From: Thermoplasmata archaeon
GTDB lineage: Archaea > Thermoplasmatota > Thermoplasmata > Lutacidiplasmatales > UBA184
Direction of reading: 5' to 3'
Length of the DNA: 64,000 nucleotides
Assembly: GCA_021798195.1 (NCBI GenBank)
Contig: JAJZYH010000002.1
Coordinates: forward strand, 1 to 64,000
A program made the translations under genes and the position numbers. Below are positions 1 to 64,000 of the stretch, in pieces (positions within the stretch are counted from its first letter, which is position 1; every line of letters begins with the position of its first letter). Under the pieces are notes generated by a model. That model worked only from the letters and a program-made list of their open reading frames with translations. It searched no databases and was not told the origin of the DNA.

Positions 1-441
1 CCCCTCTCGCTGGTGGTGGGTTGGCTGACCCACAAGGACAAGGGCTTCCGCTACGCTCTCGCGGGCAACGCACTCATCATGGGAGTCTACAAGCTCGCCA
101 CCGATGGCCTCGCGGACCCCTGGGATGCGGCCGTGGGGGTGGCGGCCCTGGTCTCCGCAGGCCTCCTCCTCGTTCCGCTTCGGAAGGCCTTCGAGTGGCC
201 GCGACCCATCCAGGGACTCCTGGTATTGATGGCGGTGGGCGCCATGGCCCTGGGGGGTCTCAAGATCGTGGGCGATCCCCTCGATCCCTGGGACCTCTTT
301 CTGGGCGATGCCACCCTGGCCGGGGGCCTCATCTTCCTGTGGGGCTGGTTTGCCCCCCGCAGGCACGTCCCCCGTCCCCCGGGGGCCCGCGCTCCGGCAC
401 CCGGGCCGCCGGATCCCCGCGAACGGGAGCCGGTGCCATGA
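1..441 (+). CDS. Hypothetical membrane protein, probably truncated at the window start (frame open at base 1)
   Basis: Reading frame open from base 1; several hydrophobic segments (AAVGVAALVSAGLLLVPL, GLLVLMAVGAMALGGL) and a Pro/Arg-rich tail. Confidence 0.5.
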   Translation, partial: PLSLVVGWLTHKDKGFRYALAGNALIMGVYKLATDGLADPWDAAVGVAALVSAGLLLVPLRKAFEWPRPIQGLLVLMAVGAMALGGLKIVGDPLDPWDLFLGDATLAGGLIFLWGWFAPRRHVPRPPGARAPAPGPPDPREREPVP

Positions 442-1436
442 GGCGACGTCCCGTATTCATCGGCGTGGACATAGGTGGTTCCAAGGTCCTTGCCCTGGCC
501 ACCGACGCTTCCCTGACCCCTCTCGCCGTGGCCGAGAGGAAGCATCCGGTCCGGAGGGACCGGGACACTGTCGTGGCCACCACGCGGGAGCTCGTCCGGG
601 AGGTGGTCCGATCCCTCCCCCAAGCCCCCTCTCCCCATGTGAAGTCGGTGGGGGTGGCGTTCCCGGGTTTCCTCGAGGCGTACGGCCGGAAGGTCCTGCG
701 CGCCCCGAACCTCCCCGGATGGGATGGAACGGACGCCCGGGAGATCTTCTCCAACGCGCTGCGCTTCCCCGTGGCCCTGGAGAACGATGCCAATGCCGCG
801 GCGTGGGCGGAGTACAGCCTCACGGACCACGGTGACTCCCAAGACCTGCTCTACGTGATCCTGGGCACCGGTGTGGGGGGAGGGCTCGTCCTGCGTGGCT
901 CCCTGTTCCGCGGCCCCCACGGCACGGCGGGGGAGATCGGGCACATGGCCACCCGCTTCTCCCGCCGGCGGTGCGGCTGCGGGCGGGTGGGCTGCCTTGA
1001 GACCCTCGCCGGAGGCAAGGGGCTCGCCCAAACCGGGAAACGGCTTGCGGCGCGTCACCCCCGCTCCCTCCTGGCTCGCCGCTGGCGGAGCACAGAGACC
1101 CCGGGGGCCCGGGAACTTCTCTTCGCCGCCGAGGAAGGGGACCCCTATGCAAGGGAGGCCCGGGATCTCGCGGGGGATGAGGTGGGACGGGCCATCGCCG
1201 CCTCGGTGAACCTCCTGGGAGTGGAGCGGGTCGTCCTGGGTGGACGCCTGCTACGCAACGCCCCGGGATACTTCCAGGCGATCCGGGGCGGTCTGGAACG
1301 CCATGTCCTCTCCGTGCTCCAGAAGAAGGTCCACCTCCAGCAGTCGCACGACCTTCACCACGCGGTGGCGATGGGGGCCCTCTTGGTGGCGCGGCACGCC
1401 GCCGGGGACCGGGTCTTTAAGCCCCCGCGCCGGTGA
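438..1436 (+). CDS. ROK-family sugar kinase / glucokinase-like
   Basis: VFIGVDIGGSKVLALATD N-terminal phosphate motif, ENDANAAAWAE, GTGVGGGLVLRG, GEIGH, and CGCGRVGCLET zinc-binding motif of ROK proteins. Confidence 0.9.
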   Translation: MRRRPVFIGVDIGGSKVLALATDASLTPLAVAERKHPVRRDRDTVVATTRELVREVVRSLPQAPSPHVKSVGVAFPGFLEAYGRKVLRAPNLPGWDGTDAREIFSNALRFPVALENDANAAAWAEYSLTDHGDSQDLLYVILGTGVGGGLVLRGSLFRGPHGTAGEIGHMATRFSRRRCGCGRVGCLETLAGGKGLAQTGKRLAARHPRSLLARRWRSTETPGARELLFAAEEGDPYAREARDLAGDEVGRAIAASVNLLGVERVVLGGRLLRNAPGYFQAIRGGLERHVLSVLQKKVHLQQSHDLHHAVAMGALLVARHAAGDRVFKPPRR

Positions 1437-2263
1437 GGAATCCCGTGCCCGAGACTCCTTCTGACCCGTCGGTGGCCATCCCGTCGATCCCCTTGCACTC
1501 GCTGGAGACCATGTGCCCCTTCTGTAGCAGCCTCACCCCCCACCGGGTACTCCACCTCCGTCCGCACGCCCCCCTGGGCCGACCCGGGACTTCCTCGGGA
1601 GGCCCGATCCTGGGGGTGGCCCGCTGCCTGACATGCCGGACGACCCATCCGTTCACCGCCGAGATCCCCCGGGAGGTCCAGATCCCGGTCATTCTCAGCG
1701 AGGGTGCCACATCGGCCCTCCACCGCGTGCACCTTCCCCGGGAGCATCCCATCCGGGTGGGGGATTCGATACGGGTGGCTTCCCGCGAGGTCCGGATCCA
1801 ACGGGTGGAGTGGCAGGCCGGGACGCCCCGCACGGCGGACCGCGCCCACCAGGTGCGAACGCTCTGGACGGTCCCTGACGACTATGTGATCCTGCGCATG
1901 GCGTTGGCGGAAGGCGCGCGCACCCTCCCGCTGCGGGCCCGGGTCCGGGCTGATTTCCGCCTCGTCCCCGGCGACCTCATGAACGTGGAAGGGAGGGCGT
2001 ACCGGGTCCAGGGGTACCGCGTGGGAGCGAGGACCTACGACCGTCCCGGCCCAGGCCATACCGCGCAGGAGATCTCCCGGGTCTACCTCCGCTCTGCGGA
2101 AAGGCCACCCGCCGGAAGCAGCGACTGGAGGAGCGTCCGGCCCACGCCCAGATCCCGGGACAGGCTCTTCTCCACCTCATCCCGCTCCCGTTCCTCCCCG
2201 GGGCGGAGGAGCCACTTCAGGGAAGCGCCGGAACGGGAGAACGAGGAAGGGGGGGCGCACTGA
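1433..2263 (+). CDS. HVO_0476-type zinc-ribbon protein (archaeal conserved)
   Basis: MCPFCSSLTPHRVLH ... RCLTCRTTHPF two CxxC knuckles, followed by a conserved beta-rich region. The C-terminal ~60 codons overlap the convergent RqcH gene, so the true 3' end matters. Confidence 0.6.
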   Translation: MRNPVPETPSDPSVAIPSIPLHSLETMCPFCSSLTPHRVLHLRPHAPLGRPGTSSGGPILGVARCLTCRTTHPFTAEIPREVQIPVILSEGATSALHRVHLPREHPIRVGDSIRVASREVRIQRVEWQAGTPRTADRAHQVRTLWTVPDDYVILRMALAEGARTLPLRARVRADFRLVPGDLMNVEGRAYRVQGYRVGARTYDRPGPGHTAQEISRVYLRSAERPPAGSSDWRSVRPTPRSRDRLFSTSSRSRSSPGRRSHFREAPERENEEGGAH

Positions 2264-4035
2264 ACGAGGTGCTCCCCCTCCCAGGTCAGCGTTCCCAACC
2301 CCAGCTCCAGAGGGAGGTCCTTCTCCACGTTCTTCGTGCCGTGGATCACCCAAGAACCCTGGCCCACGAACTCCCCGCTCCCCCCCGCCTTGGAAACCTG
2401 GTCGCCCCGGACCCAGAAGGCGGACCCGCTGGCATGCCCCGCACGCCACGCCTTGGAATAGGAAATCCCCCACTGACAGGCTTCCCGCAGCGTGGGCGGC
2501 CCCACGGGGGGAGCTCCTTTGGGCGGGGGGGTCCGGATCACCACGCTGGGAGCCCCGTGGATCTCCCCGTGGACATAGATGTCCGCCTCCCGGAGGTACT
2601 TCTTCACCACGAGATCGTTGGACCGTGCATCCCGTCCGCCCACCACCACGACCCCCTCCGAGGAGACGAACCACCGGGGGGCCTTCTCGAACCAGAAGTG
2701 CCGGGCCCGGGGGGCACCCGCCGATGGCGCTCCCGGCCCCCCGGCCCTTTGGGCAGCCCGCCCCCCGTCCAGGGCTCCCAGGCGGGCCAAGGTGTCCGCC
2801 AGGGCGCGCTGGGCACCCTGGAGCTTGGGCTCGACCCGCTTGGCCTCCTCGTAGAGGCGTTGCGCACTCTCCTGCAACGGCCGGTGGATCTGGATGGGGA
2901 TGAGGGCGGATCCCACGGGGAATTCCATGGATTGCTCCTCCGGGTGGGCGGCCCGGGCCTCCTCCACAAGGGGCTCCAGCTCCGTGTAATGGGCATAGAT
3001 GGCCTCGGCAAGCTCCAGTGCCTTCTGCTTCTGGCCCCGCAGGGTCTCCACGGCCGCTTCCTGCTGCGCCCGAAGCCGTTCCAGTGAGCCGCGCTCGGCG
3101 GCTCGCGGATCGGGTGCCGCGGCCGGAGCGGTGGAGGCGGACACGTGGGAGAAGAATTCCCACGCCGCGTCCGAGAACCGGGGAAACGCCTCTTCGGAGA
3201 TGCCCGGGACCAGGGCCCATCGCCGGGAACGGAAGGGTTCCACATCGATCCAACGGCCCTCCTCCCGGTCCCGGTAGACGTACCCCCGGGGCGGGTCCGC
3301 CACCTCGGCCAGGAGCTCCGGGAGCGCCGCGAGGACCGCCTCCGCGGTCCGGGTTGGGGCTTCCAGGGATGGGCCGTGGGGGTCGATGCCCGCACGGGCC
3401 AGTATCTCCTCCGCCAAGGGGCCGCCGAACGCCAGACGGGCCGCCAGCGTCGTGACGCGGTCCGCCTTGGACCCTTGGAGCGCCGCCACCACCTCACCCA
3501 CCGTGACCCGGAGGGGATCCCGACGGGGCCGGGGACGGACGTAGGTCTCCCCCACGCGCAGGACCCTCTGCGACCATGCCCGGGGGTGGGCCACGACGAC
3601 GATCTTCCCGTTCCGGACCACGATCACGTTCCCCTGGCCGAAGAATTCCAGCACCAGGCGGAGCGGCTCCTCCTCCGTGCTCCGTCCGAAGGTCATCTCG
3701 AGGTACCGCTCCCCCTCCGGTTGGAGGACCTCGAGGAGCGGGGCACCGGAGAGCCATCGCCGGACCTCTGTGGCGAGGGGCCCGGGGGACTCGGGACGCG
3801 GGGCCGGTTCGGTCCGTAGGACCCCGAACCGGCCGGGGATCGTCCAGAGATCCCGTCGGCCCCCCCCTTGGAGATGGAAGCTCAGGAGGAACCCTTCCTC
3901 CGGGAGGTCGAACGACTTGTCGAGCCATGCCTTGGGCATCGCCCGGATCTCCCGGAGGAGAGCCATCGTGTCCAGGGAGGAGAAGCGATCCTTCTCAGGT
4001 CCTTGGAGCATTCCCTCGATCTTCTCTGCGTGCAT
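2083..4035 (-). CDS. rqcH: RqcH/NEMF-like NFACT-domain protein (ribosome-associated quality control)
   Basis: N-terminal MHAEKIEGMLQGPEKDRFSSLDTMALLREIR, central coiled coil, C-terminal NFACT-R region RHFWFEKAPRWFVSSEGVVVVGGRDARSNDLVVKKYLREADIYVHGEIHGAPSVVIR. Confidence 0.88.
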   Translation of the reverse strand: MHAEKIEGMLQGPEKDRFSSLDTMALLREIRAMPKAWLDKSFDLPEEGFLLSFHLQGGGRRDLWTIPGRFGVLRTEPAPRPESPGPLATEVRRWLSGAPLLEVLQPEGERYLEMTFGRSTEEEPLRLVLEFFGQGNVIVVRNGKIVVVAHPRAWSQRVLRVGETYVRPRPRRDPLRVTVGEVVAALQGSKADRVTTLAARLAFGGPLAEEILARAGIDPHGPSLEAPTRTAEAVLAALPELLAEVADPPRGYVYRDREEGRWIDVEPFRSRRWALVPGISEEAFPRFSDAAWEFFSHVSASTAPAAAPDPRAAERGSLERLRAQQEAAVETLRGQKQKALELAEAIYAHYTELEPLVEEARAAHPEEQSMEFPVGSALIPIQIHRPLQESAQRLYEEAKRVEPKLQGAQRALADTLARLGALDGGRAAQRAGGPGAPSAGAPRARHFWFEKAPRWFVSSEGVVVVGGRDARSNDLVVKKYLREADIYVHGEIHGAPSVVIRTPPPKGAPPVGPPTLREACQWGISYSKAWRAGHASGSAFWVRGDQVSKAGGSGEFVGQGSWVIHGTKNVEKDLPLELGLGTLTWEGEHLVQCAPPSSFSRSGASLKWLLRPGEERERDEVEKSLSRDLGVGRTLLQSLLPAGGLSAERR

Positions 4036-4100
4036 CCGGCCCCGGTACCGGGGGGAGGGAAGGCACAAAAGGTATGCGTGGGGGCGGTCTGGGCTCCCGG

Positions 4101-5297
4101 ATGACGGGTTCCGAATCGCCGGCCCATCCCTCCGCAGGGGTCCCTCACGGAGACCGGACCACCGGGGCCCCCTCTGGTCCCGTGGAGAGGGCGCGGCGGT
4201 TCGTGGAGGAAGTCCTCGCACCTACGAGACGTTCCATCGACCGGGAGGATCGGATCCCGGAACACATCCTGGAGGGCCTCCGAAGGGGGGGCTTCCTGGG
4301 TCTGAGCCTCCCCCGGGAGTACGGAGGGCTCGGACTCTCCACCCTGGAGGTCGCTCGGACCGTCGAGGAGATCGGGGCCGGGAGCGCGGCGGTGGGCACC
4401 CTCGTGGCCGTCCACGTATCGGTCGCGTCCTACCCGATCCTCCGGTGGGGCACCTCCGCCCAGAAGGAGGCATATCTCCCCCGGCTGGCCCGCGGGGAGT
4501 GGATCGGGGCCTTCGCGCTCACGGAACCGTCCGCGGGGTCGGATGCCCAGAGCCTCGAGACCTCCTACGGCCGCGAGGGAACCGCCTTCCGCCTCCGGGG
4601 CAGCAAGACGTTCATCAGCAACGCGCGCCTCGCCAAGGTGTTCGTCACCTTCGCCCGCAGCCCGGAGGCTCCCGCTCCAGGGATCAGCGCATTCCTGGTC
4701 CATCCGGGAACCCCGGGGTTCACCATCTCCCCACCGTTCCGGAAGCTGGGGATCCATGGCTCCGACACCTGTGAGCTCTCCTTCGACGATGTTCCCGTAC
4801 CTCCGGAGGGGCTCCTGGGCTCCGAGGGCCAGGGATTCCGGATCGCCATGGAAACGCTGGGCGCGGGGCGGATCGCCATCGCGGCCCTCTCCCTGGGGAT
4901 CGCAAGGGCCGGATATGAGGCTCTCCGGGAAGAGCTCGCCCGACGCTCCGAGCCATGGCAGCGGGCTCTCCTCGCCCGGGCCCATGTCGACGTGGAGGCT
5001 TCCCGGGCCCTGGTGGAGCGGGCGGCCGTGCTCCGGGATGACGGGCTCCCGTTCGCCCAGGCCGCCTCCACGGCCAAACTCTACGCCTCCCAGGCGGCCT
5101 TCCGCATCGCCTCCAACGGACTGGACGTGGCCGGCCGGGAGGCGCTGGACCGGGAGAACCCATCCCCCTTGGAACAGCTGTTCCGGGACTCCCGGGTCCT
5201 CTCCATCGTGGAGGGAACCACCGAGATCCAGGAGATGATCCTGGGGCGGTCCCTCGTTCCCACCCCCCCGGGCGCACCGCCTCGTGCACCTTCATAG
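4101..5297 (+). CDS. Acyl-CoA dehydrogenase
   Basis: FALTEPSAGSDAQSLET, KTFISNARLAKVFVTFAR, SDTCELSFDDVPVP, RDSRVLSIVEGTTEIQEMILGR ACAD signatures. Confidence 0.92.
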   Translation: MTGSESPAHPSAGVPHGDRTTGAPSGPVERARRFVEEVLAPTRRSIDREDRIPEHILEGLRRGGFLGLSLPREYGGLGLSTLEVARTVEEIGAGSAAVGTLVAVHVSVASYPILRWGTSAQKEAYLPRLARGEWIGAFALTEPSAGSDAQSLETSYGREGTAFRLRGSKTFISNARLAKVFVTFARSPEAPAPGISAFLVHPGTPGFTISPPFRKLGIHGSDTCELSFDDVPVPPEGLLGSEGQGFRIAMETLGAGRIAIAALSLGIARAGYEALREELARRSEPWQRALLARAHVDVEASRALVERAAVLRDDGLPFAQAASTAKLYASQAAFRIASNGLDVAGREALDRENPSPLEQLFRDSRVLSIVEGTTEIQEMILGRSLVPTPPGAPPRAPS

Positions 5298-7758
5298 CGC
5301 CCCCTCTGTCTGGGAGAGGACCGTGAAGCCCGGGTCGGAGCCCAACGGGTTCGTGCCGGCCTCGAAGTTGCGGCGCGAGGGGGCCCAAACCTCCCCCCCC
5401 AAGACCCGAGTGCGACGGCGCTCCCGCTCCCTGGGATCTCCTACCTCGAACGAGGGAGCACCCCCGCGAACGGGGGACCGGGTGCCGCTCTCGGATTTCC
5501 CGCTCCATCCAGCGCTCCGTGCTCTCCTCGAGTCTCAGGGGCTCCGGGAGCTCTACCCTCCGCAGGCCGAAGCGCTCCCTCCCATCCTGGAGGGCCGCAG
5601 CGTCGTCCTCGCCTGCCCCACCGCCTCGGGAAAGTCGCTCGTGGGCTATGTGGCCCTGGCCATGGCCGCCCTGGGAGGGCGCCGGGGGCTCTATGTGGTC
5701 CCCCTCCGCGCCCTCGCGTCGGAGAAGTACGAGGACCTCCAGGCCTTCCAGTCCCTGGGACTCAAGGTCGCCCTCACCATGGGCTCCCAGGACTTGAGCC
5801 CCCGGGAGCTCGAAAACGTGGACATCCTGGTGGCCACCAGCGAGAAGGCGGATAGCCTTCTGCGCCACCGCAGCCCCTGGATCGACACCCTGGGCGTGCT
5901 CGTGGCCGACGAGATCCATCTCCTCCGGGATCCGGACCGGGGCCCCACCCTGGAGGTCTCCCTGACGCGCCTGCGACGGCAGCGCCCGGGGCTACAGATC
6001 GTGGCGCTGTCCGCCACGGTGGCCAACTCCCACGTCCTGGCCCAATGGCTTGATGCGGTGCACGTGCAGAGCGACTTCCGCCCGGTGGTCCTGAAGCCCG
6101 GTGTGTACTTCGACGGGCGCATCGAGTTCCTCGACGGGTCCCGGAGCCTCGCGCCTCCCCCCGGGAACCCTGCGGAACGCCTGGTGCGGACCGCCATCGA
6201 GGAAGGGGGCCAGGCGCTGGTCTTCGTGAACACCCGGCGCAGCTCGGAGAGCCTCGCCGAGGCCCTGGGACCTGCCGTTTCGGCGGCGCTTCCGCCGGAA
6301 GCGCGGGAGGAGCTCGCCCGTCTCGCGGAAGACCTCACCCGGACCTCGGAGGAGGAGACGGAAGGGCTCCGCCGGCTGCGCCGCACGATCCCCTGGGGGA
6401 CCGCCTTCCACAATGCATCCCTCACCAACCCGGAGCGGAGCCTGGTGGAGAAGGCGTTCCGATCCGGCCGGATCAAGTGCGTGGTGGCCACTCCCACCTT
6501 GAGTGCCGGCATCAATCTCCCGGCGCGCCGGGTGATCATCCGGGACCTCACGCGGTACGACGACTCCGCGGGGCTCAACGTCCCGCTGCCGGTCCTCGAG
6601 GTCCATCAGATGTGCGGCCGGGCCGGCCGACCACGGTACGATCCTTACGGGGAGGCGGTCCTCATGGCGCGCTCCTCGGACGAGGCTCAGTCGCTGGTGG
6701 AACGCTATCTCGAGGCCCCCCCGGAACCGGTGGAGAGCCGGCTCGCATCGGCCGCGGTCCTCCGGACCCACCTCCTCGCCCTCGTGGCTTCCCGGGAAGT
6801 CTCGGACCGCCCCGAACTGGAACGATTCCTGGGGGAGACCCTCTATGGACACACGTTCTCGGTCCCCGAGATCCAGCATCACCTTGTGGAGGCCGAGTCG
6901 TTCCTCCGCCGCAACGGCCTCCTGGAGGACACGGCCTCCCCGCGGCTCCGGGCCACGCTGTTCGGACGGCTGACCTCCGACCTGTATCTGGACCCGGTGT
7001 CCGCCGTGATCCTGCGCCGGGCGCTGGAACGCGCCCGCTCCTCCCCCGAGATGGTGGACGACCTTTCCCTGCTCGCCACGGTGGCCGCCACCCCGGACCT
7101 GGCTCCGTTCTACCTCCGCCAGGGAGAGGAGAGGGACCTCACGGACCTCTACCTGGACCGCCGGGGGGCGTTCCTGGTCCAGCCGCAGGAGGAGCCCGGG
7201 GAACTCGACATGGAGACCTTCCTGGGGACCCTCAAGACCGCGAGGGTCCTCGAGGCATGGACGGATGACCGGCAGCGCCTGCTGGACATCACGGAGCGCC
7301 ACGGAGTGAGCGCGGGAGACCTCCGGGCGAAGGTGGAACGGGCGGAATGGCTCCTCTCGTCCATGGCCCAGCTGGCCCGGACCGAATGTCGCCCTCTGGC
7401 ACGTCCGCTGGATGAGCTCGCGGTCCGGGTCCGATACGGCGTCCGCCGGGAGCTCCTGGAGCTGGTGGAGCTCCGGGGGATCGGGCGGGTGCGCAGCCGC
7501 CTGCTCCACGGAGCCGGCTTCACCTCGCTGGAGAAGATTCGCCGGGCATCGGAGGCGGAACTGGTGGCCTGCCTGGGGTCGGAGACCCTGGCCCGGGACG
7601 TCCTGGCCCAGGTCCGGGGAGTCCGGAAACCCCCGGCCCGATCGGGGAACCCGGAGGAGAGAGGGCCGTCCACGGCTCCGCCGGAACGGCCGGGGGATCC
7701 CTCTCCCCCCCGGGGGGGATCGCTCCGCTCCCTGGACCACTACCCATCCTCGGATTGA
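5284..7758 (+). CDS. hel308: Ski2-like DNA helicase Hel308
   Basis: ACPTASGKSLVGYVAL (Walker A), VLVADEIHLL (DEIH), ALSATVANS, TPTLSAGINLPARRVIIRD, QMCGRAGRPRYD; C-terminal HhH-like LRGIGRVRSRLLHGAG. True start may lie downstream of 5284. Confidence 0.88.
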   Translation: MHLHSAPSVWERTVKPGSEPNGFVPASKLRREGAQTSPPKTRVRRRSRSLGSPTSNEGAPPRTGDRVPLSDFPLHPALRALLESQGLRELYPPQAEALPPILEGRSVVLACPTASGKSLVGYVALAMAALGGRRGLYVVPLRALASEKYEDLQAFQSLGLKVALTMGSQDLSPRELENVDILVATSEKADSLLRHRSPWIDTLGVLVADEIHLLRDPDRGPTLEVSLTRLRRQRPGLQIVALSATVANSHVLAQWLDAVHVQSDFRPVVLKPGVYFDGRIEFLDGSRSLAPPPGNPAERLVRTAIEEGGQALVFVNTRRSSESLAEALGPAVSAALPPEAREELARLAEDLTRTSEEETEGLRRLRRTIPWGTAFHNASLTNPERSLVEKAFRSGRIKCVVATPTLSAGINLPARRVIIRDLTRYDDSAGLNVPLPVLEVHQMCGRAGRPRYDPYGEAVLMARSSDEAQSLVERYLEAPPEPVESRLASAAVLRTHLLALVASREVSDRPELERFLGETLYGHTFSVPEIQHHLVEAESFLRRNGLLEDTASPRLRATLFGRLTSDLYLDPVSAVILRRALERARSSPEMVDDLSLLATVAATPDLAPFYLRQGEERDLTDLYLDRRGAFLVQPQEEPGELDMETFLGTLKTARVLEAWTDDRQRLLDITERHGVSAGDLRAKVERAEWLLSSMAQLARTECRPLARPLDELAVRVRYGVRRELLELVELRGIGRVRSRLLHGAGFTSLEKIRRASEAELVACLGSETLARDVLAQVRGVRKPPARSGNPEERGPSTAPPERPGDPSPPRGGSLRSLDHYPSSD

Positions 7759-8914
7759 GCCACCCGGGGATCTCGAGTCCTGCGTCATTGCGGGTCCCCG
7801 CGGGCCGGGGCGCCGGGACGATCCCCGGGTAGACCCGGCTCTTGGTCCCCCCGGGCCCTCCGAATCGGACCACCCGACGGAGGATGCCGGCCCGCTCCAT
7901 CCGGGCCAGATGACGCCAGAGACGTGCTTCGCTGGGGTAGGCGAGCCCTTCGGCGCGGCACCGCCGGTGGACCTCATCCCGAAGATCCGAGATGGACCAA
8001 CCGTCACCGCCGGTGCCAGAGCGGACCGTCTCCAGGAGGTAGCAATCCAGCATCTGCCCGGGGTCGCTCTGCCCGTGCGAGGCGGGACGCACCACGACAT
8101 CCGCGGCAGAGATTCGCGACGCTCCCCGTCGGAGGGCGTGTTCCCGCGCTTCTCTCAAGAGGTCCATCAGCAGGGAAGCACCCCCTCCACGCGTGACCAC
8201 CAGGCCTTCCAGCCGACGCATGGCGCCGGCTTCCGGGGGTTCGAGAGCTACCGCTTCACACCACCGCACCGTGATCTCGGCCAGTTCCTCTTCGGTGAAG
8301 GGGGCCACCGTCTCCACCAAGAACCGTTCCGGGGGAACGATCTGCGGGACGGCCGGCAAAACGGACCCGGGGTTCCCGGCAAGGACCACTGCGAGGGGAG
8401 GCAATCCCTGGGGTCCTTCGGGCAGCACCTGACCCGGGTCCAGGAACGGGCCGATCACCTGGGGCAACGCCCCCCAATCGGCCGGGAGGTTATCCAGAAA
8501 GATCACCGCCGGAGCCCCACGGAGACGGATCCGTCGGAGCAGGAGGAGGAAGAGCAGGCGAGTGGAGGCCCCTCGGGAGAGGAAAGAGGGATCCACCTGC
8601 TGGAACATCCGCTCCAGCCCCTGGTGCGGAGTTCTCCATACCCGGCAATTCCAATTCAGTACCGTGGGAGGGCGGCCGGGGCCGGGCCCCAGGGAGCTCC
8701 GCAGAGATCCCACGCACATCCGGCCGAGGGTGCTGGTTCCCGACCCGCGCGGACCCACGAAGGCCCACGCGCGCGGGAACGGAGCCGCAACGGAGAAGGG
8801 GGATGCCGCAGTCCCCCACGCGGACTCTCTGGGGCCCGCACGCACCATCTGCGGGCCGGAGGGGCCCAGGGGAGACCAGACTCTCGGGGGTGGGGAAGCA
8901 TCCAGGGAATGCAT
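7520..8914 (-). CDS. Divergent Orc1/Cdc6-like AAA+ protein with C-terminal winged helix; degenerate Walker motifs
   Basis: WAFVGPRGSGTSTLGRM at the P-loop position, AVIFLDNLP at Walker B, AAA+ lid region ILRKW-like FTEEELAEITVRWCEA, then wHTH LLETVRSGTGGDGWSISDLRDEVHRRC...ILRRVVRFGG. Start could be 8932, 8914 or 8848. Confidence 0.6.
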   Translation of the reverse strand: MHSLDASPPPRVWSPLGPSGPQMVRAGPRESAWGTAASPFSVAAPFPRAWAFVGPRGSGTSTLGRMCVGSLRSSLGPGPGRPPTVLNWNCRVWRTPHQGLERMFQQVDPSFLSRGASTRLLFLLLLRRIRLRGAPAVIFLDNLPADWGALPQVIGPFLDPGQVLPEGPQGLPPLAVVLAGNPGSVLPAVPQIVPPERFLVETVAPFTEEELAEITVRWCEAVALEPPEAGAMRRLEGLVVTRGGGASLLMDLLREAREHALRRGASRISAADVVVRPASHGQSDPGQMLDCYLLETVRSGTGGDGWSISDLRDEVHRRCRAEGLAYPSEARLWRHLARMERAGILRRVVRFGGPGGTKSRVYPGIVPAPRPAGTRNDAGLEIPGWLNPRMGSGPGSGAIPPGGERDPPAVPAEPWTALSPPGSPIGPGVSGLPGPGPGRPGPGSPTPGRPPVPPPMPGESSPAR

Positions 8915-9222
8915 GGATGTGAGATTTCTCATACCTATAAGAATTCTATTGTTCGGAGAGGTCCGACGCGGGGTGACCCCCTGATTCGAGGGCCAAAGTC
9001 CGACGATCCCCCGAAGATCAGGGCCCGCCGGGTGTCACTCCACGGATGGAATGTCGGGGAACGGCCCGCTCTCTTCACATCCCGCCGGGTGCGTCCCGGA
9101 CCGGGCGACCGGAACCTCCGCCACCCGGCTGAAGCAGGGGACCCTCTCTTGCCCTCCGTGCCTCGCTCCCGTGGGTCAGCCTCATATCAGGGTCCCGGGT
9201 GGCGGTGGACGGGGAACCCTCC

Positions 9223-10347
9223 ATGGGGACGAAGGTGACCCTGATCCCCGGAGACGGGATCGGGCCGGAAGTGACCGATGCGGCGCGCCTCGTGGCCGAC
9301 GCCACGGGCGTATCCATTGACTGGGAAGTCGTGGAGGCTGGGGAGAAAGCCATCGCCAAGAAGGGTACCCCTCTGCCCCCCGAGGTCCTGGACAGCCTGC
9401 GCCGGAACAAGGTGGGGATCAAGGGCCCCATCACGACCCCCATCGGGAGCGGGTTCCGCTCCGTCAACGTGGCCCTCCGCCAGGAGTTGGACCTCTATGC
9501 CTCTCTTCGCCCGGCACGGGCCATCGCGGGCGAGGGCACGCGGTACCCGGATGTGGACCTCGTGGTGGTCCGGGAGGCAATGGAAGGCCTCTACTCCGGG
9601 GTGGAGCATTGGGTGGACCGGGATCACTCCGCGGGCGAGACCATCAACATCATCACCCGGAAGGAGTCGGCCCGGATCTGCCGGTTCGCCTTCGACTACG
9701 CGATCCGGAACCATCGGAAGAAGGTCACTGCGGTCCACAAGGCCAACATCATGAAGGTCACGGGAGGACTCTTCCAGGAGGTGTTCCGGGAGGTGGCCCG
9801 GGAGTACCCGTCCATCGCCGCGGAAGAACGCTTGGTGGACAACATGTGCATGCAGCTCGTGAAGAAACCCGAGGAATACGACGTCCTGGTGACCACGAAC
9901 CTCTTCGGCGACATCCTCTCGGACCTGTGTGCGGGGCTCGCCGGGGGCCTGGGCGTCGCGCCGGGGGCCCTCTTCGGGGAGTCCATCGCACTCTTCGAGC
10001 CGGTGCACGGGTCGGCCCCCAAGTACGCAGGTCAGGACAAGGCGGACCCGGTGGCCGAGATCCTCTGCCTGGAACTCCTCCTGCGCCACCTGGGGCACTC
10101 GGAGGCGGCGCAGCGAGTCTTCCGCGCGGTCTGGGAGGTGATCTACGAGAAGAAGGTGGTCACCTACGACCTCGCGCTCCCCGGATACACGATGCGCCCC
10201 ACCCGGCCATCCAAGTGCTCGGAGATGGCGAAGGAGATCGCCCGAAAGGTCCCCCAGGTGGACATCTCCAAACCGCTCCCCACTCCTCCGGGAGCCCGGG
10301 CCCAATCCTCGGTGAAGCTCGCCAACGACACCCATCTCGAGGACTGA
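9223..10347 (+). CDS. Isocitrate/isopropylmalate dehydrogenase family (probably NAD-type isocitrate dehydrogenase)
   Basis: [97 protein letters not shown]. Confidence 0.92.
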
Positions 10348-10395
10348 CCCCCCCGGGAATGGGGGCAGCGCGGGTCGTCCCCCGTCCGCCTCCCC

Positions 10396-10695
10396 ATGCA
10401 AAAACCCTTAACGGAGGAGTGCGTGCGATGTTTCGACCCCTCCGGGAGTCTTTCGAGGATGGATCCGATGAGCGAGAACGTTCCCTCGGCGATGGAGACG
10501 GCGGACAGCACGACCCGGGCCAAGAGGGGATCCCCCAAGGCCGCCGATGGTCCCCGCTGCGCCGAATGCGGGCGAAAGATGGCGCGGGAGGAGATGCTCT
10601 GGGACTATCCCCGGAAGCCCGGGGAGTACGTGACGGTCTGCGAAGCCTGCTACATCAAGCTCTGCTGGACCCCCCGCCGGGCCCCCAAGGAATAG
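10396..10695 (+). CDS. Small zinc-ribbon-like hypothetical protein
   Basis: RCAECGRKMAREEMLWDYPRKPGEYVTVCEACYIKLCW paired CxxC motifs; start uncertain (also M at 10459/10468). Confidence 0.55.
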   Translation: MQKPLTEECVRCFDPSGSLSRMDPMSENVPSAMETADSTTRAKRGSPKAADGPRCAECGRKMAREEMLWDYPRKPGEYVTVCEACYIKLCWTPRRAPKE

Positions 10696-10714
10696 ACGAC
10701 CCGTCCCGGCCCCC

Positions 10715-11128
10715 TCATTCTCCCAGGGCCTTCACCACCACCCGTTTCCGGCGCTGGCCGTCGAATTCTGCGTAGTAGACCTGCTCCCAGGGACCCAGAT
10801 CCAGGTCCCCCTTGGTCACCGGGAGGATCACCTGGTGCCCCAGAAGCAGGTTCTTGAGGTGCGCATCCCCGTTGGACTCCCCCGTGTGGTGATGGTGATA
10901 CGGGAGCCCGGGGGGCGCCAGGCGGTCCGCCCACTCCTGGATGTCCTGGATGAGGCCGGCCTCGGCATCGTTCACGTACACGGCGGCGGTGATGTGCATC
11001 GCCGAGACGAGGACGAGCCCCTCCCGGATCCCCGACCGCTGGACCACCCTGCGCACGTCCTCCGTGATGTTCACGAACTCCCGCCTTTCCCGCGTCTGGA
11101 ACCAGAGGTACTCGGTGATCCATCGCAT
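10715..11128 (-). CDS. YjbQ/UPF0047-family protein (secondary thiamine-phosphate synthase family)
   Basis: [46 protein letters not shown] ... [47 protein letters not shown]. Confidence 0.92.
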
Positions 11129-11247
11129 GGCATCCGCCTCCCCTCGGGAGGGAGGCTGGGGATGGGATAGGGTTGGCGCCTCCTCCCGTCCGCCATCAAA
11201 TATATTGCCCCGGGGGGAGACTGCATCTCAGGAAGTGTCCCCATTTC

Positions 11248-11952
11248 ATGGCGCGCCCCATCCGGATCGCCCGACCCCCTGCCACGGGGGGATCTTCTTC
11301 GAGTGCCCCCACCGCCCGGCAACGCGCCCGGAGACCGTCCCTTGAACGTGGCCTCCCCGTCCGGAAGTGGTCCCGGGACGACCCGTCCTGGGATTCGAAC
11401 TCGGAGGCCTTCCGCCGAAGCTGGCTCTTCTTCGGGCTCGCGTTCCTGTTGAGCCCCCTCGCCATCTGGGCGCTCTTCGTGTGGGTCGCCCTCACTTCCC
11501 CCTATTCCGGGGTGTCCTCCGATGAGACGGGCCTCGTCCTGCTTTCGGGCCTCCTGGGAGCCACCGTGGTGGTGGGGGCGGCCCTCACCGTCCTTCGGAC
11601 CCCGCGGGCGATCCGCATGGGGGGAAGGTCCGCCCTCGAGGTGGTGAATCCCTGGGGCCGCGTGGACCGCTACCACCTTTCGGGGGACGCCTATCAGAGG
11701 CCCCTGGAGACCTACCCGGCGGGGTTCCTGGGCCGCGTGACCTGCGAGCTGGTGGAACTCCATGCGCCCCCAGGACCCAACCGCCGCTGGATCGTGGAGG
11801 AAGGGCGACTGGATCCGTACGTCCCCCGCGTCGCCGGAAGAAGGCTCCGCGGTCCAGGGGGCAGCCGCCCCGGATCGGTGGCGCCCGAAGAGGATCCCGG
11901 GAAGGACCTGCCTACTCCAGCAGGTCCTCGAGTTCCCCGGCGACCAGGGTGA
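11248..11952 (+). CDS. Hypothetical membrane protein (two TM segments)
   Basis: WLFFGLAFLLSPLAIWALFVWVAL and LVLLSGLLGATVVVGAALTVL hydrophobic segments; start uncertain within ORF 11173-11952. Confidence 0.5.
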   Translation: MARPIRIARPPATGGSSSSAPTARQRARRPSLERGLPVRKWSRDDPSWDSNSEAFRRSWLFFGLAFLLSPLAIWALFVWVALTSPYSGVSSDETGLVLLSGLLGATVVVGAALTVLRTPRAIRMGGRSALEVVNPWGRVDRYHLSGDAYQRPLETYPAGFLGRVTCELVELHAPPGPNRRWIVEEGRLDPYVPRVAGRRLRGPGGSRPGSVAPEEDPGKDLPTPAGPRVPRRPG

Positions 11953-12262
11953 GAAGCTGGTCCAGGGAGCGGTTCTTGAGCTCCGTGATCTGCCCGGAGC
12001 TGGTCTCGAGGCGAGCGAAGAATTCATCCCCGTCGCGCAGGAACGACAAGGAAAGGAGGTGGTCCGGCCCGTCACGCACGGGCGGAGGGGGAACGGGGGA
12101 TTCCGGGAGCTTGGCGGGAGCCGGAGGGGCCGCCCGCGGCTCCTGTTTCACCGCCTTCGCCGGGACCGGCCGGCTGGGCGCCGGGCGTTTGGAGGTCTTC
12201 CGGCGCGGGGGAGGGGTCGCCTTCCGCCCGGCCCGTGGTCTCCGTGCGGGTTTCTTCGCCAT
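11912..12262 (-). CDS. Hypothetical protein with Lys/Arg/Pro/Ala-rich N-terminal tail
   Basis: MAKKPARRPRAGRKATPPPRRKTSKRPAPSRPVPAKAVK tail plus a compact C-terminal region LLSLSFLRDGDEFFARLETSSGQITELKNRSLDQLLTLVAGELEDLLE; TATA-like CCTTAAATA ~40 nt upstream on the minus strand. Confidence 0.6.
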   Translation of the reverse strand: MAKKPARRPRAGRKATPPPRRKTSKRPAPSRPVPAKAVKQEPRAAPPAPAKLPESPVPPPPVRDGPDHLLSLSFLRDGDEFFARLETSSGQITELKNRSLDQLLTLVAGELEDLLE

Positions 12263-12422
12263 GGCCCCCTCGCGGTTGCGGGGGCGCATTTTTTCATCCG
12301 TATTTAAGGTCTCGCGGAGAGGGATCGGGTCCCATGCGCCGCCGCGGACTCCCCGTCCTCCCCGGTCCATGGGATCGGTCCCCTCATGGATTAATGTAGG
12401 GAGCCCCCACTTCCCAACGCCC

Positions 12423-14039
12423 ATGGAGCACCTCCCCGGGCCCGGTCTCCTCGTCGTGGGGACCTCGAGCGACGCCGGGAAGAGCTTCGTGGTCACCGGA
12501 CTCTGCCGCCTCCTCGCGCGGCGCGGAGCCCGGGTCCATCCGTTCAAGGCCGTGAACATGTCCTTGAACTCCACGGCTGCGGAGGATGGGGGCGAGATGG
12601 CGCTGGCCCAGTGGGTCCAGTGCCGGGCCGCCGGCGTCCCCCCCCGCACCGTGGCGAATCCGGTCCTCCTCAAGCCCGAAGGACCCGGGCGCGTGGAGGT
12701 GATCGTCCGGGGGAGACCGTTCCGACGGGTTTCCTCGTGGCGGCGGGAAATGCCGCGCCTTTCGGCGACCCTGTGGGAGTCCATCCGCCGAAGCCTCCGG
12801 GAGCTCCGCCAACAAGGTTTCTGGGTGGTGGCCGAAGGGGCCGGGAGCCCCGCGGAACCCAACCTGAAGGCCACCGACCTCGCCAATTTCCGGGTGGCCC
12901 GGGAGCTGGGCCTGCCGGTCCTCCTGGTGGCCGACCTGGACCGGGGCGGAGCCATTGCCCACGTGGTGGGGACCCTCGCCCTCCTCCCACCTCGGGACCG
13001 CAAGCTCATCCGGGGGATCCTCCTGAACCGGATCCGGGGCGACCCCAGGGTGCTCGCGGGAGCCATCCGGTTCCTCCGGGACCGGACCGGGGTCCCGGTG
13101 GTGGGTTCCCTGGGGGTCCTGGAACCGGGCCGGGGGACTCTTCCGCCCGAGGATTCCCTGAGGCTCCCCACGGCCGCCGTGCACCTGCCCACTGCGGGGG
13201 CCACGGAACTCCGCCGGCCCACCCTGGGGATCCTGAAGCTGCCCCATGCCTCCAACTTCTCCGACTTCTCCGGGTTCGATCACCTGTCGGGTCTTCGCGC
13301 GGTCTGGGTGGACCGCCCGGAGCCTCTGGCCCGGCTCGACGCATTGATCCTTCCGGGGAGCCGCCGCACCCGGGACGACCTCCGTTGGTTGGAGGAGAAC
13401 GGTCTCTTCGACGCGATCTGGGAGGGACGGGAAAGGGGACTGCGGATCGGCGGCGTCTGCGGCGGATACCAGATGCTGGGGGCCCGGCTCCGGGATCCTC
13501 ATGGTTTCGAAGGGAATCCGGGCACCACCGAGGGACTGGGCCTTTTGCCGGTCGAGACCAGCTTCCGGGACCCGAAGCTGGTGCGCGAGGTGGAGGTGGA
13601 GCCCATCGCCAGCCCTCCGTGGGATCCCGGGGAGCCCCGATGGCCAGGATATGAGATACGGAGGGGGCGCACTCGCCGCCGGAAGGGGGCCCGTCCACTC
13701 TTCCGCATCCGCCCCCGCTCGGGCCAGAACACCCTGGGTCAGGACCCACCATCGGAGGAGGACGGTGCATGGCTGCCCTCCGGAGAGGTCTGGGGAAGCT
13801 CCGTCCATGGCCTCTTCACCTCTCCCCTCCGGGCCCTGGGAGTGGCCCGGTGGGCGGTGGGGGGCCGCCCCCCCTCCAGCCGGCCCACCATCCGGGTCCG
13901 TAGCTCCGCCCCACGCCCCGGGACCGGGAGCCCGGTGGGGACCGACCTGGAACGTTCCCTGGATGCCGTGGCGGACCATCTCGCGACGTTCATGACCCCC
14001 CGAACGTTGTCCGCCCTTCTGGAGGGAGGAGCCACGTGA
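12423..14039 (+). CDS. cobQ: Cobyric acid synthase
   Basis: LLVVGTSSDAGKSFVVTGLCRLLARRG, HPFKAVNMSLNS, EGAGSPAEPNL, VLLVADLDRGGAIAHVVGT, GVCGGYQMLG, SSVHGLF. Confidence 0.93.
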   Translation: MEHLPGPGLLVVGTSSDAGKSFVVTGLCRLLARRGARVHPFKAVNMSLNSTAAEDGGEMALAQWVQCRAAGVPPRTVANPVLLKPEGPGRVEVIVRGRPFRRVSSWRREMPRLSATLWESIRRSLRELRQQGFWVVAEGAGSPAEPNLKATDLANFRVARELGLPVLLVADLDRGGAIAHVVGTLALLPPRDRKLIRGILLNRIRGDPRVLAGAIRFLRDRTGVPVVGSLGVLEPGRGTLPPEDSLRLPTAAVHLPTAGATELRRPTLGILKLPHASNFSDFSGFDHLSGLRAVWVDRPEPLARLDALILPGSRRTRDDLRWLEENGLFDAIWEGRERGLRIGGVCGGYQMLGARLRDPHGFEGNPGTTEGLGLLPVETSFRDPKLVREVEVEPIASPPWDPGEPRWPGYEIRRGRTRRRKGARPLFRIRPRSGQNTLGQDPPSEEDGAWLPSGEVWGSSVHGLFTSPLRALGVARWAVGGRPPSSRPTIRVRSSAPRPGTGSPVGTDLERSLDAVADHLATFMTPRTLSALLEGGAT

Positions 14040-15757
14040 GGCGCAGCACCCTCCTCTTCCTGGCGTCGGTCACCCTCTTTGTGACCTTCCTGGGCCTGGA
14101 ACCTCTCCTCACCTTCCCGGTCTGGGGTTCCGACTCGGGGGAGTACTACGTGCTCACCTCGTACCTCCTGGACCACGGCCAGTTCCTGCGGACCGGCTAC
14201 GCGGGGAACGGGTTCGGGTACCCCTATTTCCCGGGAATGTTCGAGGTGGGTGCGGCGGTGGCCGGCGCCACCGGCGCCGATCCCCTCGCCTCGCTCCTGG
14301 TGACCGTCCCCGTGCTGGGGGCGCTGAGCATCCTCCCCCTCTTCCTCCTCTTCCGCAGGTTCTATCCCCACGACGGCGTCGCGATCTTGGGAGCCGCCCT
14401 TGCGGGCGCGGTCTTCCCCCGTCTCTTCTCCCTGTCCCACGCGGCCCCCCTCACCATGGGCGACCTGTTCGTGGTGGCTTCCCTGTGGATGTTCGTGGAG
14501 CAGCGGAAGGATCCGCGCTGGCTCCTCCCCCTGGGCCTCACCCTTTTCGCACTCATCGCCACGCACCATTTCTCCTCCTACATCTTCTTCATCACGGCCA
14601 CTGGTGGCCTCGCCCTGTTCGAGCTCTACGCCCCCGGGCGGTGGGCGAAGAGGTTCCCGGCCCGGGAGTTCGGTGTCCTGGGAGCTTTCGTGGTGAGCCT
14701 CTTCACCTACTGGTTCCTCTATGCCCCTCCGTTCGCCGATCGGATCCTCCCCCAGGGCGTGGAGGGGCGCGTCCCCTCCATCGCCCTACCGGTGGCCGCG
14801 GTGGGCGTGCTCGCCCTTCTGGCCCTGGGAGTATACTGGTCCCGCCGTTCCCGGGGCACGACCGGATCCTTCCGGATCCCTCGCCTGCGCTGGCCCTCCC
14901 TGGGAAAGCTCATCCGGGACCCCCTCATCGTGGGGCTCCTCGTGTACGGGGGACTCGCCACCCTTCTCGTGGTGCCCATCCCCGGCACGCATCAAACGGC
15001 CACGCCCCTCGAGCTCGTCTACTATTCCCCGTTCGTCCTCCTCGGGCCCCTTTCGGCGGCCAACCGGAGGTTCGCCTCGTTCTCCCCACTGGGCTACATC
15101 CCTTGGTTCATCCTTGCCACCGTGGGAGCTTCGGCCGCGTTCGGGCTCGTCACCGCCAACCCCGTGCTGCTGCCCGCCCGCCATGTGGAATACCTCGCGA
15201 TCCCCCTCGCATTCTTCTCTGCCCTGGCCCTGGGCCGGCTGGTCCAATCGTACCTGGCCCAGGGACGAGGGCAGGCGGCCATGGCGGTGACCTCCGTGGC
15301 GCTTCTCCTGGTGGCCGCCAACGCCGCCGTCGCCTTTCCCCCGCCGGTGGCCCTCGGGGGATTCGAGGAGGGCTTCACCGTCCAGGATGTGGCCATGGTC
15401 ACGTGGATGGCGCGGGAGATGGCTCCGGGGAGCGTCCTCGCCGCGGATTACCGCCTGAGCGATCTCTACTTCGGGTTCTCGGGGAATCCCGCCACCTGGT
15501 CCAATGCGGGCCCCTTGTTCCTGTCCCCCAACCGGACCGCCGCCCTCCAGCAGCTCGCCGGGACGCGGGCTCCCAGCCGGACGCTACCCATCGACCTGGT
15601 GGCCGTGGACGCCACCATGCGAACCACCGGCGTCGCGCTCAATCCGTCCTCTCTCGCCCTGCCCATGGCCTCCCAGGCCCTCACCCGCTTCTCGGAGCCC
15701 CCCTTCGTGGTGGTCTACGAGAACGGCCCGCAGGAGGTCTGGTGGGTCGACGGGTGA
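14036..15757 (+). CDS. Multi-pass membrane protein, glycosyltransferase-like (GT39/ArnT-type topology)
   Basis: Many TM segments; N-terminal GSDSGEYYVLTSYLLDHGQFL resembling acidic-motif first loops of GT-C enzymes; GTG start overlaps cobQ stop. Confidence 0.55.
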   Translation: MRRSTLLFLASVTLFVTFLGLEPLLTFPVWGSDSGEYYVLTSYLLDHGQFLRTGYAGNGFGYPYFPGMFEVGAAVAGATGADPLASLLVTVPVLGALSILPLFLLFRRFYPHDGVAILGAALAGAVFPRLFSLSHAAPLTMGDLFVVASLWMFVEQRKDPRWLLPLGLTLFALIATHHFSSYIFFITATGGLALFELYAPGRWAKRFPAREFGVLGAFVVSLFTYWFLYAPPFADRILPQGVEGRVPSIALPVAAVGVLALLALGVYWSRRSRGTTGSFRIPRLRWPSLGKLIRDPLIVGLLVYGGLATLLVVPIPGTHQTATPLELVYYSPFVLLGPLSAANRRFASFSPLGYIPWFILATVGASAAFGLVTANPVLLPARHVEYLAIPLAFFSALALGRLVQSYLAQGRGQAAMAVTSVALLLVAANAAVAFPPPVALGGFEEGFTVQDVAMVTWMAREMAPGSVLAADYRLSDLYFGFSGNPATWSNAGPLFLSPNRTAALQQLAGTRAPSRTLPIDLVAVDATMRTTGVALNPSSLALPMASQALTRFSEPPFVVVYENGPQEVWWVDG

Positions 15758-16517
15758 AGGTGGCCTCTTCCGTGCGTTCCCCGGATACGCCCGGCCAGGG
15801 GATCGTTCCTCCCTTCGTATAGAGGTCCACGGGGACGTCACCCCGTTGCCACAGGGCATCGATGAGGGCCCGGGCCCGCGCGAGCTTGCGGCGCTTGATC
15901 CAAAGGTGTCCCGGGAACTTCCCCCGGACCATCCGGAAATCGAATCCCGCGAGGATCACGCGGCGCGCCTTCGCCTCCTCCGCCCAATGGATGGCCCGGT
16001 CCCCGTCGGTGAAACCGCCCACGTTGAAGGACCATCTCCCCGGCATTCCTGGGACGCTCCCCACGAGGGGGCCGGGGAACCGGGGCACCCAGCGTGCCAG
16101 GGCCTCCCGGTTGTCGGCGTGCGCGTGGATGACCACGAGGCTCCCGCGGGCATTGGCCTCGATCTCCTCCTCCACGGACCCGTCCAGGTCCGTGGAGATG
16201 AGGTCGGGCACGAACCCTACCTCCAGGCACGCATGGGTGGCCCCGTCTGCGGCGATGCTCCGCCCCTCCCGCGCCCGGCCGGGCCCCCAGAGCTCCCGGG
16301 GATGGGGGACGGCCCCTGGGCCGGCCCCCACCACCAGGACCTCGTGCCCGCGCAGGAGATCTTCCACGCGACGCCAACCGACCTCGCCGGTGAGCCCCCG
16401 GGGATGCCTCGCGAGGAGCGTCTCGAGCTCCCGGGAAGCGGCCGCATCCTTCGATCGCGAGAACCGGAACTCCCGGAGGATCCTTCCATATTCCGGCTCC
16501 CAGAGGTCCCAGCGCAT
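15681..16517 (-). CDS. mptE: 6-hydroxymethyl-7,8-dihydropterin pyrophosphokinase MptE-like
   Basis: HEVLVVGAGPGAV, VPDLISTDLDGSVEEEIEANARGSLVVIHAHADN, PGRWSFNVGGFTDGDRAIHWAEEAKARRVILAGFDF. Confidence 0.85.
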   Translation of the reverse strand: MRWDLWEPEYGRILREFRFSRSKDAAASRELETLLARHPRGLTGEVGWRRVEDLLRGHEVLVVGAGPGAVPHPRELWGPGRAREGRSIAADGATHACLEVGFVPDLISTDLDGSVEEEIEANARGSLVVIHAHADNREALARWVPRFPGPLVGSVPGMPGRWSFNVGGFTDGDRAIHWAEEAKARRVILAGFDFRMVRGKFPGHLWIKRRKLARARALIDALWQRGDVPVDLYTKGGTIPWPGVSGERTEEATFTRRPTRPPAGRSRRPPRRGAPRSG

Positions 16518-16658
16518 GGCTTCCGCTCCCGTGAGGCACCCAGGGGGGTGCCCCCCCGTCCCGGAGCCCGAGGAGGTACGGTTAGAAAGCCTGCCGCGTC
16601 ACGAATTTGCGGTTCGTGCGCCCCGCCCCTCGGCAGCGCCGGAGGAAAAGGTAAGAGC

Positions 16659-16665
16659 TTATAAG
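16659..16665 (+). promoter_or_regulatory. TATA box candidate for ftsZ
   Basis: TTATAAG ~35 nt upstream of the ftsZ ATG at 16700; GGAGAG Shine-Dalgarno-like element just before the start. Confidence 0.5.
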
Positions 16666-16699
16666 TGGAAGACGATGGGCACCTCGACAAGGAGAGTTC

Positions 16700-17827
16700 A
16701 TGAGACCCCTCGCGCAGGACATCCTCTCCCGCATCCCTGCCGATCGCGCCAAAGGCTCCGCGACCCCGGAACGGACCTCCAGCACCGACGACGCGGAACT
16801 GGAGGCGGTCCTTGCGAGCCTCAAGACGTCCATCAAGGTGGTGGGATGCGGCGGGGGCGGGTCCAACACCATCAACCGCCTCTCGGAAGAGGGGCTCGCC
16901 GGCGCGGACCTCTACGCCTGCAATACCGATGCCCAGCATCTCCTCACCGTGAACGCCCAGCACAAGGTCCTCCTGGGGCGTCGCTGCACCCGCGGACTCG
17001 GAGCGGGCGCCCTTCCCCAGGTGGGGGAACAGGCCGCCCGCGAGGCGGAGGATGAGCTCAAGAAGCTCCTCACGGGCGCCGACATGGTCTTCATCACCCT
17101 GGGCCTGGGCGGAGGGACCGGGACCGGTTCCGCCCCCGTGGTGGCCCAGCTGGCCCGCGACGCGAACCAGGGCAACTGCCTCGTGGTGGCGGTGGCCACC
17201 CTGCCGTTCACCTCCGAGGGCATGGTCCGCCAGGAGAACGCCATCTGGGGCCTGGAGCGGCTCCGGGCGGCGGTGGACACCGTGATCACCATCCCCAACG
17301 ACCGCCTGCTGGAACTCGTCCCGCGCCTCCCCATCCAGAGCGCCTTCCGGGTGGCCGACAGCGTCCTCGCGAGGTCCATCCGGGGGATCACCGAGATCGT
17401 GACGAAACCGGGCCTCGTCAACCTGGACTTCAACGACCTCAGGACCATCATGAAGGGAGGCGGGGTCGCCCTCATCGGGATGGGGGAGTCCGAGAGCGAC
17501 AACCGGGCGGAGGACGCGGTCCTCGAGGCCCTGCATTCCCCCCTGCTCAAGGTGGACATCTCGGGGGCCCAGGGAGCGCTCATCAACGTGACCGGGGGGC
17601 CCGACATGACCATCTCCGAGGCCCAGCGGGCCGCGGAGATCGTGCAGAAGGCGGTGAGCCCCCAGGCCCGGATCATCTGGGGGGCCGCGGTGGACAACAC
17701 CATGAACAACGCGATCCGCTGCATGGTGGTCATCACCGGCGTGAAGTCCTCCCAGCTGTTCAATGCCCAGACCCCTCCACCCCCGGGGATCCGACCCGGC
17801 GGGATGGAGATCGACCACGTCCGGTAA
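16700..17827 (+). CDS. ftsZ: Cell division protein FtsZ
   Basis: IKVVGCGGGGSNTINRL, ACNTDAQHLL, VFITLGLGGGTGTGSAPVVAQLARD tubulin signature. Confidence 0.97.
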   Translation: MRPLAQDILSRIPADRAKGSATPERTSSTDDAELEAVLASLKTSIKVVGCGGGGSNTINRLSEEGLAGADLYACNTDAQHLLTVNAQHKVLLGRRCTRGLGAGALPQVGEQAAREAEDELKKLLTGADMVFITLGLGGGTGTGSAPVVAQLARDANQGNCLVVAVATLPFTSEGMVRQENAIWGLERLRAAVDTVITIPNDRLLELVPRLPIQSAFRVADSVLARSIRGITEIVTKPGLVNLDFNDLRTIMKGGGVALIGMGESESDNRAEDAVLEALHSPLLKVDISGAQGALINVTGGPDMTISEAQRAAEIVQKAVSPQARIIWGAAVDNTMNNAIRCMVVITGVKSSQLFNAQTPPPPGIRPGGMEIDHVR

Positions 17828-17863
17828 GGATCTCGCCGACGCGGAGGAATGGGGGAACCGTTC

Positions 17864-18124
17864 ATGGGATTCATCGAAAAGGCCCGGGAGGTGCAGGAAC
17901 GCCTTGACGGCCACCTGCGGTCGGTGGGCCACGGGAAGTACGGCCGGATCCTGCGCATGGCCCGCAAGCCCGACGTGGAGGAGTACGTGAAGGTCCTCCA
18001 GGTCACCACCATCGGGGCCATCCTCATCGGCGGGGTGGGTTTCCTCCTCTACATCTTCTTCACCCTGGTGGGCCCATGGATCTGGGGGCAGCTCGCGGGA
18101 GCCTTCCCGGGAGGTGGTCTGTGA
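17864..18124 (+). CDS. secE: Preprotein translocase SecE/Sec61-gamma
   Basis: ARKPDVEEYVKVLQVTTIGAILIGGVGFLLYIFFTL, the conserved SecE region; position upstream of spt5-rpl11. Confidence 0.9.
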   Translation: MGFIEKAREVQERLDGHLRSVGHGKYGRILRMARKPDVEEYVKVLQVTTIGAILIGGVGFLLYIFFTLVGPWIWGQLAGAFPGGGL

Positions 18125-19149
18125 CGCTCCCCGACCCCAAGGAACCTCCCGAGGAAGGGATCGGCCTCCTCACCGACGAGGCCACGGCCGCCGTGAAGAG
18201 CCCGCCGGAGAAGCCCGCCGAGAGCATCCTTTCTCCCCGGGAGGGAGAGGTCCACCTGGCGCAGGCCCCCGCCCAATCCGCACGGCAGCCCACCCAGCTC
18301 TACCTCAAGGCGGTGGACGAGACGCTCCGAGAGGTGACCGCCGGCACCGTGACCAGCCTGTCCACGGCCCTGGGATCCACCCACCCGGACGTGGGGGTGG
18401 CCACGGTCCGGGCGGAACTCAAGTACACCTCCACGTACCCTGGAGAAGGGGCCGAATGGCGGGTCTGGTGGCACCTCCCCGGCAAGAGGACCCGGACCGA
18501 GATCCTCGCCCGCAAGGTGGAGGCGGACATCGAGCTCCATCCCGGCACGCCCGTCCCCATCACGTTCGACGTGGAGGCCCCCGTGGGGGTCCGGTTCGGG
18601 GACCGGGCCGAGATCGATCTTTCGGCGCGCTGGCAGGGAGAAGGGAGCGACGGGCCGGCCACGCTCCGCCTCATCTGGGCCGCCCGCCAGTCCCTCCTCG
18701 CCATCAAGACCTCCCGGGGCTACGAGCGGGAGGTCGCGGACACGCTCTACACCCGTGCGGAGGAGAAGCCCGACGTGGTGTTCGCCCTCCTGGTCCCGAG
18801 CTCGCTCCGGGGCTACGTCTTCGCCGAGGGGATGAGCTTCGAGGGGGTCCACGAGATGCTGAAGGGGATCCGGAAGGCCCGGGGCCTCGTGCAGGGGGAG
18901 ACCACCCTCAAGGAGGTGGAGCCGCTCCTGGTGCCCAAGGTCACGGTGGAAGGCTTCGTGGAGGGGGCCATCGTGGAGCTCATCGCGGGCCCCTTCAAGG
19001 GCGAGAAGGCCCGGGTGAAGAAGATCGACCAGGGCAAGGAGCAGATCACCGTGGAGCTCATCGAGGCGGTGGTCCCGATCCCGGTGACGGTGCGGGGCGA
19101 TCACGTGCGCATGCTGGAACGAGGTGGAGGAGGCGGGAAGAATGGCTGA
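18121..19149 (+). CDS. spt5: Transcription elongation factor Spt5/NusG with long N-terminal extension
   Basis: NGN domain LLAIKTSRGYEREVADTLYTRAEE...LVPSSLRGYVFAEG and KOW GAIVELIAGPFKGEKARVKKID, preceded by ~175 aa not expected in minimal archaeal Spt5; GTG start overlaps secE stop. Confidence 0.9.
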   Translation: MTLPDPKEPPEEGIGLLTDEATAAVKSPPEKPAESILSPREGEVHLAQAPAQSARQPTQLYLKAVDETLREVTAGTVTSLSTALGSTHPDVGVATVRAELKYTSTYPGEGAEWRVWWHLPGKRTRTEILARKVEADIELHPGTPVPITFDVEAPVGVRFGDRAEIDLSARWQGEGSDGPATLRLIWAARQSLLAIKTSRGYEREVADTLYTRAEEKPDVVFALLVPSSLRGYVFAEGMSFEGVHEMLKGIRKARGLVQGETTLKEVEPLLVPKVTVEGFVEGAIVELIAGPFKGEKARVKKIDQGKEQITVELIEAVVPIPVTVRGDHVRMLERGGGGGKNG

Positions 19150-19606
19150 GCAAGTGAGCGTCCTGGTGGAAGGCGGGAAGGCGACCCCCGGTCCCCCCCT
19201 GGGCCCTGCCCTGGGCCCCCTGGGGGTCAACGTGGTCCAGGTGGTGGCCCAGATCAACGAGAAGACCAAGGGATTCTCGGGGATGAAGGTCCCGGTCGTG
19301 GTGAAGGTGGGCCCCAACAAGAGCTTCACCCTGGAGGTGGGCCGGCCGCCCACCACGGCGCTCCTCCTCAAGGAGGCCAAGGCGGAGAAGGGCGCCGGGA
19401 AGGCCAAGACCGATACCGTGGGGAACGTTTCCATCTCCCAGATCCGCCAGATCGTGGCCATGAAGTCGGAAGATCTCTTCGGCCGGACGGAGGAGGAGAA
19501 GGTGAACCAGGTCATCGGGACCTGCGTCTCCATGGGGATCACCGTGGACGGGCGGAACCCCCGGGAACTCCTCCGGGAACGGACCGGGTCGGGGCCCCGA
19601 GCATGA
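19142..19606 (+). CDS. rpl11: 50S ribosomal protein L11 (uL11)
   Basis: VSVLVEGGKATPGPPLGPALGPLGVNVVQVVAQINEKTKGFSGMKVPVVV. Confidence 0.97.
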   Translation: MAEQVSVLVEGGKATPGPPLGPALGPLGVNVVQVVAQINEKTKGFSGMKVPVVVKVGPNKSFTLEVGRPPTTALLLKEAKAEKGAGKAKTDTVGNVSISQIRQIVAMKSEDLFGRTEEEKVNQVIGTCVSMGITVDGRNPRELLRERTGSGPRA

Positions 19607-19902
19607 TCCCCCACGGGCCCGGGGGGATCCCCCCGGATCTCTCCCATGCCGAGATCGTGGACTTCTCGGTGGAATCCGGGGAGAACCGGGTCCGCCTGAA
19701 GCTCAAGGACGGGAGCGTCCTGGAAGTGAAGATGGAGGTCACCAACATCTTCCGGGTGGGGAACGACCCGGCCACCGGGCTTCCCAGCTATGTGATGCAG
19801 GCCACCAACATCGTGCGCCTCGTGAGCTGCCCCAAGGAACTCCGGAAGCAACCCCTGCGACCCGGAGCTTCCGATTCGCGGAACCTGCCCGGCTTCAGCT
19901 GA
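19603..19902 (+). CDS. Conserved hypothetical archaeal protein
   Basis: ATGA overlap with rpl11 stop; VRLKLKDGSVLEVKMEVTNIFRVGNDPATGLPSYVMQATNIVRLVSCPKELRK. Confidence 0.7.
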   Translation: MIPHGPGGIPPDLSHAEIVDFSVESGENRVRLKLKDGSVLEVKMEVTNIFRVGNDPATGLPSYVMQATNIVRLVSCPKELRKQPLRPGASDSRNLPGFS

Positions 19903-19923
19903 ACCGGACCGACCCCTGTCCCG

Positions 19924-20499
19924 TCAGCGGATGTAGGCAGCGGTGGTCTCCGTGTCGAAGCGGGAGACCACCGTGAGCTTCCGACCATCCCCCGAGGGGG
20001 CCCACCTTAAGAACGGATAGAGGGTCCAGAGGTCCCCCTCCGCCATCCGCGTCACGAGGTGATCCGCCCCGAAGGCCCGACGGGCCACCCGGGCGGTCAC
20101 CCTCCGGACCTCCCCCTCGTCCAGGTACCCCAGGGCATGCAGGTACTCGTGGCTCAGGAGGACGTAGACGAAGGAATTGAACTCCCGGGGCTCCTTCGCC
20201 ATGGACTTCATCGTCCGCACCAGGTTCGCGTTGAGCACGATGAGGTTCCCGGTGACCTGCCAGTAGGCCCCGAGACCGGGGGGCAGCTCCGAAAGCCCCA
20301 GGCCAAGGCCCGGCCGCTCCACCCCCAGGACTCCGCGGACCGCGGCGCGGACCACCCGGAAGATCCCGTCGTAGTCCCGGGCCCCCTCGAGGCGCCGGGA
20401 AAGGGACGGGTCCGGCCCCGGGCTTCCCTCGGCGTCTGCCGACCGCTCGGATCTCGGAACCGGAATCCTGCTCCCGGAGGGAGGGAGATGAACTTCCAT
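19924..20499 (-). CDS. Predicted zinc metalloprotease (HExxHxxGxxD motif)
   Basis: FVYVLLSHEYLHALGYLDEGEVRRV; compact protein without an obvious signal peptide. Confidence 0.65.
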   Translation of the reverse strand: MEVHLPPSGSRIPVPRSERSADAEGSPGPDPSLSRRLEGARDYDGIFRVVRAAVRGVLGVERPGLGLGLSELPPGLGAYWQVTGNLIVLNANLVRTMKSMAKEPREFNSFVYVLLSHEYLHALGYLDEGEVRRVTARVARRAFGADHLVTRMAEGDLWTLYPFLRWAPSGDGRKLTVVSRFDTETTAAYIR

Positions 20500-20738
20500 G
20501 ATCCCACGGGGGGCCGCCGGACTCATAATGACTCAGGAGCCACCGGGTCAGCCACGACGCGACCCCTCCTCCTTCTCCGGGAAGGTCGGCGTTCACCTCA
20601 AGGGTGGGAGACATGGCCCAAGGCCGTCCGGATCGTTCCTTGGGGGTCTCCCGTGGGGCGGCCCCCATCTCCGGGACCTCTCCCCGCGGCAGAGACCCCC
20701 CCGAAACGTTAGATATCGTGGGAAACTCGCACCGGGGG

Positions 20739-21050
20739 ATGACGGCCGGGGAGGGGAACCAACGGGCGGGCTTCATCGTGGCCGGGCTCCTCCTCGTCCT
20801 CCTGGGCTGGGGGGTGGGGGTCGTGGCGAACTACGTCCTCCACGCCGTGGCCCCGTCCGGAGGGATTTCGCTGGGCCTCGTGACCGTCTACCCGGGCTGG
20901 AGCTGGTACGCGACGTTCGTTCTGATCCTCGGGGTCTTTGCCACCCTCCTGGGACTGGGGATGTTCTATCTCGCCATGCAGAAGCCCCGGGCCCCCGTGC
21001 ACCTCCCCGACGTCGAATCGCCGCTCACGGCGGACACCGAGATCCCGTGA
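20739..21050 (+). CDS. Small two-TM membrane protein, hypothetical
   Basis: AGFIVAGLLLVLLGWGVGVVANYVL and YATFVLILGVFATLLGLGMFYLAM. Confidence 0.6.
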   Translation: MTAGEGNQRAGFIVAGLLLVLLGWGVGVVANYVLHAVAPSGGISLGLVTVYPGWSWYATFVLILGVFATLLGLGMFYLAMQKPRAPVHLPDVESPLTADTEIP

Positions 21051-21079
21051 GACCGCTCCCGGCGGAAAGGGCGGGTCCC

Positions 21080-21292
21080 CTATCGCCGAGCGTGGTGCTT
21101 GGGACCCACCTTCCGGGAGAATGGATGCCCCACGGGAGGGGAACTGGGATTGCTCGCGAGGTGGGCGCAATCCAGGCACATCCGCTCATCGGCATCCAGG
21201 CAGGACGTGCATACCGTGAGCCCACAGACCGAGCACCGCAGGCTCGCGGGCATCCGGCAGCGATGGCACCGGTCGACGATGATGCGGGTCAA
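21080..21292 (-). CDS. Small B-box/treble-clef-like zinc protein
   Basis: CHRCRMPASLRCSVCGLTVCTSCLDADERMCLDCAH, regularly spaced CxxC pairs; ATGA-type overlap with the upstream HAD gene. Confidence 0.65.
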   Translation of the reverse strand: MTRIIVDRCHRCRMPASLRCSVCGLTVCTSCLDADERMCLDCAHLASNPSSPPVGHPFSRKVGPKHHARR

Positions 21293-22005
21293 TGAACTCC
21301 CTCGCGGGGCCCGGGCATCAGGCCGAACCGTTTAAGCGCTTCTAGGAAACCGGCCCCACGCCGCGCGCGGGTCACGTAATCCGCGGCGGCCCGGGCCCGG
21401 GGGGAGGCATCCGGGAAGCTCACCCCCACCCCCACCGCCCGGAGGAGCTCCACGTCATTGTCCCCGTCCCCCGCGAAGAGGCAATCCTCCAGGGACAGCC
21501 CCATTCCCTCGAGGGCGATGCGGGCCGCCGCGAGCTTCCCCGCCGTGGGCTGGAACAGGTGGATCGCGAACCCGGTATGCTCCACCTTGATGCCCAGCGG
21601 AGCCACGCGGCTCGCCACCTCCTCCGCGGGGACCGTGGGCTCCAGGGCCACCTCGGTCTCCCTCCATCGATCGGTGAAGAGGGTCCGGACGGGGAGCTCC
21701 TTCCGGAGCGAGAGGTACGCTTTCCATGCGGGGGCCCGGCGGGCGAGCCGGACAATCCGGTCGTCGGGGAAGTAGACCAGCCCCCCGTTCTCGGCGATGA
21801 TGGGGGTGGAGAGCCCGAGGAACCGGTACAGGCCCAGCACCACGGGCAGGACGTTCCCCGTCGCAAAGATCACCGGCACGCCCCGGTCGGAGAGGGAGCG
21901 GATCGCCCGGAGCGCGCCGAAGTCCATCCGCCGCTGGGAATCGGTGAGCGTCCCATCCACGTCGGAGATCACCGCCCGGGGGACCTCCTTCCTCCGCTCC
22001 ACCAT
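21289..22005 (-). CDS. HAD-superfamily phosphoglycolate phosphatase-like
   Basis: AVISDVDGTLTDSQRRMDFGALRAIRSL, IFATGNVLPVVLGL, CLFAGDGDNDVELLRAVGVGVSFPDASP. Confidence 0.88.
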   Translation of the reverse strand: MVERRKEVPRAVISDVDGTLTDSQRRMDFGALRAIRSLSDRGVPVIFATGNVLPVVLGLYRFLGLSTPIIAENGGLVYFPDDRIVRLARRAPAWKAYLSLRKELPVRTLFTDRWRETEVALEPTVPAEEVASRVAPLGIKVEHTGFAIHLFQPTAGKLAAARIALEGMGLSLEDCLFAGDGDNDVELLRAVGVGVSFPDASPRARAAADYVTRARRGAGFLEALKRFGLMPGPREGVH

Positions 22006-22042
22006 CCCTCTCCGTCGCGCGCGGGTCCCTCGGGGCGAACGA

Positions 22043-23941
22043 TCAGGCGCCAGGGACTTCCTCCGGGCCGGAAGAGGCGAGCCTCCGATCCAGACGCTCC
22101 TTGAGGAGCGCGGCCACCGTCCTCCCGTCGACCTTTCCCCGGACACGGGCCATCACATCCCCCATGAGAGGGCTCAAGGCCGAGCTTCCCCGGTCGCGGA
22201 TGAGGGGTGCGTTGGCCTCCAGGACCTCCTCCACGATTTGGGCGAGATCGTCGCCCGGGGCCGGGGCGAGTCCCACGGCCTTCAATGCGGTCTCCACGTC
22301 CTCGCCGTGGAGGAGCTGCCGCCGGAGGACCAGGGAGAGCCCTTCCTTGGCGAACCGGCCCGCTTCCACCGCCCGCAGGGCCGGCTCCAGCCAATGGACC
22401 AGTGGGGCATTCCCCTCGGGGAGAGGCCGCTTGGCCTCCGATTCGATCTGAGGGAGGTCCTGGGTGAGGACCCGGGCCACCAGGGTGACGGGGAGCCCCT
22501 TGCGGATGAGGGCCTCGAAGGCCTCCACCATGTCGGCCCGGAGGATCTGGCGGGCCATCTCCGGGTTGAGATGATGGGTGGATTCCAGCCGTTCCTGGAC
22601 CACCTGGGGGGCCTCGGGCAGCTGCCTCCGGACCTCCTCCCGCAGGGTCCCCGGGATGGGGATCGCGGGGACATCGGTCTCCGGATACATCCGGTGCCGA
22701 CCGGGAAGGGGACGGCTGAACCGGGTGCGCCCGTCCGGCAGAGGGTCCCGCGTCTCTTCCGGTACCTCCTGGAGCGCCGCTCGGGCGCGTTCCGCCACGG
22801 CGTGGAGCGCCTCGTCGGCGTGATGCACGTCCCGGGAGGCCGCCAGGACGAAGGCATCCTCGGCGGGACGCGCCCCCAGCGCCTCGCGGATCCGGGCCGT
22901 TTCCTCGGCGCTGACCCCGTACCCCGGAAGCTCGTCGGAGTGCAGGATCCCCTTCACTCCCCGGGCCCGGGCATGATCCGCCATCTCCCGCCCCAGCCGC
23001 TCCCCCGGGACCTTGGATTCCCCCAGAAGACCCCCGAAGCCCGGAAGGCAGATCCCCCGGACCGTCCCTCCGTGGCGCAGCACGTCCCCCACCAACCGGG
23101 AGGAGGTCTCCCGGAGGAGGGGAGAAAGGTCCACGGACGGCCCGTCCGGAACGCGGGCACCGCGCTCCCGGAGGGCGTCCCGGATCCGGAGCAGCTCGTC
23201 CTGACGCGCCACCTCGTGATCGACGTAGCGGGAGATCAATCGGAGTTCCTGCACCCCCTTGATCTCCACGCGGCTTCCCCCGTCGGCCGACACGTTCAGG
23301 TCTTCCCGGATGGAGCCGATCCCCCGCTTGACCCGGTGGGTGGCCCGCAGGAGGTTCCCGATGGCTTCCGCCACGTCGTGCGCCTCCGTCCCGGACCGGA
23401 TGTCCGGCTCGGTGGCGATCTCCAGGAGAGGGATGCCCAGCCGGTCCAGCCGGTAGGTGGTCTCGGCGTCGCCCTCCCCGATCTTCCGGCACGCGTCCTC
23501 CTCAAGGCAGATCGAGGAGATCCCCACGGTGCGCCCCTTCACGGTGATCTTGCCGCCGATGGCCACCAGGGCCGTCCGTTGGAATCCCGAGGTGTTGGAC
23601 CCGTCCACCACGGTCTTGCGCATGACCCAGAGCTGGTCCACCACCTCGGAACCCAGCATCTCGGCCAAGGTGAGGGCCACGGCGAGGGCGTCGGGGTTCA
23701 GGGAATGGGGGGGTTCCTCGTCGGCCTCCACGAGGCAGCTGTTGGGGGTCGTCTGGTAGCGGTAGCGGAGGTTCCGGGACGCCTGGGCCCGTGCGGCGGG
23801 ATCCGTGGCCCCGGTCTCCCCCTGCGTGGCATAGAGCCGCCGGACGAACTCTCCCGTCACCTCTTCCGCGAGCTCCCCCGAGCACGAGCAGAAGAGCTTC
23901 CCCACCGAAAGCTGTTGATGCACCTCGAGGCCGACCTTCAT
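22043..23941 (-). CDS. gatE: Glu-tRNA(Gln) amidotransferase subunit E
   Basis: MKVGLEVHQQLSVGKLFCSCSGEL, PNSCLVEADEEPPHSLNPDALAVALTLAEMLGSEVVDQLWVMRKTVVDGSNTSGFQRTALVA; C-terminal YqeY-like tail. Confidence 0.96.
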   Translation of the reverse strand: MKVGLEVHQQLSVGKLFCSCSGELAEEVTGEFVRRLYATQGETGATDPAARAQASRNLRYRYQTTPNSCLVEADEEPPHSLNPDALAVALTLAEMLGSEVVDQLWVMRKTVVDGSNTSGFQRTALVAIGGKITVKGRTVGISSICLEEDACRKIGEGDAETTYRLDRLGIPLLEIATEPDIRSGTEAHDVAEAIGNLLRATHRVKRGIGSIREDLNVSADGGSRVEIKGVQELRLISRYVDHEVARQDELLRIRDALRERGARVPDGPSVDLSPLLRETSSRLVGDVLRHGGTVRGICLPGFGGLLGESKVPGERLGREMADHARARGVKGILHSDELPGYGVSAEETARIREALGARPAEDAFVLAASRDVHHADEALHAVAERARAALQEVPEETRDPLPDGRTRFSRPLPGRHRMYPETDVPAIPIPGTLREEVRRQLPEAPQVVQERLESTHHLNPEMARQILRADMVEAFEALIRKGLPVTLVARVLTQDLPQIESEAKRPLPEGNAPLVHWLEPALRAVEAGRFAKEGLSLVLRRQLLHGEDVETALKAVGLAPAPGDDLAQIVEEVLEANAPLIRDRGSSALSPLMGDVMARVRGKVDGRTVAALLKERLDRRLASSGPEEVPGA

Positions 23942-25290
23942 GGTGCACCGCTCTCCGGGATCTCGTGGACCTCCCGACGGGGAGAGATCTCCCCCGCGAG
24001 GTTCTCGGCCATCCGTCGGGAGAGGAGTTCGGGGTCCGAGGTCCTGTGGAGGAGCCAGGAGAGCTTCACGTAGGCCGTCTCCGGGGAGAGGTCCCCGAGG
24101 AAGGTGGCTCCGGATCGCTGGAGTTCGCGTCCCCGGACGTACACGTAGGGGTCCACCATCCCCTCGAGGCATTGGGTGGTGACCCCCACGAACATCCCTT
24201 CCCGGACGCTCCGTTGGATCCATTCCAGGAGCGGCACGGGCACGTGGCCCATACCCGTCGCCGCGAGGACCACCCCGCGGACGCCCTGGGTGTACCTCTC
24301 CAGGCGGGCCAGGGAGAGCCCCGGATGTACCCAGGCGAGCGCGGCGTCCGGGGAGAAGCCGGTCCGGATCTCCATGGGCTCCGACGACCGGGGCTTGGCG
24401 TCGGGGCGCAGGCGGATCGGCCCGGAGGTCCCCTCGAGTCCGCCCAGAGGGGACTCGTTCAGGGACCGGAACGCATCCCGCCGGGTCGCATGCATCTTGC
24501 GCACCCTCGTGGCCCGGTGGATGGCCAGTGGTCCGTCTCCCAAACCGGCATGCATGACCACCACCACTTCTCCCAGATCGGCCTCCCGCGCGACCCGGGT
24601 GGCTCCCAGGAGATTCGACACGCCGTCGGAGGAGGGGCGATCGATGGAACGCTGCGCCCCCACCAGGACCACGGGGCCGGGAAGGAACGGGAGTTGGAAC
24701 TGGAGGGCGGCGGCGGTGTACGCCAGGGTGTCGGTCCCGTGGGACACCACCACGCCGCGCGCCCCCGCATGGAAGGACTGGGACACTTCCTGGGCCAAGA
24801 GCTCCCATTCCCGGGGCCCAATGTCCTCGCTGAGCATGTCCAGGACCGAGCGGACCGCGACGGGGCCTCCCTCCAACAGGCCCGGGTACGACCCGGCGAT
24901 CCCGGAGACATCCCGGACGGGCTTCACACCCCCCGACTCGTAATCGACCCGGGACGCGATGGTCCCTCCCGTGGTGAGCAGGGTGATGGGGGGCCCGCCA
25001 CCCGCCCGGGGAAGTTCCCCCCCCGGCTGCGCTTCCCCGGGCTCTCCCGTCCTACCCCAGAGAGGACCGGGCCGGACCTCCACCTCCGAGCCTGGGACCA
25101 GTCGCAGGCCCACATTGTATCCGGACCGGAGCTTCACGTGGACGACCTCCGGATCGGAAGAGGATTCCCGGGGGAGCAACCATCCCTCCCAGGTCTCCCC
25201 CCCCGGCCTCCGGATCCGGAGAGACGTGCCCGGGGGGAGAGCCTGGATCTGGGAAGGTTGATCTGGGGAAGAGGGAACCGGTTCCGTCAT
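23938..25290 (-). CDS. gatD: Glu-tRNA(Gln) amidotransferase subunit D (asparaginase-like)
   Basis: ITLLTTGGTIASRVDYESGGVKP, GVVVSHGTDTLAYTAAALQF, VVLVGAQRSIDRPSSDGVSNL. Confidence 0.96.
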   Translation of the reverse strand: MTEPVPSSPDQPSQIQALPPGTSLRIRRPGGETWEGWLLPRESSSDPEVVHVKLRSGYNVGLRLVPGSEVEVRPGPLWGRTGEPGEAQPGGELPRAGGGPPITLLTTGGTIASRVDYESGGVKPVRDVSGIAGSYPGLLEGGPVAVRSVLDMLSEDIGPREWELLAQEVSQSFHAGARGVVVSHGTDTLAYTAAALQFQLPFLPGPVVLVGAQRSIDRPSSDGVSNLLGATRVAREADLGEVVVVMHAGLGDGPLAIHRATRVRKMHATRRDAFRSLNESPLGGLEGTSGPIRLRPDAKPRSSEPMEIRTGFSPDAALAWVHPGLSLARLERYTQGVRGVVLAATGMGHVPVPLLEWIQRSVREGMFVGVTTQCLEGMVDPYVYVRGRELQRSGATFLGDLSPETAYVKLSWLLHRTSDPELLSRRMAENLAGEISPRREVHEIPESGAP

Positions 25291-25772
25291 GCGGGCCCCC
25301 TCCCCCCGGGCTCTTCCGGGCGACCGGCGCCTTCGCCGGACTCATCGCGGGAAAGGAACTCCTCACAAAATTGACGGATTCCCTGCTTCCACGCGAGGCA
25401 GGCCGCCAGGAGGAAGAGGGGATCGGGAGGGTCCACCCGGGTCCAGTGGGAGGTCAACCGATGGACCGCAGCGTGGGGATCATCGTAGACCTCGGGATGG
25501 GCCGCCTGATCCCTGCAGACCTCCTCGGCGACCGGCTCCATCATGGCGGACCAGATCCGCCGGCCGTGGGCTTCCCTCTCCGCCGGGCTTTCGGGGGCGT
25601 TCCCCTCGGAGGAGCGCCCGGGAGGAGGATGGACGCGGATGCCGGGGCGTGCCAGAGGCTCCGCCGCTTCCGGGTGGCTCCGCTGGAGTTCCCTTTGGAG
25701 GTTCTCCACATACGCCCGGGCCAGCTCCTCGAAGAGATCAGGGATGGGAAGTTCCAGGAACCGGTCCACCAT
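25287..25772 (-). CDS. Hypothetical protein, first gene of a putative operon with gatD-gatE
   Basis: Start (M)VDRFLELPIPDLFEELARAYVENLQRE placed 36-45 nt downstream of a minus-strand TATA-like GGCATTTAATACG (25808-25820); TGA/ATG overlap with gatD. Confidence 0.55.
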   Translation of the reverse strand: MVDRFLELPIPDLFEELARAYVENLQRELQRSHPEAAEPLARPGIRVHPPPGRSSEGNAPESPAEREAHGRRIWSAMMEPVAEEVCRDQAAHPEVYDDPHAAVHRLTSHWTRVDPPDPLFLLAACLAWKQGIRQFCEEFLSRDESGEGAGRPEEPGGRGPA

Positions 25773-25990
25773 CGCCGGATCGCCCACGGCGAGCAAACGT
25801 CCCCGGCGTATTAAATGCCATACCAAGAGACGTCCGTGGGATCTCCTTCGCGCGGCGCCAGCCCATCCCCCTTCCCTCGAAGGTCGGGGGGCCCGGGACA
25901 TGGACACTCGCCTCCTCCCCCACGGATCTTCCCAACTCCGATTCCCGGCGCGGGGTGGGATAATAAGGCGGGGTGCCTTCCCACGTCCGC

Positions 25991-26464
25991 ATGCCCGCGG
26001 AATTGCCGAGTGGAACCGGCTTCCGCAGGGATCTCTCCTGCATGATCCGCGTGGGAGAGACTTCCTATTGCATCGACCCTGCGGGAGGGGTCATGGACCT
26101 CCTGGGGAGGCAGTGGACCCTGGCGCTCATCGGAATCCTCGGGAACCGTCCCAGCAGCCGTTTCAACGAGATCTGCAATGCCATCACGGGAGCCGGCAGC
26201 AAGGCCATTTCCGACCGTCTCAAGCGGCTCCGACGATTGGGCCTCGTGGAACGCATCGTGGTCCCGGAAGGCCCCCTCCGGGTCGAGTACCGGTTGACCC
26301 CACGGGGCAATAGCCTGCGGAACGCTCTGGTGCCTCTCCTGGCGTGGGCCGACGAGGTGCACGCCTCTCCCCCTCCCGACGTTCCGCCAAGGGACCCCGT
26401 CGGGGCTCCCACGAAGGGGGGAACAAGGGTCAGGCGGACCCTTCCCGGAGACTTCCGTGGGTGA
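25991..26464 (+). CDS. HxlR-family winged-helix transcriptional regulator
   Basis: VMDLLGRQWTLALIGILGNRPSSRFNEICNAITGAGSKAISDRLKRLRRLGLVERIVVPEGPLRVEYRLTPRG. Start could also be 26041. Confidence 0.85.
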   Translation: MPAELPSGTGFRRDLSCMIRVGETSYCIDPAGGVMDLLGRQWTLALIGILGNRPSSRFNEICNAITGAGSKAISDRLKRLRRLGLVERIVVPEGPLRVEYRLTPRGNSLRNALVPLLAWADEVHASPPPDVPPRDPVGAPTKGGTRVRRTLPGDFRG

Positions 26465-26610
26465 AGGGGTAGCATCTGCAACTTCATGGGCAACGACTTC
26501 TCCCGTTGTCCGGGCCGAGTGGAAGGGGACGGGCCATTCCGCGGCACTGGCTCTCCCTTCCGTGCGCAACGGCTAAGTGGGCATTGGGTCTGCCCGCGGG
26601 GGGTTTTCGG

Positions 26611-27363
26611 ATGCGTCGTTTGGAGGGGAAATTCGCCCTTGTCACCGGAGCGAGCCGGGGATTGGGTGCGGCCATCGCCCGTCAATTTTCCGCCGAAGGA
26701 GCCCACGTGGGAGTGGTGTACCGGTCCTCCGCGAAAGGGGCGCAGGAGCTCGCGGCGGAACTGGAGAGAGCGGGGGCCAAGGTGGACACGTTCCCGGCGG
26801 ACGTGGCCGAGGCGTCCGCGGTCCGCGGGCTCTTCGATGAGGTGGACCGGCGGTGGCGGCGCCTCGACATCCTCGTGAACAACGCCGGCGTCACCGGGAG
26901 CAGCCCCCAGGGGATCGATCCCGGTGCGTGGGACGACGTCCTGAACCCCAATGCGCGCGGCGCCTACCTCTGCACCCAGGCGGCGATCCCCCTCTTCCAG
27001 AGGAACCCCAAGGGGAAGGTCCTCTTCGTGAGTTCCGACGTGGTCATCACGGGGAGCGCCCGTTCGCCGCCGTACGCGGCGTCCAAGGCGGCGCTCCTCG
27101 CCCTCACCAAGTCCTATGCCCTCCAGCTGGCTCCCCACGTCCAGGTGAACGCGGTGGCGCCCGGATTCATGGACACGGAGTCCATCATGGCCCGGCCCGA
27201 CATGACCCCGCAGAAGATCGCGTCCATCAAGGAATCCACCCCGCTCCGGGACTTCACCCATCCTCAGGAAGTGGCCAAACTGGCCGCCTTCCTGTGCTCG
27301 GCGGAGGCCGACTTCATCACGGGAGAAGCGGTACTCATCAACGGAGGCCGGGTCCTGTGGTGA
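26611..27363 (+). CDS. SDR-family oxidoreductase (3-oxoacyl-ACP reductase-like)
   Basis: ALVTGASRGLGAAIARQF, DILVNNAGVTGSSP, SPPYAASKAALLALTKSYA, NAVAPGFMDTE. Confidence 0.92.
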   Translation: MRRLEGKFALVTGASRGLGAAIARQFSAEGAHVGVVYRSSAKGAQELAAELERAGAKVDTFPADVAEASAVRGLFDEVDRRWRRLDILVNNAGVTGSSPQGIDPGAWDDVLNPNARGAYLCTQAAIPLFQRNPKGKVLFVSSDVVITGSARSPPYAASKAALLALTKSYALQLAPHVQVNAVAPGFMDTESIMARPDMTPQKIASIKESTPLRDFTHPQEVAKLAAFLCSAEADFITGEAVLINGGRVLW

Positions 27364-29489
27364 GCGCTCCCCCCCGCACGGGATGGCGCGTGGGGGTGGA
27401 CATCGGGGGCACCTTCACCGATTTCGTCATCATGGACCCGTCGGGGAACCTCCGGATCGAGAAGACCCTCACCACCCCGGAGGACCTCATCGAGGCCATC
27501 TTCCGGGGCCTCTCCCAGAGCGGGGTCCCCCTCGCGGGGATCGAATACCTCGCCCATGGAACGACCCAGGGGTCCAACGCGGTGATCGAACGGAAGGGAG
27601 CGCGCACCGCACTGGTCACCACGCAGGGGTTCCGGGACGTCCTGGAGATCCGGCGCGGGCAGAGGGCCATCACGGACCCCCGGGACACCTACAACCTCCA
27701 GAAGGACCTCCCGCAAAGCTACGTGGGCGGCCGTCTTCCCCTCATCGAACGCCGGGACCGCCACGAGGTCCCGGAACGCGTGGACGTGCGGGGAGAGATC
27801 CGCATCCCCCTCGACGAAGCGGCCCTCCGGGGGGTGGCGCGCACCCTCAAGGAGGATCGCGTGGAGAGCGTCGCCGTGTCGTTCCTCTTCTCCTACCTCA
27901 ACCCCGCGCACGAACGACGGGCCGGGGAGATCCTCCGCGAGGAGCTTCCCGGGGTCCCCGTTTCCCTGTCCCACGAGATCCTTCCCGTGATCCGGGAGTA
28001 CGAGCGGACCAGCACCACCGTCATCAACGCCTACATCCAGCCCCGCATCGCCACCTACCTGGAACGGTTGGAGAGCCGCCTCCGGGAACAGGGGTTCCAA
28101 GGCCTCGTGACCCTCATGCAGTCCCACGGAGGGATCATGACCTCCCCCCGCGCACGACAACGCCCGGTGCACATCCTCGAGTCCGGCCCCGCGGCGGGGG
28201 TGGCGGCGGTGGAGTGGCTGGGGCGGCGGACGGGGACCCGGCACCTGCTCTCCCTGGACGTGGGGGGTACCACCGCGAAGGTCTGCCTGGTCCGGGACTA
28301 CCACGCCGAGACCACGACGAACTTCTGGATCGAGGACGACCATTTCCTGGGGATCCCGGTGACCGACCTCGTGGAGATCGGGGCGGGCGGGGGGACCCTG
28401 GCCCGGGTCGACGAGGGAGGGGCGCTCCTCGTGGGCCCCGAGAGCGCGGGCTCCCAACCGGGCCCGGCCTGCTACGGGCTGGGGGGGACAGGCCCCACCG
28501 TCACCGACGCGAACCTGCTCCAGGGCTACCTCAACCCCCAGTTCTTCCTGGGGGGAGCCATGCCCTTGAAGCCGGACCTCGCTGCAAGGGCGATCCGGGA
28601 GGCTCTCGCCAAGCCCCTGGGGGTTTCCCTGGAACAGGCCGCCCGCGGGATCATCCAGATCGTCAACGCCAACATGAGCGCCTCCATCCGCGTGATGAGC
28701 GTCCAGCGGGGCTACGACCCCCGCGACTTCACCCTCGTGGGCTTCGGAGGCTCCGGTCCCCTCCACGCCGCCGAGCTGGCGGCCGGGGTGGGGATCCCGC
28801 GCCTTCTGTTCCCACGGATCCCGGGCAACTTCTCCGCCCTGGGACTCCTCGTCTCGGACCTGAAGCACGAGGCCATGCGTTCCTTCGTCTCCACCACGCG
28901 CCAGGCCGATCCGGGGGCCCTGTCCCGGGCGTTCGGGGAGCTGGAGAGCGAGACTCTCGGAGCCCTTGCCGAGCAGGGGGTAGCGCGCCGCGACGTGACC
29001 CTCCTGCGTGCCGCCGACCTTCGCTACATGGGCCAGGCGCACGAGATCAAGGTCCCCGTGCCCGGCGGTCCCCTGCGCCCCCGCACCGTGCACCAGGTGG
29101 AGCGGACCTTCCACCGGCTGCATGAGCAGCATTTCAGCTATCGGGCGGAGGAAGCCGAGATCGAGATCATCACGTTGCGGGTCACCGGCCTCGGGCGGAT
29201 CCCCAAGCCGCGGGAACGGCCGCTCCCCCAGAGCGAGGGGGCGAGCCCCTCCCGGGCGAGGAAGGGGGAGCGGATGGCGTTCTTCGAGGGGCCGGGGAAA
29301 TTCGTCCGGACCGCGGTGTACGACCGGTCCCTGCTCCGGCCTGGACACCGCATCGCGGGCCCTGCCCTCGTGGAACAGCTGGACACCACGCTGGTCCTCC
29401 CCCCCGGTTCGGCGAGCACGCTGGACCGCTACGGAAACCTCCTCACCCGCCTCTCGGCCCGGCCACGGCGGGCCCGGAGGATCCCGTGA
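27360..29489 (+). CDS. hyuA: Hydantoinase/oxoprolinase A family (HyuA; N-methylhydantoinase A-like)
   Basis: WRVGVDIGGTFTDFVIMDPSG, HGTTQGSNAVIERKGARTALVTTQGFRDVLEI, LSLDVGGTTAKVCLV, GPACYGLGGTGPTVTDANLLQGYLNP; GTG start overlaps SDR stop. Confidence 0.93.
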   Translation: MSAPPRTGWRVGVDIGGTFTDFVIMDPSGNLRIEKTLTTPEDLIEAIFRGLSQSGVPLAGIEYLAHGTTQGSNAVIERKGARTALVTTQGFRDVLEIRRGQRAITDPRDTYNLQKDLPQSYVGGRLPLIERRDRHEVPERVDVRGEIRIPLDEAALRGVARTLKEDRVESVAVSFLFSYLNPAHERRAGEILREELPGVPVSLSHEILPVIREYERTSTTVINAYIQPRIATYLERLESRLREQGFQGLVTLMQSHGGIMTSPRARQRPVHILESGPAAGVAAVEWLGRRTGTRHLLSLDVGGTTAKVCLVRDYHAETTTNFWIEDDHFLGIPVTDLVEIGAGGGTLARVDEGGALLVGPESAGSQPGPACYGLGGTGPTVTDANLLQGYLNPQFFLGGAMPLKPDLAARAIREALAKPLGVSLEQAARGIIQIVNANMSASIRVMSVQRGYDPRDFTLVGFGGSGPLHAAELAAGVGIPRLLFPRIPGNFSALGLLVSDLKHEAMRSFVSTTRQADPGALSRAFGELESETLGALAEQGVARRDVTLLRAADLRYMGQAHEIKVPVPGGPLRPRTVHQVERTFHRLHEQHFSYRAEEAEIEIITLRVTGLGRIPKPRERPLPQSEGASPSRARKGERMAFFEGPGKFVRTAVYDRSLLRPGHRIAGPALVEQLDTTLVLPPGSASTLDRYGNLLTRLSARPRRARRIP

Positions 29490-31402
29490 CCCCGCGCGGA
29501 GGAGGGGCGCGGAGACGTCCCTCGCGCGGCTCCCGGAGGACCGACCCCTTCACCCTGGAGGTGATCCGGGGTCTCCTGGAAGCGGTCCCGCGGGAAATGG
29601 CCTCCACGCTCAAGAGGACCTCCTTCCATCCCATCTTCAACGAGGTGAACGACTTCTCCTGCGCCATCTTCGACGCGCGGGGGGACATGGTGGCCCAGTC
29701 GGTGAGCAACCCCCCCCAGTTGGGGACCATGGAATCGTCGGTCAAGGCCGCGATCCAGGAGATCGGACTGGAGAGCCTCCACCCCGGGGACGTGGTGATC
29801 CACAACGACCCGTACCGGGGAGGAAACCACCTCCCCGACGTGACCATCCTCATGCCCGTCTTTCACCGGGGCGCACTCGTCCTCTTCCCGGCCAACCGGG
29901 GGCACCACGGGGACATCGGAGGCATCCGCCCGGGGTCCTTCGCAGGGGACTCCACCAGCATCTTCCAGGAAGGGATCCGCATCCCTCCCCTTCTCCTCTA
30001 CCAGCGGGGGAAGCTCAACCGGGGTGTCCATGACCTGCTCATGGCCAATGTCCGGACCCCCCACTACATGACCGGCGACCTGAGGGCCCAGGTGGCGGCC
30101 TGCGAGACGGGAGGCGCCCGGATCCGGGAGATGATGAACCGGTACGGGGCCGCACTCATCGAGGAAGCGGCCCGCTACGCCATGGACCATTCCGAGCGGC
30201 TGATCCGCCGGGAGATCTCCCGGTGGCGGCCCGGCACGTACACCTTCGAGGATTTCCTCGATTCCGACGGGATCGAGCGGGACCGCCCGGTCCGGATCCG
30301 CGCCACCGTCACGGTGAAGGGATCCTCCGTCCACTTCGACTATTCCGGCAGCGACCCCATGGTCCGGGGGCCGGTGAACGCCACCTTCGGGGTGCTCACC
30401 TCGGCCACCTACAACGCGATCCTGTGCCTCACGGACCATCGGATCCCCACCAACCATGGGTGCTACCGGCCCATCTCCCTCACGGCTCCGGATGGATCCG
30501 TGGTGAATGCGCGCTTCCCCGCGCCCGTCGTGGGAGGCAACACGGAGACCAACAACCGGATCACCGATGCGATCTGGGCGGCCCTGGCCCCCATCCTCCC
30601 CCGGCGCGTCACGGCGGCGGACATGGGCACCACCTTCAACGTGAGCGCGGGAGGACCCGATCCGCGGACCGGCCGGTATTACGTGTGGTACCTGAGCCCC
30701 CCGGGAGGAATGGGAGCCCGGGCGACCAAGGACGGGATGGGGATGGTCGTGGGGGCGAAGCTGGGCGGGTTCCCCGCGCACATCTCCCTCGAGGTCTTCG
30801 AGTCGCACTTCCCCTGGTTCTCCCACGAGTACTCCATCGCGCCGGACTCCGGGGGCCCGGGCCGGTTCCGCGGGGGGTTGGGCGTCCGCTGGAGGATCAG
30901 CCCGGTGGACCATACCGCCGAACTCACCATCAACACCGATCGGATCTTCATCTCGCCCTACGGCCTCTTCGGGGGATATCCGGGCCTCCATGGACGGTTC
31001 GTGGTGGCCCGGGACAGCGGGTCGGAGGAGGGTGTGGAGGTGGGGAAGGGGAGCTTCGCGGTCCGCCCGGGCGAGACCATCTTCCTCCGGACGCCCGGCG
31101 GGGGTGGCTACGGCTCCCCGCTGGAGCGGGATCCCCTCGCGGTCCTGCGCGACGTGCGGAACGGCGTGGTGAGCCCGGAACGGGCTCAAGAGGACTACGG
31201 CGTCGTGCTGACCCCGGACGGCGCCAGTGTGGACGCGCCGGCCACGGCGGCCCTGCGGACGCGCCTCGCGGGGGAACGGCATCGGGAGACCATCTTCCTG
31301 GACCAGGGGCAAGCCATATACGCGCGGCAAAGGTTCCGCATCGTGGCCCTCACGGATGCGCCGGCCTCCGTGGCCGAGGACGACCCGGGACCGCCCCCGT
31401 AG
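29486..31402 (+). CDS. hyuB: Hydantoinase B family (HyuB; N-methylhydantoinase B-like)
   Basis: PFTLEVIRGLLEAVPREMASTLKRTSFHPIFNEVNDFSCAIFD, NDPYRGGNHLPDVTILMPVF, ANRGHHGDIGGIRPGS, GGNTETNNRITDAIWAAL. Confidence 0.93.
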   Translation: MTPRGGGARRRPSRGSRRTDPFTLEVIRGLLEAVPREMASTLKRTSFHPIFNEVNDFSCAIFDARGDMVAQSVSNPPQLGTMESSVKAAIQEIGLESLHPGDVVIHNDPYRGGNHLPDVTILMPVFHRGALVLFPANRGHHGDIGGIRPGSFAGDSTSIFQEGIRIPPLLLYQRGKLNRGVHDLLMANVRTPHYMTGDLRAQVAACETGGARIREMMNRYGAALIEEAARYAMDHSERLIRREISRWRPGTYTFEDFLDSDGIERDRPVRIRATVTVKGSSVHFDYSGSDPMVRGPVNATFGVLTSATYNAILCLTDHRIPTNHGCYRPISLTAPDGSVVNARFPAPVVGGNTETNNRITDAIWAALAPILPRRVTAADMGTTFNVSAGGPDPRTGRYYVWYLSPPGGMGARATKDGMGMVVGAKLGGFPAHISLEVFESHFPWFSHEYSIAPDSGGPGRFRGGLGVRWRISPVDHTAELTINTDRIFISPYGLFGGYPGLHGRFVVARDSGSEEGVEVGKGSFAVRPGETIFLRTPGGGGYGSPLERDPLAVLRDVRNGVVSPERAQEDYGVVLTPDGASVDAPATAALRTRLAGERHRETIFLDQGQAIYARQRFRIVALTDAPASVAEDDPGPPP

Positions 31403-31415
31403 GGCCGAGGGAGTT

Positions 31416-32405
31416 ATGCGCCTCGTCACGTACGTGGAGCCCTACTACGGGATGGACCGCGCGGGGTTCCTCCTCGACGGACACGTCATCGACGTGCAGA
31501 GGTCCCTTGAGTTCGCCCTGGCCGAGGAGGACCCCGCCGGCGCCCGGGAGCTCTCCCTGGCGCTGGGCCCCCCGGACGTCAAGGAGATCCTGCGCCGCGG
31601 GACGAGGGCCCACAAGGCCCTCCAGGAGCTTGAGACGCGGCTCTCCCGCGAGGCCGAGTTCCGCCGGCAGCTGGAGGGGTCCATGCCGCACTCCACGTTC
31701 CGGGAGCACGAGGTGCACCTGAGGGCCCCCATCCCCAAGCCGGAGAAGATCATCCACACCGCGGGAAACTTCCGGGAGCATGCCCAGGAGGGCTCGGCGG
31801 CGGGCTGGGAATTCCCCATGCCCCACTGGATCTCGTTCCTCAAGAGCCCCACCGCCATCATCGGGCCCTACGATCCCATCGTGAAGCCCCGGCACACCAA
31901 GATGCTGGACCACGAGATCGAGGTGGGGATCGTGATCGGGAAGCGGGGGAAGTACATCCCCAAGGAGAAGGCCTGGGACCACATCGCGGGGCTCACCGTC
32001 TTCAATGACGTGACCGCGAGGGACATCCAGAGGGAGGAGATGAAGAGCGGACTCCTCAACTTCGGGAAGAACATGGACACGTTCGCCGTGTTCGGCCCCG
32101 CGCTGGTCACCCGGGAGAGCCTCCCCGACCCCCACAACCTGAGGATGGAACTGCGGGTGAACGGGGACCCGAGGCAGGTCTCCTCCACGGCCCGTCTCTC
32201 CGTGACCATCCCCGAGATCGTGGAGCACTACTCCTGGGTGACGCTGGAGCCGGGGGACATCATCAGCACGGGAACGGTCCAGGGCGTGGCGGCATTCCGC
32301 AAGCCGGATCCCACTCCCTTCTTCCTGAAGCACGGGGACCTCGTGGAGAGCGAGGTGGAGGGTCTGGGATGCCAACGGAACCGGATCCAGGACGAGGCCC
32401 CGTGA
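31416..32405 (+). CDS. Fumarylacetoacetate hydrolase (FAH) family protein
   Basis: KIIHTAGNFREHAQE, KSPTAIIGPYDPIV, LDHEIEVGIVIGKRGKYIPKEKAWDHIAGLTVFNDVTARDIQ, PGDIISTGTVQGVA. Confidence 0.92.
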   Translation: MRLVTYVEPYYGMDRAGFLLDGHVIDVQRSLEFALAEEDPAGARELSLALGPPDVKEILRRGTRAHKALQELETRLSREAEFRRQLEGSMPHSTFREHEVHLRAPIPKPEKIIHTAGNFREHAQEGSAAGWEFPMPHWISFLKSPTAIIGPYDPIVKPRHTKMLDHEIEVGIVIGKRGKYIPKEKAWDHIAGLTVFNDVTARDIQREEMKSGLLNFGKNMDTFAVFGPALVTRESLPDPHNLRMELRVNGDPRQVSSTARLSVTIPEIVEHYSWVTLEPGDIISTGTVQGVAAFRKPDPTPFFLKHGDLVESEVEGLGCQRNRIQDEAP

Positions 32406-32432
32406 TCCCCCGCCCCGGGGGGGTGGGACGCC

Positions 32433-33284
32433 ATGGATGACCGCTTCCTGGGCCACCTCACGGAGCGCAAGGGGCATCCCATCGCCATCGCCACCATCGT
32501 GAGCACCGAGGGGTCCACCCTGGGGAAGCCCGGCTTCAAGATCCTGGTGGATGCCGAGGGGCAGATCGTCCATGGAACGTTGGGGGGCGGGTGCCCCGAG
32601 GGCCCCATCGCCCAGATCGCCCAGGAAGTGATTGCCACGGGACGACCCCGCCTCGTCCGGGTCCATCTCGAGGACGTGGGTTCGGCCCTCCGGGGCATGA
32701 CGCGGTCCGAGGACGAGATCCACGTGGAGACCAACTGCGGGGGGACCCTCTCCATCTTCGTGGAGCGCTACGCGCCCCGGCCGGAGGCGCTCATCTTCGG
32801 CGACAGCCACCGGGGACCCATCGAGGAGGCCCTGGTGCGCCTCCTGCAGATCGAGGGGTTCCGGGTGCGCGTCCACAACGTGGTGGGCGCCTGCCCGCTC
32901 GCGGACCAGGTGGACACGTCGGACGACCCTTCCACGGTGCCGGTGGGTCCCGAGGACTACGTGGTGGTGGCCACCCGGGGATCCCGGGACTCGAGGATCC
33001 TCGCCCACGTCCTGGAAGCCCGTCCCCGGTACGTGGGGCTCATCGCGAGCCGGCACCGCGCCCAGGAGACCTTCCGGGAGCTCCGGGAGCAGGGCCTTCC
33101 CGAGGAGAGCTGGCGCTCGGTGCACACACCGGCGGGGATCTCCATCGGCGCCATCACGCCCGAGGAGATCGCCCTGAGCGTGGCCGCCGAGATCGTGGCC
33201 GTCCGACGGGGATCCGATCCGGCCCGGGGGACCCCCGCTGGGAAGGGACCAGGTCGAGGACCAGCGCCCTCAACGGGGTCGTGA
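32433..33284 (+). CDS. XdhC/CoxI-family molybdenum hydroxylase maturation protein
   Basis: IATIVSTEGSTLGKPGFKILV...GTLGGGCPEGPIAQIA and C-terminal Rossmann region ALIFGDSHRGPIEEALVRLL...YVVVATRGSRDSRILAHVL...YVGLIASRHRAQ. Confidence 0.9.
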   Translation: MDDRFLGHLTERKGHPIAIATIVSTEGSTLGKPGFKILVDAEGQIVHGTLGGGCPEGPIAQIAQEVIATGRPRLVRVHLEDVGSALRGMTRSEDEIHVETNCGGTLSIFVERYAPRPEALIFGDSHRGPIEEALVRLLQIEGFRVRVHNVVGACPLADQVDTSDDPSTVPVGPEDYVVVATRGSRDSRILAHVLEARPRYVGLIASRHRAQETFRELREQGLPEESWRSVHTPAGISIGAITPEEIALSVAAEIVAVRRGSDPARGTPAGKGPGRGPAPSTGS

Positions 33285-33305
33285 ACACCCGGGAGGCCTC
33301 GGGCC

Positions 33306-33863
33306 ATGGCGAACCACCTCCTCCTCCAGAGAGCGCGGATCCGGGAGCGGCAGAGCCGGATCCGCGGAAGGCTCACCTGCGCCGTGATCCTGGTGAGCCA
33401 GAGCTTGAGCCGGACCCCGGACCTCCCGACCCGGATGAACCGAAAGAGCACTTCCCTCCCCCTCGCGAAACGCCTCCTGGAACGGGCCGGTCACCGGGTC
33501 CCCGTCGTGGACGTCACCGGCGAGGACCCAAACGCCATCCGGCGGGCGCTCCGGGCGGCCCAACGGGCCCCCGGAATGGATGCTGTCTTCTTCCTGGGAG
33601 GCACGGGGATCACCCGGGGGGACCACACCGTGGAGGCGCTCCGACCGCTCTTCGCGAAGGAGCTCCCGGGGTTCGGGGAACTCTTCCGGGCCCGGGCCGT
33701 GGAGCGGATCGGGCCCGCGGGGATGATGTCCCGGGCCACCGCGGGCGTGGTGGGTCCTCACCTGGTGTTCGCTCTTCCCGGCTCCCCGGACGCGGTGGCC
33801 ACCGGGATCCGCCTGGTCCTTCCCGTCCTGTCGCTCATGCTGGATGCCGCCCGGCGAACGTGA
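33306..33863 (+). CDS. moaB: MoaB/MogA-family molybdenum cofactor biosynthesis protein
   Basis: CAVILVSQSLSRTPD, AVFFLGGTGITRGDHTVEALRPLFAKELPGFGELFRARAVERIGPAGMMSRATAG, FALPGSPDAV. Confidence 0.9.
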   Translation: MANHLLLQRARIRERQSRIRGRLTCAVILVSQSLSRTPDLPTRMNRKSTSLPLAKRLLERAGHRVPVVDVTGEDPNAIRRALRAAQRAPGMDAVFFLGGTGITRGDHTVEALRPLFAKELPGFGELFRARAVERIGPAGMMSRATAGVVGPHLVFALPGSPDAVATGIRLVLPVLSLMLDAARRT

Positions 33864-34024
33864 CGGAGCATCGGGAGATCCCGGGACGCCGTCAGTGGGT
33901 GCCGCATTGCGTCTTGTGACGGTCCGGAGGGTGCCCCGGGAGGAGCCCCACGGTCTCCGGACGATGTGGGATTCACCTTCCGCCGAGACAAGGCTTATGG
34001 CTCGTAGCCTGTGCTCCAGCGCAG

Positions 34025-35245
34025 GTGAAGAACGTGGATGGAACGGAGCCGTGGCGCGGGGAGAAGCACTGGGTCAGCCCCTTCAATTTCGCTCCCCCCG
34101 CGGATCGGGCGGAGGCCCTGCGACGGCCGGGCAGCGTGCAACTGCACGATGTGACCCTCCGCGACGGGGAGCAGGCGCCCGGCGTCGTGTTCCGTCGGGA
34201 CGAGAAGGTCCGCATCGCCCGGGAGCTCGACGCGGTGGGTCTCCCCCGCATCGAAGCCGGGTTCCCCGTGGTCTCCACGGAGGACATGGAAGCGGTGAAG
34301 GCCATCGCGCACCTGGGCCTCGGCGCGAAGGTGTTCGGCTTCTCCCGACTGGTCCGGGAGGACATCGACGCGGTGCTCGCCTGCGATGCACCGGGGATCG
34401 TCTGCGAGGGGCCCGTGGGAGTCCCCAAGCTCAAGCAATTCTCCTGGCCCCCGGAGCAGGTGGCCGACCGCGCGGTGGAGGCCATCTCCTATGCCAAGGC
34501 GCACGGGCTGTACACGGTCTTCTTCGGCGTGGACACCACCCGGGGGGACTGGAAGTTCCTGGAGCACGTCTTTGGCCGGGTGGTCCGGGAAGCCCGGCCG
34601 GACGCCCTCGCGGTGGTGGACACCTTCGGAGGGTCGAGCCCGGAGGGGTTCGCCCACCTCGTCCACCGCTTCGTGGAGACCTTTCATCTGCCCATCGAGG
34701 TGCACACCCACAACGACTTCGGGCTGGGGGTCGCCACGAGCCTCGCGGGAGTGTTCGCAGGGGCGAGCGTGGTCCATGTCTCGGTGAACGGGCTGGGGGA
34801 GCGGACCGGGAACGCGGCCCTGGAGGAAGTGGCGCTGGCGCTCCGCTTCCTCTACGGGGTCCCCCTGGACCTGAAGTACGAGAAGTTCCGCGAGCTGAGC
34901 CTCCTCGTCCGGGACCTCTCGGGATTCGTCCCCGCGGTGAACAAGCCGGTGGTGGGCGATCGTGCCTTCACCCGCGAGGCCGGGATCTCCATTGCGGGCT
35001 GGGCGAAGTACCACCTGGGCTCCGAGGCCTATCTCCCCGAGGCGGTGGGGCATTCCCACGGCGTCGTCGTGGGCAAGAAGAGCGGGCGCCATTCCCTGGA
35101 GTACAAGCTCCAGGAACTGGGCCTCACCTTCCCCCCGGAGCGCCTGGATGACCTCCTCGCCCGGGTGAAGTCCGCGGCGGAAGCGAAGAAGAGCTTTCTC
35201 ACCGACGACGAGTTCCGCCGCCTGGTGCAGGAACTGAGGGCCTGA
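34025..35245 (+). CDS. LeuA/homocitrate synthase-like DRE-TIM family acyltransferase
   Basis: VQLHDVTLRDGEQAPGVVFRRDEKVRIARELDAVGLPRIEAGFP, IEVHTHNDFGLGVATSLAGVFAGASVVHVSVNGLGERTGNAALEEV. Confidence 0.9.
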   Translation: MKNVDGTEPWRGEKHWVSPFNFAPPADRAEALRRPGSVQLHDVTLRDGEQAPGVVFRRDEKVRIARELDAVGLPRIEAGFPVVSTEDMEAVKAIAHLGLGAKVFGFSRLVREDIDAVLACDAPGIVCEGPVGVPKLKQFSWPPEQVADRAVEAISYAKAHGLYTVFFGVDTTRGDWKFLEHVFGRVVREARPDALAVVDTFGGSSPEGFAHLVHRFVETFHLPIEVHTHNDFGLGVATSLAGVFAGASVVHVSVNGLGERTGNAALEEVALALRFLYGVPLDLKYEKFRELSLLVRDLSGFVPAVNKPVVGDRAFTREAGISIAGWAKYHLGSEAYLPEAVGHSHGVVVGKKSGRHSLEYKLQELGLTFPPERLDDLLARVKSAAEAKKSFLTDDEFRRLVQELRA

Positions 35246-35284
35246 CCCATCGGGTCCGTCGGGAGCGAGACAGGGGATCCCCCT

Positions 35285-35746
35285 TCAGGGACCGGCCGCG
35301 GTCCCCTCCCGAACCAGTCGGGAGAGGTTCGTGAAGATGTCCCGGACGGTCCGGTCCGCCGCCTGGTCCAGGAGGCGCTGGGCGATCCCGGCAAGGGCCC
35401 CCCCCACCTGGGCTTCGGCCTTCCATTCCATCCGGGTGGCCGTCGGGCTTCCCCCATCCGCCAGGGTCACCCGCGTCTGGATGTCCACGGAGGACCCGAT
35501 CCCTCGGCCCCGGGCGGAAAGCCTCAGGAACGACCCGGGGTTCTCCTCCTCGATCTGGAACTGGAACCGGAAACTCCCCCGGATGACGGAGACCCCCACC
35601 TTGGCCGAACCCGTGAAGGACGTGGGGGAGGTGACCACGAGGTCGCGGAAATCCGGCATCGCCTTCGCCACGGTGGTGGGATCCCGGATGATCTTCCACA
35701 CGACTTCGCGCGGCGCGGCGAACTCCACGTTGCCCTGGAACTCCAT
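35285..35746 (-). CDS. coxG: CoxG-like SRPBCC-domain protein
   Basis: MEFQGNVEFAAPREVVWKIIRDPTTVAKAMPDFRDLVVTSPTSFTGSAKVGVSVIRGSFRFQFQIEEE; next to coxL/S/M-like genes. Confidence 0.85.
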   Translation of the reverse strand: MEFQGNVEFAAPREVVWKIIRDPTTVAKAMPDFRDLVVTSPTSFTGSAKVGVSVIRGSFRFQFQIEEENPGSFLRLSARGRGIGSSVDIQTRVTLADGGSPTATRMEWKAEAQVGGALAGIAQRLLDQAADRTVRDIFTNLSRLVREGTAAGP

Positions 35747-35770
35747 GGTCTCGGAACCCTCCTTCCCACC

Positions 35771-38224
35771 TCACGGGGGACTGGGGACGGTCGGCGCCCG
35801 CCCCCGCATGGCCGATTGGATCCTCTCCGGGGTCAGGTGGGAATCCTGGAAGGTGACCCCGAAGGGGGAGAGCGCATCCTCCACCGCGGCGGCGAGGGCG
35901 GGAAGGGCCGTTCCCCCACCTTCCCCCACGCCCCGCACTCCCATGGGGCCCGCGGTGGAAGGGGTGATGAAATGCTCCACCTCCACCGGAGGGACGTCGA
36001 GGGACGTGGCGCACAGGTAGTCGGTGAAGGAGCTCGCGAGGAGTTGCCCGTCGGCGCCGTACTTGGCCTCGCACAGGAGGGCGGCCTCGATGCCGTGCAC
36101 CGCGGCCCCGATCACCTGCCCCTCCACGATGGCCGGATTGATCATGTTGCCGCAGTCGTCCACCGCCACGTAACGTCGGAGATGGACCTTCCCCGTCTCC
36201 GGGTCCACCTCCACCACGGCGCCATGGACCTGGTAGGAGTAGGTCAGCGTGAAGTTCCCCTTCTTGTCCACGTGACTCGGGATCCGGAACGGCGGGCGGT
36301 AGACGTAGGTGACCGACAGGTTGGTATCCATGTCCAGGGGGAGCTCCAGGGAATTCCCCAGGGCAACGCCCCCGATGACCGAGAGCGGAAGGGCGTTCCC
36401 GGTCCGGCGGGACCGGGCTTCGCCCTTCTCCAGCAGGATGTCCTCCGGTGCGGTCTTCAGGAGATGCGCGGCGATGACCTGGATCCTCCGCCGGAGCTCC
36501 CGCGCGGCCCCGAGGAGGGCTCCGCCCCCCATCACCGCCGTGCGGCTGGCATAGGCCCCGGAGTGCCCCGTGTAGGGGTGGGAATGGCTGTCGAAGCCCG
36601 GGAGCGCATGGACATCCTCCGGGTTCAGGCCCAGCTCGTGGGCCACGATCTGGCTCGCCATGGTCTCGTGCCCTTGACCCTGGTTGGTGGGGCCCATGGC
36701 CACGTGCACGCGGCCCATCATATCCATCCAGACCCGGGCCGATTCACTGTTCCCGGAGAAGGGGAGATGTGGGTTGATCACCCGGACCTGGGCGAAGTTG
36801 TTCCCCGCCGAATCCAGAGCCGCGGCGATCCCCACCCCCAGGTAGCGCCCCCGCGCCCGAAGCGCCTTCTGCTGGGCCCGCAACGATGGGAGGTCCAGCA
36901 TCTCCTGGACCCGGTGAAGGGCCCGGGCATAGTCGCCTCCATCCAGGACCGTCCCGTTGGGCGCCTGGTAGGGCATCTCATCGGCCCGGACGAAGTTCCG
37001 TTCCCGGACCTCCCCCCGGTCCAGCCCCAGCCGATCGGCGATCCGGTCCATGATCCTCTCGTAGAGGAACAAGTGTTGCGCCCGGGAGTACCCTCGGTTG
37101 GGCCCCACGGGACATTTGTTCGTGAAGACCGAGTGGAAGTGGAGCCGGAGGTTCTTGTGGCGATACATGGAGAACGCCACCTGCGCCCAGATCACCGCGC
37201 CCGCCGGTTCGTACCTCGCGTAGGCGCCGGTGTCGTCGAACGCCTCTCCGCGGAGGCCCAGGAGGGTGCCGTCCTTCCGGACGGCCGCCTCGATCTGGAA
37301 GGTCCTCTCGTTCCCGTGGGTGCCCGCGGCCAGGAACTCGCTCCGGAGCTCGGTCCACTTCACCGGGCGTCCCAGTTGCATCGAAAGGACGCTCACGAGG
37401 ACCATGTACGGGAACGAGTTGATCTTGTTCCCGAAGCTCCCCCCCACGTCCGGGACGATCACCCGGATCCGGTCGGAGGGTAGACGCAGGGAGGAGGCCA
37501 CGAGGGGCATGCAGAACATGGGCATCACGTTGTTCGTGTAGAGGGTGAGCTCCCCGGTCCGCCGGTCGAAGCTCGCGAGGGCCGCATTGAGCTCCAGGGG
37601 GGCCGAGTTGAACCGGTGATAGTGGAACTTCTCCTGGATCACCAGGTCCGCCTGGGCGAAGGCGCCGTCCACGTCCCCGTACTCGTAGACCCCGTCCCAC
37701 ACGCGGTTCGTCCCGATGGCCTCGTGAAGGATCGGCGCCGAGGGGCTCGCCGCCGATTCGGCGTCCATGACGGGCGGGAGAACGTCGTAGTCCACCTGGA
37801 CCATCTCCGCGGCGTCCGCGGCGAGATAGCGGTCCCTCGCCACGACCACGGCGACGGGCTCCCCCACGAACCGGACCTTCTCCACGGCGAGAGGATAGTC
37901 GAGCACCTTGTCCGCCGGTGGGGGCGCCAGCTGCATGAACGGGTCCACCAGCTTCCGGATGTCCTCGCCCGTGTACACGGCGAGAACGCCCGGCATCGCG
38001 GAGGCCTCCTTCACGTCGATGGACCGGATCCGCGCGTGGGCGTACGGCGAGTGCACCAGGGCGATGTGGGCGGTTCCCTCCAGCTTCACGTCGTCCAGGT
38101 ACGACCCGTGCCCGGTGGTGAACCGGACGGACTCCTTCGTGGGGATGGACTTCCCCACCCAACCCGTCCCCTCCGCGGGGGCAGGGACCGCCACGGACCG
38201 GGGCGACGTCCGCGCGGCGCTCAT
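35771..38224 (-). CDS. coxL: Xanthine dehydrogenase/aldehyde oxidase-family molybdenum hydroxylase, large subunit (CoxL-like)
   Basis: [104 protein letters not shown] (catalytic Glu region). Confidence 0.93.
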
Positions 38225-38724
38225 CCCGTCTCCTCCGTGGAAGGGGCCTCCACCCGGGTCGCCATCCTCTCCGACGCCGCCCGCACGGCCTTCACGATGT
38301 TCACGTACCCCGTGCACCGGCACAGGTTCCCCGAAATGGCCCTGCGGATCTCCTCCTCGGATGGGGAGGGGTTGTGGCGCAGGAGGTAGAGCGAGGAGAG
38401 GATCATGCCGGGCGTGCAGTACCCGCACTGGAGCCCATGGTGCTCCCGGAAGGCTTCCTGGAGCGGGTGGAGTTTCCCTTCCCTCTCCAGGCCCTCGATG
38501 GTCTCCACCTTCCGGCCCTGCGCCTGGACCGCCAGCACCATGCACGACTTCACCGACTTCCCGTCGAGGAGGACGGTGCAGGCGCCGCAGTGCCCCGTGT
38601 CGCATCCAATGTGGGTCCCGGTGAGGTTGAGCTCGTCCCGGAGGAAGTGAACGAGGAGCATCCGGTCCTCGGCCCATCCCTCCCGTTCCTCTCCGTTGAC
38701 CCGCAGGCTCACCTTCCGCTTCAT
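38221..38724 (-). CDS. coxS: Molybdenum hydroxylase small subunit, two [2Fe-2S] clusters (CoxS-like)
   Basis: [31 protein letters not shown] and [13 protein letters not shown]...[16 protein letters not shown]. Confidence 0.96.
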
Positions 38725-39608
38725 GGGTTTCCCCCGGCAAGGCGGGCCCGGGTCACCGCCTCCTCGAGACCCCGTCGGACGAACACCTGGACCATGTCCC
38801 GGCGATACTGGGAACTCCCGTGCATGTCGGACCCCGGGTGAAGCCCTTCGGTGGAGCGATGGGCGGCCTCCTTAAGGATGGCCGGGGAGATCTCCTGCCC
38901 CTGGAGGAAGCGCTCGGCGGCCCGGGCCCGACAGGGGGTCGGGTTCACGGCCGCGAGACCGATGCGGACCTCTTCCAGGCGACGGCCGTGGCTGTCCAGA
39001 CGCACCAGGATGGCGACCCCCACGATGGGGTAGTCTCCCTCCCTTCGATTGAATTTGGTGTAGGACCATCCCCATTGGGGTCCCAGGGTGGGGACCTGGA
39101 TGTGATGCAGGATCTCGTCCCGCTGGACCTGGGTCTCGAAGAGGTCCACGAAGAACTCCTTCGCGGGAACGGTCCGGGATCCCTTGGGTCCCACGATGGA
39201 GAACTCTGCGTCGAGGGCAAGGAGGGTGGGCGGCAGGTCCGACGCAGGGTCGGCGTGGCAGGAACTTCCCCCGATGGTTCCCCGGTTCCGGATCTGCTGG
39301 TCCGCGATCCCCCGGGCGGCCGCGGGGAGGATGGGACAGCGCTCCTGGAGGAGCGCGGAGTGGGCCACCGTGTCGTGCGTGGTGAGGCTCCCGATCTCCA
39401 CGGCATTCTCCCCCTGGGGGCGGATGTAGGAGAGATCCGGGATCCCGCTGATGTCCACCAGGACCCCCGGAGAGGCCAGGCGGAGCTTCATGAGCGGGAG
39501 CAGGCTTTGGCCCCCGGCCAGCACCTTTCCATCCTCCACCTCATGGAGGACCCGAAGCGCCTCGTCCACCGTGGTCACCGCGCGATATTCGAAGGGGCGT
39601 GGATACAT
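38721..39608 (-). CDS. coxM: Molybdenum hydroxylase FAD-binding medium subunit (CoxM-like)
   Basis: [65 protein letters not shown]. Confidence 0.95.
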
Positions 39609-39908
39609 CCAGATCGACCTCTCCCCCGCCGGGACCTCGCCTCCGGCCCCCGCCGGGAGCGGAGGACGGAAAGGAATGCGCCGCGGAGTCAAGGCGTGCC
39701 ATTGCCCCGCGCTATAAACCCGTTTCGTGAGCGCTGGGAACCGCTCTCGGGAGCGACGTCTCCGGAATGCCGGGAAGTCCCGTTCACATTGACTTCCCCC
39801 GCAAACTCCCGTCCGCTTCTCGGCAGGGCATGCCAAGCTCGCATTCGCGGGCGCGTCCCAAAGTGATTTAGGAGAGGGGCCGTGGGGCAGGGCAGGGGAA
39901 TACTCTGG

Positions 39909-40694
39909 ATGTCGAGCACTTCGCGGATTCTCCTGCGTCGGGAACCCCCGGTCCTGGAGATCGTCATCAATCGGCCCGAGGTCCGCAATGCCATGGACCG
40001 GGAGACCCGGCAGGAGATCATCCGGGCCCTCGATGACATCGAGGAGGACCCTGAGATCCGGGTGATCATCCTCTCCGGGCAAGGCGGAAAGGCCTTCAGC
40101 GCCGGCGCGGACCTCGGCATGTTCCTAGAACTCTCTCCCCGCGAGGCCCTCGAGTACACCCGCATCTCCAAGGGATGCGTCGAGCGCATCTCGCGGTTCC
40201 CGAAGCCGGTGATCGCAAAGGTCCAGGGCGTGGCCCTGGGGGGCGGCCTGGAGCTCGCCCTCGCCTGCGACCTCATCTACGCGAGCCCGGACGCGAAGTT
40301 CGGACAGACGGAAGTGAACGTGGGGCTCATGCCGGGCGCCGGGGGAACGCAACGCCTCCCCAGGGCGGTGGGGGCCCGGCGGGCCCGGGAGTGGACCTAC
40401 ACCGGGCGCTGGATCTCCGCCGAGGAGGCCGAGAGGGTGGGTCTCGTGAACGGGATCTTCCCCGCCGCGCAACTGGACGCGGCCGTCCGGGAAGTGGCGG
40501 GGACCCTGGCGGCGAAGAGCCCCCTGGTCCTCAGGCGGATCAAGGAGGCCCTCCGGATGGCGGAGGAGCTTCCGCTCTCCCAAGGGCTGGAGTTCGAGAG
40601 CCGCAACTTTGCTCTGTGCTTCGGTACCGAGGACCTCCGCGAGGGCATCGAAGCGTTCCGGGCCAAGCGAACCCCCCGATTCCAAGGTCGGTAG
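39909..40694 (+). CDS. Enoyl-CoA hydratase/isomerase
   Basis: LEIVINRPEVRNAMDRE, SGQGGKAFSAGADLGMF, VIAKVQGVALGGGLELALACDLIYASPDAKFGQTEVNVGLMPGAGGTQRLPR. Confidence 0.94.
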   Translation: MSSTSRILLRREPPVLEIVINRPEVRNAMDRETRQEIIRALDDIEEDPEIRVIILSGQGGKAFSAGADLGMFLELSPREALEYTRISKGCVERISRFPKPVIAKVQGVALGGGLELALACDLIYASPDAKFGQTEVNVGLMPGAGGTQRLPRAVGARRAREWTYTGRWISAEEAERVGLVNGIFPAAQLDAAVREVAGTLAAKSPLVLRRIKEALRMAEELPLSQGLEFESRNFALCFGTEDLREGIEAFRAKRTPRFQGR

Positions 40695-40780
40695 GATCGG
40701 GCCGGCCCGGGGGCCGGGGAAGGGGTTGGGAACCCCGGACGGATCCGGGGATCCCGTTCGATGGGAATCTGCTCCCGACC

Positions 40781-42229
40781 CTACTTCGAGATCTCCTCGA
40801 GCTCCGCGCGGCCGCTCACGTACGGGATCCCCACAAGGCAGACGATGATCGTGATGATCATGGGGACCGCGGCGTACCAGGTGAGCACCGACGCCCACTG
40901 GGAGGCCGAGAGGGTGATGAAGTTCAGGGCGCCCGAATAGCTTGCGAAGAAGCTCGTCCCCGCGAACATGGGGATGGCGAACCCACCGAAGATGGCGGGC
41001 CAGATCGCGAACCCGAACGAGTACCACGCGTTGACCCAGGCGGAACCGGTCCCCCGGGCCCGGGTGGGGAAGGACTCCGTGTTCATCCGGATGGTGCTGG
41101 CGAACGCCCCGTTGAGCCCCCAGGAGAACAAGAGGAACGAGAAGAACGTCGTGTTGAACCCGGTGACCGAGGGCTGGATGAAGATGAAGATCCCGATGAC
41201 CTCGACGATGGCAAAGAGGATCGCGGAATACTTCGCCCCGATGTAGTTGGCCACGAACCCGTTGAGCAGGTAGGCCGGGATGGTGGCGTACAGCGCGATG
41301 GCATAGAGGCCCGTGTAGTCCGTGACGCCCTTGAAGAAGAGCATGTAGAGGGGCATGAACGTGAGGAGCGCGATCCCGATCCCGGCAAGCATGAAGGACC
41401 AGAAGGCGAGGGCCAGGGACTTCCGGACCTGGTCGCGGGAGAGGATCTGCACGTAGGTCGCCCTCACCGCTCGCACGTCATCGGCAGGGTAGACCTGCTC
41501 GATGGCCTCCACCGTGGCGGCGTCGTTGGCGCGCTTCGCCTTCTTGAGGGCCCTCATGGCCTCGTACCGCGGAGGGTCACGCACCCAGTACCGGGCGATG
41601 GCGATCACCACGGCCGGGAATACGCTGATGAGGAACGCGTAACGGAATCCCTGTCCGGCGGGGAACGCCGGGATGACGAAGTGCACGATGAGCGCGGCCG
41701 TGGCGTATCCAGCCACGAAGCCGGACTGCATGATGGCCAGCGCGATCCCCCGGGCGCGCTTGGAGACCGTCTCGGTCACCATGGTCCCGCCCACGGACCA
41801 TTCGCTGTTGTTGAGGAGCTGGTCGATGGACCTCAGCCCCGTCCAGTTCCAGAAATTGGTGATGAGATACTGGAATCCCGAGAAGAGGGCAGTTCCCAGG
41901 ATGGTCACCTGGAAGAGGGACTTGCGCCCGTACCGGTCCATGAGCGGACCCACGATGAGGCTCCCGATCCAGGCGGCGAGGAAGCTGATGAACAGCATCC
42001 CCGAGAACATGGGCACCCAGAGATACGAGGGAAAGCCCGCGTAGACGTACGGCATCACGTTGGGATACATGATGAGGACGAGGTTCCCGTCCGTCCACAC
42101 CATCATCCAGCCGAGGAACGCCAGGGCCACGGTCAGGATGGCGTTGCGCCGCAGTTTGACGGTGTCCGTCTCTGGTCGCCAGGCGGATCGGGCGACCCCG
42201 CTCTCCGAAGTTACGTTTGCTCCGGTCAT
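40781..42229 (-). CDS. MFS transporter
   Basis: ~12 hydrophobic segments; AWIGSLIVGPLMDRYGRKSLFQ MFS loop 2-3 motif; ESFPTRARGTGSAWVNAWYSFG. Confidence 0.9.
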   Translation of the reverse strand: MTGANVTSESGVARSAWRPETDTVKLRRNAILTVALAFLGWMMVWTDGNLVLIMYPNVMPYVYAGFPSYLWVPMFSGMLFISFLAAWIGSLIVGPLMDRYGRKSLFQVTILGTALFSGFQYLITNFWNWTGLRSIDQLLNNSEWSVGGTMVTETVSKRARGIALAIMQSGFVAGYATAALIVHFVIPAFPAGQGFRYAFLISVFPAVVIAIARYWVRDPPRYEAMRALKKAKRANDAATVEAIEQVYPADDVRAVRATYVQILSRDQVRKSLALAFWSFMLAGIGIALLTFMPLYMLFFKGVTDYTGLYAIALYATIPAYLLNGFVANYIGAKYSAILFAIVEVIGIFIFIQPSVTGFNTTFFSFLLFSWGLNGAFASTIRMNTESFPTRARGTGSAWVNAWYSFGFAIWPAIFGGFAIPMFAGTSFFASYSGALNFITLSASQWASVLTWYAAVPMIITIIVCLVGIPYVSGRAELEEISK

Positions 42230-42258
42230 GGAAGTCCTTCGACCTATGTCGAAGTCCC

Positions 42259-42268
42259 TTTTAATACC
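42259..42268 (-). promoter_or_regulatory. TATA box candidate for the MFS transporter gene
   Basis: Minus-strand GGTATTAAAA ~30 nt upstream of the ATG at 42229, consistent with a leaderless transcript. Confidence 0.5.
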
Positions 42269-42372
42269 ATGCCACGCAAACGCGTGGTCATCCATTCCAT
42301 GCCTATCCCTGACGGTGCGGACCATGTGGATCCGGCCGCGGGTTCCAAATACCCCCCGGGAGTGCGAATGGC

Positions 42373-43107
42373 GTGTCCACCCCCCTTCGCCAGTCCCGAT
42401 CGGACCGCTGGGACTGCTCGGAGGCGGTCCACGGATATCGGACCGGGCTCCGGGCCGAGCGATTCCGTCACGCCCTCAAGGATGGGATCCCCCTCGTCTC
42501 GCTCTTGGGGTTCCTGGGGGTCCTCCTCTTTGTCCTGGCGCGCCACGGGGGCTCGCTCTTCCTCTACGCCTCCCTGGGCTTCGTGGCGATCACGCTGGGG
42601 CTCCTCGTGGCGTGGGTCCAGCTCCTGCGCATGATCTCGGAATCCCTCCACGAACCGCTGGTGAAGGCGGTCCAGGTGGTCCCATCCCAGGGGCTCACCG
42701 TGACACCGGAGGAGGGTTCGGGCGAGTGGCGGGTCCCCTGGGATGCCCGGCGCATCTTCGTGAGCCCTCCGGGGTTCAACGTCCCACGGCGCACGCGAGG
42801 GGGCGTTCTCCAGCCACGGAGCTTCCTCCGGGTGGTCCCCGAAGGATCTCCCTCCCGTGCGCGCAGCTTTCCCGTTCCCGCGGAAGCCGCCCTCGCGGTC
42901 CACGAACAGATGGCCCTCCGGTACTCCTACACCTACGGACGCCTCGCTGGGAGGAATGCCCCCACACGCCAGTGGATCCTCTATCGGGACCAGGGGCCGC
43001 CCGGAAGGGCGGACGGACCCCTCGCACGAGTGGACGCATCGGAGATGTGGACGCCGGGGGACTCCGACTACATCGTGTTCCGGGACTCCACCCCGGGGCG
43101 GGGTTAG
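42373..43107 (+). CDS. Hypothetical membrane protein
   Basis: Two TM segments DGIPLVSLLGFLGVLLFVLA and SLFLYASLGFVAITLGLLVAWVQLL followed by a soluble domain. Confidence 0.5.
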   Translation: MSTPLRQSRSDRWDCSEAVHGYRTGLRAERFRHALKDGIPLVSLLGFLGVLLFVLARHGGSLFLYASLGFVAITLGLLVAWVQLLRMISESLHEPLVKAVQVVPSQGLTVTPEEGSGEWRVPWDARRIFVSPPGFNVPRRTRGGVLQPRSFLRVVPEGSPSRARSFPVPAEAALAVHEQMALRYSYTYGRLAGRNAPTRQWILYRDQGPPGRADGPLARVDASEMWTPGDSDYIVFRDSTPGRG

Positions 43108-43265
43108 GGCCTCGGCCCTCCCGGGGAAGCGAGGCGGAGATCAACCCAGCGATGGGGCGCCACGCAGTGCGCCCTGCCCGGGGATGCCCCGACCTTCGCC
43201 AAAGCGATCCGGGGGATTCTCGAGGCCCGGCGGAACCAATACGAGAGAAGGGGCACCGGGGGGGC

Positions 43266-43706
43266 CTACGTTCCCTTCACCCGGACCAGGAAGCGTGCGT
43301 CGGCGGTGAGGACCTCTTCCTCCCGCTGGTTCCGGGCGGAGAAGTGCAGACGGACGCGACCCTTCCCATCCCGGGGGGGTTCCTTGGCGGTCACCTCCAC
43401 CCGGGCGCGGATGGTGTCCCCGATGCGGACCGGCTTCGGCGTCGCGAAGGCGAGGTCCAGAAGGGCGATGAAACCTTCCCCGAAGGGCCCCTGCGGAAGC
43501 TGGTAGGCGAGGCCCACGACCATGGAAAGGGTGAGGAGACCGGGGACGAGACGCGTCCCGAAGACGGTGGACTTCCCATACTCCGCATCCAGGAACAGGG
43601 GGTTCTGGGCGCCGGTGAGGGTGGCAAAGAGCACCACGTCCGTCTCAGTGATGGTCCGCCCGTGCGTGGCCAGGGAAGCCCCTTCTGGGAACTCTTCGTA
43701 GTACAT
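43266..43706 (-). CDS. MaoC-like hot-dog dehydratase
   Basis: HGRTITETDVVLFATLTGAQNPLFLDAEYGKSTVFGTRLVPGLLTLSMVVGL. Confidence 0.9.
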   Translation of the reverse strand: MYYEEFPEGASLATHGRTITETDVVLFATLTGAQNPLFLDAEYGKSTVFGTRLVPGLLTLSMVVGLAYQLPQGPFGEGFIALLDLAFATPKPVRIGDTIRARVEVTAKEPPRDGKGRVRLHFSARNQREEEVLTADARFLVRVKGT

Positions 43707-43732
43707 CTTGGGATCTCCCGGAAGACCTCTTC

Positions 43733-44992
43733 CTATCCCCCCGATGCCTGTGCCGCGCGGATGAGCCACTCCACGTAGACCTGGGTGCACGTGACCATGT
43801 CCGGGAGGAGGATGTACTCGCCGCGGGGAAGAGAGAACCCCACCCCGCCCTCCGGCAGGCGACCGGAGGGCCCGTAGTTCACCGCGGCGATGCCGAACCG
43901 GTTCAGAAGGGCCGCGTCCGAGTACCAGGTCACGAACCCGACCCTTGGAGGCGCCCCCGTGACGGCGGCATGGGCGGCCCCGAGGGTCGTTACGAGAGGG
44001 TGGGTCGCCGGAAGTTCCGTCCCCGGCTCCGTGACGTAGTAGGAGACGGAGGCCTCCAGCCCGGGGTCCTCGGCGTTCCAGCGCGCCACCTCCGCATCGA
44101 GGTCATGCGCCAGTTGGGCCGGCGTCATCGGGGGCGGGGTGCGGACGTCGAAGAACATCTCGCACGAAGGCGGGGTCCGGGCGGCACGCCACGGCCAACC
44201 CCCCTCCACCGCGGCGAGGTTCACCACCCCCGGAATGCCCTCGTGTACCGCACCTTCCTGGAAGCGTCGCCTCCAGGCCTGCCAGCGGGGATAGACCCGT
44301 TCCGCCCACGTCTCGATGGCGTTCCGCTTTCCGGAGGACCAGGCGGTATGGATGATGTCGCCCGAGACGGAGAGCCGGACCCAGACCGTTCCGAAGTGAC
44401 CCCGGATCAGTTCGAGGCCCGTGGGCTCCCCCAGGATCGCCCAGTCCGCCGACAATCCGTGCCCGATGAGGTACTGCGTGCCCCGACCGTAGCCACGGTA
44501 CGAGGGTCCCTGGAAGCGACCCACGGGGGATTTCTCGATCTCCCCCACCACGCCCGCCACGGTGACTTCCCCCGGGAGGTCGATCCCCTCCTCCTGGAGG
44601 GCCTTGATGGCTCCCAGATAGCAGGCCAGTGCCCCCTTCATGTTGAACGTCCCCATGCCCACGAGGACGTCCCCGTCCCGGACCGTCCGGGTCCGGTAAC
44701 CGGCCCCCGATAGCTCCTCCTCGGTCCCGGCGAAGGAGGTGTCCAGATGCCCGTCGAAGAGGGTCCGGATGCCCCTTCCCGTGCCCTTCCATCGGCCCAC
44801 GGCATTGGGACGGCCGGCCTCGACCTCCTGCAATTCCACCTCCATCCCCAGACGCCGCATCTCTTCCCCGTACGCCCGGGCCACCTCCGCCTCTGAGCCG
44901 GTGGGGCTCGGGATGTCCACCAGGAGTTGCGTCATCCGCGCGAGGTACTCCTTGTCCACCCGCCCCCGGGCCGATGCGGCGTCGAGGGTCAT
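43733..44992 (-). CDS. M20-family amidohydrolase/peptidase (ArgE/DapE-like)
   Basis: TLFDGHLDTSFAG, MGTFNMKGALACYLGAIKAL, VAGVVGEIEKSPV, ADWAILGEPTGLELIRGHFGTVWVRLSVSG. Confidence 0.9.
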   Translation of the reverse strand: MTLDAASARGRVDKEYLARMTQLLVDIPSPTGSEAEVARAYGEEMRRLGMEVELQEVEAGRPNAVGRWKGTGRGIRTLFDGHLDTSFAGTEEELSGAGYRTRTVRDGDVLVGMGTFNMKGALACYLGAIKALQEEGIDLPGEVTVAGVVGEIEKSPVGRFQGPSYRGYGRGTQYLIGHGLSADWAILGEPTGLELIRGHFGTVWVRLSVSGDIIHTAWSSGKRNAIETWAERVYPRWQAWRRRFQEGAVHEGIPGVVNLAAVEGGWPWRAARTPPSCEMFFDVRTPPPMTPAQLAHDLDAEVARWNAEDPGLEASVSYYVTEPGTELPATHPLVTTLGAAHAAVTGAPPRVGFVTWYSDAALLNRFGIAAVNYGPSGRLPEGGVGFSLPRGEYILLPDMVTCTQVYVEWLIRAAQASGG

Positions 44993-47376
44993 GCTCCCGT
45001 TCCCTCCCGGCCCGCCCGCCGGGATTGCGCCGACGAGATCCAACCATGCACCCGTTCCGGTGTGAGGGGGGTTTCGTTCACCTCGATGTCCCAGGGGGCC
45101 AGCGCGTCCTCGAGGGCCCCGGCAAGGGCCGCCGGTGCCCCGATGGAGCCTCCTTCCCCCAATCCCTTGAAGCCCCCGGGGTTACGGGAAGGCGTCTCCA
45201 GGCTCTCCACCTCGACGTTGGGGACGTCCATGGAGGTGGGCAAGAGATAGTCCTGGAACGTGGAGGAGAGGAGCTGACCCTCGGGGCTGTACCGGAGCTC
45301 CTCGAAGATCGTCCCGCCGATCCCGTGGGCCACGGCCCCGTGGACCTGGCCGTGGGCCGTGCGGGGGTTCACCAGACGGCCGGCATCATCGATCACCACG
45401 TACTTGAGGATCGAAAGGCGTCCCGTCTCCGGGTCCACCTCCACCATGGCCAGGTGCGCGGCGTAGCTGCATGTGGTGTTGGTGACCGGCTCGTACCGGG
45501 CGGTCACCTCGAGCCCAGGCTCCATTCCCTCGGGGAGAAGGGAAGGCATGCGGATGGCGATGGTCGCCACCTCCTCCACCGTCAGGGTCCTCGGGCTCCC
45601 CGCCGCCCGGAAGACTCCCTGGGAGAGGCCCACGGACTCCACCGGCACCCCGAGGCGGTGGGCGGCGATGGCAAGGAGCTTCTCCTTGAGGCGGCGCGCA
45701 GCGAGGATGCACGCACCTCCTCCGGTGACCGTCCCCCGGCTCGCCCAGGCCCCGAAGCCGTACGGCGCCAGTGACGTGTCCCCCTGGCGGACCACCACGT
45801 CGTCCAGGGGGATCCCCAGCTCATCGGCGGTGATCTGGGCGAAGATGGTCTCGTGGGATTGGCCCGTGCTGAGGAGACCCGTGGCCACGGTGACCTTGCC
45901 CGAAGGGTCCATGCGCAATGTGGCCGCCTCATACCCTCCGACCTCCCAACCCAGGTTCTTCAGGAGTTGGCCCGAACCGGGCGCGGTGTACTCGACGTAC
46001 ATCGAGAGGCCGACCCCCACGAGCCGCCCATTCCGCCGAAGGGCCTCCTGGGTCGCCCGGAAGCGCTGGTACCCTCCCAGCTCCAGGAGCCGGGAGAAGG
46101 CCCGCGGATAGTCTCCACTGTCGTAGGTGATGCCATGGATCGAGGTGTACGGCATCTCGGAGGGACCGATGAGGTTCCGCCGCCGGAGCTCCGCGGGGTC
46201 CAAACGCAGCTCTCGGGCCGCCCGGTCGAGGAGCCTCTCGATCACGAGGGTCCCCACGGGACGGCCGAACCCACGGTGGGGACCGTAGGGTCCCTTGTTG
46301 GTCACCACGCACGAGAGATCGTAGGAATAGTGCCGCAGCCGGTAGGGACCGGGCAGGTGCAGGGCCGAGAGGAACGCAGGCTGGACCTCCGTCCAAAAGG
46401 TGCCATAGACACCGAAATCCGCCACGATGCGGTCTCGGATGGCCAGGAGGGTGCCATCCGGAAGGAACGCTCCCTCGATGTCGTGGACCTGTTGGCGGGC
46501 GTGACCCGCCACGAGGAGATGCTCGGAGCGGGTCTCGATCCACTTGACGGCCTTCCCCAGGCGGTGGGCGAGGTAGCAGGTGACGAGCTCGTCAGGGAAG
46601 ATGGCGGACTTGATCCCGAACCCTCCGCCCACGTTCCCTGCGGTCACCCGGATCCGGTGCTCCGGTATCCCCAGGACCTGGCTCGTCAGCGTCCCGAAGA
46701 CGTGGGGGAACTGCGTCGACGCCCAGATGCGGAGATCCCCCGTCCCCCGTTCATAGGACGCCACCACGCCCCGGTTCTCCATGGGGACCGGGGAATACCG
46801 GTGGCTCACGACCCTCGTGGCGACCTTCACCGCATCGGGCCGTTGGAACTGGCCGTCCGGGTCACCGCCCCGGAAGGCGCGGTGGATGAGCAGGTTGTCC
46901 TTCCACTCCGGGTAGAGCCTCGGGGAGCTGGGGGAGAGGGCGCTTTCCGCGTCCACCACGGGAGGAAGCGGTACGTAATCCACATCGATGGACTCCGCGG
47001 CGTCCCGGGCGAGGTACGGGTCGGTGGCCACCACGGCCGCCACCGGCTCCCCCACATAGAGGACCCGATCCCGCGCCAGGAGGGGACGCGGCGGAGTACG
47101 CAGGTCCGGGAGCTTCATCCACGTCGGGATCTGGAGGTCCAGGTCCGCTCCGGTGAGGATGTGCACGACCCCGGCCTGCTGACGGGCGCTCGACGTGTCC
47201 ACACCCTTCACCAGTGCGTGGGCATAGGGGGAGCGCAGGAAGGCAACGTGCAGGAGGCCCGGGAGGTGGACGTCGTCCACGAAAGTGCCCTGCCCCCGGA
47301 CCAGGGTCAGGTCTTCTCTCCGCGGCAGGCTCCGACCCACCAGGGCTTCCGTGGATCGCGCGATCACTTCGGCCAA
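44989..47376 (-). CDS. Second molybdenum hydroxylase (xanthine dehydrogenase-family) large subunit, orphan
   Basis: LVRGQGTFVDDVHLPGLLHVAFLRSPYAHA, YVGEPVAAVVATDPYLARDAAESIDVDY, GGGFGIKSAIFPDEL, GPHRGFGRPVGTLVIERLLD, GFKGLGEGGSIGAPAAL; TGA/ATG overlap with the M20 gene. No adjacent FeS or FAD subunit. Confidence 0.93.
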   Translation of the reverse strand: MAEVIARSTEALVGRSLPRREDLTLVRGQGTFVDDVHLPGLLHVAFLRSPYAHALVKGVDTSSARQQAGVVHILTGADLDLQIPTWMKLPDLRTPPRPLLARDRVLYVGEPVAAVVATDPYLARDAAESIDVDYVPLPPVVDAESALSPSSPRLYPEWKDNLLIHRAFRGGDPDGQFQRPDAVKVATRVVSHRYSPVPMENRGVVASYERGTGDLRIWASTQFPHVFGTLTSQVLGIPEHRIRVTAGNVGGGFGIKSAIFPDELVTCYLAHRLGKAVKWIETRSEHLLVAGHARQQVHDIEGAFLPDGTLLAIRDRIVADFGVYGTFWTEVQPAFLSALHLPGPYRLRHYSYDLSCVVTNKGPYGPHRGFGRPVGTLVIERLLDRAARELRLDPAELRRRNLIGPSEMPYTSIHGITYDSGDYPRAFSRLLELGGYQRFRATQEALRRNGRLVGVGLSMYVEYTAPGSGQLLKNLGWEVGGYEAATLRMDPSGKVTVATGLLSTGQSHETIFAQITADELGIPLDDVVVRQGDTSLAPYGFGAWASRGTVTGGGACILAARRLKEKLLAIAAHRLGVPVESVGLSQGVFRAAGSPRTLTVEEVATIAIRMPSLLPEGMEPGLEVTARYEPVTNTTCSYAAHLAMVEVDPETGRLSILKYVVIDDAGRLVNPRTAHGQVHGAVAHGIGGTIFEELRYSPEGQLLSSTFQDYLLPTSMDVPNVEVESLETPSRNPGGFKGLGEGGSIGAPAALAGALEDALAPWDIEVNETPLTPERVHGWISSAQSRRAGREGTGA

Positions 47377-47623
47377 CTATCTCAACCCCGCCCCGGTCCG
47401 GAGCCGCGCTCCCTGGACATCTGGATCCCCGCTCCCCATCCATTGGGAATAGTTAAGGTGAGGCATCCGGCGCGGCCCGGCCGCGCCGGCCACGGTGCCC
47501 GGGGGTTCTTCGCCCCACCGGATCCCCCCGTCGGGCCCCTCCGGTAAATCCGTATCCACCGGCGCGACGGGGTGCGGATACCCCGCCCCGACCAACCGTG
47601 GGACCGCCGCCCTCGGGTCCCCA

Positions 47624-48856
47624 TCACGGGGCGGGCCGGCTCCTCGGTTCCCCATGTGTTCCGTGAAAGAGGCCCGCATCGATCTCCGAGATCTCGCGGC
47701 TCGCCTCGGGGGCGCTTCCCACCATGTCGGCGGGATGGTCCTTGAACCCCAGGCCCGTGAGGATCACCGCCACGGTGTCGCCCGGGCCCAGCTGCCCCGA
47801 GGTCCGGAGGGATTCCAGTGCGGCCACCGTGGTGGCGGAGGAAACCTCGCAGAAGATCCCCTCCCGAGCGGCAATCCGCCTCTGGGCGGCGAGAATGGCT
47901 GCGTCGGGAACCGCGATGGCGGTCCCCGCGCTCTCGCGGAGCGCCTGGAGCGCGTGCTCCCCCCCGAACGTGACCCGGAGGGCTCCCGCGACCGTGTCGG
48001 CCCGAGTCCCCCGGAGAACCTCCTCGTGACCCGCGAGGAACGAGGTGACCAGAGGGCTCGCACCCTCGCCCTGGACGGCGATCATCCGGGGGGTCGCCGG
48101 AATGAGCCCGGCCTCCCGAAGCTCGGAGAATCCCTTGTGGATGCCGTAGAGCAGGTCCCCACCGGCCACGGGGACAAGGACCGCATCGGGCAACGGGCCC
48201 TGGAGGGCCATCTCGTAGGCGATGGTCTTCATCGCGTCGACCAGGAGGGGATTCCAGGGGGCCCAGACAAAGAGGTTCGCAAAGTCCGGGGCGGCCCGCC
48301 CCGCCGCACGGAGGGCCTGCGTCAGGGTGTCCTCCGTGTCGAAGAGATGACGGACCGGTACGATGCGGGCCCCGTACATCCCGATCTGCATCCGCTTGGA
48401 GGCGGTGATGTCTTCCCGGGCCATCACCACGCAGGGGAGTCCCGCGCGGGCGCAGTAGGCGGCGATGGCCGACGCGGCATTCCCGCTGGAGGCGGTAAAG
48501 ACGCCCCGGGCCCCCCGGGTGCGGGCCAGGCTGACCCCCAGGGCCGCCGCACGATCCTTGAACGAGCCCGTGGGATTGGTCCCTTCCAGCTTGGCCAGGA
48601 GGTGCGGGAGCCCCACCTCCCGACCCAGATGGGCAAGGGGTACGTAGGGGGTGGATCCCTCCCCCAGGCTCGTCCGGAACGCGTCCGGGACGGGAGGCAG
48701 GACTTCCTGGAACTCCCAGAGGGATCGGGTGCCCATGGTCCCCCACCGGTACCCCTTCATGGAGTACCGGGCGCTCAGGATCCCCTGGCAGTTCCCGCAA
48801 CGTCCCAGAGTGTCCGGGGGGGATTCGCGCCCGCAGCGAAGGCACTCGAGCGCCAC
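47624..48856 (-). CDS. Threonine synthase-like PLP enzyme with N-terminal zinc ribbon
   Basis: ECLRCGRESPPDTLGRCGNCQGIL, EGTNPTGSFKDRAAALGVSLA, TASSGNAASAIAAYCARAGL, VPVAGGDLLYGIHKGF; GTG start inferred. Confidence 0.88.
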   Translation of the reverse strand: MALECLRCGRESPPDTLGRCGNCQGILSARYSMKGYRWGTMGTRSLWEFQEVLPPVPDAFRTSLGEGSTPYVPLAHLGREVGLPHLLAKLEGTNPTGSFKDRAAALGVSLARTRGARGVFTASSGNAASAIAAYCARAGLPCVVMAREDITASKRMQIGMYGARIVPVRHLFDTEDTLTQALRAAGRAAPDFANLFVWAPWNPLLVDAMKTIAYEMALQGPLPDAVLVPVAGGDLLYGIHKGFSELREAGLIPATPRMIAVQGEGASPLVTSFLAGHEEVLRGTRADTVAGALRVTFGGEHALQALRESAGTAIAVPDAAILAAQRRIAAREGIFCEVSSATTVAALESLRTSGQLGPGDTVAVILTGLGFKDHPADMVGSAPEASREISEIDAGLFHGTHGEPRSRPAP

Positions 48857-48938
48857 CCACCGGGAAGGTCCGTTCCCGGGTCGCACCGTTCCTGGCCCCG
48901 GGGCCTCTCGGGAGACCGGGGAGGGATGCGGCAACCCC

Positions 48939-50090
48939 CTACCCTCCTTTCTGGAGTTCCGAGATGCGCACCAGGGCACGTTCCATATCGTCGCGGGTAT
49001 TGTAGAAGTGCGGTGCGAGCCGCAATCCCACTCCCCGGCTGGAGGTGATGATCCCCTCCTGGCGAAGGCGATTCTCGAATCCATGGGGGTCCCGGACCAC
49101 GAGGGAGACCACCGCCCCCCGCTGGGAGGGCTCCTCCGGAGTGATGGTGGCGAGCCCCAGGTCCCGCGCCCGGTCAATGGCGTACTGGGTGAGGGCCGCG
49201 ATCCGCTGCGAGATGGCCGTCACGCCCATCTCGAGGATGATCCGCATCCCCGCGATACCGGCGTAGAGCGCGGGAACGGGCCAGGTGCCCGTCTGGAACC
49301 GATCGGCGGTGGAGACGAAATCCAGTTCCTCCGGTCCGAACCGGAAGGGGTCCTTCTGGGAGAACCAGCCGATGACCGTGGGTTCCAGGTGGGGGATGAG
49401 GTCCTGCCGGACGTAGAGGTACGCGAGGCCGGGGACCCCCAGGAGGTACTTGAGCGTCCCCGCCGCAAGATAGTCGACCCCTTCGCGATGCACGTCCAGC
49501 GGGAGGGTCCCCAGGGACTGGTAGGCATCCACGTAGAATTCCGCGCCGGCGGAATGTGCGATCTCCCGAAGGGCCCCCAGGTCCTGGCGGAGGCCATTGA
49601 TCGACGACACGTGGATGCCCGAGAGGAGCCGCGTGGAAGGACCCGTCACCTTCCGGTACTCGGAGGGGTCCAGGCGGTAACTCTGGTGATGCAAGGTCCT
49701 CACGCGCGCCCCGTAGCGACGTTGGGCAAGGAAGACGTGGTTCGTGGTGGGATATTCGAGGTCGCTCACCACGATCTCGTTCCGCTCCTCGTAGTGGAAG
49801 GCGCTCAGGAGGCCCGCGAGGGCGGTGGAGACGGAGAAGTTCGGGGCCACCTCCTCCGCCGTTGCCCCGATCAACCGACCGAAGAGTGCCTTCCCTTCCC
49901 CGACGCGTTCCATCCACATGTCCCACGGGTTCCCGAATTCCTCCAGATCCGTCTCGTATCGCCGCAGTGCGGCGATCATTCCCTCGTGGAGGGGAGAATG
50001 CGAACAGGCGGCGAGGTAGGTGTGGGAGGTACGGAGCCGAAACGGAGCCTCACGGGGGGAAGACATGGCCGGCATGGCCACTGCAATCAT
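48939..50090 (-). CDS. Class V aminotransferase / cysteine desulfurase-like PLP enzyme
   Basis: YLAACSHSPLHEGMIAAL, EIVVSDLEYPTTNHVFLAQRR, SSINGLRQDLGALREIAHSAGAEFYVDAYQSLGTLPLDVHREGVDYLAAGTLKYLLGVPG. Confidence 0.88.
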   Translation of the reverse strand: MIAVAMPAMSSPREAPFRLRTSHTYLAACSHSPLHEGMIAALRRYETDLEEFGNPWDMWMERVGEGKALFGRLIGATAEEVAPNFSVSTALAGLLSAFHYEERNEIVVSDLEYPTTNHVFLAQRRYGARVRTLHHQSYRLDPSEYRKVTGPSTRLLSGIHVSSINGLRQDLGALREIAHSAGAEFYVDAYQSLGTLPLDVHREGVDYLAAGTLKYLLGVPGLAYLYVRQDLIPHLEPTVIGWFSQKDPFRFGPEELDFVSTADRFQTGTWPVPALYAGIAGMRIILEMGVTAISQRIAALTQYAIDRARDLGLATITPEEPSQRGAVVSLVVRDPHGFENRLRQEGIITSSRGVGLRLAPHFYNTRDDMERALVRISELQKGG

Positions 50091-50249
50091 GTTCCCCTCA
50101 TTACGGGTTCCATCCGCGGAGGGAGGTTTGGGGCGCAGGGGCCGGTTCCGCGCCGGAGCGGAGAGGCGGGGAAGCCGCCCGGGGCACCGGTTCCCGATGC
50201 CGGGGCGGGTCCGTCAGTGGCGCGTGCGTCTTGACAAACAGCGGCAGGG

Positions 50250-50257
50250 GTTTATAT
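50250..50257 (+). promoter_or_regulatory. TATA box candidate for the APC permease gene
   Basis: GTTTATAT ~25-28 nt upstream of the ATG at 50279, consistent with a leaderless transcript. Confidence 0.55.
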
Positions 50258-50278
50258 GTGAACCACGTGCCCCTGCGC

Positions 50279-51733
50279 ATGGCCACCGCCAGCGAGCCTG
50301 TGACCCTCCGCGCGAACACCGTGGGAACGTTCGGACTCCTATTTCAGGCCATGGGCCAGGAGGCGCCCATCGCCATCTTCGCGGGATCCATCACGGGGGC
50401 GGCCGCGTACGCCCTGGGCGCCACGCCCCTCGCCTTCATCCTCGGGATGCTGGCCTCGCTCCTCGCGGCCAACACCATCTACCAGTACGCCAAGAAGGTC
50501 GCCAACGCCGGAGGGTACTACGCCTACGTCGCCGATGGCATGGGCTCGTACAGCGCGGCCTTCACCGCCTACATGTACATCATCTATCAGGTCCTGAACA
50601 TCGCCTTCATCATCCTGATCTATCTCTGGACCTTCTCCCTCTCCATCAATGTCATCCTGAGCACCAACCTTCCCGGGTGGGCGGGCATCCCCTTCGTGGC
50701 GCTGGAGAGCCTGGCGGTCTTCATCACCGTCTACCTGGGACTCCGCCCGTCGGTGCGGGTCCTCACGGTCTTCGGGCTCGTGGAATCCGCGGTGGTCATC
50801 GCCTTCTCCACGGTCATCATCGCGCACGCCCCCGTGAACTCGCTGGCGCCGTTCACCTTCACCGTGCCTCCGGGGGCCGGGGGAGTCTTCCTCGGGTTCG
50901 TGACGGGCAGCTACTTCGCCTATGCGGGGTACGGGTCCATCGTCCCGCTGGGGGAAGAGGCGAGGGCCCCCAAGAAGACCATCGGGAAGGCGGTGGTGAT
51001 CCTCCTCCTCATCATCGGCGCCATCTACATTTACGCCGCCTACGCGCAGGTGGTGGGATGGGGGATCCCCAACATGGCGAGCTTCGCGGGATCGGGCCTG
51101 CCGGGGGCCTTCCTGGCCCAGCAGGACATCGGGCTCTGGGCCGCCGCCCTGGTCATCATCCTCTATAACCTCGTCATGTTCACACCTCTCGTGGCCATGG
51201 CCACCGGGCTCTCCCGGACAGCCTACGCCATGGGCCGCGACGGCCTTCTGCCCAAGGCGTTCGCCCACCTCCATCCCCGCCACCGGACCCCCACCACGGC
51301 CCTCTGGATCTTCGCCCTCGCGGCCTCGGTCCTCGCCATTCTCGTGGCCACGGTGTTTGACCTGCTCTACGGGTTCGTGAACGGCGTCTTCGATGCCTGG
51401 TTGATCCTCCTCACGGCCTCCACTCTGGCCACCCTGACCATCCACATCCTCGCCAACACGGCCCTCACCGCCTCCCTTCGGAAGACGGGGGTCCGTGCGT
51501 CGGCCATCTTCACCCACGTGGTGGTGCCCCTCCTGTCCAGCGCGGTGATCATCGCGGTCATCTACTACGCCGTCCAGTCGGGGATCGCCTACCCGATCCT
51601 CCTGGGACCGTTGGGTTTCGTGGGGGTGAGCCTCGCGATCATCCTCATCATCGCGGCACGGCGCAAGGTCGTGAGGAACCTTCGGCTCGCCCCGGGGCTA
51701 CGGGAGACTCCCCTACCCGCCTCGGAACCCTAG
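50279..51733 (+). CDS. APC-superfamily amino acid permease
   Basis: ~12-14 TM segments; VTLRANTVGTFGLLFQAMGQEAPIAIFAGSITGAAAYALG, FAYAGYGSIVPLGEEARAPKKTIGKAVV. Confidence 0.9.
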   Translation: MATASEPVTLRANTVGTFGLLFQAMGQEAPIAIFAGSITGAAAYALGATPLAFILGMLASLLAANTIYQYAKKVANAGGYYAYVADGMGSYSAAFTAYMYIIYQVLNIAFIILIYLWTFSLSINVILSTNLPGWAGIPFVALESLAVFITVYLGLRPSVRVLTVFGLVESAVVIAFSTVIIAHAPVNSLAPFTFTVPPGAGGVFLGFVTGSYFAYAGYGSIVPLGEEARAPKKTIGKAVVILLLIIGAIYIYAAYAQVVGWGIPNMASFAGSGLPGAFLAQQDIGLWAAALVIILYNLVMFTPLVAMATGLSRTAYAMGRDGLLPKAFAHLHPRHRTPTTALWIFALAASVLAILVATVFDLLYGFVNGVFDAWLILLTASTLATLTIHILANTALTASLRKTGVRASAIFTHVVVPLLSSAVIIAVIYYAVQSGIAYPILLGPLGFVGVSLAIILIIAARRKVVRNLRLAPGLRETPLPASEP

Positions 51734-51803
51734 GGGGGCGACTCGCCCCGCGACGGTGGGTCTCCCCCTCGCATTCCCGTAAGGACCCCGGGGCGTTCCT
51801 CCG

Positions 51804-52676
51804 TCAGTACGTGGCCAGTGTCCCATCGACCCGTACCCTTCGGAGCGTCCACCGGAAGAAAGCGAGCCCCAGGGGGATGGTGATCGCGGTGTACACGGTC
51901 ATCCAGATCAGGTCCGTGGCCACGCCGCCGAGGCCCACGCCGCTCAGGAGGGACGCCCGGACCGCGCTCAGGCCGAAGTTCAGCGGGACCAGGTAGGAGA
52001 TCCAGGCCACGCTCCGGGGCAGGAAGCTCACCGGGAAGAACACGCCGCCGAACAGCTCGGTGTACAGCGTGAGGAACACGGCGATGGGGTTCCCCTGCTT
52101 GGTCCACAGGATGAACGAGGAGGCCAGGATGGCCATCCCCAGGTTGCTCGTGACCAACAGCACTCCGGAAACGATGAGGGCGGCCCACGAGACCGCGAGG
52201 TGGACCCCCAGGAACCCCACCCCGATGCCGAGGATCACTCCCATGGCCAGGACGTTCAACATGAGCCCGAAGACCATGGAGTAGGCGAGGACGGCGCCGG
52301 GCGACGTGGGCGACAGAAGGAGGTGCTCCAGGGTCCCCATCATCTGTTCCGAGCGGATCCTCTGGGCGAGCGTCCCATAGAGGCTGGTCACGAACCCCTG
52401 GAAGGCGAGCCCCACCACGAAGAAGGCGACATAGCTCTCGGGGCTCCCCGCAAACGCGGTGCCGGACGTGGGATTCGTGAGGTAACCGGCCAGCACGAAA
52501 TAGAAGAACACCGGGATCACCCAACCCAGGATGGTGAGGAACACCTGCGCCCGGTAGCTGAACCAGACCGCCCACCCCCGGAGGAAGGTGAAGAGGTAGG
52601 TCTTCCGGAGCACGTCCAGCACGGGATCGAGCCGCGCGCTCCTCGGAGCAGAGGGGAAGGAAGGAGGAGCTTCCAC
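51804..52676 (-). CDS. ABC-2 type transporter permease
   Basis: RTYLFTFLRGWAVWFSYRAQVFLTILGWVIPVFFYF-like N-terminus, ERMMGTLE-like QMMGTLEHLLLSPTSPGAVLAYSM; directly follows the ATPase gene. Confidence 0.88.
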   Translation of the reverse strand: MEAPPSFPSAPRSARLDPVLDVLRKTYLFTFLRGWAVWFSYRAQVFLTILGWVIPVFFYFVLAGYLTNPTSGTAFAGSPESYVAFFVVGLAFQGFVTSLYGTLAQRIRSEQMMGTLEHLLLSPTSPGAVLAYSMVFGLMLNVLAMGVILGIGVGFLGVHLAVSWAALIVSGVLLVTSNLGMAILASSFILWTKQGNPIAVFLTLYTELFGGVFFPVSFLPRSVAWISYLVPLNFGLSAVRASLLSGVGLGGVATDLIWMTVYTAITIPLGLAFFRWTLRRVRVDGTLATY

Positions 52677-52678
52677 GG

Positions 52679-53695
52679 TCAGGTCGCCTCCGGGCTCACA
52701 TCCTGGGCCGCGGGGAGGTTCCGGAGGAACTCTTCCTCGAGATCGACCCCCCGGAGGTCCAGGCGCTGGGGATGCAGCCCTCCCCTCAGGACCTCCGCCA
52801 GGATGAGGGGGAGATGCACCTCGGGATCGGAGGTCCAGAGGCGGACCCGGGTCCCCTCGGCACGGCCCTGGATCTCCCACCGGGCCACGTCGGGGCGCCC
52901 CTGGCGTCGGAGCCAGGATCCGAGGAGCGCCTCCACCCGCTCGGGGGGATCGTCGAACAGCCACCGGGCCATGCCGAACTCCGGCCCCGCCCCTCCTCCC
53001 TCGGTGATGGGGATGAGGTGCCCTGAGGACATCATCCCCACCCGGTCGGCCAAGCGCTCCACGTCGAGGAGGTTATTCGCGCTCAATAGCACGGTCTGAT
53101 GGCGCTCCCGACAGACCTCGGAGATGGTCCGACGGATCTCCAGGGCGCTTGCCGGGTCGAGGCTGCTGGTGGGCTCGTCCAGGAGCAGGACCGGGGTCTC
53201 CAGCACGAAGGCCCGGACGAAGGCGAGCTTCCGTTGCATCCCGGTGCTGTAGGTCCGATAGTCCCGGTGCATCACCCTCTCGAGCCCCAGGGACCTCAGG
53301 AAGGGGCGGGCCCGTCGTTCCAGTTCTCTCCGGCCGAGGCCGTAGAGCCCGGCGAAGTACCGGAGGTTCTGCCACCCATCGAGTCGGTAATAGAACGAGC
53401 GCTCGGAATTGGTCACGAGGGCGATGGAGGAGCGCGCCGCCCGCTCCTCGCGGACCACATCGTGCCCCAGGACCCGGGCCATCCCGGAGGTGGGGAGGAG
53501 GAGGGTGGACAGGACCTTGAGGAGGGTGGTCTTGCCCGCGCCGTTGGGCCCGATGAGACCGTAGATCTCCCCCTCCCGCACCTCGAGGGTGACGTGGTCC
53601 AGGGCCGTGGTGGACGGCCGGCGGGGTTGCCAGGGAAGCGTCCAGGCACTGGGGAACGTCTTCGTGAGGTCAGAGATCTCAATGGCCACGGGCAT
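52679..53695 (-). CDS. ABC transporter ATP-binding protein
   Basis: IYGLIGPNGAGKTTLLKVLSTLLLPTSG, YSTGMQRKLAFVRAFVLETPVLLLDEPTSSLDPASA. Confidence 0.94.
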   Translation of the reverse strand: MPVAIEISDLTKTFPSAWTLPWQPRRPSTTALDHVTLEVREGEIYGLIGPNGAGKTTLLKVLSTLLLPTSGMARVLGHDVVREERAARSSIALVTNSERSFYYRLDGWQNLRYFAGLYGLGRRELERRARPFLRSLGLERVMHRDYRTYSTGMQRKLAFVRAFVLETPVLLLDEPTSSLDPASALEIRRTISEVCRERHQTVLLSANNLLDVERLADRVGMMSSGHLIPITEGGGAGPEFGMARWLFDDPPERVEALLGSWLRRQGRPDVARWEIQGRAEGTRVRLWTSDPEVHLPLILAEVLRGGLHPQRLDLRGVDLEEEFLRNLPAAQDVSPEAT

Positions 53696-53809
53696 GGAGC
53701 GACGGGAACCAGAGAGCCCTGCCTCATCTCCCTTTCCGATGCGCGGAAGCACTTGGGGCCCTTTCCCCGCAGAGCGCGCGCCGGGGGGTCGGCGAGAGGG
53801 ACGCCCGGT

Positions 53810-54670
53810 TCAGATCACCGCGATGGGCGCCACGGGCGACCCCGCCCCGCCCTGAAGGCGCAGGGGAGCGCAGATGAAGAGGAACTCGCGGGGCCGCTCC
53901 TTGGCCAGTTTCTCCAGGTCCAGGTTCTCCACGAGGTGGATCCCGTGGCGCTGGATGAGGATCTGATGGCAGGGGAAGAGCTCCTTGGGGTTCGGTGGCT
54001 CCACATCGTAGCTGGACGTGTCGGCGCCCGTGATGCCCACCCGCTCGTCCGCAAGCCATTGGGCCACCTCGGGCCCGGGGCCCGGGTTGGGCGAGAGGTA
54101 GCGGGGATTGTCCACGCCCCACAGGGACCCTCGACCCGTGCGGAAAAGGACGGCATCGCCGGGCCGGACCTCGAGCCGGTGCTCCTTGAGGACCCTCGTG
54201 ACGTCCCGCGGAGTGATCTCGTAGGAAGGGTCGAGGACCTTGGTGCGGTGGAGGCGGGCCACGTCGAGAAGGACGCCGCGCGTCACCACCGGGGGCATGG
54301 TCTCGATGCCCAATCGCGTGGTGCCGGCGTCGGTGAGGATCTCGGAGGCGCGGACACCATTGTACAGGAGATCTCCCCGCGAGGCATGGTTGAGCCCATC
54401 CACGTGGGTCCCCGTGTGGTCGGAGAGCTCGTACCGGCAGATGAGGGACCCCAGGTCGTTCCGGAAGCCGGAAAAGAGCCGCTGAGTCCCGCGATAGGTC
54501 CGGAACGTGCTGGAAAAGAACGGCCCGTGGAACCCGATCTGTGGCATCTGGGCGCTGTAAACTTGGGCCAGGCTGAGCACGCGGCCCTGTGCCACGGATC
54601 CCAAGGCCCGTCGAACCACGTCCGGCGTCACCCGGTTGAGTGCCCCCACCTCGTCCTGAGCGCCCCACAT
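53810..54670 (-). CDS. Cyclase family protein (kynurenine formamidase-like)
   Basis: LSDHTGTHVDGLNHAS, GVLLDVARL, EVRPGDAVLFRTGRGSLW, VGITGADTSSYDV, ENLDLEKLAKERPREFLFICAPLRLQGGAGSPVAPIAV. Confidence 0.9.
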   Translation of the reverse strand: MWGAQDEVGALNRVTPDVVRRALGSVAQGRVLSLAQVYSAQMPQIGFHGPFFSSTFRTYRGTQRLFSGFRNDLGSLICRYELSDHTGTHVDGLNHASRGDLLYNGVRASEILTDAGTTRLGIETMPPVVTRGVLLDVARLHRTKVLDPSYEITPRDVTRVLKEHRLEVRPGDAVLFRTGRGSLWGVDNPRYLSPNPGPGPEVAQWLADERVGITGADTSSYDVEPPNPKELFPCHQILIQRHGIHLVENLDLEKLAKERPREFLFICAPLRLQGGAGSPVAPIAVI

Positions 54671-55055
54671 ATTCGTTCCCTGCCTCGGCGCCACCACTCC
54701 CGGAGATTCAAGCTTGGCGCATCCCCCGCGGGCCCGTGGCACTGGCCAAGGACATCCCAGCAGGCCTGATGACGGGAGTCGGGGAACGGTTTGGGGCGTC
54801 TTGAGGGCATCCGAGCATGGCCCAACGCCGCACTTCATGGCAACATCGGGTGTGTGCCACGGAGGAGGAACTACCTCGGCAAAGATGACCCCATTGCCGG
54901 GACAATATTCGGGAGCCGGTCCTGGGAACGCCGACGGATGGGGTCCCGTCCGCAGATGGGTCGACCCCGAAGAAAATCACCCCGCTTCTGGATTCCGGTC
55001 CGGCGCCTTATTCAGGGTTCCGGCCTTGCATGAGAGCACAGGGGGTTCACGCAAT

Positions 55056-56489
55056 ATGTGCGCCGATCGATACATCCGGGTCCCGATCCCCGAGGATCCC
55101 GGGAACGAACGGAAGGAGGACTTCGAGGAGATCCTGCACGCCTACACGCGGGAGGAAGCGGTGGTGGAGGCGCAACGCTGCCTTCAGTGCGCCATGCCCT
55201 TCTGCGTCCAGGCCTGCCCCATCACCCAGGATTGCCGGGGATACATCGGACTCATCGCGCAGGAGAAGTTCGACGAGGCCGCGGAGCTCACCATCCGGGA
55301 CAACCCGTTGGCCACGGTCCTGTGCAAGACATGCTACCATTACTGCGAGGAGGATTGCATCATGGGTGGGAGGGGGATCCCCATCGCCATCCGCCACCTG
55401 AAGCGCGCGGCCCTTGAGTTCGGCAAGGCGGACCGGATGTATGTCCCGGGTGCCCCCCGGAACCAGCGGGTGGCCATCGTGGGAGGGGGCCCCGCGGGGA
55501 TCATGGCGGCCTGGGAACTCTGTCTCCGGGGCTACGGTGTCACGGTCTTCGAGGCCGAGCCCTTCCTGGGGGGCCAGGTCCAGACCATCCCCAAGTACCA
55601 TCTTGCAGGAGATGAACTGGACCTCGACCTCGCACGGTTCCGAAACCTGGATTGCAAGTTCGTGGTGGGGAAGAAGGCGGGGGCCGATTTCACCCCAGAG
55701 AGCCTCCTGAAAGAGGGGTATCTCGCGGTCTTCCTGGCCATCGGGGCCTCGGATCCCCGGGCCCTGGGGATCCCGGGGGAGCATCTCCCCGGGGTGTTCT
55801 CGGCGCTGCAGTTCCTCCTCGCCGTGAACACCGGCCCCGAACCCTTCCTGGGGCGGAAGGATCGGACCATCGTGGTGATCGGGGGAGGCGACGTCGCCAT
55901 GGACGCCGCCCGGTCCGCCCTCCGGTTGGCCAAGGATTCCACGGTCCTCGTCGTGTACCGGCGAGGAAAGGACGACCTTCCCGCGGGCGAAGAGGAGGTC
56001 TCGGAAGGCAGCGAGGAGGGACTGCGTTTCCTCTACCAGAGGGCCCCGGTCCGGATCGAGGGAAAGGGCCACGTGGAGCGGCTCATCGTGCAGGCCACGG
56101 AGTTGGGGCCTCCAGATGCGTCCGGCCGACGCCCCCTCACCTTGGTGCCCAACTCGGAGGAGACCATCCTCTGCGACACGGTGATCGTAGCGGCGGGAGA
56201 GAGGGCCGACCTTCAGGGAATGCCGGGGGAACTCGGTCTCAAGCCGTCCCGGCACGGATACCCCGTGGGGCAGCACCAGGGATGGATGACCGACGTGGAG
56301 GGGATCTTCGCGGCGGGGGGAAAATCCATCGTCTACGCCATGGCTGCCGGGACGCAAGCTGCGCAAGCCATCGATGCGTACATCTCCCGGAAAACGGGCC
56401 GGTCGCCCACGCCGCGACCGGATCCCCTCGGGGGACCCAATCCTCCGGGCCTTCCCTCCGGCTACGGAGGACCATCATGGCACCTGTAG
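55056..56489 (+). CDS. Glutamate synthase small subunit-like FAD/NAD(P)H oxidoreductase (GltD/PreT-like)
   Basis: QRCLQCAMPFCVQACPITQDCRGYIGLIAQEKFDEA, LCKTCYHYCEEDCIMG, RVAIVGGGPAGIMAAWELCLRGYGVTVFEAEPFLGGQ, TIVVIGGGDVAMDAARSALRL. Confidence 0.92.
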   Translation: MCADRYIRVPIPEDPGNERKEDFEEILHAYTREEAVVEAQRCLQCAMPFCVQACPITQDCRGYIGLIAQEKFDEAAELTIRDNPLATVLCKTCYHYCEEDCIMGGRGIPIAIRHLKRAALEFGKADRMYVPGAPRNQRVAIVGGGPAGIMAAWELCLRGYGVTVFEAEPFLGGQVQTIPKYHLAGDELDLDLARFRNLDCKFVVGKKAGADFTPESLLKEGYLAVFLAIGASDPRALGIPGEHLPGVFSALQFLLAVNTGPEPFLGRKDRTIVVIGGGDVAMDAARSALRLAKDSTVLVVYRRGKDDLPAGEEEVSEGSEEGLRFLYQRAPVRIEGKGHVERLIVQATELGPPDASGRRPLTLVPNSEETILCDTVIVAAGERADLQGMPGELGLKPSRHGYPVGQHQGWMTDVEGIFAAGGKSIVYAMAAGTQAAQAIDAYISRKTGRSPTPRPDPLGGPNPPGLPSGYGGPSWHL

Positions 56490-56611
56490 GAGACCGGACG
56501 GAGCGCCCCATCCCGGACCGCGGATGTCCATCCCGGGTGGATGAGGTTCAAGTTCCCTTCCACCATTCCCGGCAGGAATCATCAATGGGTCCCGTCCCGG
56601 GAGGATAGAAC

Positions 56612-57445
56612 TTGCCGCTGGTCGCTGCTCTCTTCGTTCCCAACGCCCCGTTCCTGATCTCCCCCTCGGCCTTCGGAGGGGTCGGGGAGGAAGCCGCACG
56701 GGACCTCCAGAACTTGAAACTCCGCGAGCGGTTCCGACCCGAGGGTATCCTCGTGGCCTCCCCCCACTGGTCCGCCCCCGGCCGGTTCCGGATCCAGGCA
56801 GCGCCCGTTCCTCGTCAGATCTACGATTTCTCGGGGTTCCCCCGAGAACTCTACTCTGTGCGGTACGCGCCTCCGGGCGACCCCCCGCTGGCCCGCCTCC
56901 TCGAAGAGGCAGGGACCCGGGAGGGGGTCCCCGTGGAGACGACACAGGATTGGGGCCTGGACCACGGGGCGTGGGCACCACTCATCCGGCTGTGGCCGGA
57001 GGGGGACCTGCCAACGCTCCCCCTTTCCATCTCGGACCGTTCCCCCGAGGATCATGTGAAATGGGGGGCCGTGGTGGGGGAGGCTCTTCGTCACGAGCCC
57101 CGTAGGCTCGTCATGGTCGGGACGGGCTCCATCACGCATTCCTTTTCGCGGATGGACCCCACGCCGGGAGCCCGGTGGACCCAGGGAGAATCCATCGAGC
57201 GGGAGATCGTGGACTTGGCCCTCCGTGGCCAGACGAAGGAGCTGACCCACTTTGACCGGGCCAAGTGGGAAACCGTGGAACCCGAGGGAAACCTCGGGCC
57301 GCTCTTCATGGTGCTGGGTGCCCTCCGGGAAAACTGGGAAGGACGCCTCGTCTCCACGAGCCAGGTCTACGGTGCCTTCGGGATGTCCATCCTCGAGTTC
57401 TCGGAGGGCACACCCGCACCGGCCGAGGCAGGACCCCGACCCTAG
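56612..57445 (+). CDS. LigB/DODA-type class III extradiol dioxygenase-superfamily protein
   Basis: GILVASPHWSAPG, DWGLDHGAWAPLIRLWPEGDLPTLPLSI, RLVMVGTGSITHSF; TTG start. First predicted metal-ligand His position reads Asn (LFVPNAPFLIS). Confidence 0.8.
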   Translation: MPLVAALFVPNAPFLISPSAFGGVGEEAARDLQNLKLRERFRPEGILVASPHWSAPGRFRIQAAPVPRQIYDFSGFPRELYSVRYAPPGDPPLARLLEEAGTREGVPVETTQDWGLDHGAWAPLIRLWPEGDLPTLPLSISDRSPEDHVKWGAVVGEALRHEPRRLVMVGTGSITHSFSRMDPTPGARWTQGESIEREIVDLALRGQTKELTHFDRAKWETVEPEGNLGPLFMVLGALRENWEGRLVSTSQVYGAFGMSILEFSEGTPAPAEAGPRP

Positions 57446-57605
57446 GCCCCCGGACCCCGGGTGTGGCCCATCTCGCTCTCGGGACCACCCGTCTCCTCCC
57501 TTCCCAGGGTCGTTTCACCGTACACCCTCTTCCCCCGATCGGACGCCGGGTCCACCTCCAATCCGGGGAACCCGAGGATGTGAACGCTCCACCGCGTGAT
57601 ATCCC

Positions 57606-58562
57606 TCAAGGCAACAGCCGGCCAGAGGGAGGGTCACGCCCCGGAGATGATGCCTCCCGGGATCCTTCGGGAGAAGGGGAAGGGGAGCGGAACGCAAGCA
57701 TCACCACGGCCACCACGATGAGCCCCCCGCCCACGTATTGCACGGGCCCCAAGGCGACCCCGAGGAACGCGTACGTCGCGCCGGCCGCCACGACGGGTTC
57801 CGCGGCGGCGGCGACCCCGATCTCCGTGGCGGAAAGGCGGCGCAATCCGGAGAGGAACAACCCATACCCGAGCACCGTTCCGAACAGGATGATGAAGACC
57901 AGGAGGAGGCCCAGGCCCTCGAGCCCGGTCCCCGTGGGGGGAAGTCGATAGTCCACGAGTTGGATCCCCCCCAGGGGTGCGGAAACGAGGCCCCCCAGGA
58001 GGAAGCCCCACGTGGTGACCCACCATGACCCGTGGGTACGGACGAACGACCGGGAGCCGAGCGTGTAATAGGCTGCGCAGACCGCCGAGAGGAGGCCGAA
58101 CGCCAAGGCAGGGATCGTGACCAAGAAGTGGAAGGATAGCCCCGGTACCCCTCCCACCAGGAAGACCGTGCCGATCATCGCAAGACCGAGGATGGCCCCC
58201 CACCCCCACGACCAGCGATGGACCCCCGAGATCATCTCGTAGGCCACCACGATGGGAAGGAAGAGAAACTGCAGGAGGGTGGCTGTGACGGCGTTGGAAA
58301 AGGCGATGGCCAGGAGGTACGCGAGCTGGATCCCGAGGAACCCGAAGATCGCGAGGAGGAGGAGAGATTTCCACTGGTCCCGGGGGAAGCGGGGGCGGAC
58401 GATGAGGAACAGGATCGCCCCCGAGACGAGCATGCGGATCGTGACGAGGCCCACCACCGGGAACCCGTATCCTTGGAAGACGGCCTGGGCCGCCGTTCCC
58501 GAAAGCCCCCAGAAGGCGGCGCCCGTGAGGGTTCCCAGGAGGGCCGTCCTCTCGCTGACCAC
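57606..58562 (-). CDS. EamA/DMT-family transporter
   Basis: 10 TM pattern; LLGTLTGAAFWGLSGTAAQAVFQGYGFPVVGLVTIRMLVSGAILFLIV and second repeat LSATEIGVAAAAEPVVAAGATYAFLGVALGPVQYVGGGLIVVAVV. Confidence 0.9.
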   Translation of the reverse strand: MVSERTALLGTLTGAAFWGLSGTAAQAVFQGYGFPVVGLVTIRMLVSGAILFLIVRPRFPRDQWKSLLLLAIFGFLGIQLAYLLAIAFSNAVTATLLQFLFLPIVVAYEMISGVHRWSWGWGAILGLAMIGTVFLVGGVPGLSFHFLVTIPALAFGLLSAVCAAYYTLGSRSFVRTHGSWWVTTWGFLLGGLVSAPLGGIQLVDYRLPPTGTGLEGLGLLLVFIILFGTVLGYGLFLSGLRRLSATEIGVAAAAEPVVAAGATYAFLGVALGPVQYVGGGLIVVAVVMLAFRSPSPSPEGSREASSPGRDPPSGRLLP

Positions 58563-58833
58563 CGGACTTCTCCACCCGAAGGGACCCACTTTGTACCTAT
58601 TTGAGCGAACCCTCCGTTTCCCATCCGGACTTGAAAGTGGTCATCCGCACCTCTGACCCATTCCCTTGTCCTCCCCCCTCCTCATCCCAACGTCCCCCAG
58701 GAAGCCCCCGGAACGATTTGGGACTCCGAAGGGGCGTCCCTTCTTCCAAGGTCAACTTTTCTTGGGAATGTTCTGGGACCCGGACGTGGCCATTCTACCC
58801 TTCCCCAAGTTCCCCACGGCAAGAATGGTATGA

Positions 58834-58939
58834 CGCCCGTGCTGGGATTCGAACCCAGGTCTGAGGCTCCGCAGGCCCCTAGGATAATCCATTGTAGCGA
58901 AGGCGGGTGGTTCCGCTTCCGTAGCTACCCCACACGGGC
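58834..58939 (-). tRNA. tRNA-Arg(GCG) with ~30-nt insertion in the D-loop region
   Basis: Minus strand: acceptor GCCCGTG/CACGGGC, anticodon stem GGGGC/GCCTC around loop CTGCGGA (anticodon GCG at 58870-58872), T arm CTGGG-TTCGAAT-CCCAG, D-stem-like GGGT...ATCC separated by extra sequence; TATA-like element upstream. Confidence 0.8.
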
Positions 58940-58980
58940 ATCGACCGATCCGGACCGGTCATCGTCTCGACCCGCCTCCC

Positions 58981-58988
58981 CTATAAAA
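58981..58988 (-). promoter_or_regulatory. TATA box candidate for tRNA-Arg
   Basis: Minus-strand GTTTTATAG ~42 nt upstream of the mature tRNA 5' end. Confidence 0.45.
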
Positions 58989-59276
58989 CAGCGCGCGTCC
59001 CCGCGACAACTCGCTTCCCGGGACGCGCCACCGTCTTACCGGCAATTGGATCGGACCCGATTCCCCACTTTAGCCACGTTCAACGGTGGGCCCTTCGAGG
59101 GAGCATGAAACCGCAACACCGTACTCCCATGATTCGGGATAGCAACCACTGGTTCCCGGGCTTCCCCGACCCTTTGCATTTTGTCCGAGCCGGCATCCAG
59201 AATTCCCTCCAGTGATGCCTCTGAAGCGGACCCGGTGACCTCTTGTATCGACCGCACTCCCGGGTAGCCACGCTCC

Positions 59277-59633
59277 ATGTCGGAACCCAACACGTCGGAT
59301 CATCTCGCCAATGTCCGGACCTTCCTTTCGTGGGTGCGGACGGCCATCACCATCATGGCCCTGGGATTCGTGGTCTCCAAATTCGGGCTCCTGCTGCGGG
59401 AGCTGAATCCCACCTCGCCCGGTTCTTCCTCACCCGTCTCGGAGATCGTCGGCGTGTTGCTGGTCCTCTCGGCCTGTGCGCTCCTCATCCTGGCCACGAT
59501 CCGCTTCCAGAGGACGAAGCAGAGCATCCAGGAGGATCGCTTCGTGGCCGACGCCACACTGGAGTACGTCTTTGCCGGGCTCCTCGTCCTTGTGGGGATA
59601 GGCCTCGCGATCTACCTTCTCGGGATCGTCTGA
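59277..59633 (+). CDS. DUF202/YidH-family membrane protein
   Basis: HLANVRTFLSWVRTAITIMALGFVVSKFG, the DUF202 signature, plus two more TM segments. Confidence 0.9.
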   Translation: MSEPNTSDHLANVRTFLSWVRTAITIMALGFVVSKFGLLLRELNPTSPGSSSPVSEIVGVLLVLSACALLILATIRFQRTKQSIQEDRFVADATLEYVFAGLLVLVGIGLAIYLLGIV

Positions 59634-59789
59634 TCCCCAACGCCCGCGGGTCCCTTCCATGGAACACGTCCGGGCCGGGCCGACGTCCTTCCGAAGGCAT
59701 CGTGTCCCGGCGCGGAGGGCGCCCGGATTCTTCCGTGCCATGGATGGCGAACTCGGGGTCCCCGCTCCAGGGAGCCTACCGCCGGCCCG

Positions 59790-61238
59790 CTACCCCTGGG
59801 ATCCTCTCTCCGCGAGCGAACGGACCAATGGCAATTGGCAGTCGATGCGAACGTGGAGATAGCTCGCCAGGAGGCCGGGCCCGGATATCCCATCCCGGAG
59901 CACGCCTCCGCCCGCTTTCCGGTGGATGGAGAATCCCCACCGAGTGCCATCCGGCACCCATCGCCGGGAACGATGGAAGAGGTGCCCCCGGATCCGCGTT
60001 CCCCGAGGCCCCATGAGCCCCTTCCGGATCACCCGGGCCTCCGCATACCCAAATCCTTGCAGCCGGGACGTCATCTCGGTCCGCCCCGGGACCGCTCCCG
60101 CCATCGGGAACCGTTGCCCGTCCGAGAGGGTGAGGGACTCCATGAGGTACATCATCCCTCCACACTCGGCATATGTGGGGTGCCCGTCGTGCACCCAGGC
60201 CCTCACCTCCCTCCGAAGTGCTTCGTTCCGCCCCAGTTCGGCGGCATGAAGCTCCGGATACCCCCCCGGCAGGTAGAGCGCGGTGGAACCCGCGGGAAGG
60301 ACGTCTCCCCGTACCGGGGAGAAGTACTCGACCCGTGCAGTTCGCTCCAACGCCTCCAGGCTCTCGGGGTAACAGAAGCAGAAGGCGGGGTCCCGTGCCA
60401 CGGCCACCACGGCGCCTCCGGGAGCTTTCCTGCCCCCCGGGGTGACCCCCTGCGGGGGCACGTCCAACGGAGGGGCCGCCTCCATGATTCCCTCGATCCG
60501 GTCCATGTCCAGGTTCTCGGAAGCCCAGGACCCCGCCCGGCGGATGCTCCTTCCCAGCTGCCGCCCCGGGTCCGTGCGGGGGGTCGCCAGCCCCAAGTGG
60601 CGCTCCGGAAGGCGGATCGACGGGTCCCATGGGAGCGCTCCCAGAAATGGAGTGGATGTGCGCTCCTCAATTGCACGTCGGATGGTGTTCGCATGCCATC
60701 CTCGACCCACCCCATTCACCACGGCCCCCGCGATCCGACCCGGGCCGGCGAGCGTGGCCGCCCCCCGGATGGATGCCGCCACGCTTTCCACGGCCCGGGA
60801 GCCGTCCACCACCAGGATCACGGGGAGGTCGAGGAGACGGGCCACCGCCAACGTGGAGGTGCCCCAGCAATCGGTATCGAAGAGGCCCATCACCCCTTCG
60901 ACGACCCGCACGGAGGACGGTCCGGCTCGCCCCCCGGGATAGAAGAATGCCTCTCGGACCCGGGACCTCGGGGTCAGCCACAGGTCCAGGTTCCGGGCGG
61001 GGATCCCCCCCGCCGCCACGGTGAGGACCTGGGGGTCCAGGAAATCGGGGCCGCACTTGTACGGGGCCACCCGCTGTCCTCGGCTCCGAAGGGCCTCGAT
61101 GAGTCCCGCCGTAACCATGGTCTTCCCCGCTCCCGAGTGGAGCGCGGCCACCAGAAGACGGGGGACACCGCGGGGACTCGCCCCCTCCCCGGAGGACGGT
61201 GCCGTTCGGGATCGCGACCCGACCCTTCTGGGATCCAT
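59790..61238 (-). CDS. cbiA: Cobyrinate a,c-diamide synthase
   Basis: LLVAALHSGAGKTMVTAGLIEALRSRGQRVAPYKCGPDFLDP, VVEGVMGLFDTD, PVILVVDGSRAVESVAASIRG, YLPGGYPELHA, YAECGGMMYLMESL. Start at 61265 also possible. Confidence 0.93.
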   Translation of the reverse strand: MDPRRVGSRSRTAPSSGEGASPRGVPRLLVAALHSGAGKTMVTAGLIEALRSRGQRVAPYKCGPDFLDPQVLTVAAGGIPARNLDLWLTPRSRVREAFFYPGGRAGPSSVRVVEGVMGLFDTDCWGTSTLAVARLLDLPVILVVDGSRAVESVAASIRGAATLAGPGRIAGAVVNGVGRGWHANTIRRAIEERTSTPFLGALPWDPSIRLPERHLGLATPRTDPGRQLGRSIRRAGSWASENLDMDRIEGIMEAAPPLDVPPQGVTPGGRKAPGGAVVAVARDPAFCFCYPESLEALERTARVEYFSPVRGDVLPAGSTALYLPGGYPELHAAELGRNEALRREVRAWVHDGHPTYAECGGMMYLMESLTLSDGQRFPMAGAVPGRTEMTSRLQGFGYAEARVIRKGLMGPRGTRIRGHLFHRSRRWVPDGTRWGFSIHRKAGGGVLRDGISGPGLLASYLHVRIDCQLPLVRSLAERGSQG

Positions 61239-61378
61239 GGAGCGGGGCTCCCATGCATCCAACAAGAATTAAGGACTAACCCTCTTGACAGAAATCCAAT
61301 GCGCTTGATGCCCATCCGACTTCCCCCCTCCGGACCGGCTCCCGAGATCGTCCCGCCCCCCGGCACCCCGGACCATCG

Positions 61379-62521
61379 ATGAGGAGTGAAGGTCCCCGGG
61401 ATGGGGAGGGCATGGGGGGCCCGCGAATCCTCCGGTCGTGGCGCTTCCCGGCGGGAGGGAAGGCACGCCCCCTTCGGATGGTCCTGCTCCTCTTGGGATC
61501 GGTGGGTACGGCCACCATCCTCTCCATGGCGTTGGGAACCGTCCCCATCCCATTCCCGGATGTCCTCTCCTTCCTCCTGCAGCGCATCGTGAATCCCGGG
61601 GCGTTGGGGAGCTCCTGCCCGGTCCCGGTGGTGGTGGAGGGTCAGGTGGTGCCCTGTACCATCCTTGCGGCGATCCTATGGGAGAACCGCGTTCCGGAGA
61701 TCCTTCTGGCCCTCCTGGTGGGGGGCGCCCTCGCAATCTCGGGCGGGACCATGCAGGGCATCTTCCGGAATCCCCTGGGCGACCCCTATCTCCTGGGCAT
61801 CTCCTCGGGGGCCGCGGTGGGGGCCGCCGCGTTCTTCGTCGCCGGATACGGTTTGCAGTACGCCCTGGTGGCCCTTCCTCTCTTCGCCTTCCTGGGCGCC
61901 ATGGGGAGCGCCGCCGTGATCCTCCTCGCCTCTCACTCCGGGCGTTCCACCGTGGAGACGCTTCTCCTCACCGGTGTGGCGCTCGCCTCCTTCTTCGGAG
62001 CGGTCATCTCCCTCGTGATCACCCTCCGACCGTTGAGCTCCATCCCCCTCACCTTCTGGACCCTGGGATACCTCTCCAATGCCACGTGGGGGGAGGTGGC
62101 GCTGGCGTTCGGAGGCATACTCGCCGGTTCCCTATTCCTGGCCCTCCACGGGAGGGACCTGAACCTCCTTCAGCTGGGGGATGAGACCGCCCGGGGCCTC
62201 GGCTGCGATGTGGAGCGGGTCCGCCGGAGGTTGCTGGTGCTGTCCGCCCTGGTGACGGCGGTGGCCGTGGCCTTCTCCGGGGCCATCGGCTTCGTGGGTC
62301 TCATCTCTCCGCACATCATCCGGAGGCTCCGGGGGCCGGACTACCGCTACCTGCTCCCCTTGAGCACCCTCTTCGGAGGTCTCTTCCTGCTCCTGGCCGA
62401 CGACCTGGCGGTGACGATCCTGGGAGGTGGGGGAGAACTCCCCCCGGGAGTCATCACCAGCTTTGTGGGAGCCCCCTTCTTCCTGTGGATCCTCTACCGA
62501 CGACGGCGGAGGCTGGGATGA
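61379..62521 (+). CDS. btuC: FecCD/BtuC-type ABC transporter permease (probable cobalamin uptake)
   Basis: RVPEILLALLVGGALAISGGTMQGIFRNPLGDPYLLGISSGAAVGAAAF, AVAFSGAIGFVGLISPHIIRRLRGPDYRYLLPLSTLFGGLFLLLADDLA. Confidence 0.92.
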   Translation: MRSEGPRDGEGMGGPRILRSWRFPAGGKARPLRMVLLLLGSVGTATILSMALGTVPIPFPDVLSFLLQRIVNPGALGSSCPVPVVVEGQVVPCTILAAILWENRVPEILLALLVGGALAISGGTMQGIFRNPLGDPYLLGISSGAAVGAAAFFVAGYGLQYALVALPLFAFLGAMGSAAVILLASHSGRSTVETLLLTGVALASFFGAVISLVITLRPLSSIPLTFWTLGYLSNATWGEVALAFGGILAGSLFLALHGRDLNLLQLGDETARGLGCDVERVRRRLLVLSALVTAVAVAFSGAIGFVGLISPHIIRRLRGPDYRYLLPLSTLFGGLFLLLADDLAVTILGGGGELPPGVITSFVGAPFFLWILYRRRRRLG

Positions 62522-63870
62522 AGGAAAGCGCCATCCCCCCCTTGGAGACGAGCGGGCTCTCCGTGGTGCTGGGAGGGCAGCGCGTCCTTCGGGACGTGAC
62601 CCTTTCCGTCGCCCCGGGGGAGTTCGTGGCCCTGGTGGGGCCGAATGGCTCCGGGAAAACCACTCTGCTCCGGGCCGCCCTGGGCATGATCCCCTCGGAC
62701 GGGGACGTTCGCCTCTACGGGCGCGACGTCCGAGGGCTGCGTCCCCGGGAGAGAGCCCGGCTGGCGAGTTGGGTGCCCCAGCAAGAGGTCCCGGCGGACA
62801 ACCTTCCCGTGGTGGACTTTGTGACCCTGGGGAGGTATCCGCACCAGGGGAGCTTCGCCCCCAGCCGGCCCGAGGACTTCTCCGCGGTGGAGGAGGCCCT
62901 GAGGGAGGCGGACGTGGACCCGTTCCGGAACCGGGGGGTCCTGGACCTCTCCGGAGGCGAACGCCAGCGGGTCCTCTTTGCGAGGGCCCTGGCCCAACGG
63001 GCGCCCCTCCTCCTCCTCGACGAGCCCACGAGCCACCTGGACATGGCGCATCAGCTGGAGATCATGGATCACCTCCGGCGCTACGTCCGGCGGTCCCGGG
63101 ACCATGCGGTCGTGGCCTCGGTCCACGATCTCAACCTCGCCTCCCGGTTCGCCGACCGGATCCTCTGGCTCTCGGAGGGCCGGCTGGTCTCGGCGGGCCC
63201 CCCGGGGGAGACCATCACCAGCGACCTCGTCTACCGGGTCTTCGGCGTATGGGCGGAGGTGCACCGCCGGGGGGACCGGGCCTTCGTCTTCCCCCGCCTG
63301 GATTCGGGCCCGGGGAAGGACCTTCCCGTTACGGGCCGTCCCCAGGTCCACGTGGTGGGGGGAGGAGGCAGCGCCGAGGCCTTGCTGGAACGCCTCGTGC
63401 CCATGGGGTACCCGGTGACGGCAGGAGTGCTCCACCTCCTGGATTCCGATGCCGAAACTTGCGGCCGGTTGCGGATCCCGGCGGCGTTCGAGGCACCCTT
63501 TTCCCCTCTCTCCGCCGAGGCGCGGGAGCGGAACCGGAAGATGATGCGGGCCGCGGATCTCATCATCCTGGCTCCCTTCTCCGTGGGGGAGGGAAACCTG
63601 GGGAACCTCGAGGATCCCCTGGAACTCCTCCGGGCGGGGGGCACCGTCTGGACCCTGGCCGGGCCTTCCCTCCCGGAACGGGACTTCACCGGCGGTCGTG
63701 CCTCCCAGCTCTACCGGTCCCTGATCGCCCACGGGGCGCGGGAGTTCCAGCGGATGGAGGATCTTCTGCAGGCGATCGCGGAGTTTGCCCCCGAGGCGGG
63801 GGGGGGCACCCGAAGGGATGGGCCCCTCGAAGGGCGCCTCCTCCCCCCGGGCCCGGTGCGGAGTTCATAG
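62518..63870 (+). CDS. btuD: BtuD-type ABC ATPase with additional C-terminal domain
   Basis: ALVGPNGSGKTTLLRAALGMI, DLSGGERQRVLFARALAQRAPLLLLDEPTSHLDMAHQLEIM; ~170-aa C-terminal domain VHVVGGGGSAEALLERLVPMGYPVTAGVLHLLDSDAET...AADLIILAPFSVGEGNLGNLE. Confidence 0.92.
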   Translation: MKESAIPPLETSGLSVVLGGQRVLRDVTLSVAPGEFVALVGPNGSGKTTLLRAALGMIPSDGDVRLYGRDVRGLRPRERARLASWVPQQEVPADNLPVVDFVTLGRYPHQGSFAPSRPEDFSAVEEALREADVDPFRNRGVLDLSGGERQRVLFARALAQRAPLLLLDEPTSHLDMAHQLEIMDHLRRYVRRSRDHAVVASVHDLNLASRFADRILWLSEGRLVSAGPPGETITSDLVYRVFGVWAEVHRRGDRAFVFPRLDSGPGKDLPVTGRPQVHVVGGGGSAEALLERLVPMGYPVTAGVLHLLDSDAETCGRLRIPAAFEAPFSPLSAEARERNRKMMRAADLIILAPFSVGEGNLGNLEDPLELLRAGGTVWTLAGPSLPERDFTGGRASQLYRSLIAHGAREFQRMEDLLQAIAEFAPEAGGGTRRDGPLEGRLLPPGPVRSS

Positions 63871-64000
63871 GCCTTCGGCGGAAGCCCTGAAGGATCCTCC
63901 GGCCGGGCAACTCGGAGCGGAGGAAGTACCTTCGCTCGCGGACATCTCCCGGTCGCTGGGAACCCGCCCTCCGCGTCCTCGCGTTCCGGGCTGGTCGCAC

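Follow-up and report, generated by a model that had tools for sequence, protein, structure and literature searches.

Non-canonical tRNA introns with a bulge-helix-bulge (BHB) core have been described in Thermoproteales, other Crenarchaeota, Thaumarchaeota and ARMAN, where they occupy D-loop or T-loop sites, form a 4-bp helix with 3-nt bulges and leave a restored mature tRNA on removal. Reviews link such introns to broad-specificity splicing endonucleases, equipped with special loops or built from two subunits (PMC4033280, PMC6379350, PMC12397907), and euryarchaeal introns have been portrayed as few and canonical (PMC4090602). Enzymes of the (alpha-beta)2 and epsilon2 types are reported to remove relaxed motifs efficiently; the single-chain endonucleases of A. 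fulgidus and T. acidophilum have a narrow rating, and the M. kandleri enzyme, which is without both loops, is rated constrained broad (PMC6379350). Another source holds homodimeric endonucleases to be able to cut BHL-like motifs (PMC8707768) and, set against the narrow rating, this leaves the literature divided.

The locus described here, an interrupted tRNA-Arg(GCG) gene in a window of 64,000 nucleotides (the whole stretch of DNA analysed), shares the helix, bulges, type of site and restored tRNA of these introns. It differs in belonging to Thermoplasmatota and in the accompanying endonuclease, a tandem single-chain enzyme lacking CSL, with no gene for a second subunit found. The canonical euryarchaeal intron at 37/38 follows the same BHB rule, and the geometry is copied by introns at 59/60 in the same genome (central helix H formed by 54-57, bulge at 58-59 with the predicted cut after 59). 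In contrast to the canonical intron, the tRNA-Arg(GCG) insert lies in the D-loop and lacks the outer exon helix. Like the relaxed BHL and HBh' motifs, the D-loop precursor combines a 4-bp helix with a 3-nt bulge and is open on its exon side; unlike them, it still allows two 3-nt bulges to be drawn. The kind of element is thus already known, whereas its lineage, scale and enzyme context appear new; no report of introns in Lutacidiplasmatales or Thermoplasmata was found within the openly readable literature. Since about 12 non-canonical introns occur in one genome of a large soil Thermoplasmatota lineage with neither special loops nor two subunits evident, the idea of co-evolution can be tested cleanly on this natural case, for which intronless orthologues provide natural controls.

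The interrupted tRNA-Arg(GCG) gene and its relatives

Direct reading bore out the initial annotation of a minus-strand tRNA-Arg(GCG) of 106 nt with about 30 extra nucleotides in the D-loop and otherwise normal arms (Table 1). From G1 at 58939 to the discriminator G73 at 58834, only the D-arm is unusual: the acceptor stem (GCCCGTG/CACGGGC) is intact, as are the anticodon arm (GGGGC-CTGCGGA-GCCTC) and the T arm (CTGGG-TTCGAAT-CCCAG). The surplus amounts to 31 nt between GGGTAGCT and TGGATTATCC. As first described, it follows GGGTAGC and precedes TGGATTATCC, is flanked by GTAGC/GCTAC and contains the inner hairpin GGAAGCGG/CCGCCTTC.

Table 1. Features of the tRNA-Arg(GCG) locus; positions are those of the window, and a slash within a bulge marks the predicted cut.
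Feature	Position	Strand	Basis
tRNA-Arg(GCG) gene with D-loop intron, 106 nt	58834..58939	minus	sequence, ARAGORN, relatives
Exon 1, GCCCGTGTGGGGTAGCT, positions 1-17	58923..58939	minus	sequence, relatives; predicted splice site
Predicted intron, 31 nt, ACGGAAGCGGAACCACCCGCCTTCGCTACAA, between positions 17 and 17a	58892..58922	minus	comparison; predicted splice sites
Exon 2, TGGATTATCC... to discriminator G	58834..58891	minus	sequence, relatives
Anticodon GCG	58870..58872	minus	sequence, ARAGORN
Central helix H, 5' strand GUAG (G12-G15)	58925..58928	minus	paired in 75/75
Central helix H, 3' strand CUAC, in intron	58894..58897	minus	pair counts
5' bulge C16 U17 / A, cut after second base	58922..58924	minus	relatives; cut predicted from BHB rule
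3' bulge A A / U, cut after second base	58891..58893	minus	relatives; cut predicted
Inner intron helix h', 5' strand CGGAAGCGG	58913..58921	minus	two-sided changes in 8/9 pairs across relatives
Inner intron helix h', 3' strand CCGCCUUCG	58898..58906	minus	pair counts
TATA-box-like TTTTATAG, 42-49 nt upstream of G1	58981..58988	minus	sequence; putative function

Standard searches recover the gene poorly. The Rfam tRNA model scores it at 22.7 bits, below the cut-off of 29; it appears in the whole-genome search only as a weak partial match, and the whole window gives no Rfam match at the gathering threshold. ARAGORN reports from the genomic sequence only a shortened 74-nt form (58905..58832). A second, intact tRNA-Arg(GCG), which would have pointed to a pseudogene, was not found by searches of the source genome (a draft of 1.75 Mb, 96% complete), where the interrupted gene is the sole match. 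Archaea need this tRNA to read CGU and CGC codons, and it is essential to the uncultured soil archaeon from which the genome derives.

Altogether 75 distinct genes carry the insert, almost all of them in the family of the window, which we take to lie within Candidatus Lutacidiplasmatales (Thermoplasmatota), and conservation extends across at least seven genera. All of these genomes are metagenome drafts, the relatives are not independent and the E-values of the home-made models are rough. Of the 48 family relatives searched, nearly all have an interrupted tRNA-Arg(GCG), and the pattern of the interrupted gene matched 82 stretches in named genomes, nearly all Thermoplasmata, including UBA184 and Candidatus Lutacidiplasma silvani AcS3-62. 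A D-loop intron, at first considered less usual for Thermoplasmatota, is the norm within this family and is also found in other Thermoplasmata. Exon 1 is identical in 71 of the 75 genes and exon 2 is near-invariant, with two columns below 95% identity; the insert differs in sequence and length and retains its pairing. Intronless orthologues exist and read GGGGTAGCTTGGATATCC at the D-arm. Two loci of another family in the same order (f2; L080 and L081) carry a tRNA-Arg(GCG) that has no D-loop insert and has one in the anticodon loop.

The upstream flank with the TATA-box-like TTTTATAG recurs in a genome of another genus (G018, 7% contamination), contig 133 of which holds a 98% identical copy of the tRNA together with this flank (L032/L091). 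The identity ends directly after the tRNA, and the copy may reflect contamination or transfer.

Proposed precursor structure, splice register and alternative readings

The locus very probably represents a functional tRNA-Arg(GCG) gene whose 31-nt D-loop BHB intron is removed by the splicing endonuclease and RtcB. In the proposed precursor, exon bases G12-G15 (GUAG) would pair with CUAC at the 3' end of the intron, leaving 3-nt bulges CU/A and AN/U and an inner intron hairpin. Cleavage by the tandem endonuclease would follow the second base in both bulges, and RtcB would ligate the exons into a 75-nt tRNA with D-loop AGCUUGGAUUA, releasing G12 for pairing in the D-stem. We infer the cutting, the joining and the exact splice sites from sequence comparison, and the case for splicing is strong because the tRNA is essential and its exons are tightly constrained. 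Conservation in at least seven genera, covariation, intronless orthologues and the presence of endonuclease and RtcB genes all support the reading of the insert as a non-canonical intron with which the work began.

Helix H can be formed in all 75 genes, the exon GUAG facing CUAC, CUGC or CUAU in the intron, and lies between 3-nt bulges as in archaeal BHB introns. Across this D-loop set 91.3% of pairs are formed, compared with 81.6% after shuffling, and just 38-54% of cells pair when partners are slid by one to three columns. The inner helix is maintained by compensating changes: both sides differ in 101 cells where 38 are expected, a count reached in none of 500 shuffles, and the first six inner-helix pairs are formed in 373 of 450 cells compared with 279 (maximum 305) when the halves are re-dealt among sequences. 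Covariation therefore holds the pairing together here, as it does in the T-loop introns considered below. RNAalifold recovers the same helices unaided as the consensus fold of the set. For the window gene alone the lowest-energy fold lacks the BHB, though the ensemble contains it, with a pair probability of ~0.78 for H. The motif had been called relaxed; the bulges are in fact exact, and the sole departure from a strict hBHBh' is the missing outer exon helix beside the 3' bulge. G11 cannot pair with G18 in the precursor, and its D-stem partner lies several bases off.

Two splice registers are compatible with the sequences of the family itself. In the alternative, GUAGC/GCUAC would form a 5-bp helix with bulge UA/C and the mature tRNA would be 76 nt. 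This register pairs in every own-family gene, is the one drawn by RNAalifold and was preferred at first. The register is decided by introns that share this core and occur in other families (f3, f13 and f24 in tRNA-Arg(GCG); f9, f24 and f28 in tRNA-His, tRNA-Pro and tRNA-Arg(CCG)), which fit a 4-bp helix with bulges C16 N17/A and AN/U: this pairs in 13 of 14 out-of-family D-loop introns and the 5-bp helix in six, C16 being unable to pair in that way in the other eight, and on this count the 5-bp register was dropped. The one exception, L317, came from the phylum-wide pattern search, belongs to another class, has an unpaired inner helix and is probably not an intron of this kind. The 4-bp register also leaves the varying bulge bases (A/T, and any base at N) on the intron side and the invariant ones in the exons, whereas the longer helix would place the variable A/T of the 5' bulge within the exon. 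ARAGORN scores the form spliced in the 4-bp register at 120.5, the other register at 113.6 and the unspliced gene at 103.5; removal would restore a standard 75-nt tRNA-Arg(gcg) with predicted junction GGGGTAGCT^TGGATTATCC and D-loop AGCUUGGAUUA. Its predicted D-arm, GGGGUAGCUUGGAUUAUCC, matches the GGGGTAGCTTGGATATCC of the intronless orthologues except for one U. Cutting in the 5-bp register is accordingly improbable, and of the GTAGC/GCTAC complement noted initially the GUAG/CUAC pairs stand, the fifth being replaced by a pair directly after the 5' bulge.

Retention of the insert, so that the mature tRNA would bear an enlarged D-loop hairpin, is very unlikely. The insert does fold into a stable hairpin, but the conserved GUAG/CUAC pairing would then hold G12 and U13 outside the D-stem, there would be no reason for 3-nt bulges that vary solely on the intron side, and both the intronless orthologues and the analogous T-loop inserts in nine further tRNAs of this genome speak against it. 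That the gene is missed or shortened by standard tools might suggest a pseudogene or disabled copy; with exons near-invariant over 75 genes, every arm paired rather than decayed, no redundant tRNA-Arg(GCG) found in the genome and CGU/CGC codons that require it, this is scarcely credible. Removal independent of the splicing endonuclease, for instance by self-splicing, draws on just the narrow reputation of single-chain archaeal endonucleases and is likewise extremely unlikely: 31 nt is far below the size of a group I or II core, Rfam gives no match at the gathering threshold and the geometry of the BHB core is exact.

Further D-loop and T-loop introns in the lineage

The tRNA-Arg(GCG) intron would belong to a larger group of introns, sited in D-loops and T-loops, by which Candidatus Lutacidiplasmatales is characterised. 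Weak tRNA matches in the source genome revealed at least nine T-loop introns at 59/60 with BHB geometry (L180-L186, L030, L229), inserted after TTCRAA in Arg(TCG), Arg(TCT), Ser(GCT), Ser(GGA), Gln(CTG), Asp(GTC), Lys(TTT), Ala(GGC) and His(GTG). The T-stem is followed by H at 54-57, a 5' bulge A58 A59/N and a 3' bulge NN/U60, so that the strict hBHBh' form is present in these nine genes and in about 50 in relatives, where Glu(CTC), Gly(TCC), Ser(CGA) and Asn(GTT) are also interrupted. An A57-G mismatch is frequent in H. Base 57 of the exon covaries with the intron base that it faces, which is C in 15 of 16 cases for G57 and in 2 of 44 for A57 (Fisher p = 4e-11, for relatives that are not independent). 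Pairs of the inner helix form in 420 of 480 cells, compared with 249 when halves are re-dealt. A search model built from eight of these T-loop introns gave 2-9 matches per genome among the family members listed, one or two in each of only ten genomes outside the family among those listed, and none in the three same-order genomes outside the family. T-loop introns typify the family and are uncommon in the rest of the class.

Two further D-loop inserts were found in the source genome, in Lys(TTT) and in Leu(TAG) (L183, minus strand). Searches that were non-exhaustive, and whose counts are therefore minima, give at least ~40 tRNA genes and at least ~12 non-canonical introns in 11 genes. Default tRNA tools miss or under-score most of the nine genes with T-loop introns; since the tools run here miss or shorten such tRNAs, tRNA counts in genomes of this kind may be too low.

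The tRNA-Lys(TTT) gene (L186; G000 contig 47, 1012-1150) carries a D-loop insert and a T-loop intron together. The former can be drawn as a BHB at 20/21 whose helix, UUCG/CGGA, has the UUCG motif of the T-loop introns, perhaps through intron transposition. In another Thermoplasmata family (f9; L311, L312, L313 and L315), tRNA-Arg(CCG) has both a D-loop intron and a T-loop insert.

Splicing endonuclease and ligase

The genome holds one RtcB ligase gene alongside its endonuclease. PF01974 was detected in 47 of 49 family genomes as two stretches each, both on one chain in the reading frames examined, and the PF01974 search of the family genomes found no separate second endonuclease subunit; the only splicing endonuclease of the genome is a single-chain tandem enzyme, encoded on the minus strand of G000 contig 44 at 5555-6331. 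The initial annotation had proposed to look for a splicing endonuclease of broad BHB specificity; one of the crenarchaeal kind is not encoded, to judge from profile alignment: the profile aligns without gaps to the A. fulgidus and M. jannaschii enzymes at the CSL site, whereas the CSL-inserted A. fulgidus chimera 3p1y requires a 6-residue insertion there, and CSL with its conserved lysine is absent.

The best profile and predicted-fold matches are the M. kandleri endonuclease (5x89) and the A. fulgidus alpha'2 enzyme (1rlv, 2gjw). The predicted structure (pLDDT 90, pTM 0.85) matches the M. kandleri fused enzyme with a TM score of 0.86, A. fulgidus with 0.80 and ARMAN-2 with 0.59. Compared with epsilon2 enzymes at the level of domains and overall fold, two PF01974 stretches stand against a three-unit chain and ARMAN-2 is the weaker fold match; no ARMAN-type loop (ASL, 11 residues, Tyr-Lys) was noticed at that level. 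The M. kandleri enzyme is (alpha-beta)2, 5x89 being a fusion of its subunits, and the A. fulgidus enzyme is rated narrow, whereas in Lutacidiplasmatales both halves lie in one gene and the genome is rich in non-canonical introns. As single-chain tandem enzymes are reported to be narrow, this genome would be an exception worth testing. We lean towards the view that a single-chain tandem endonuclease without CSL processes both the D-loop introns that have no outer helix and the mismatched T-loop introns, which would represent a lineage-wide gain without the loops or two-gene enzyme presumed to be needed. The first half of the endonuclease reading frame (L061/L187) retains a degenerate catalytic region.
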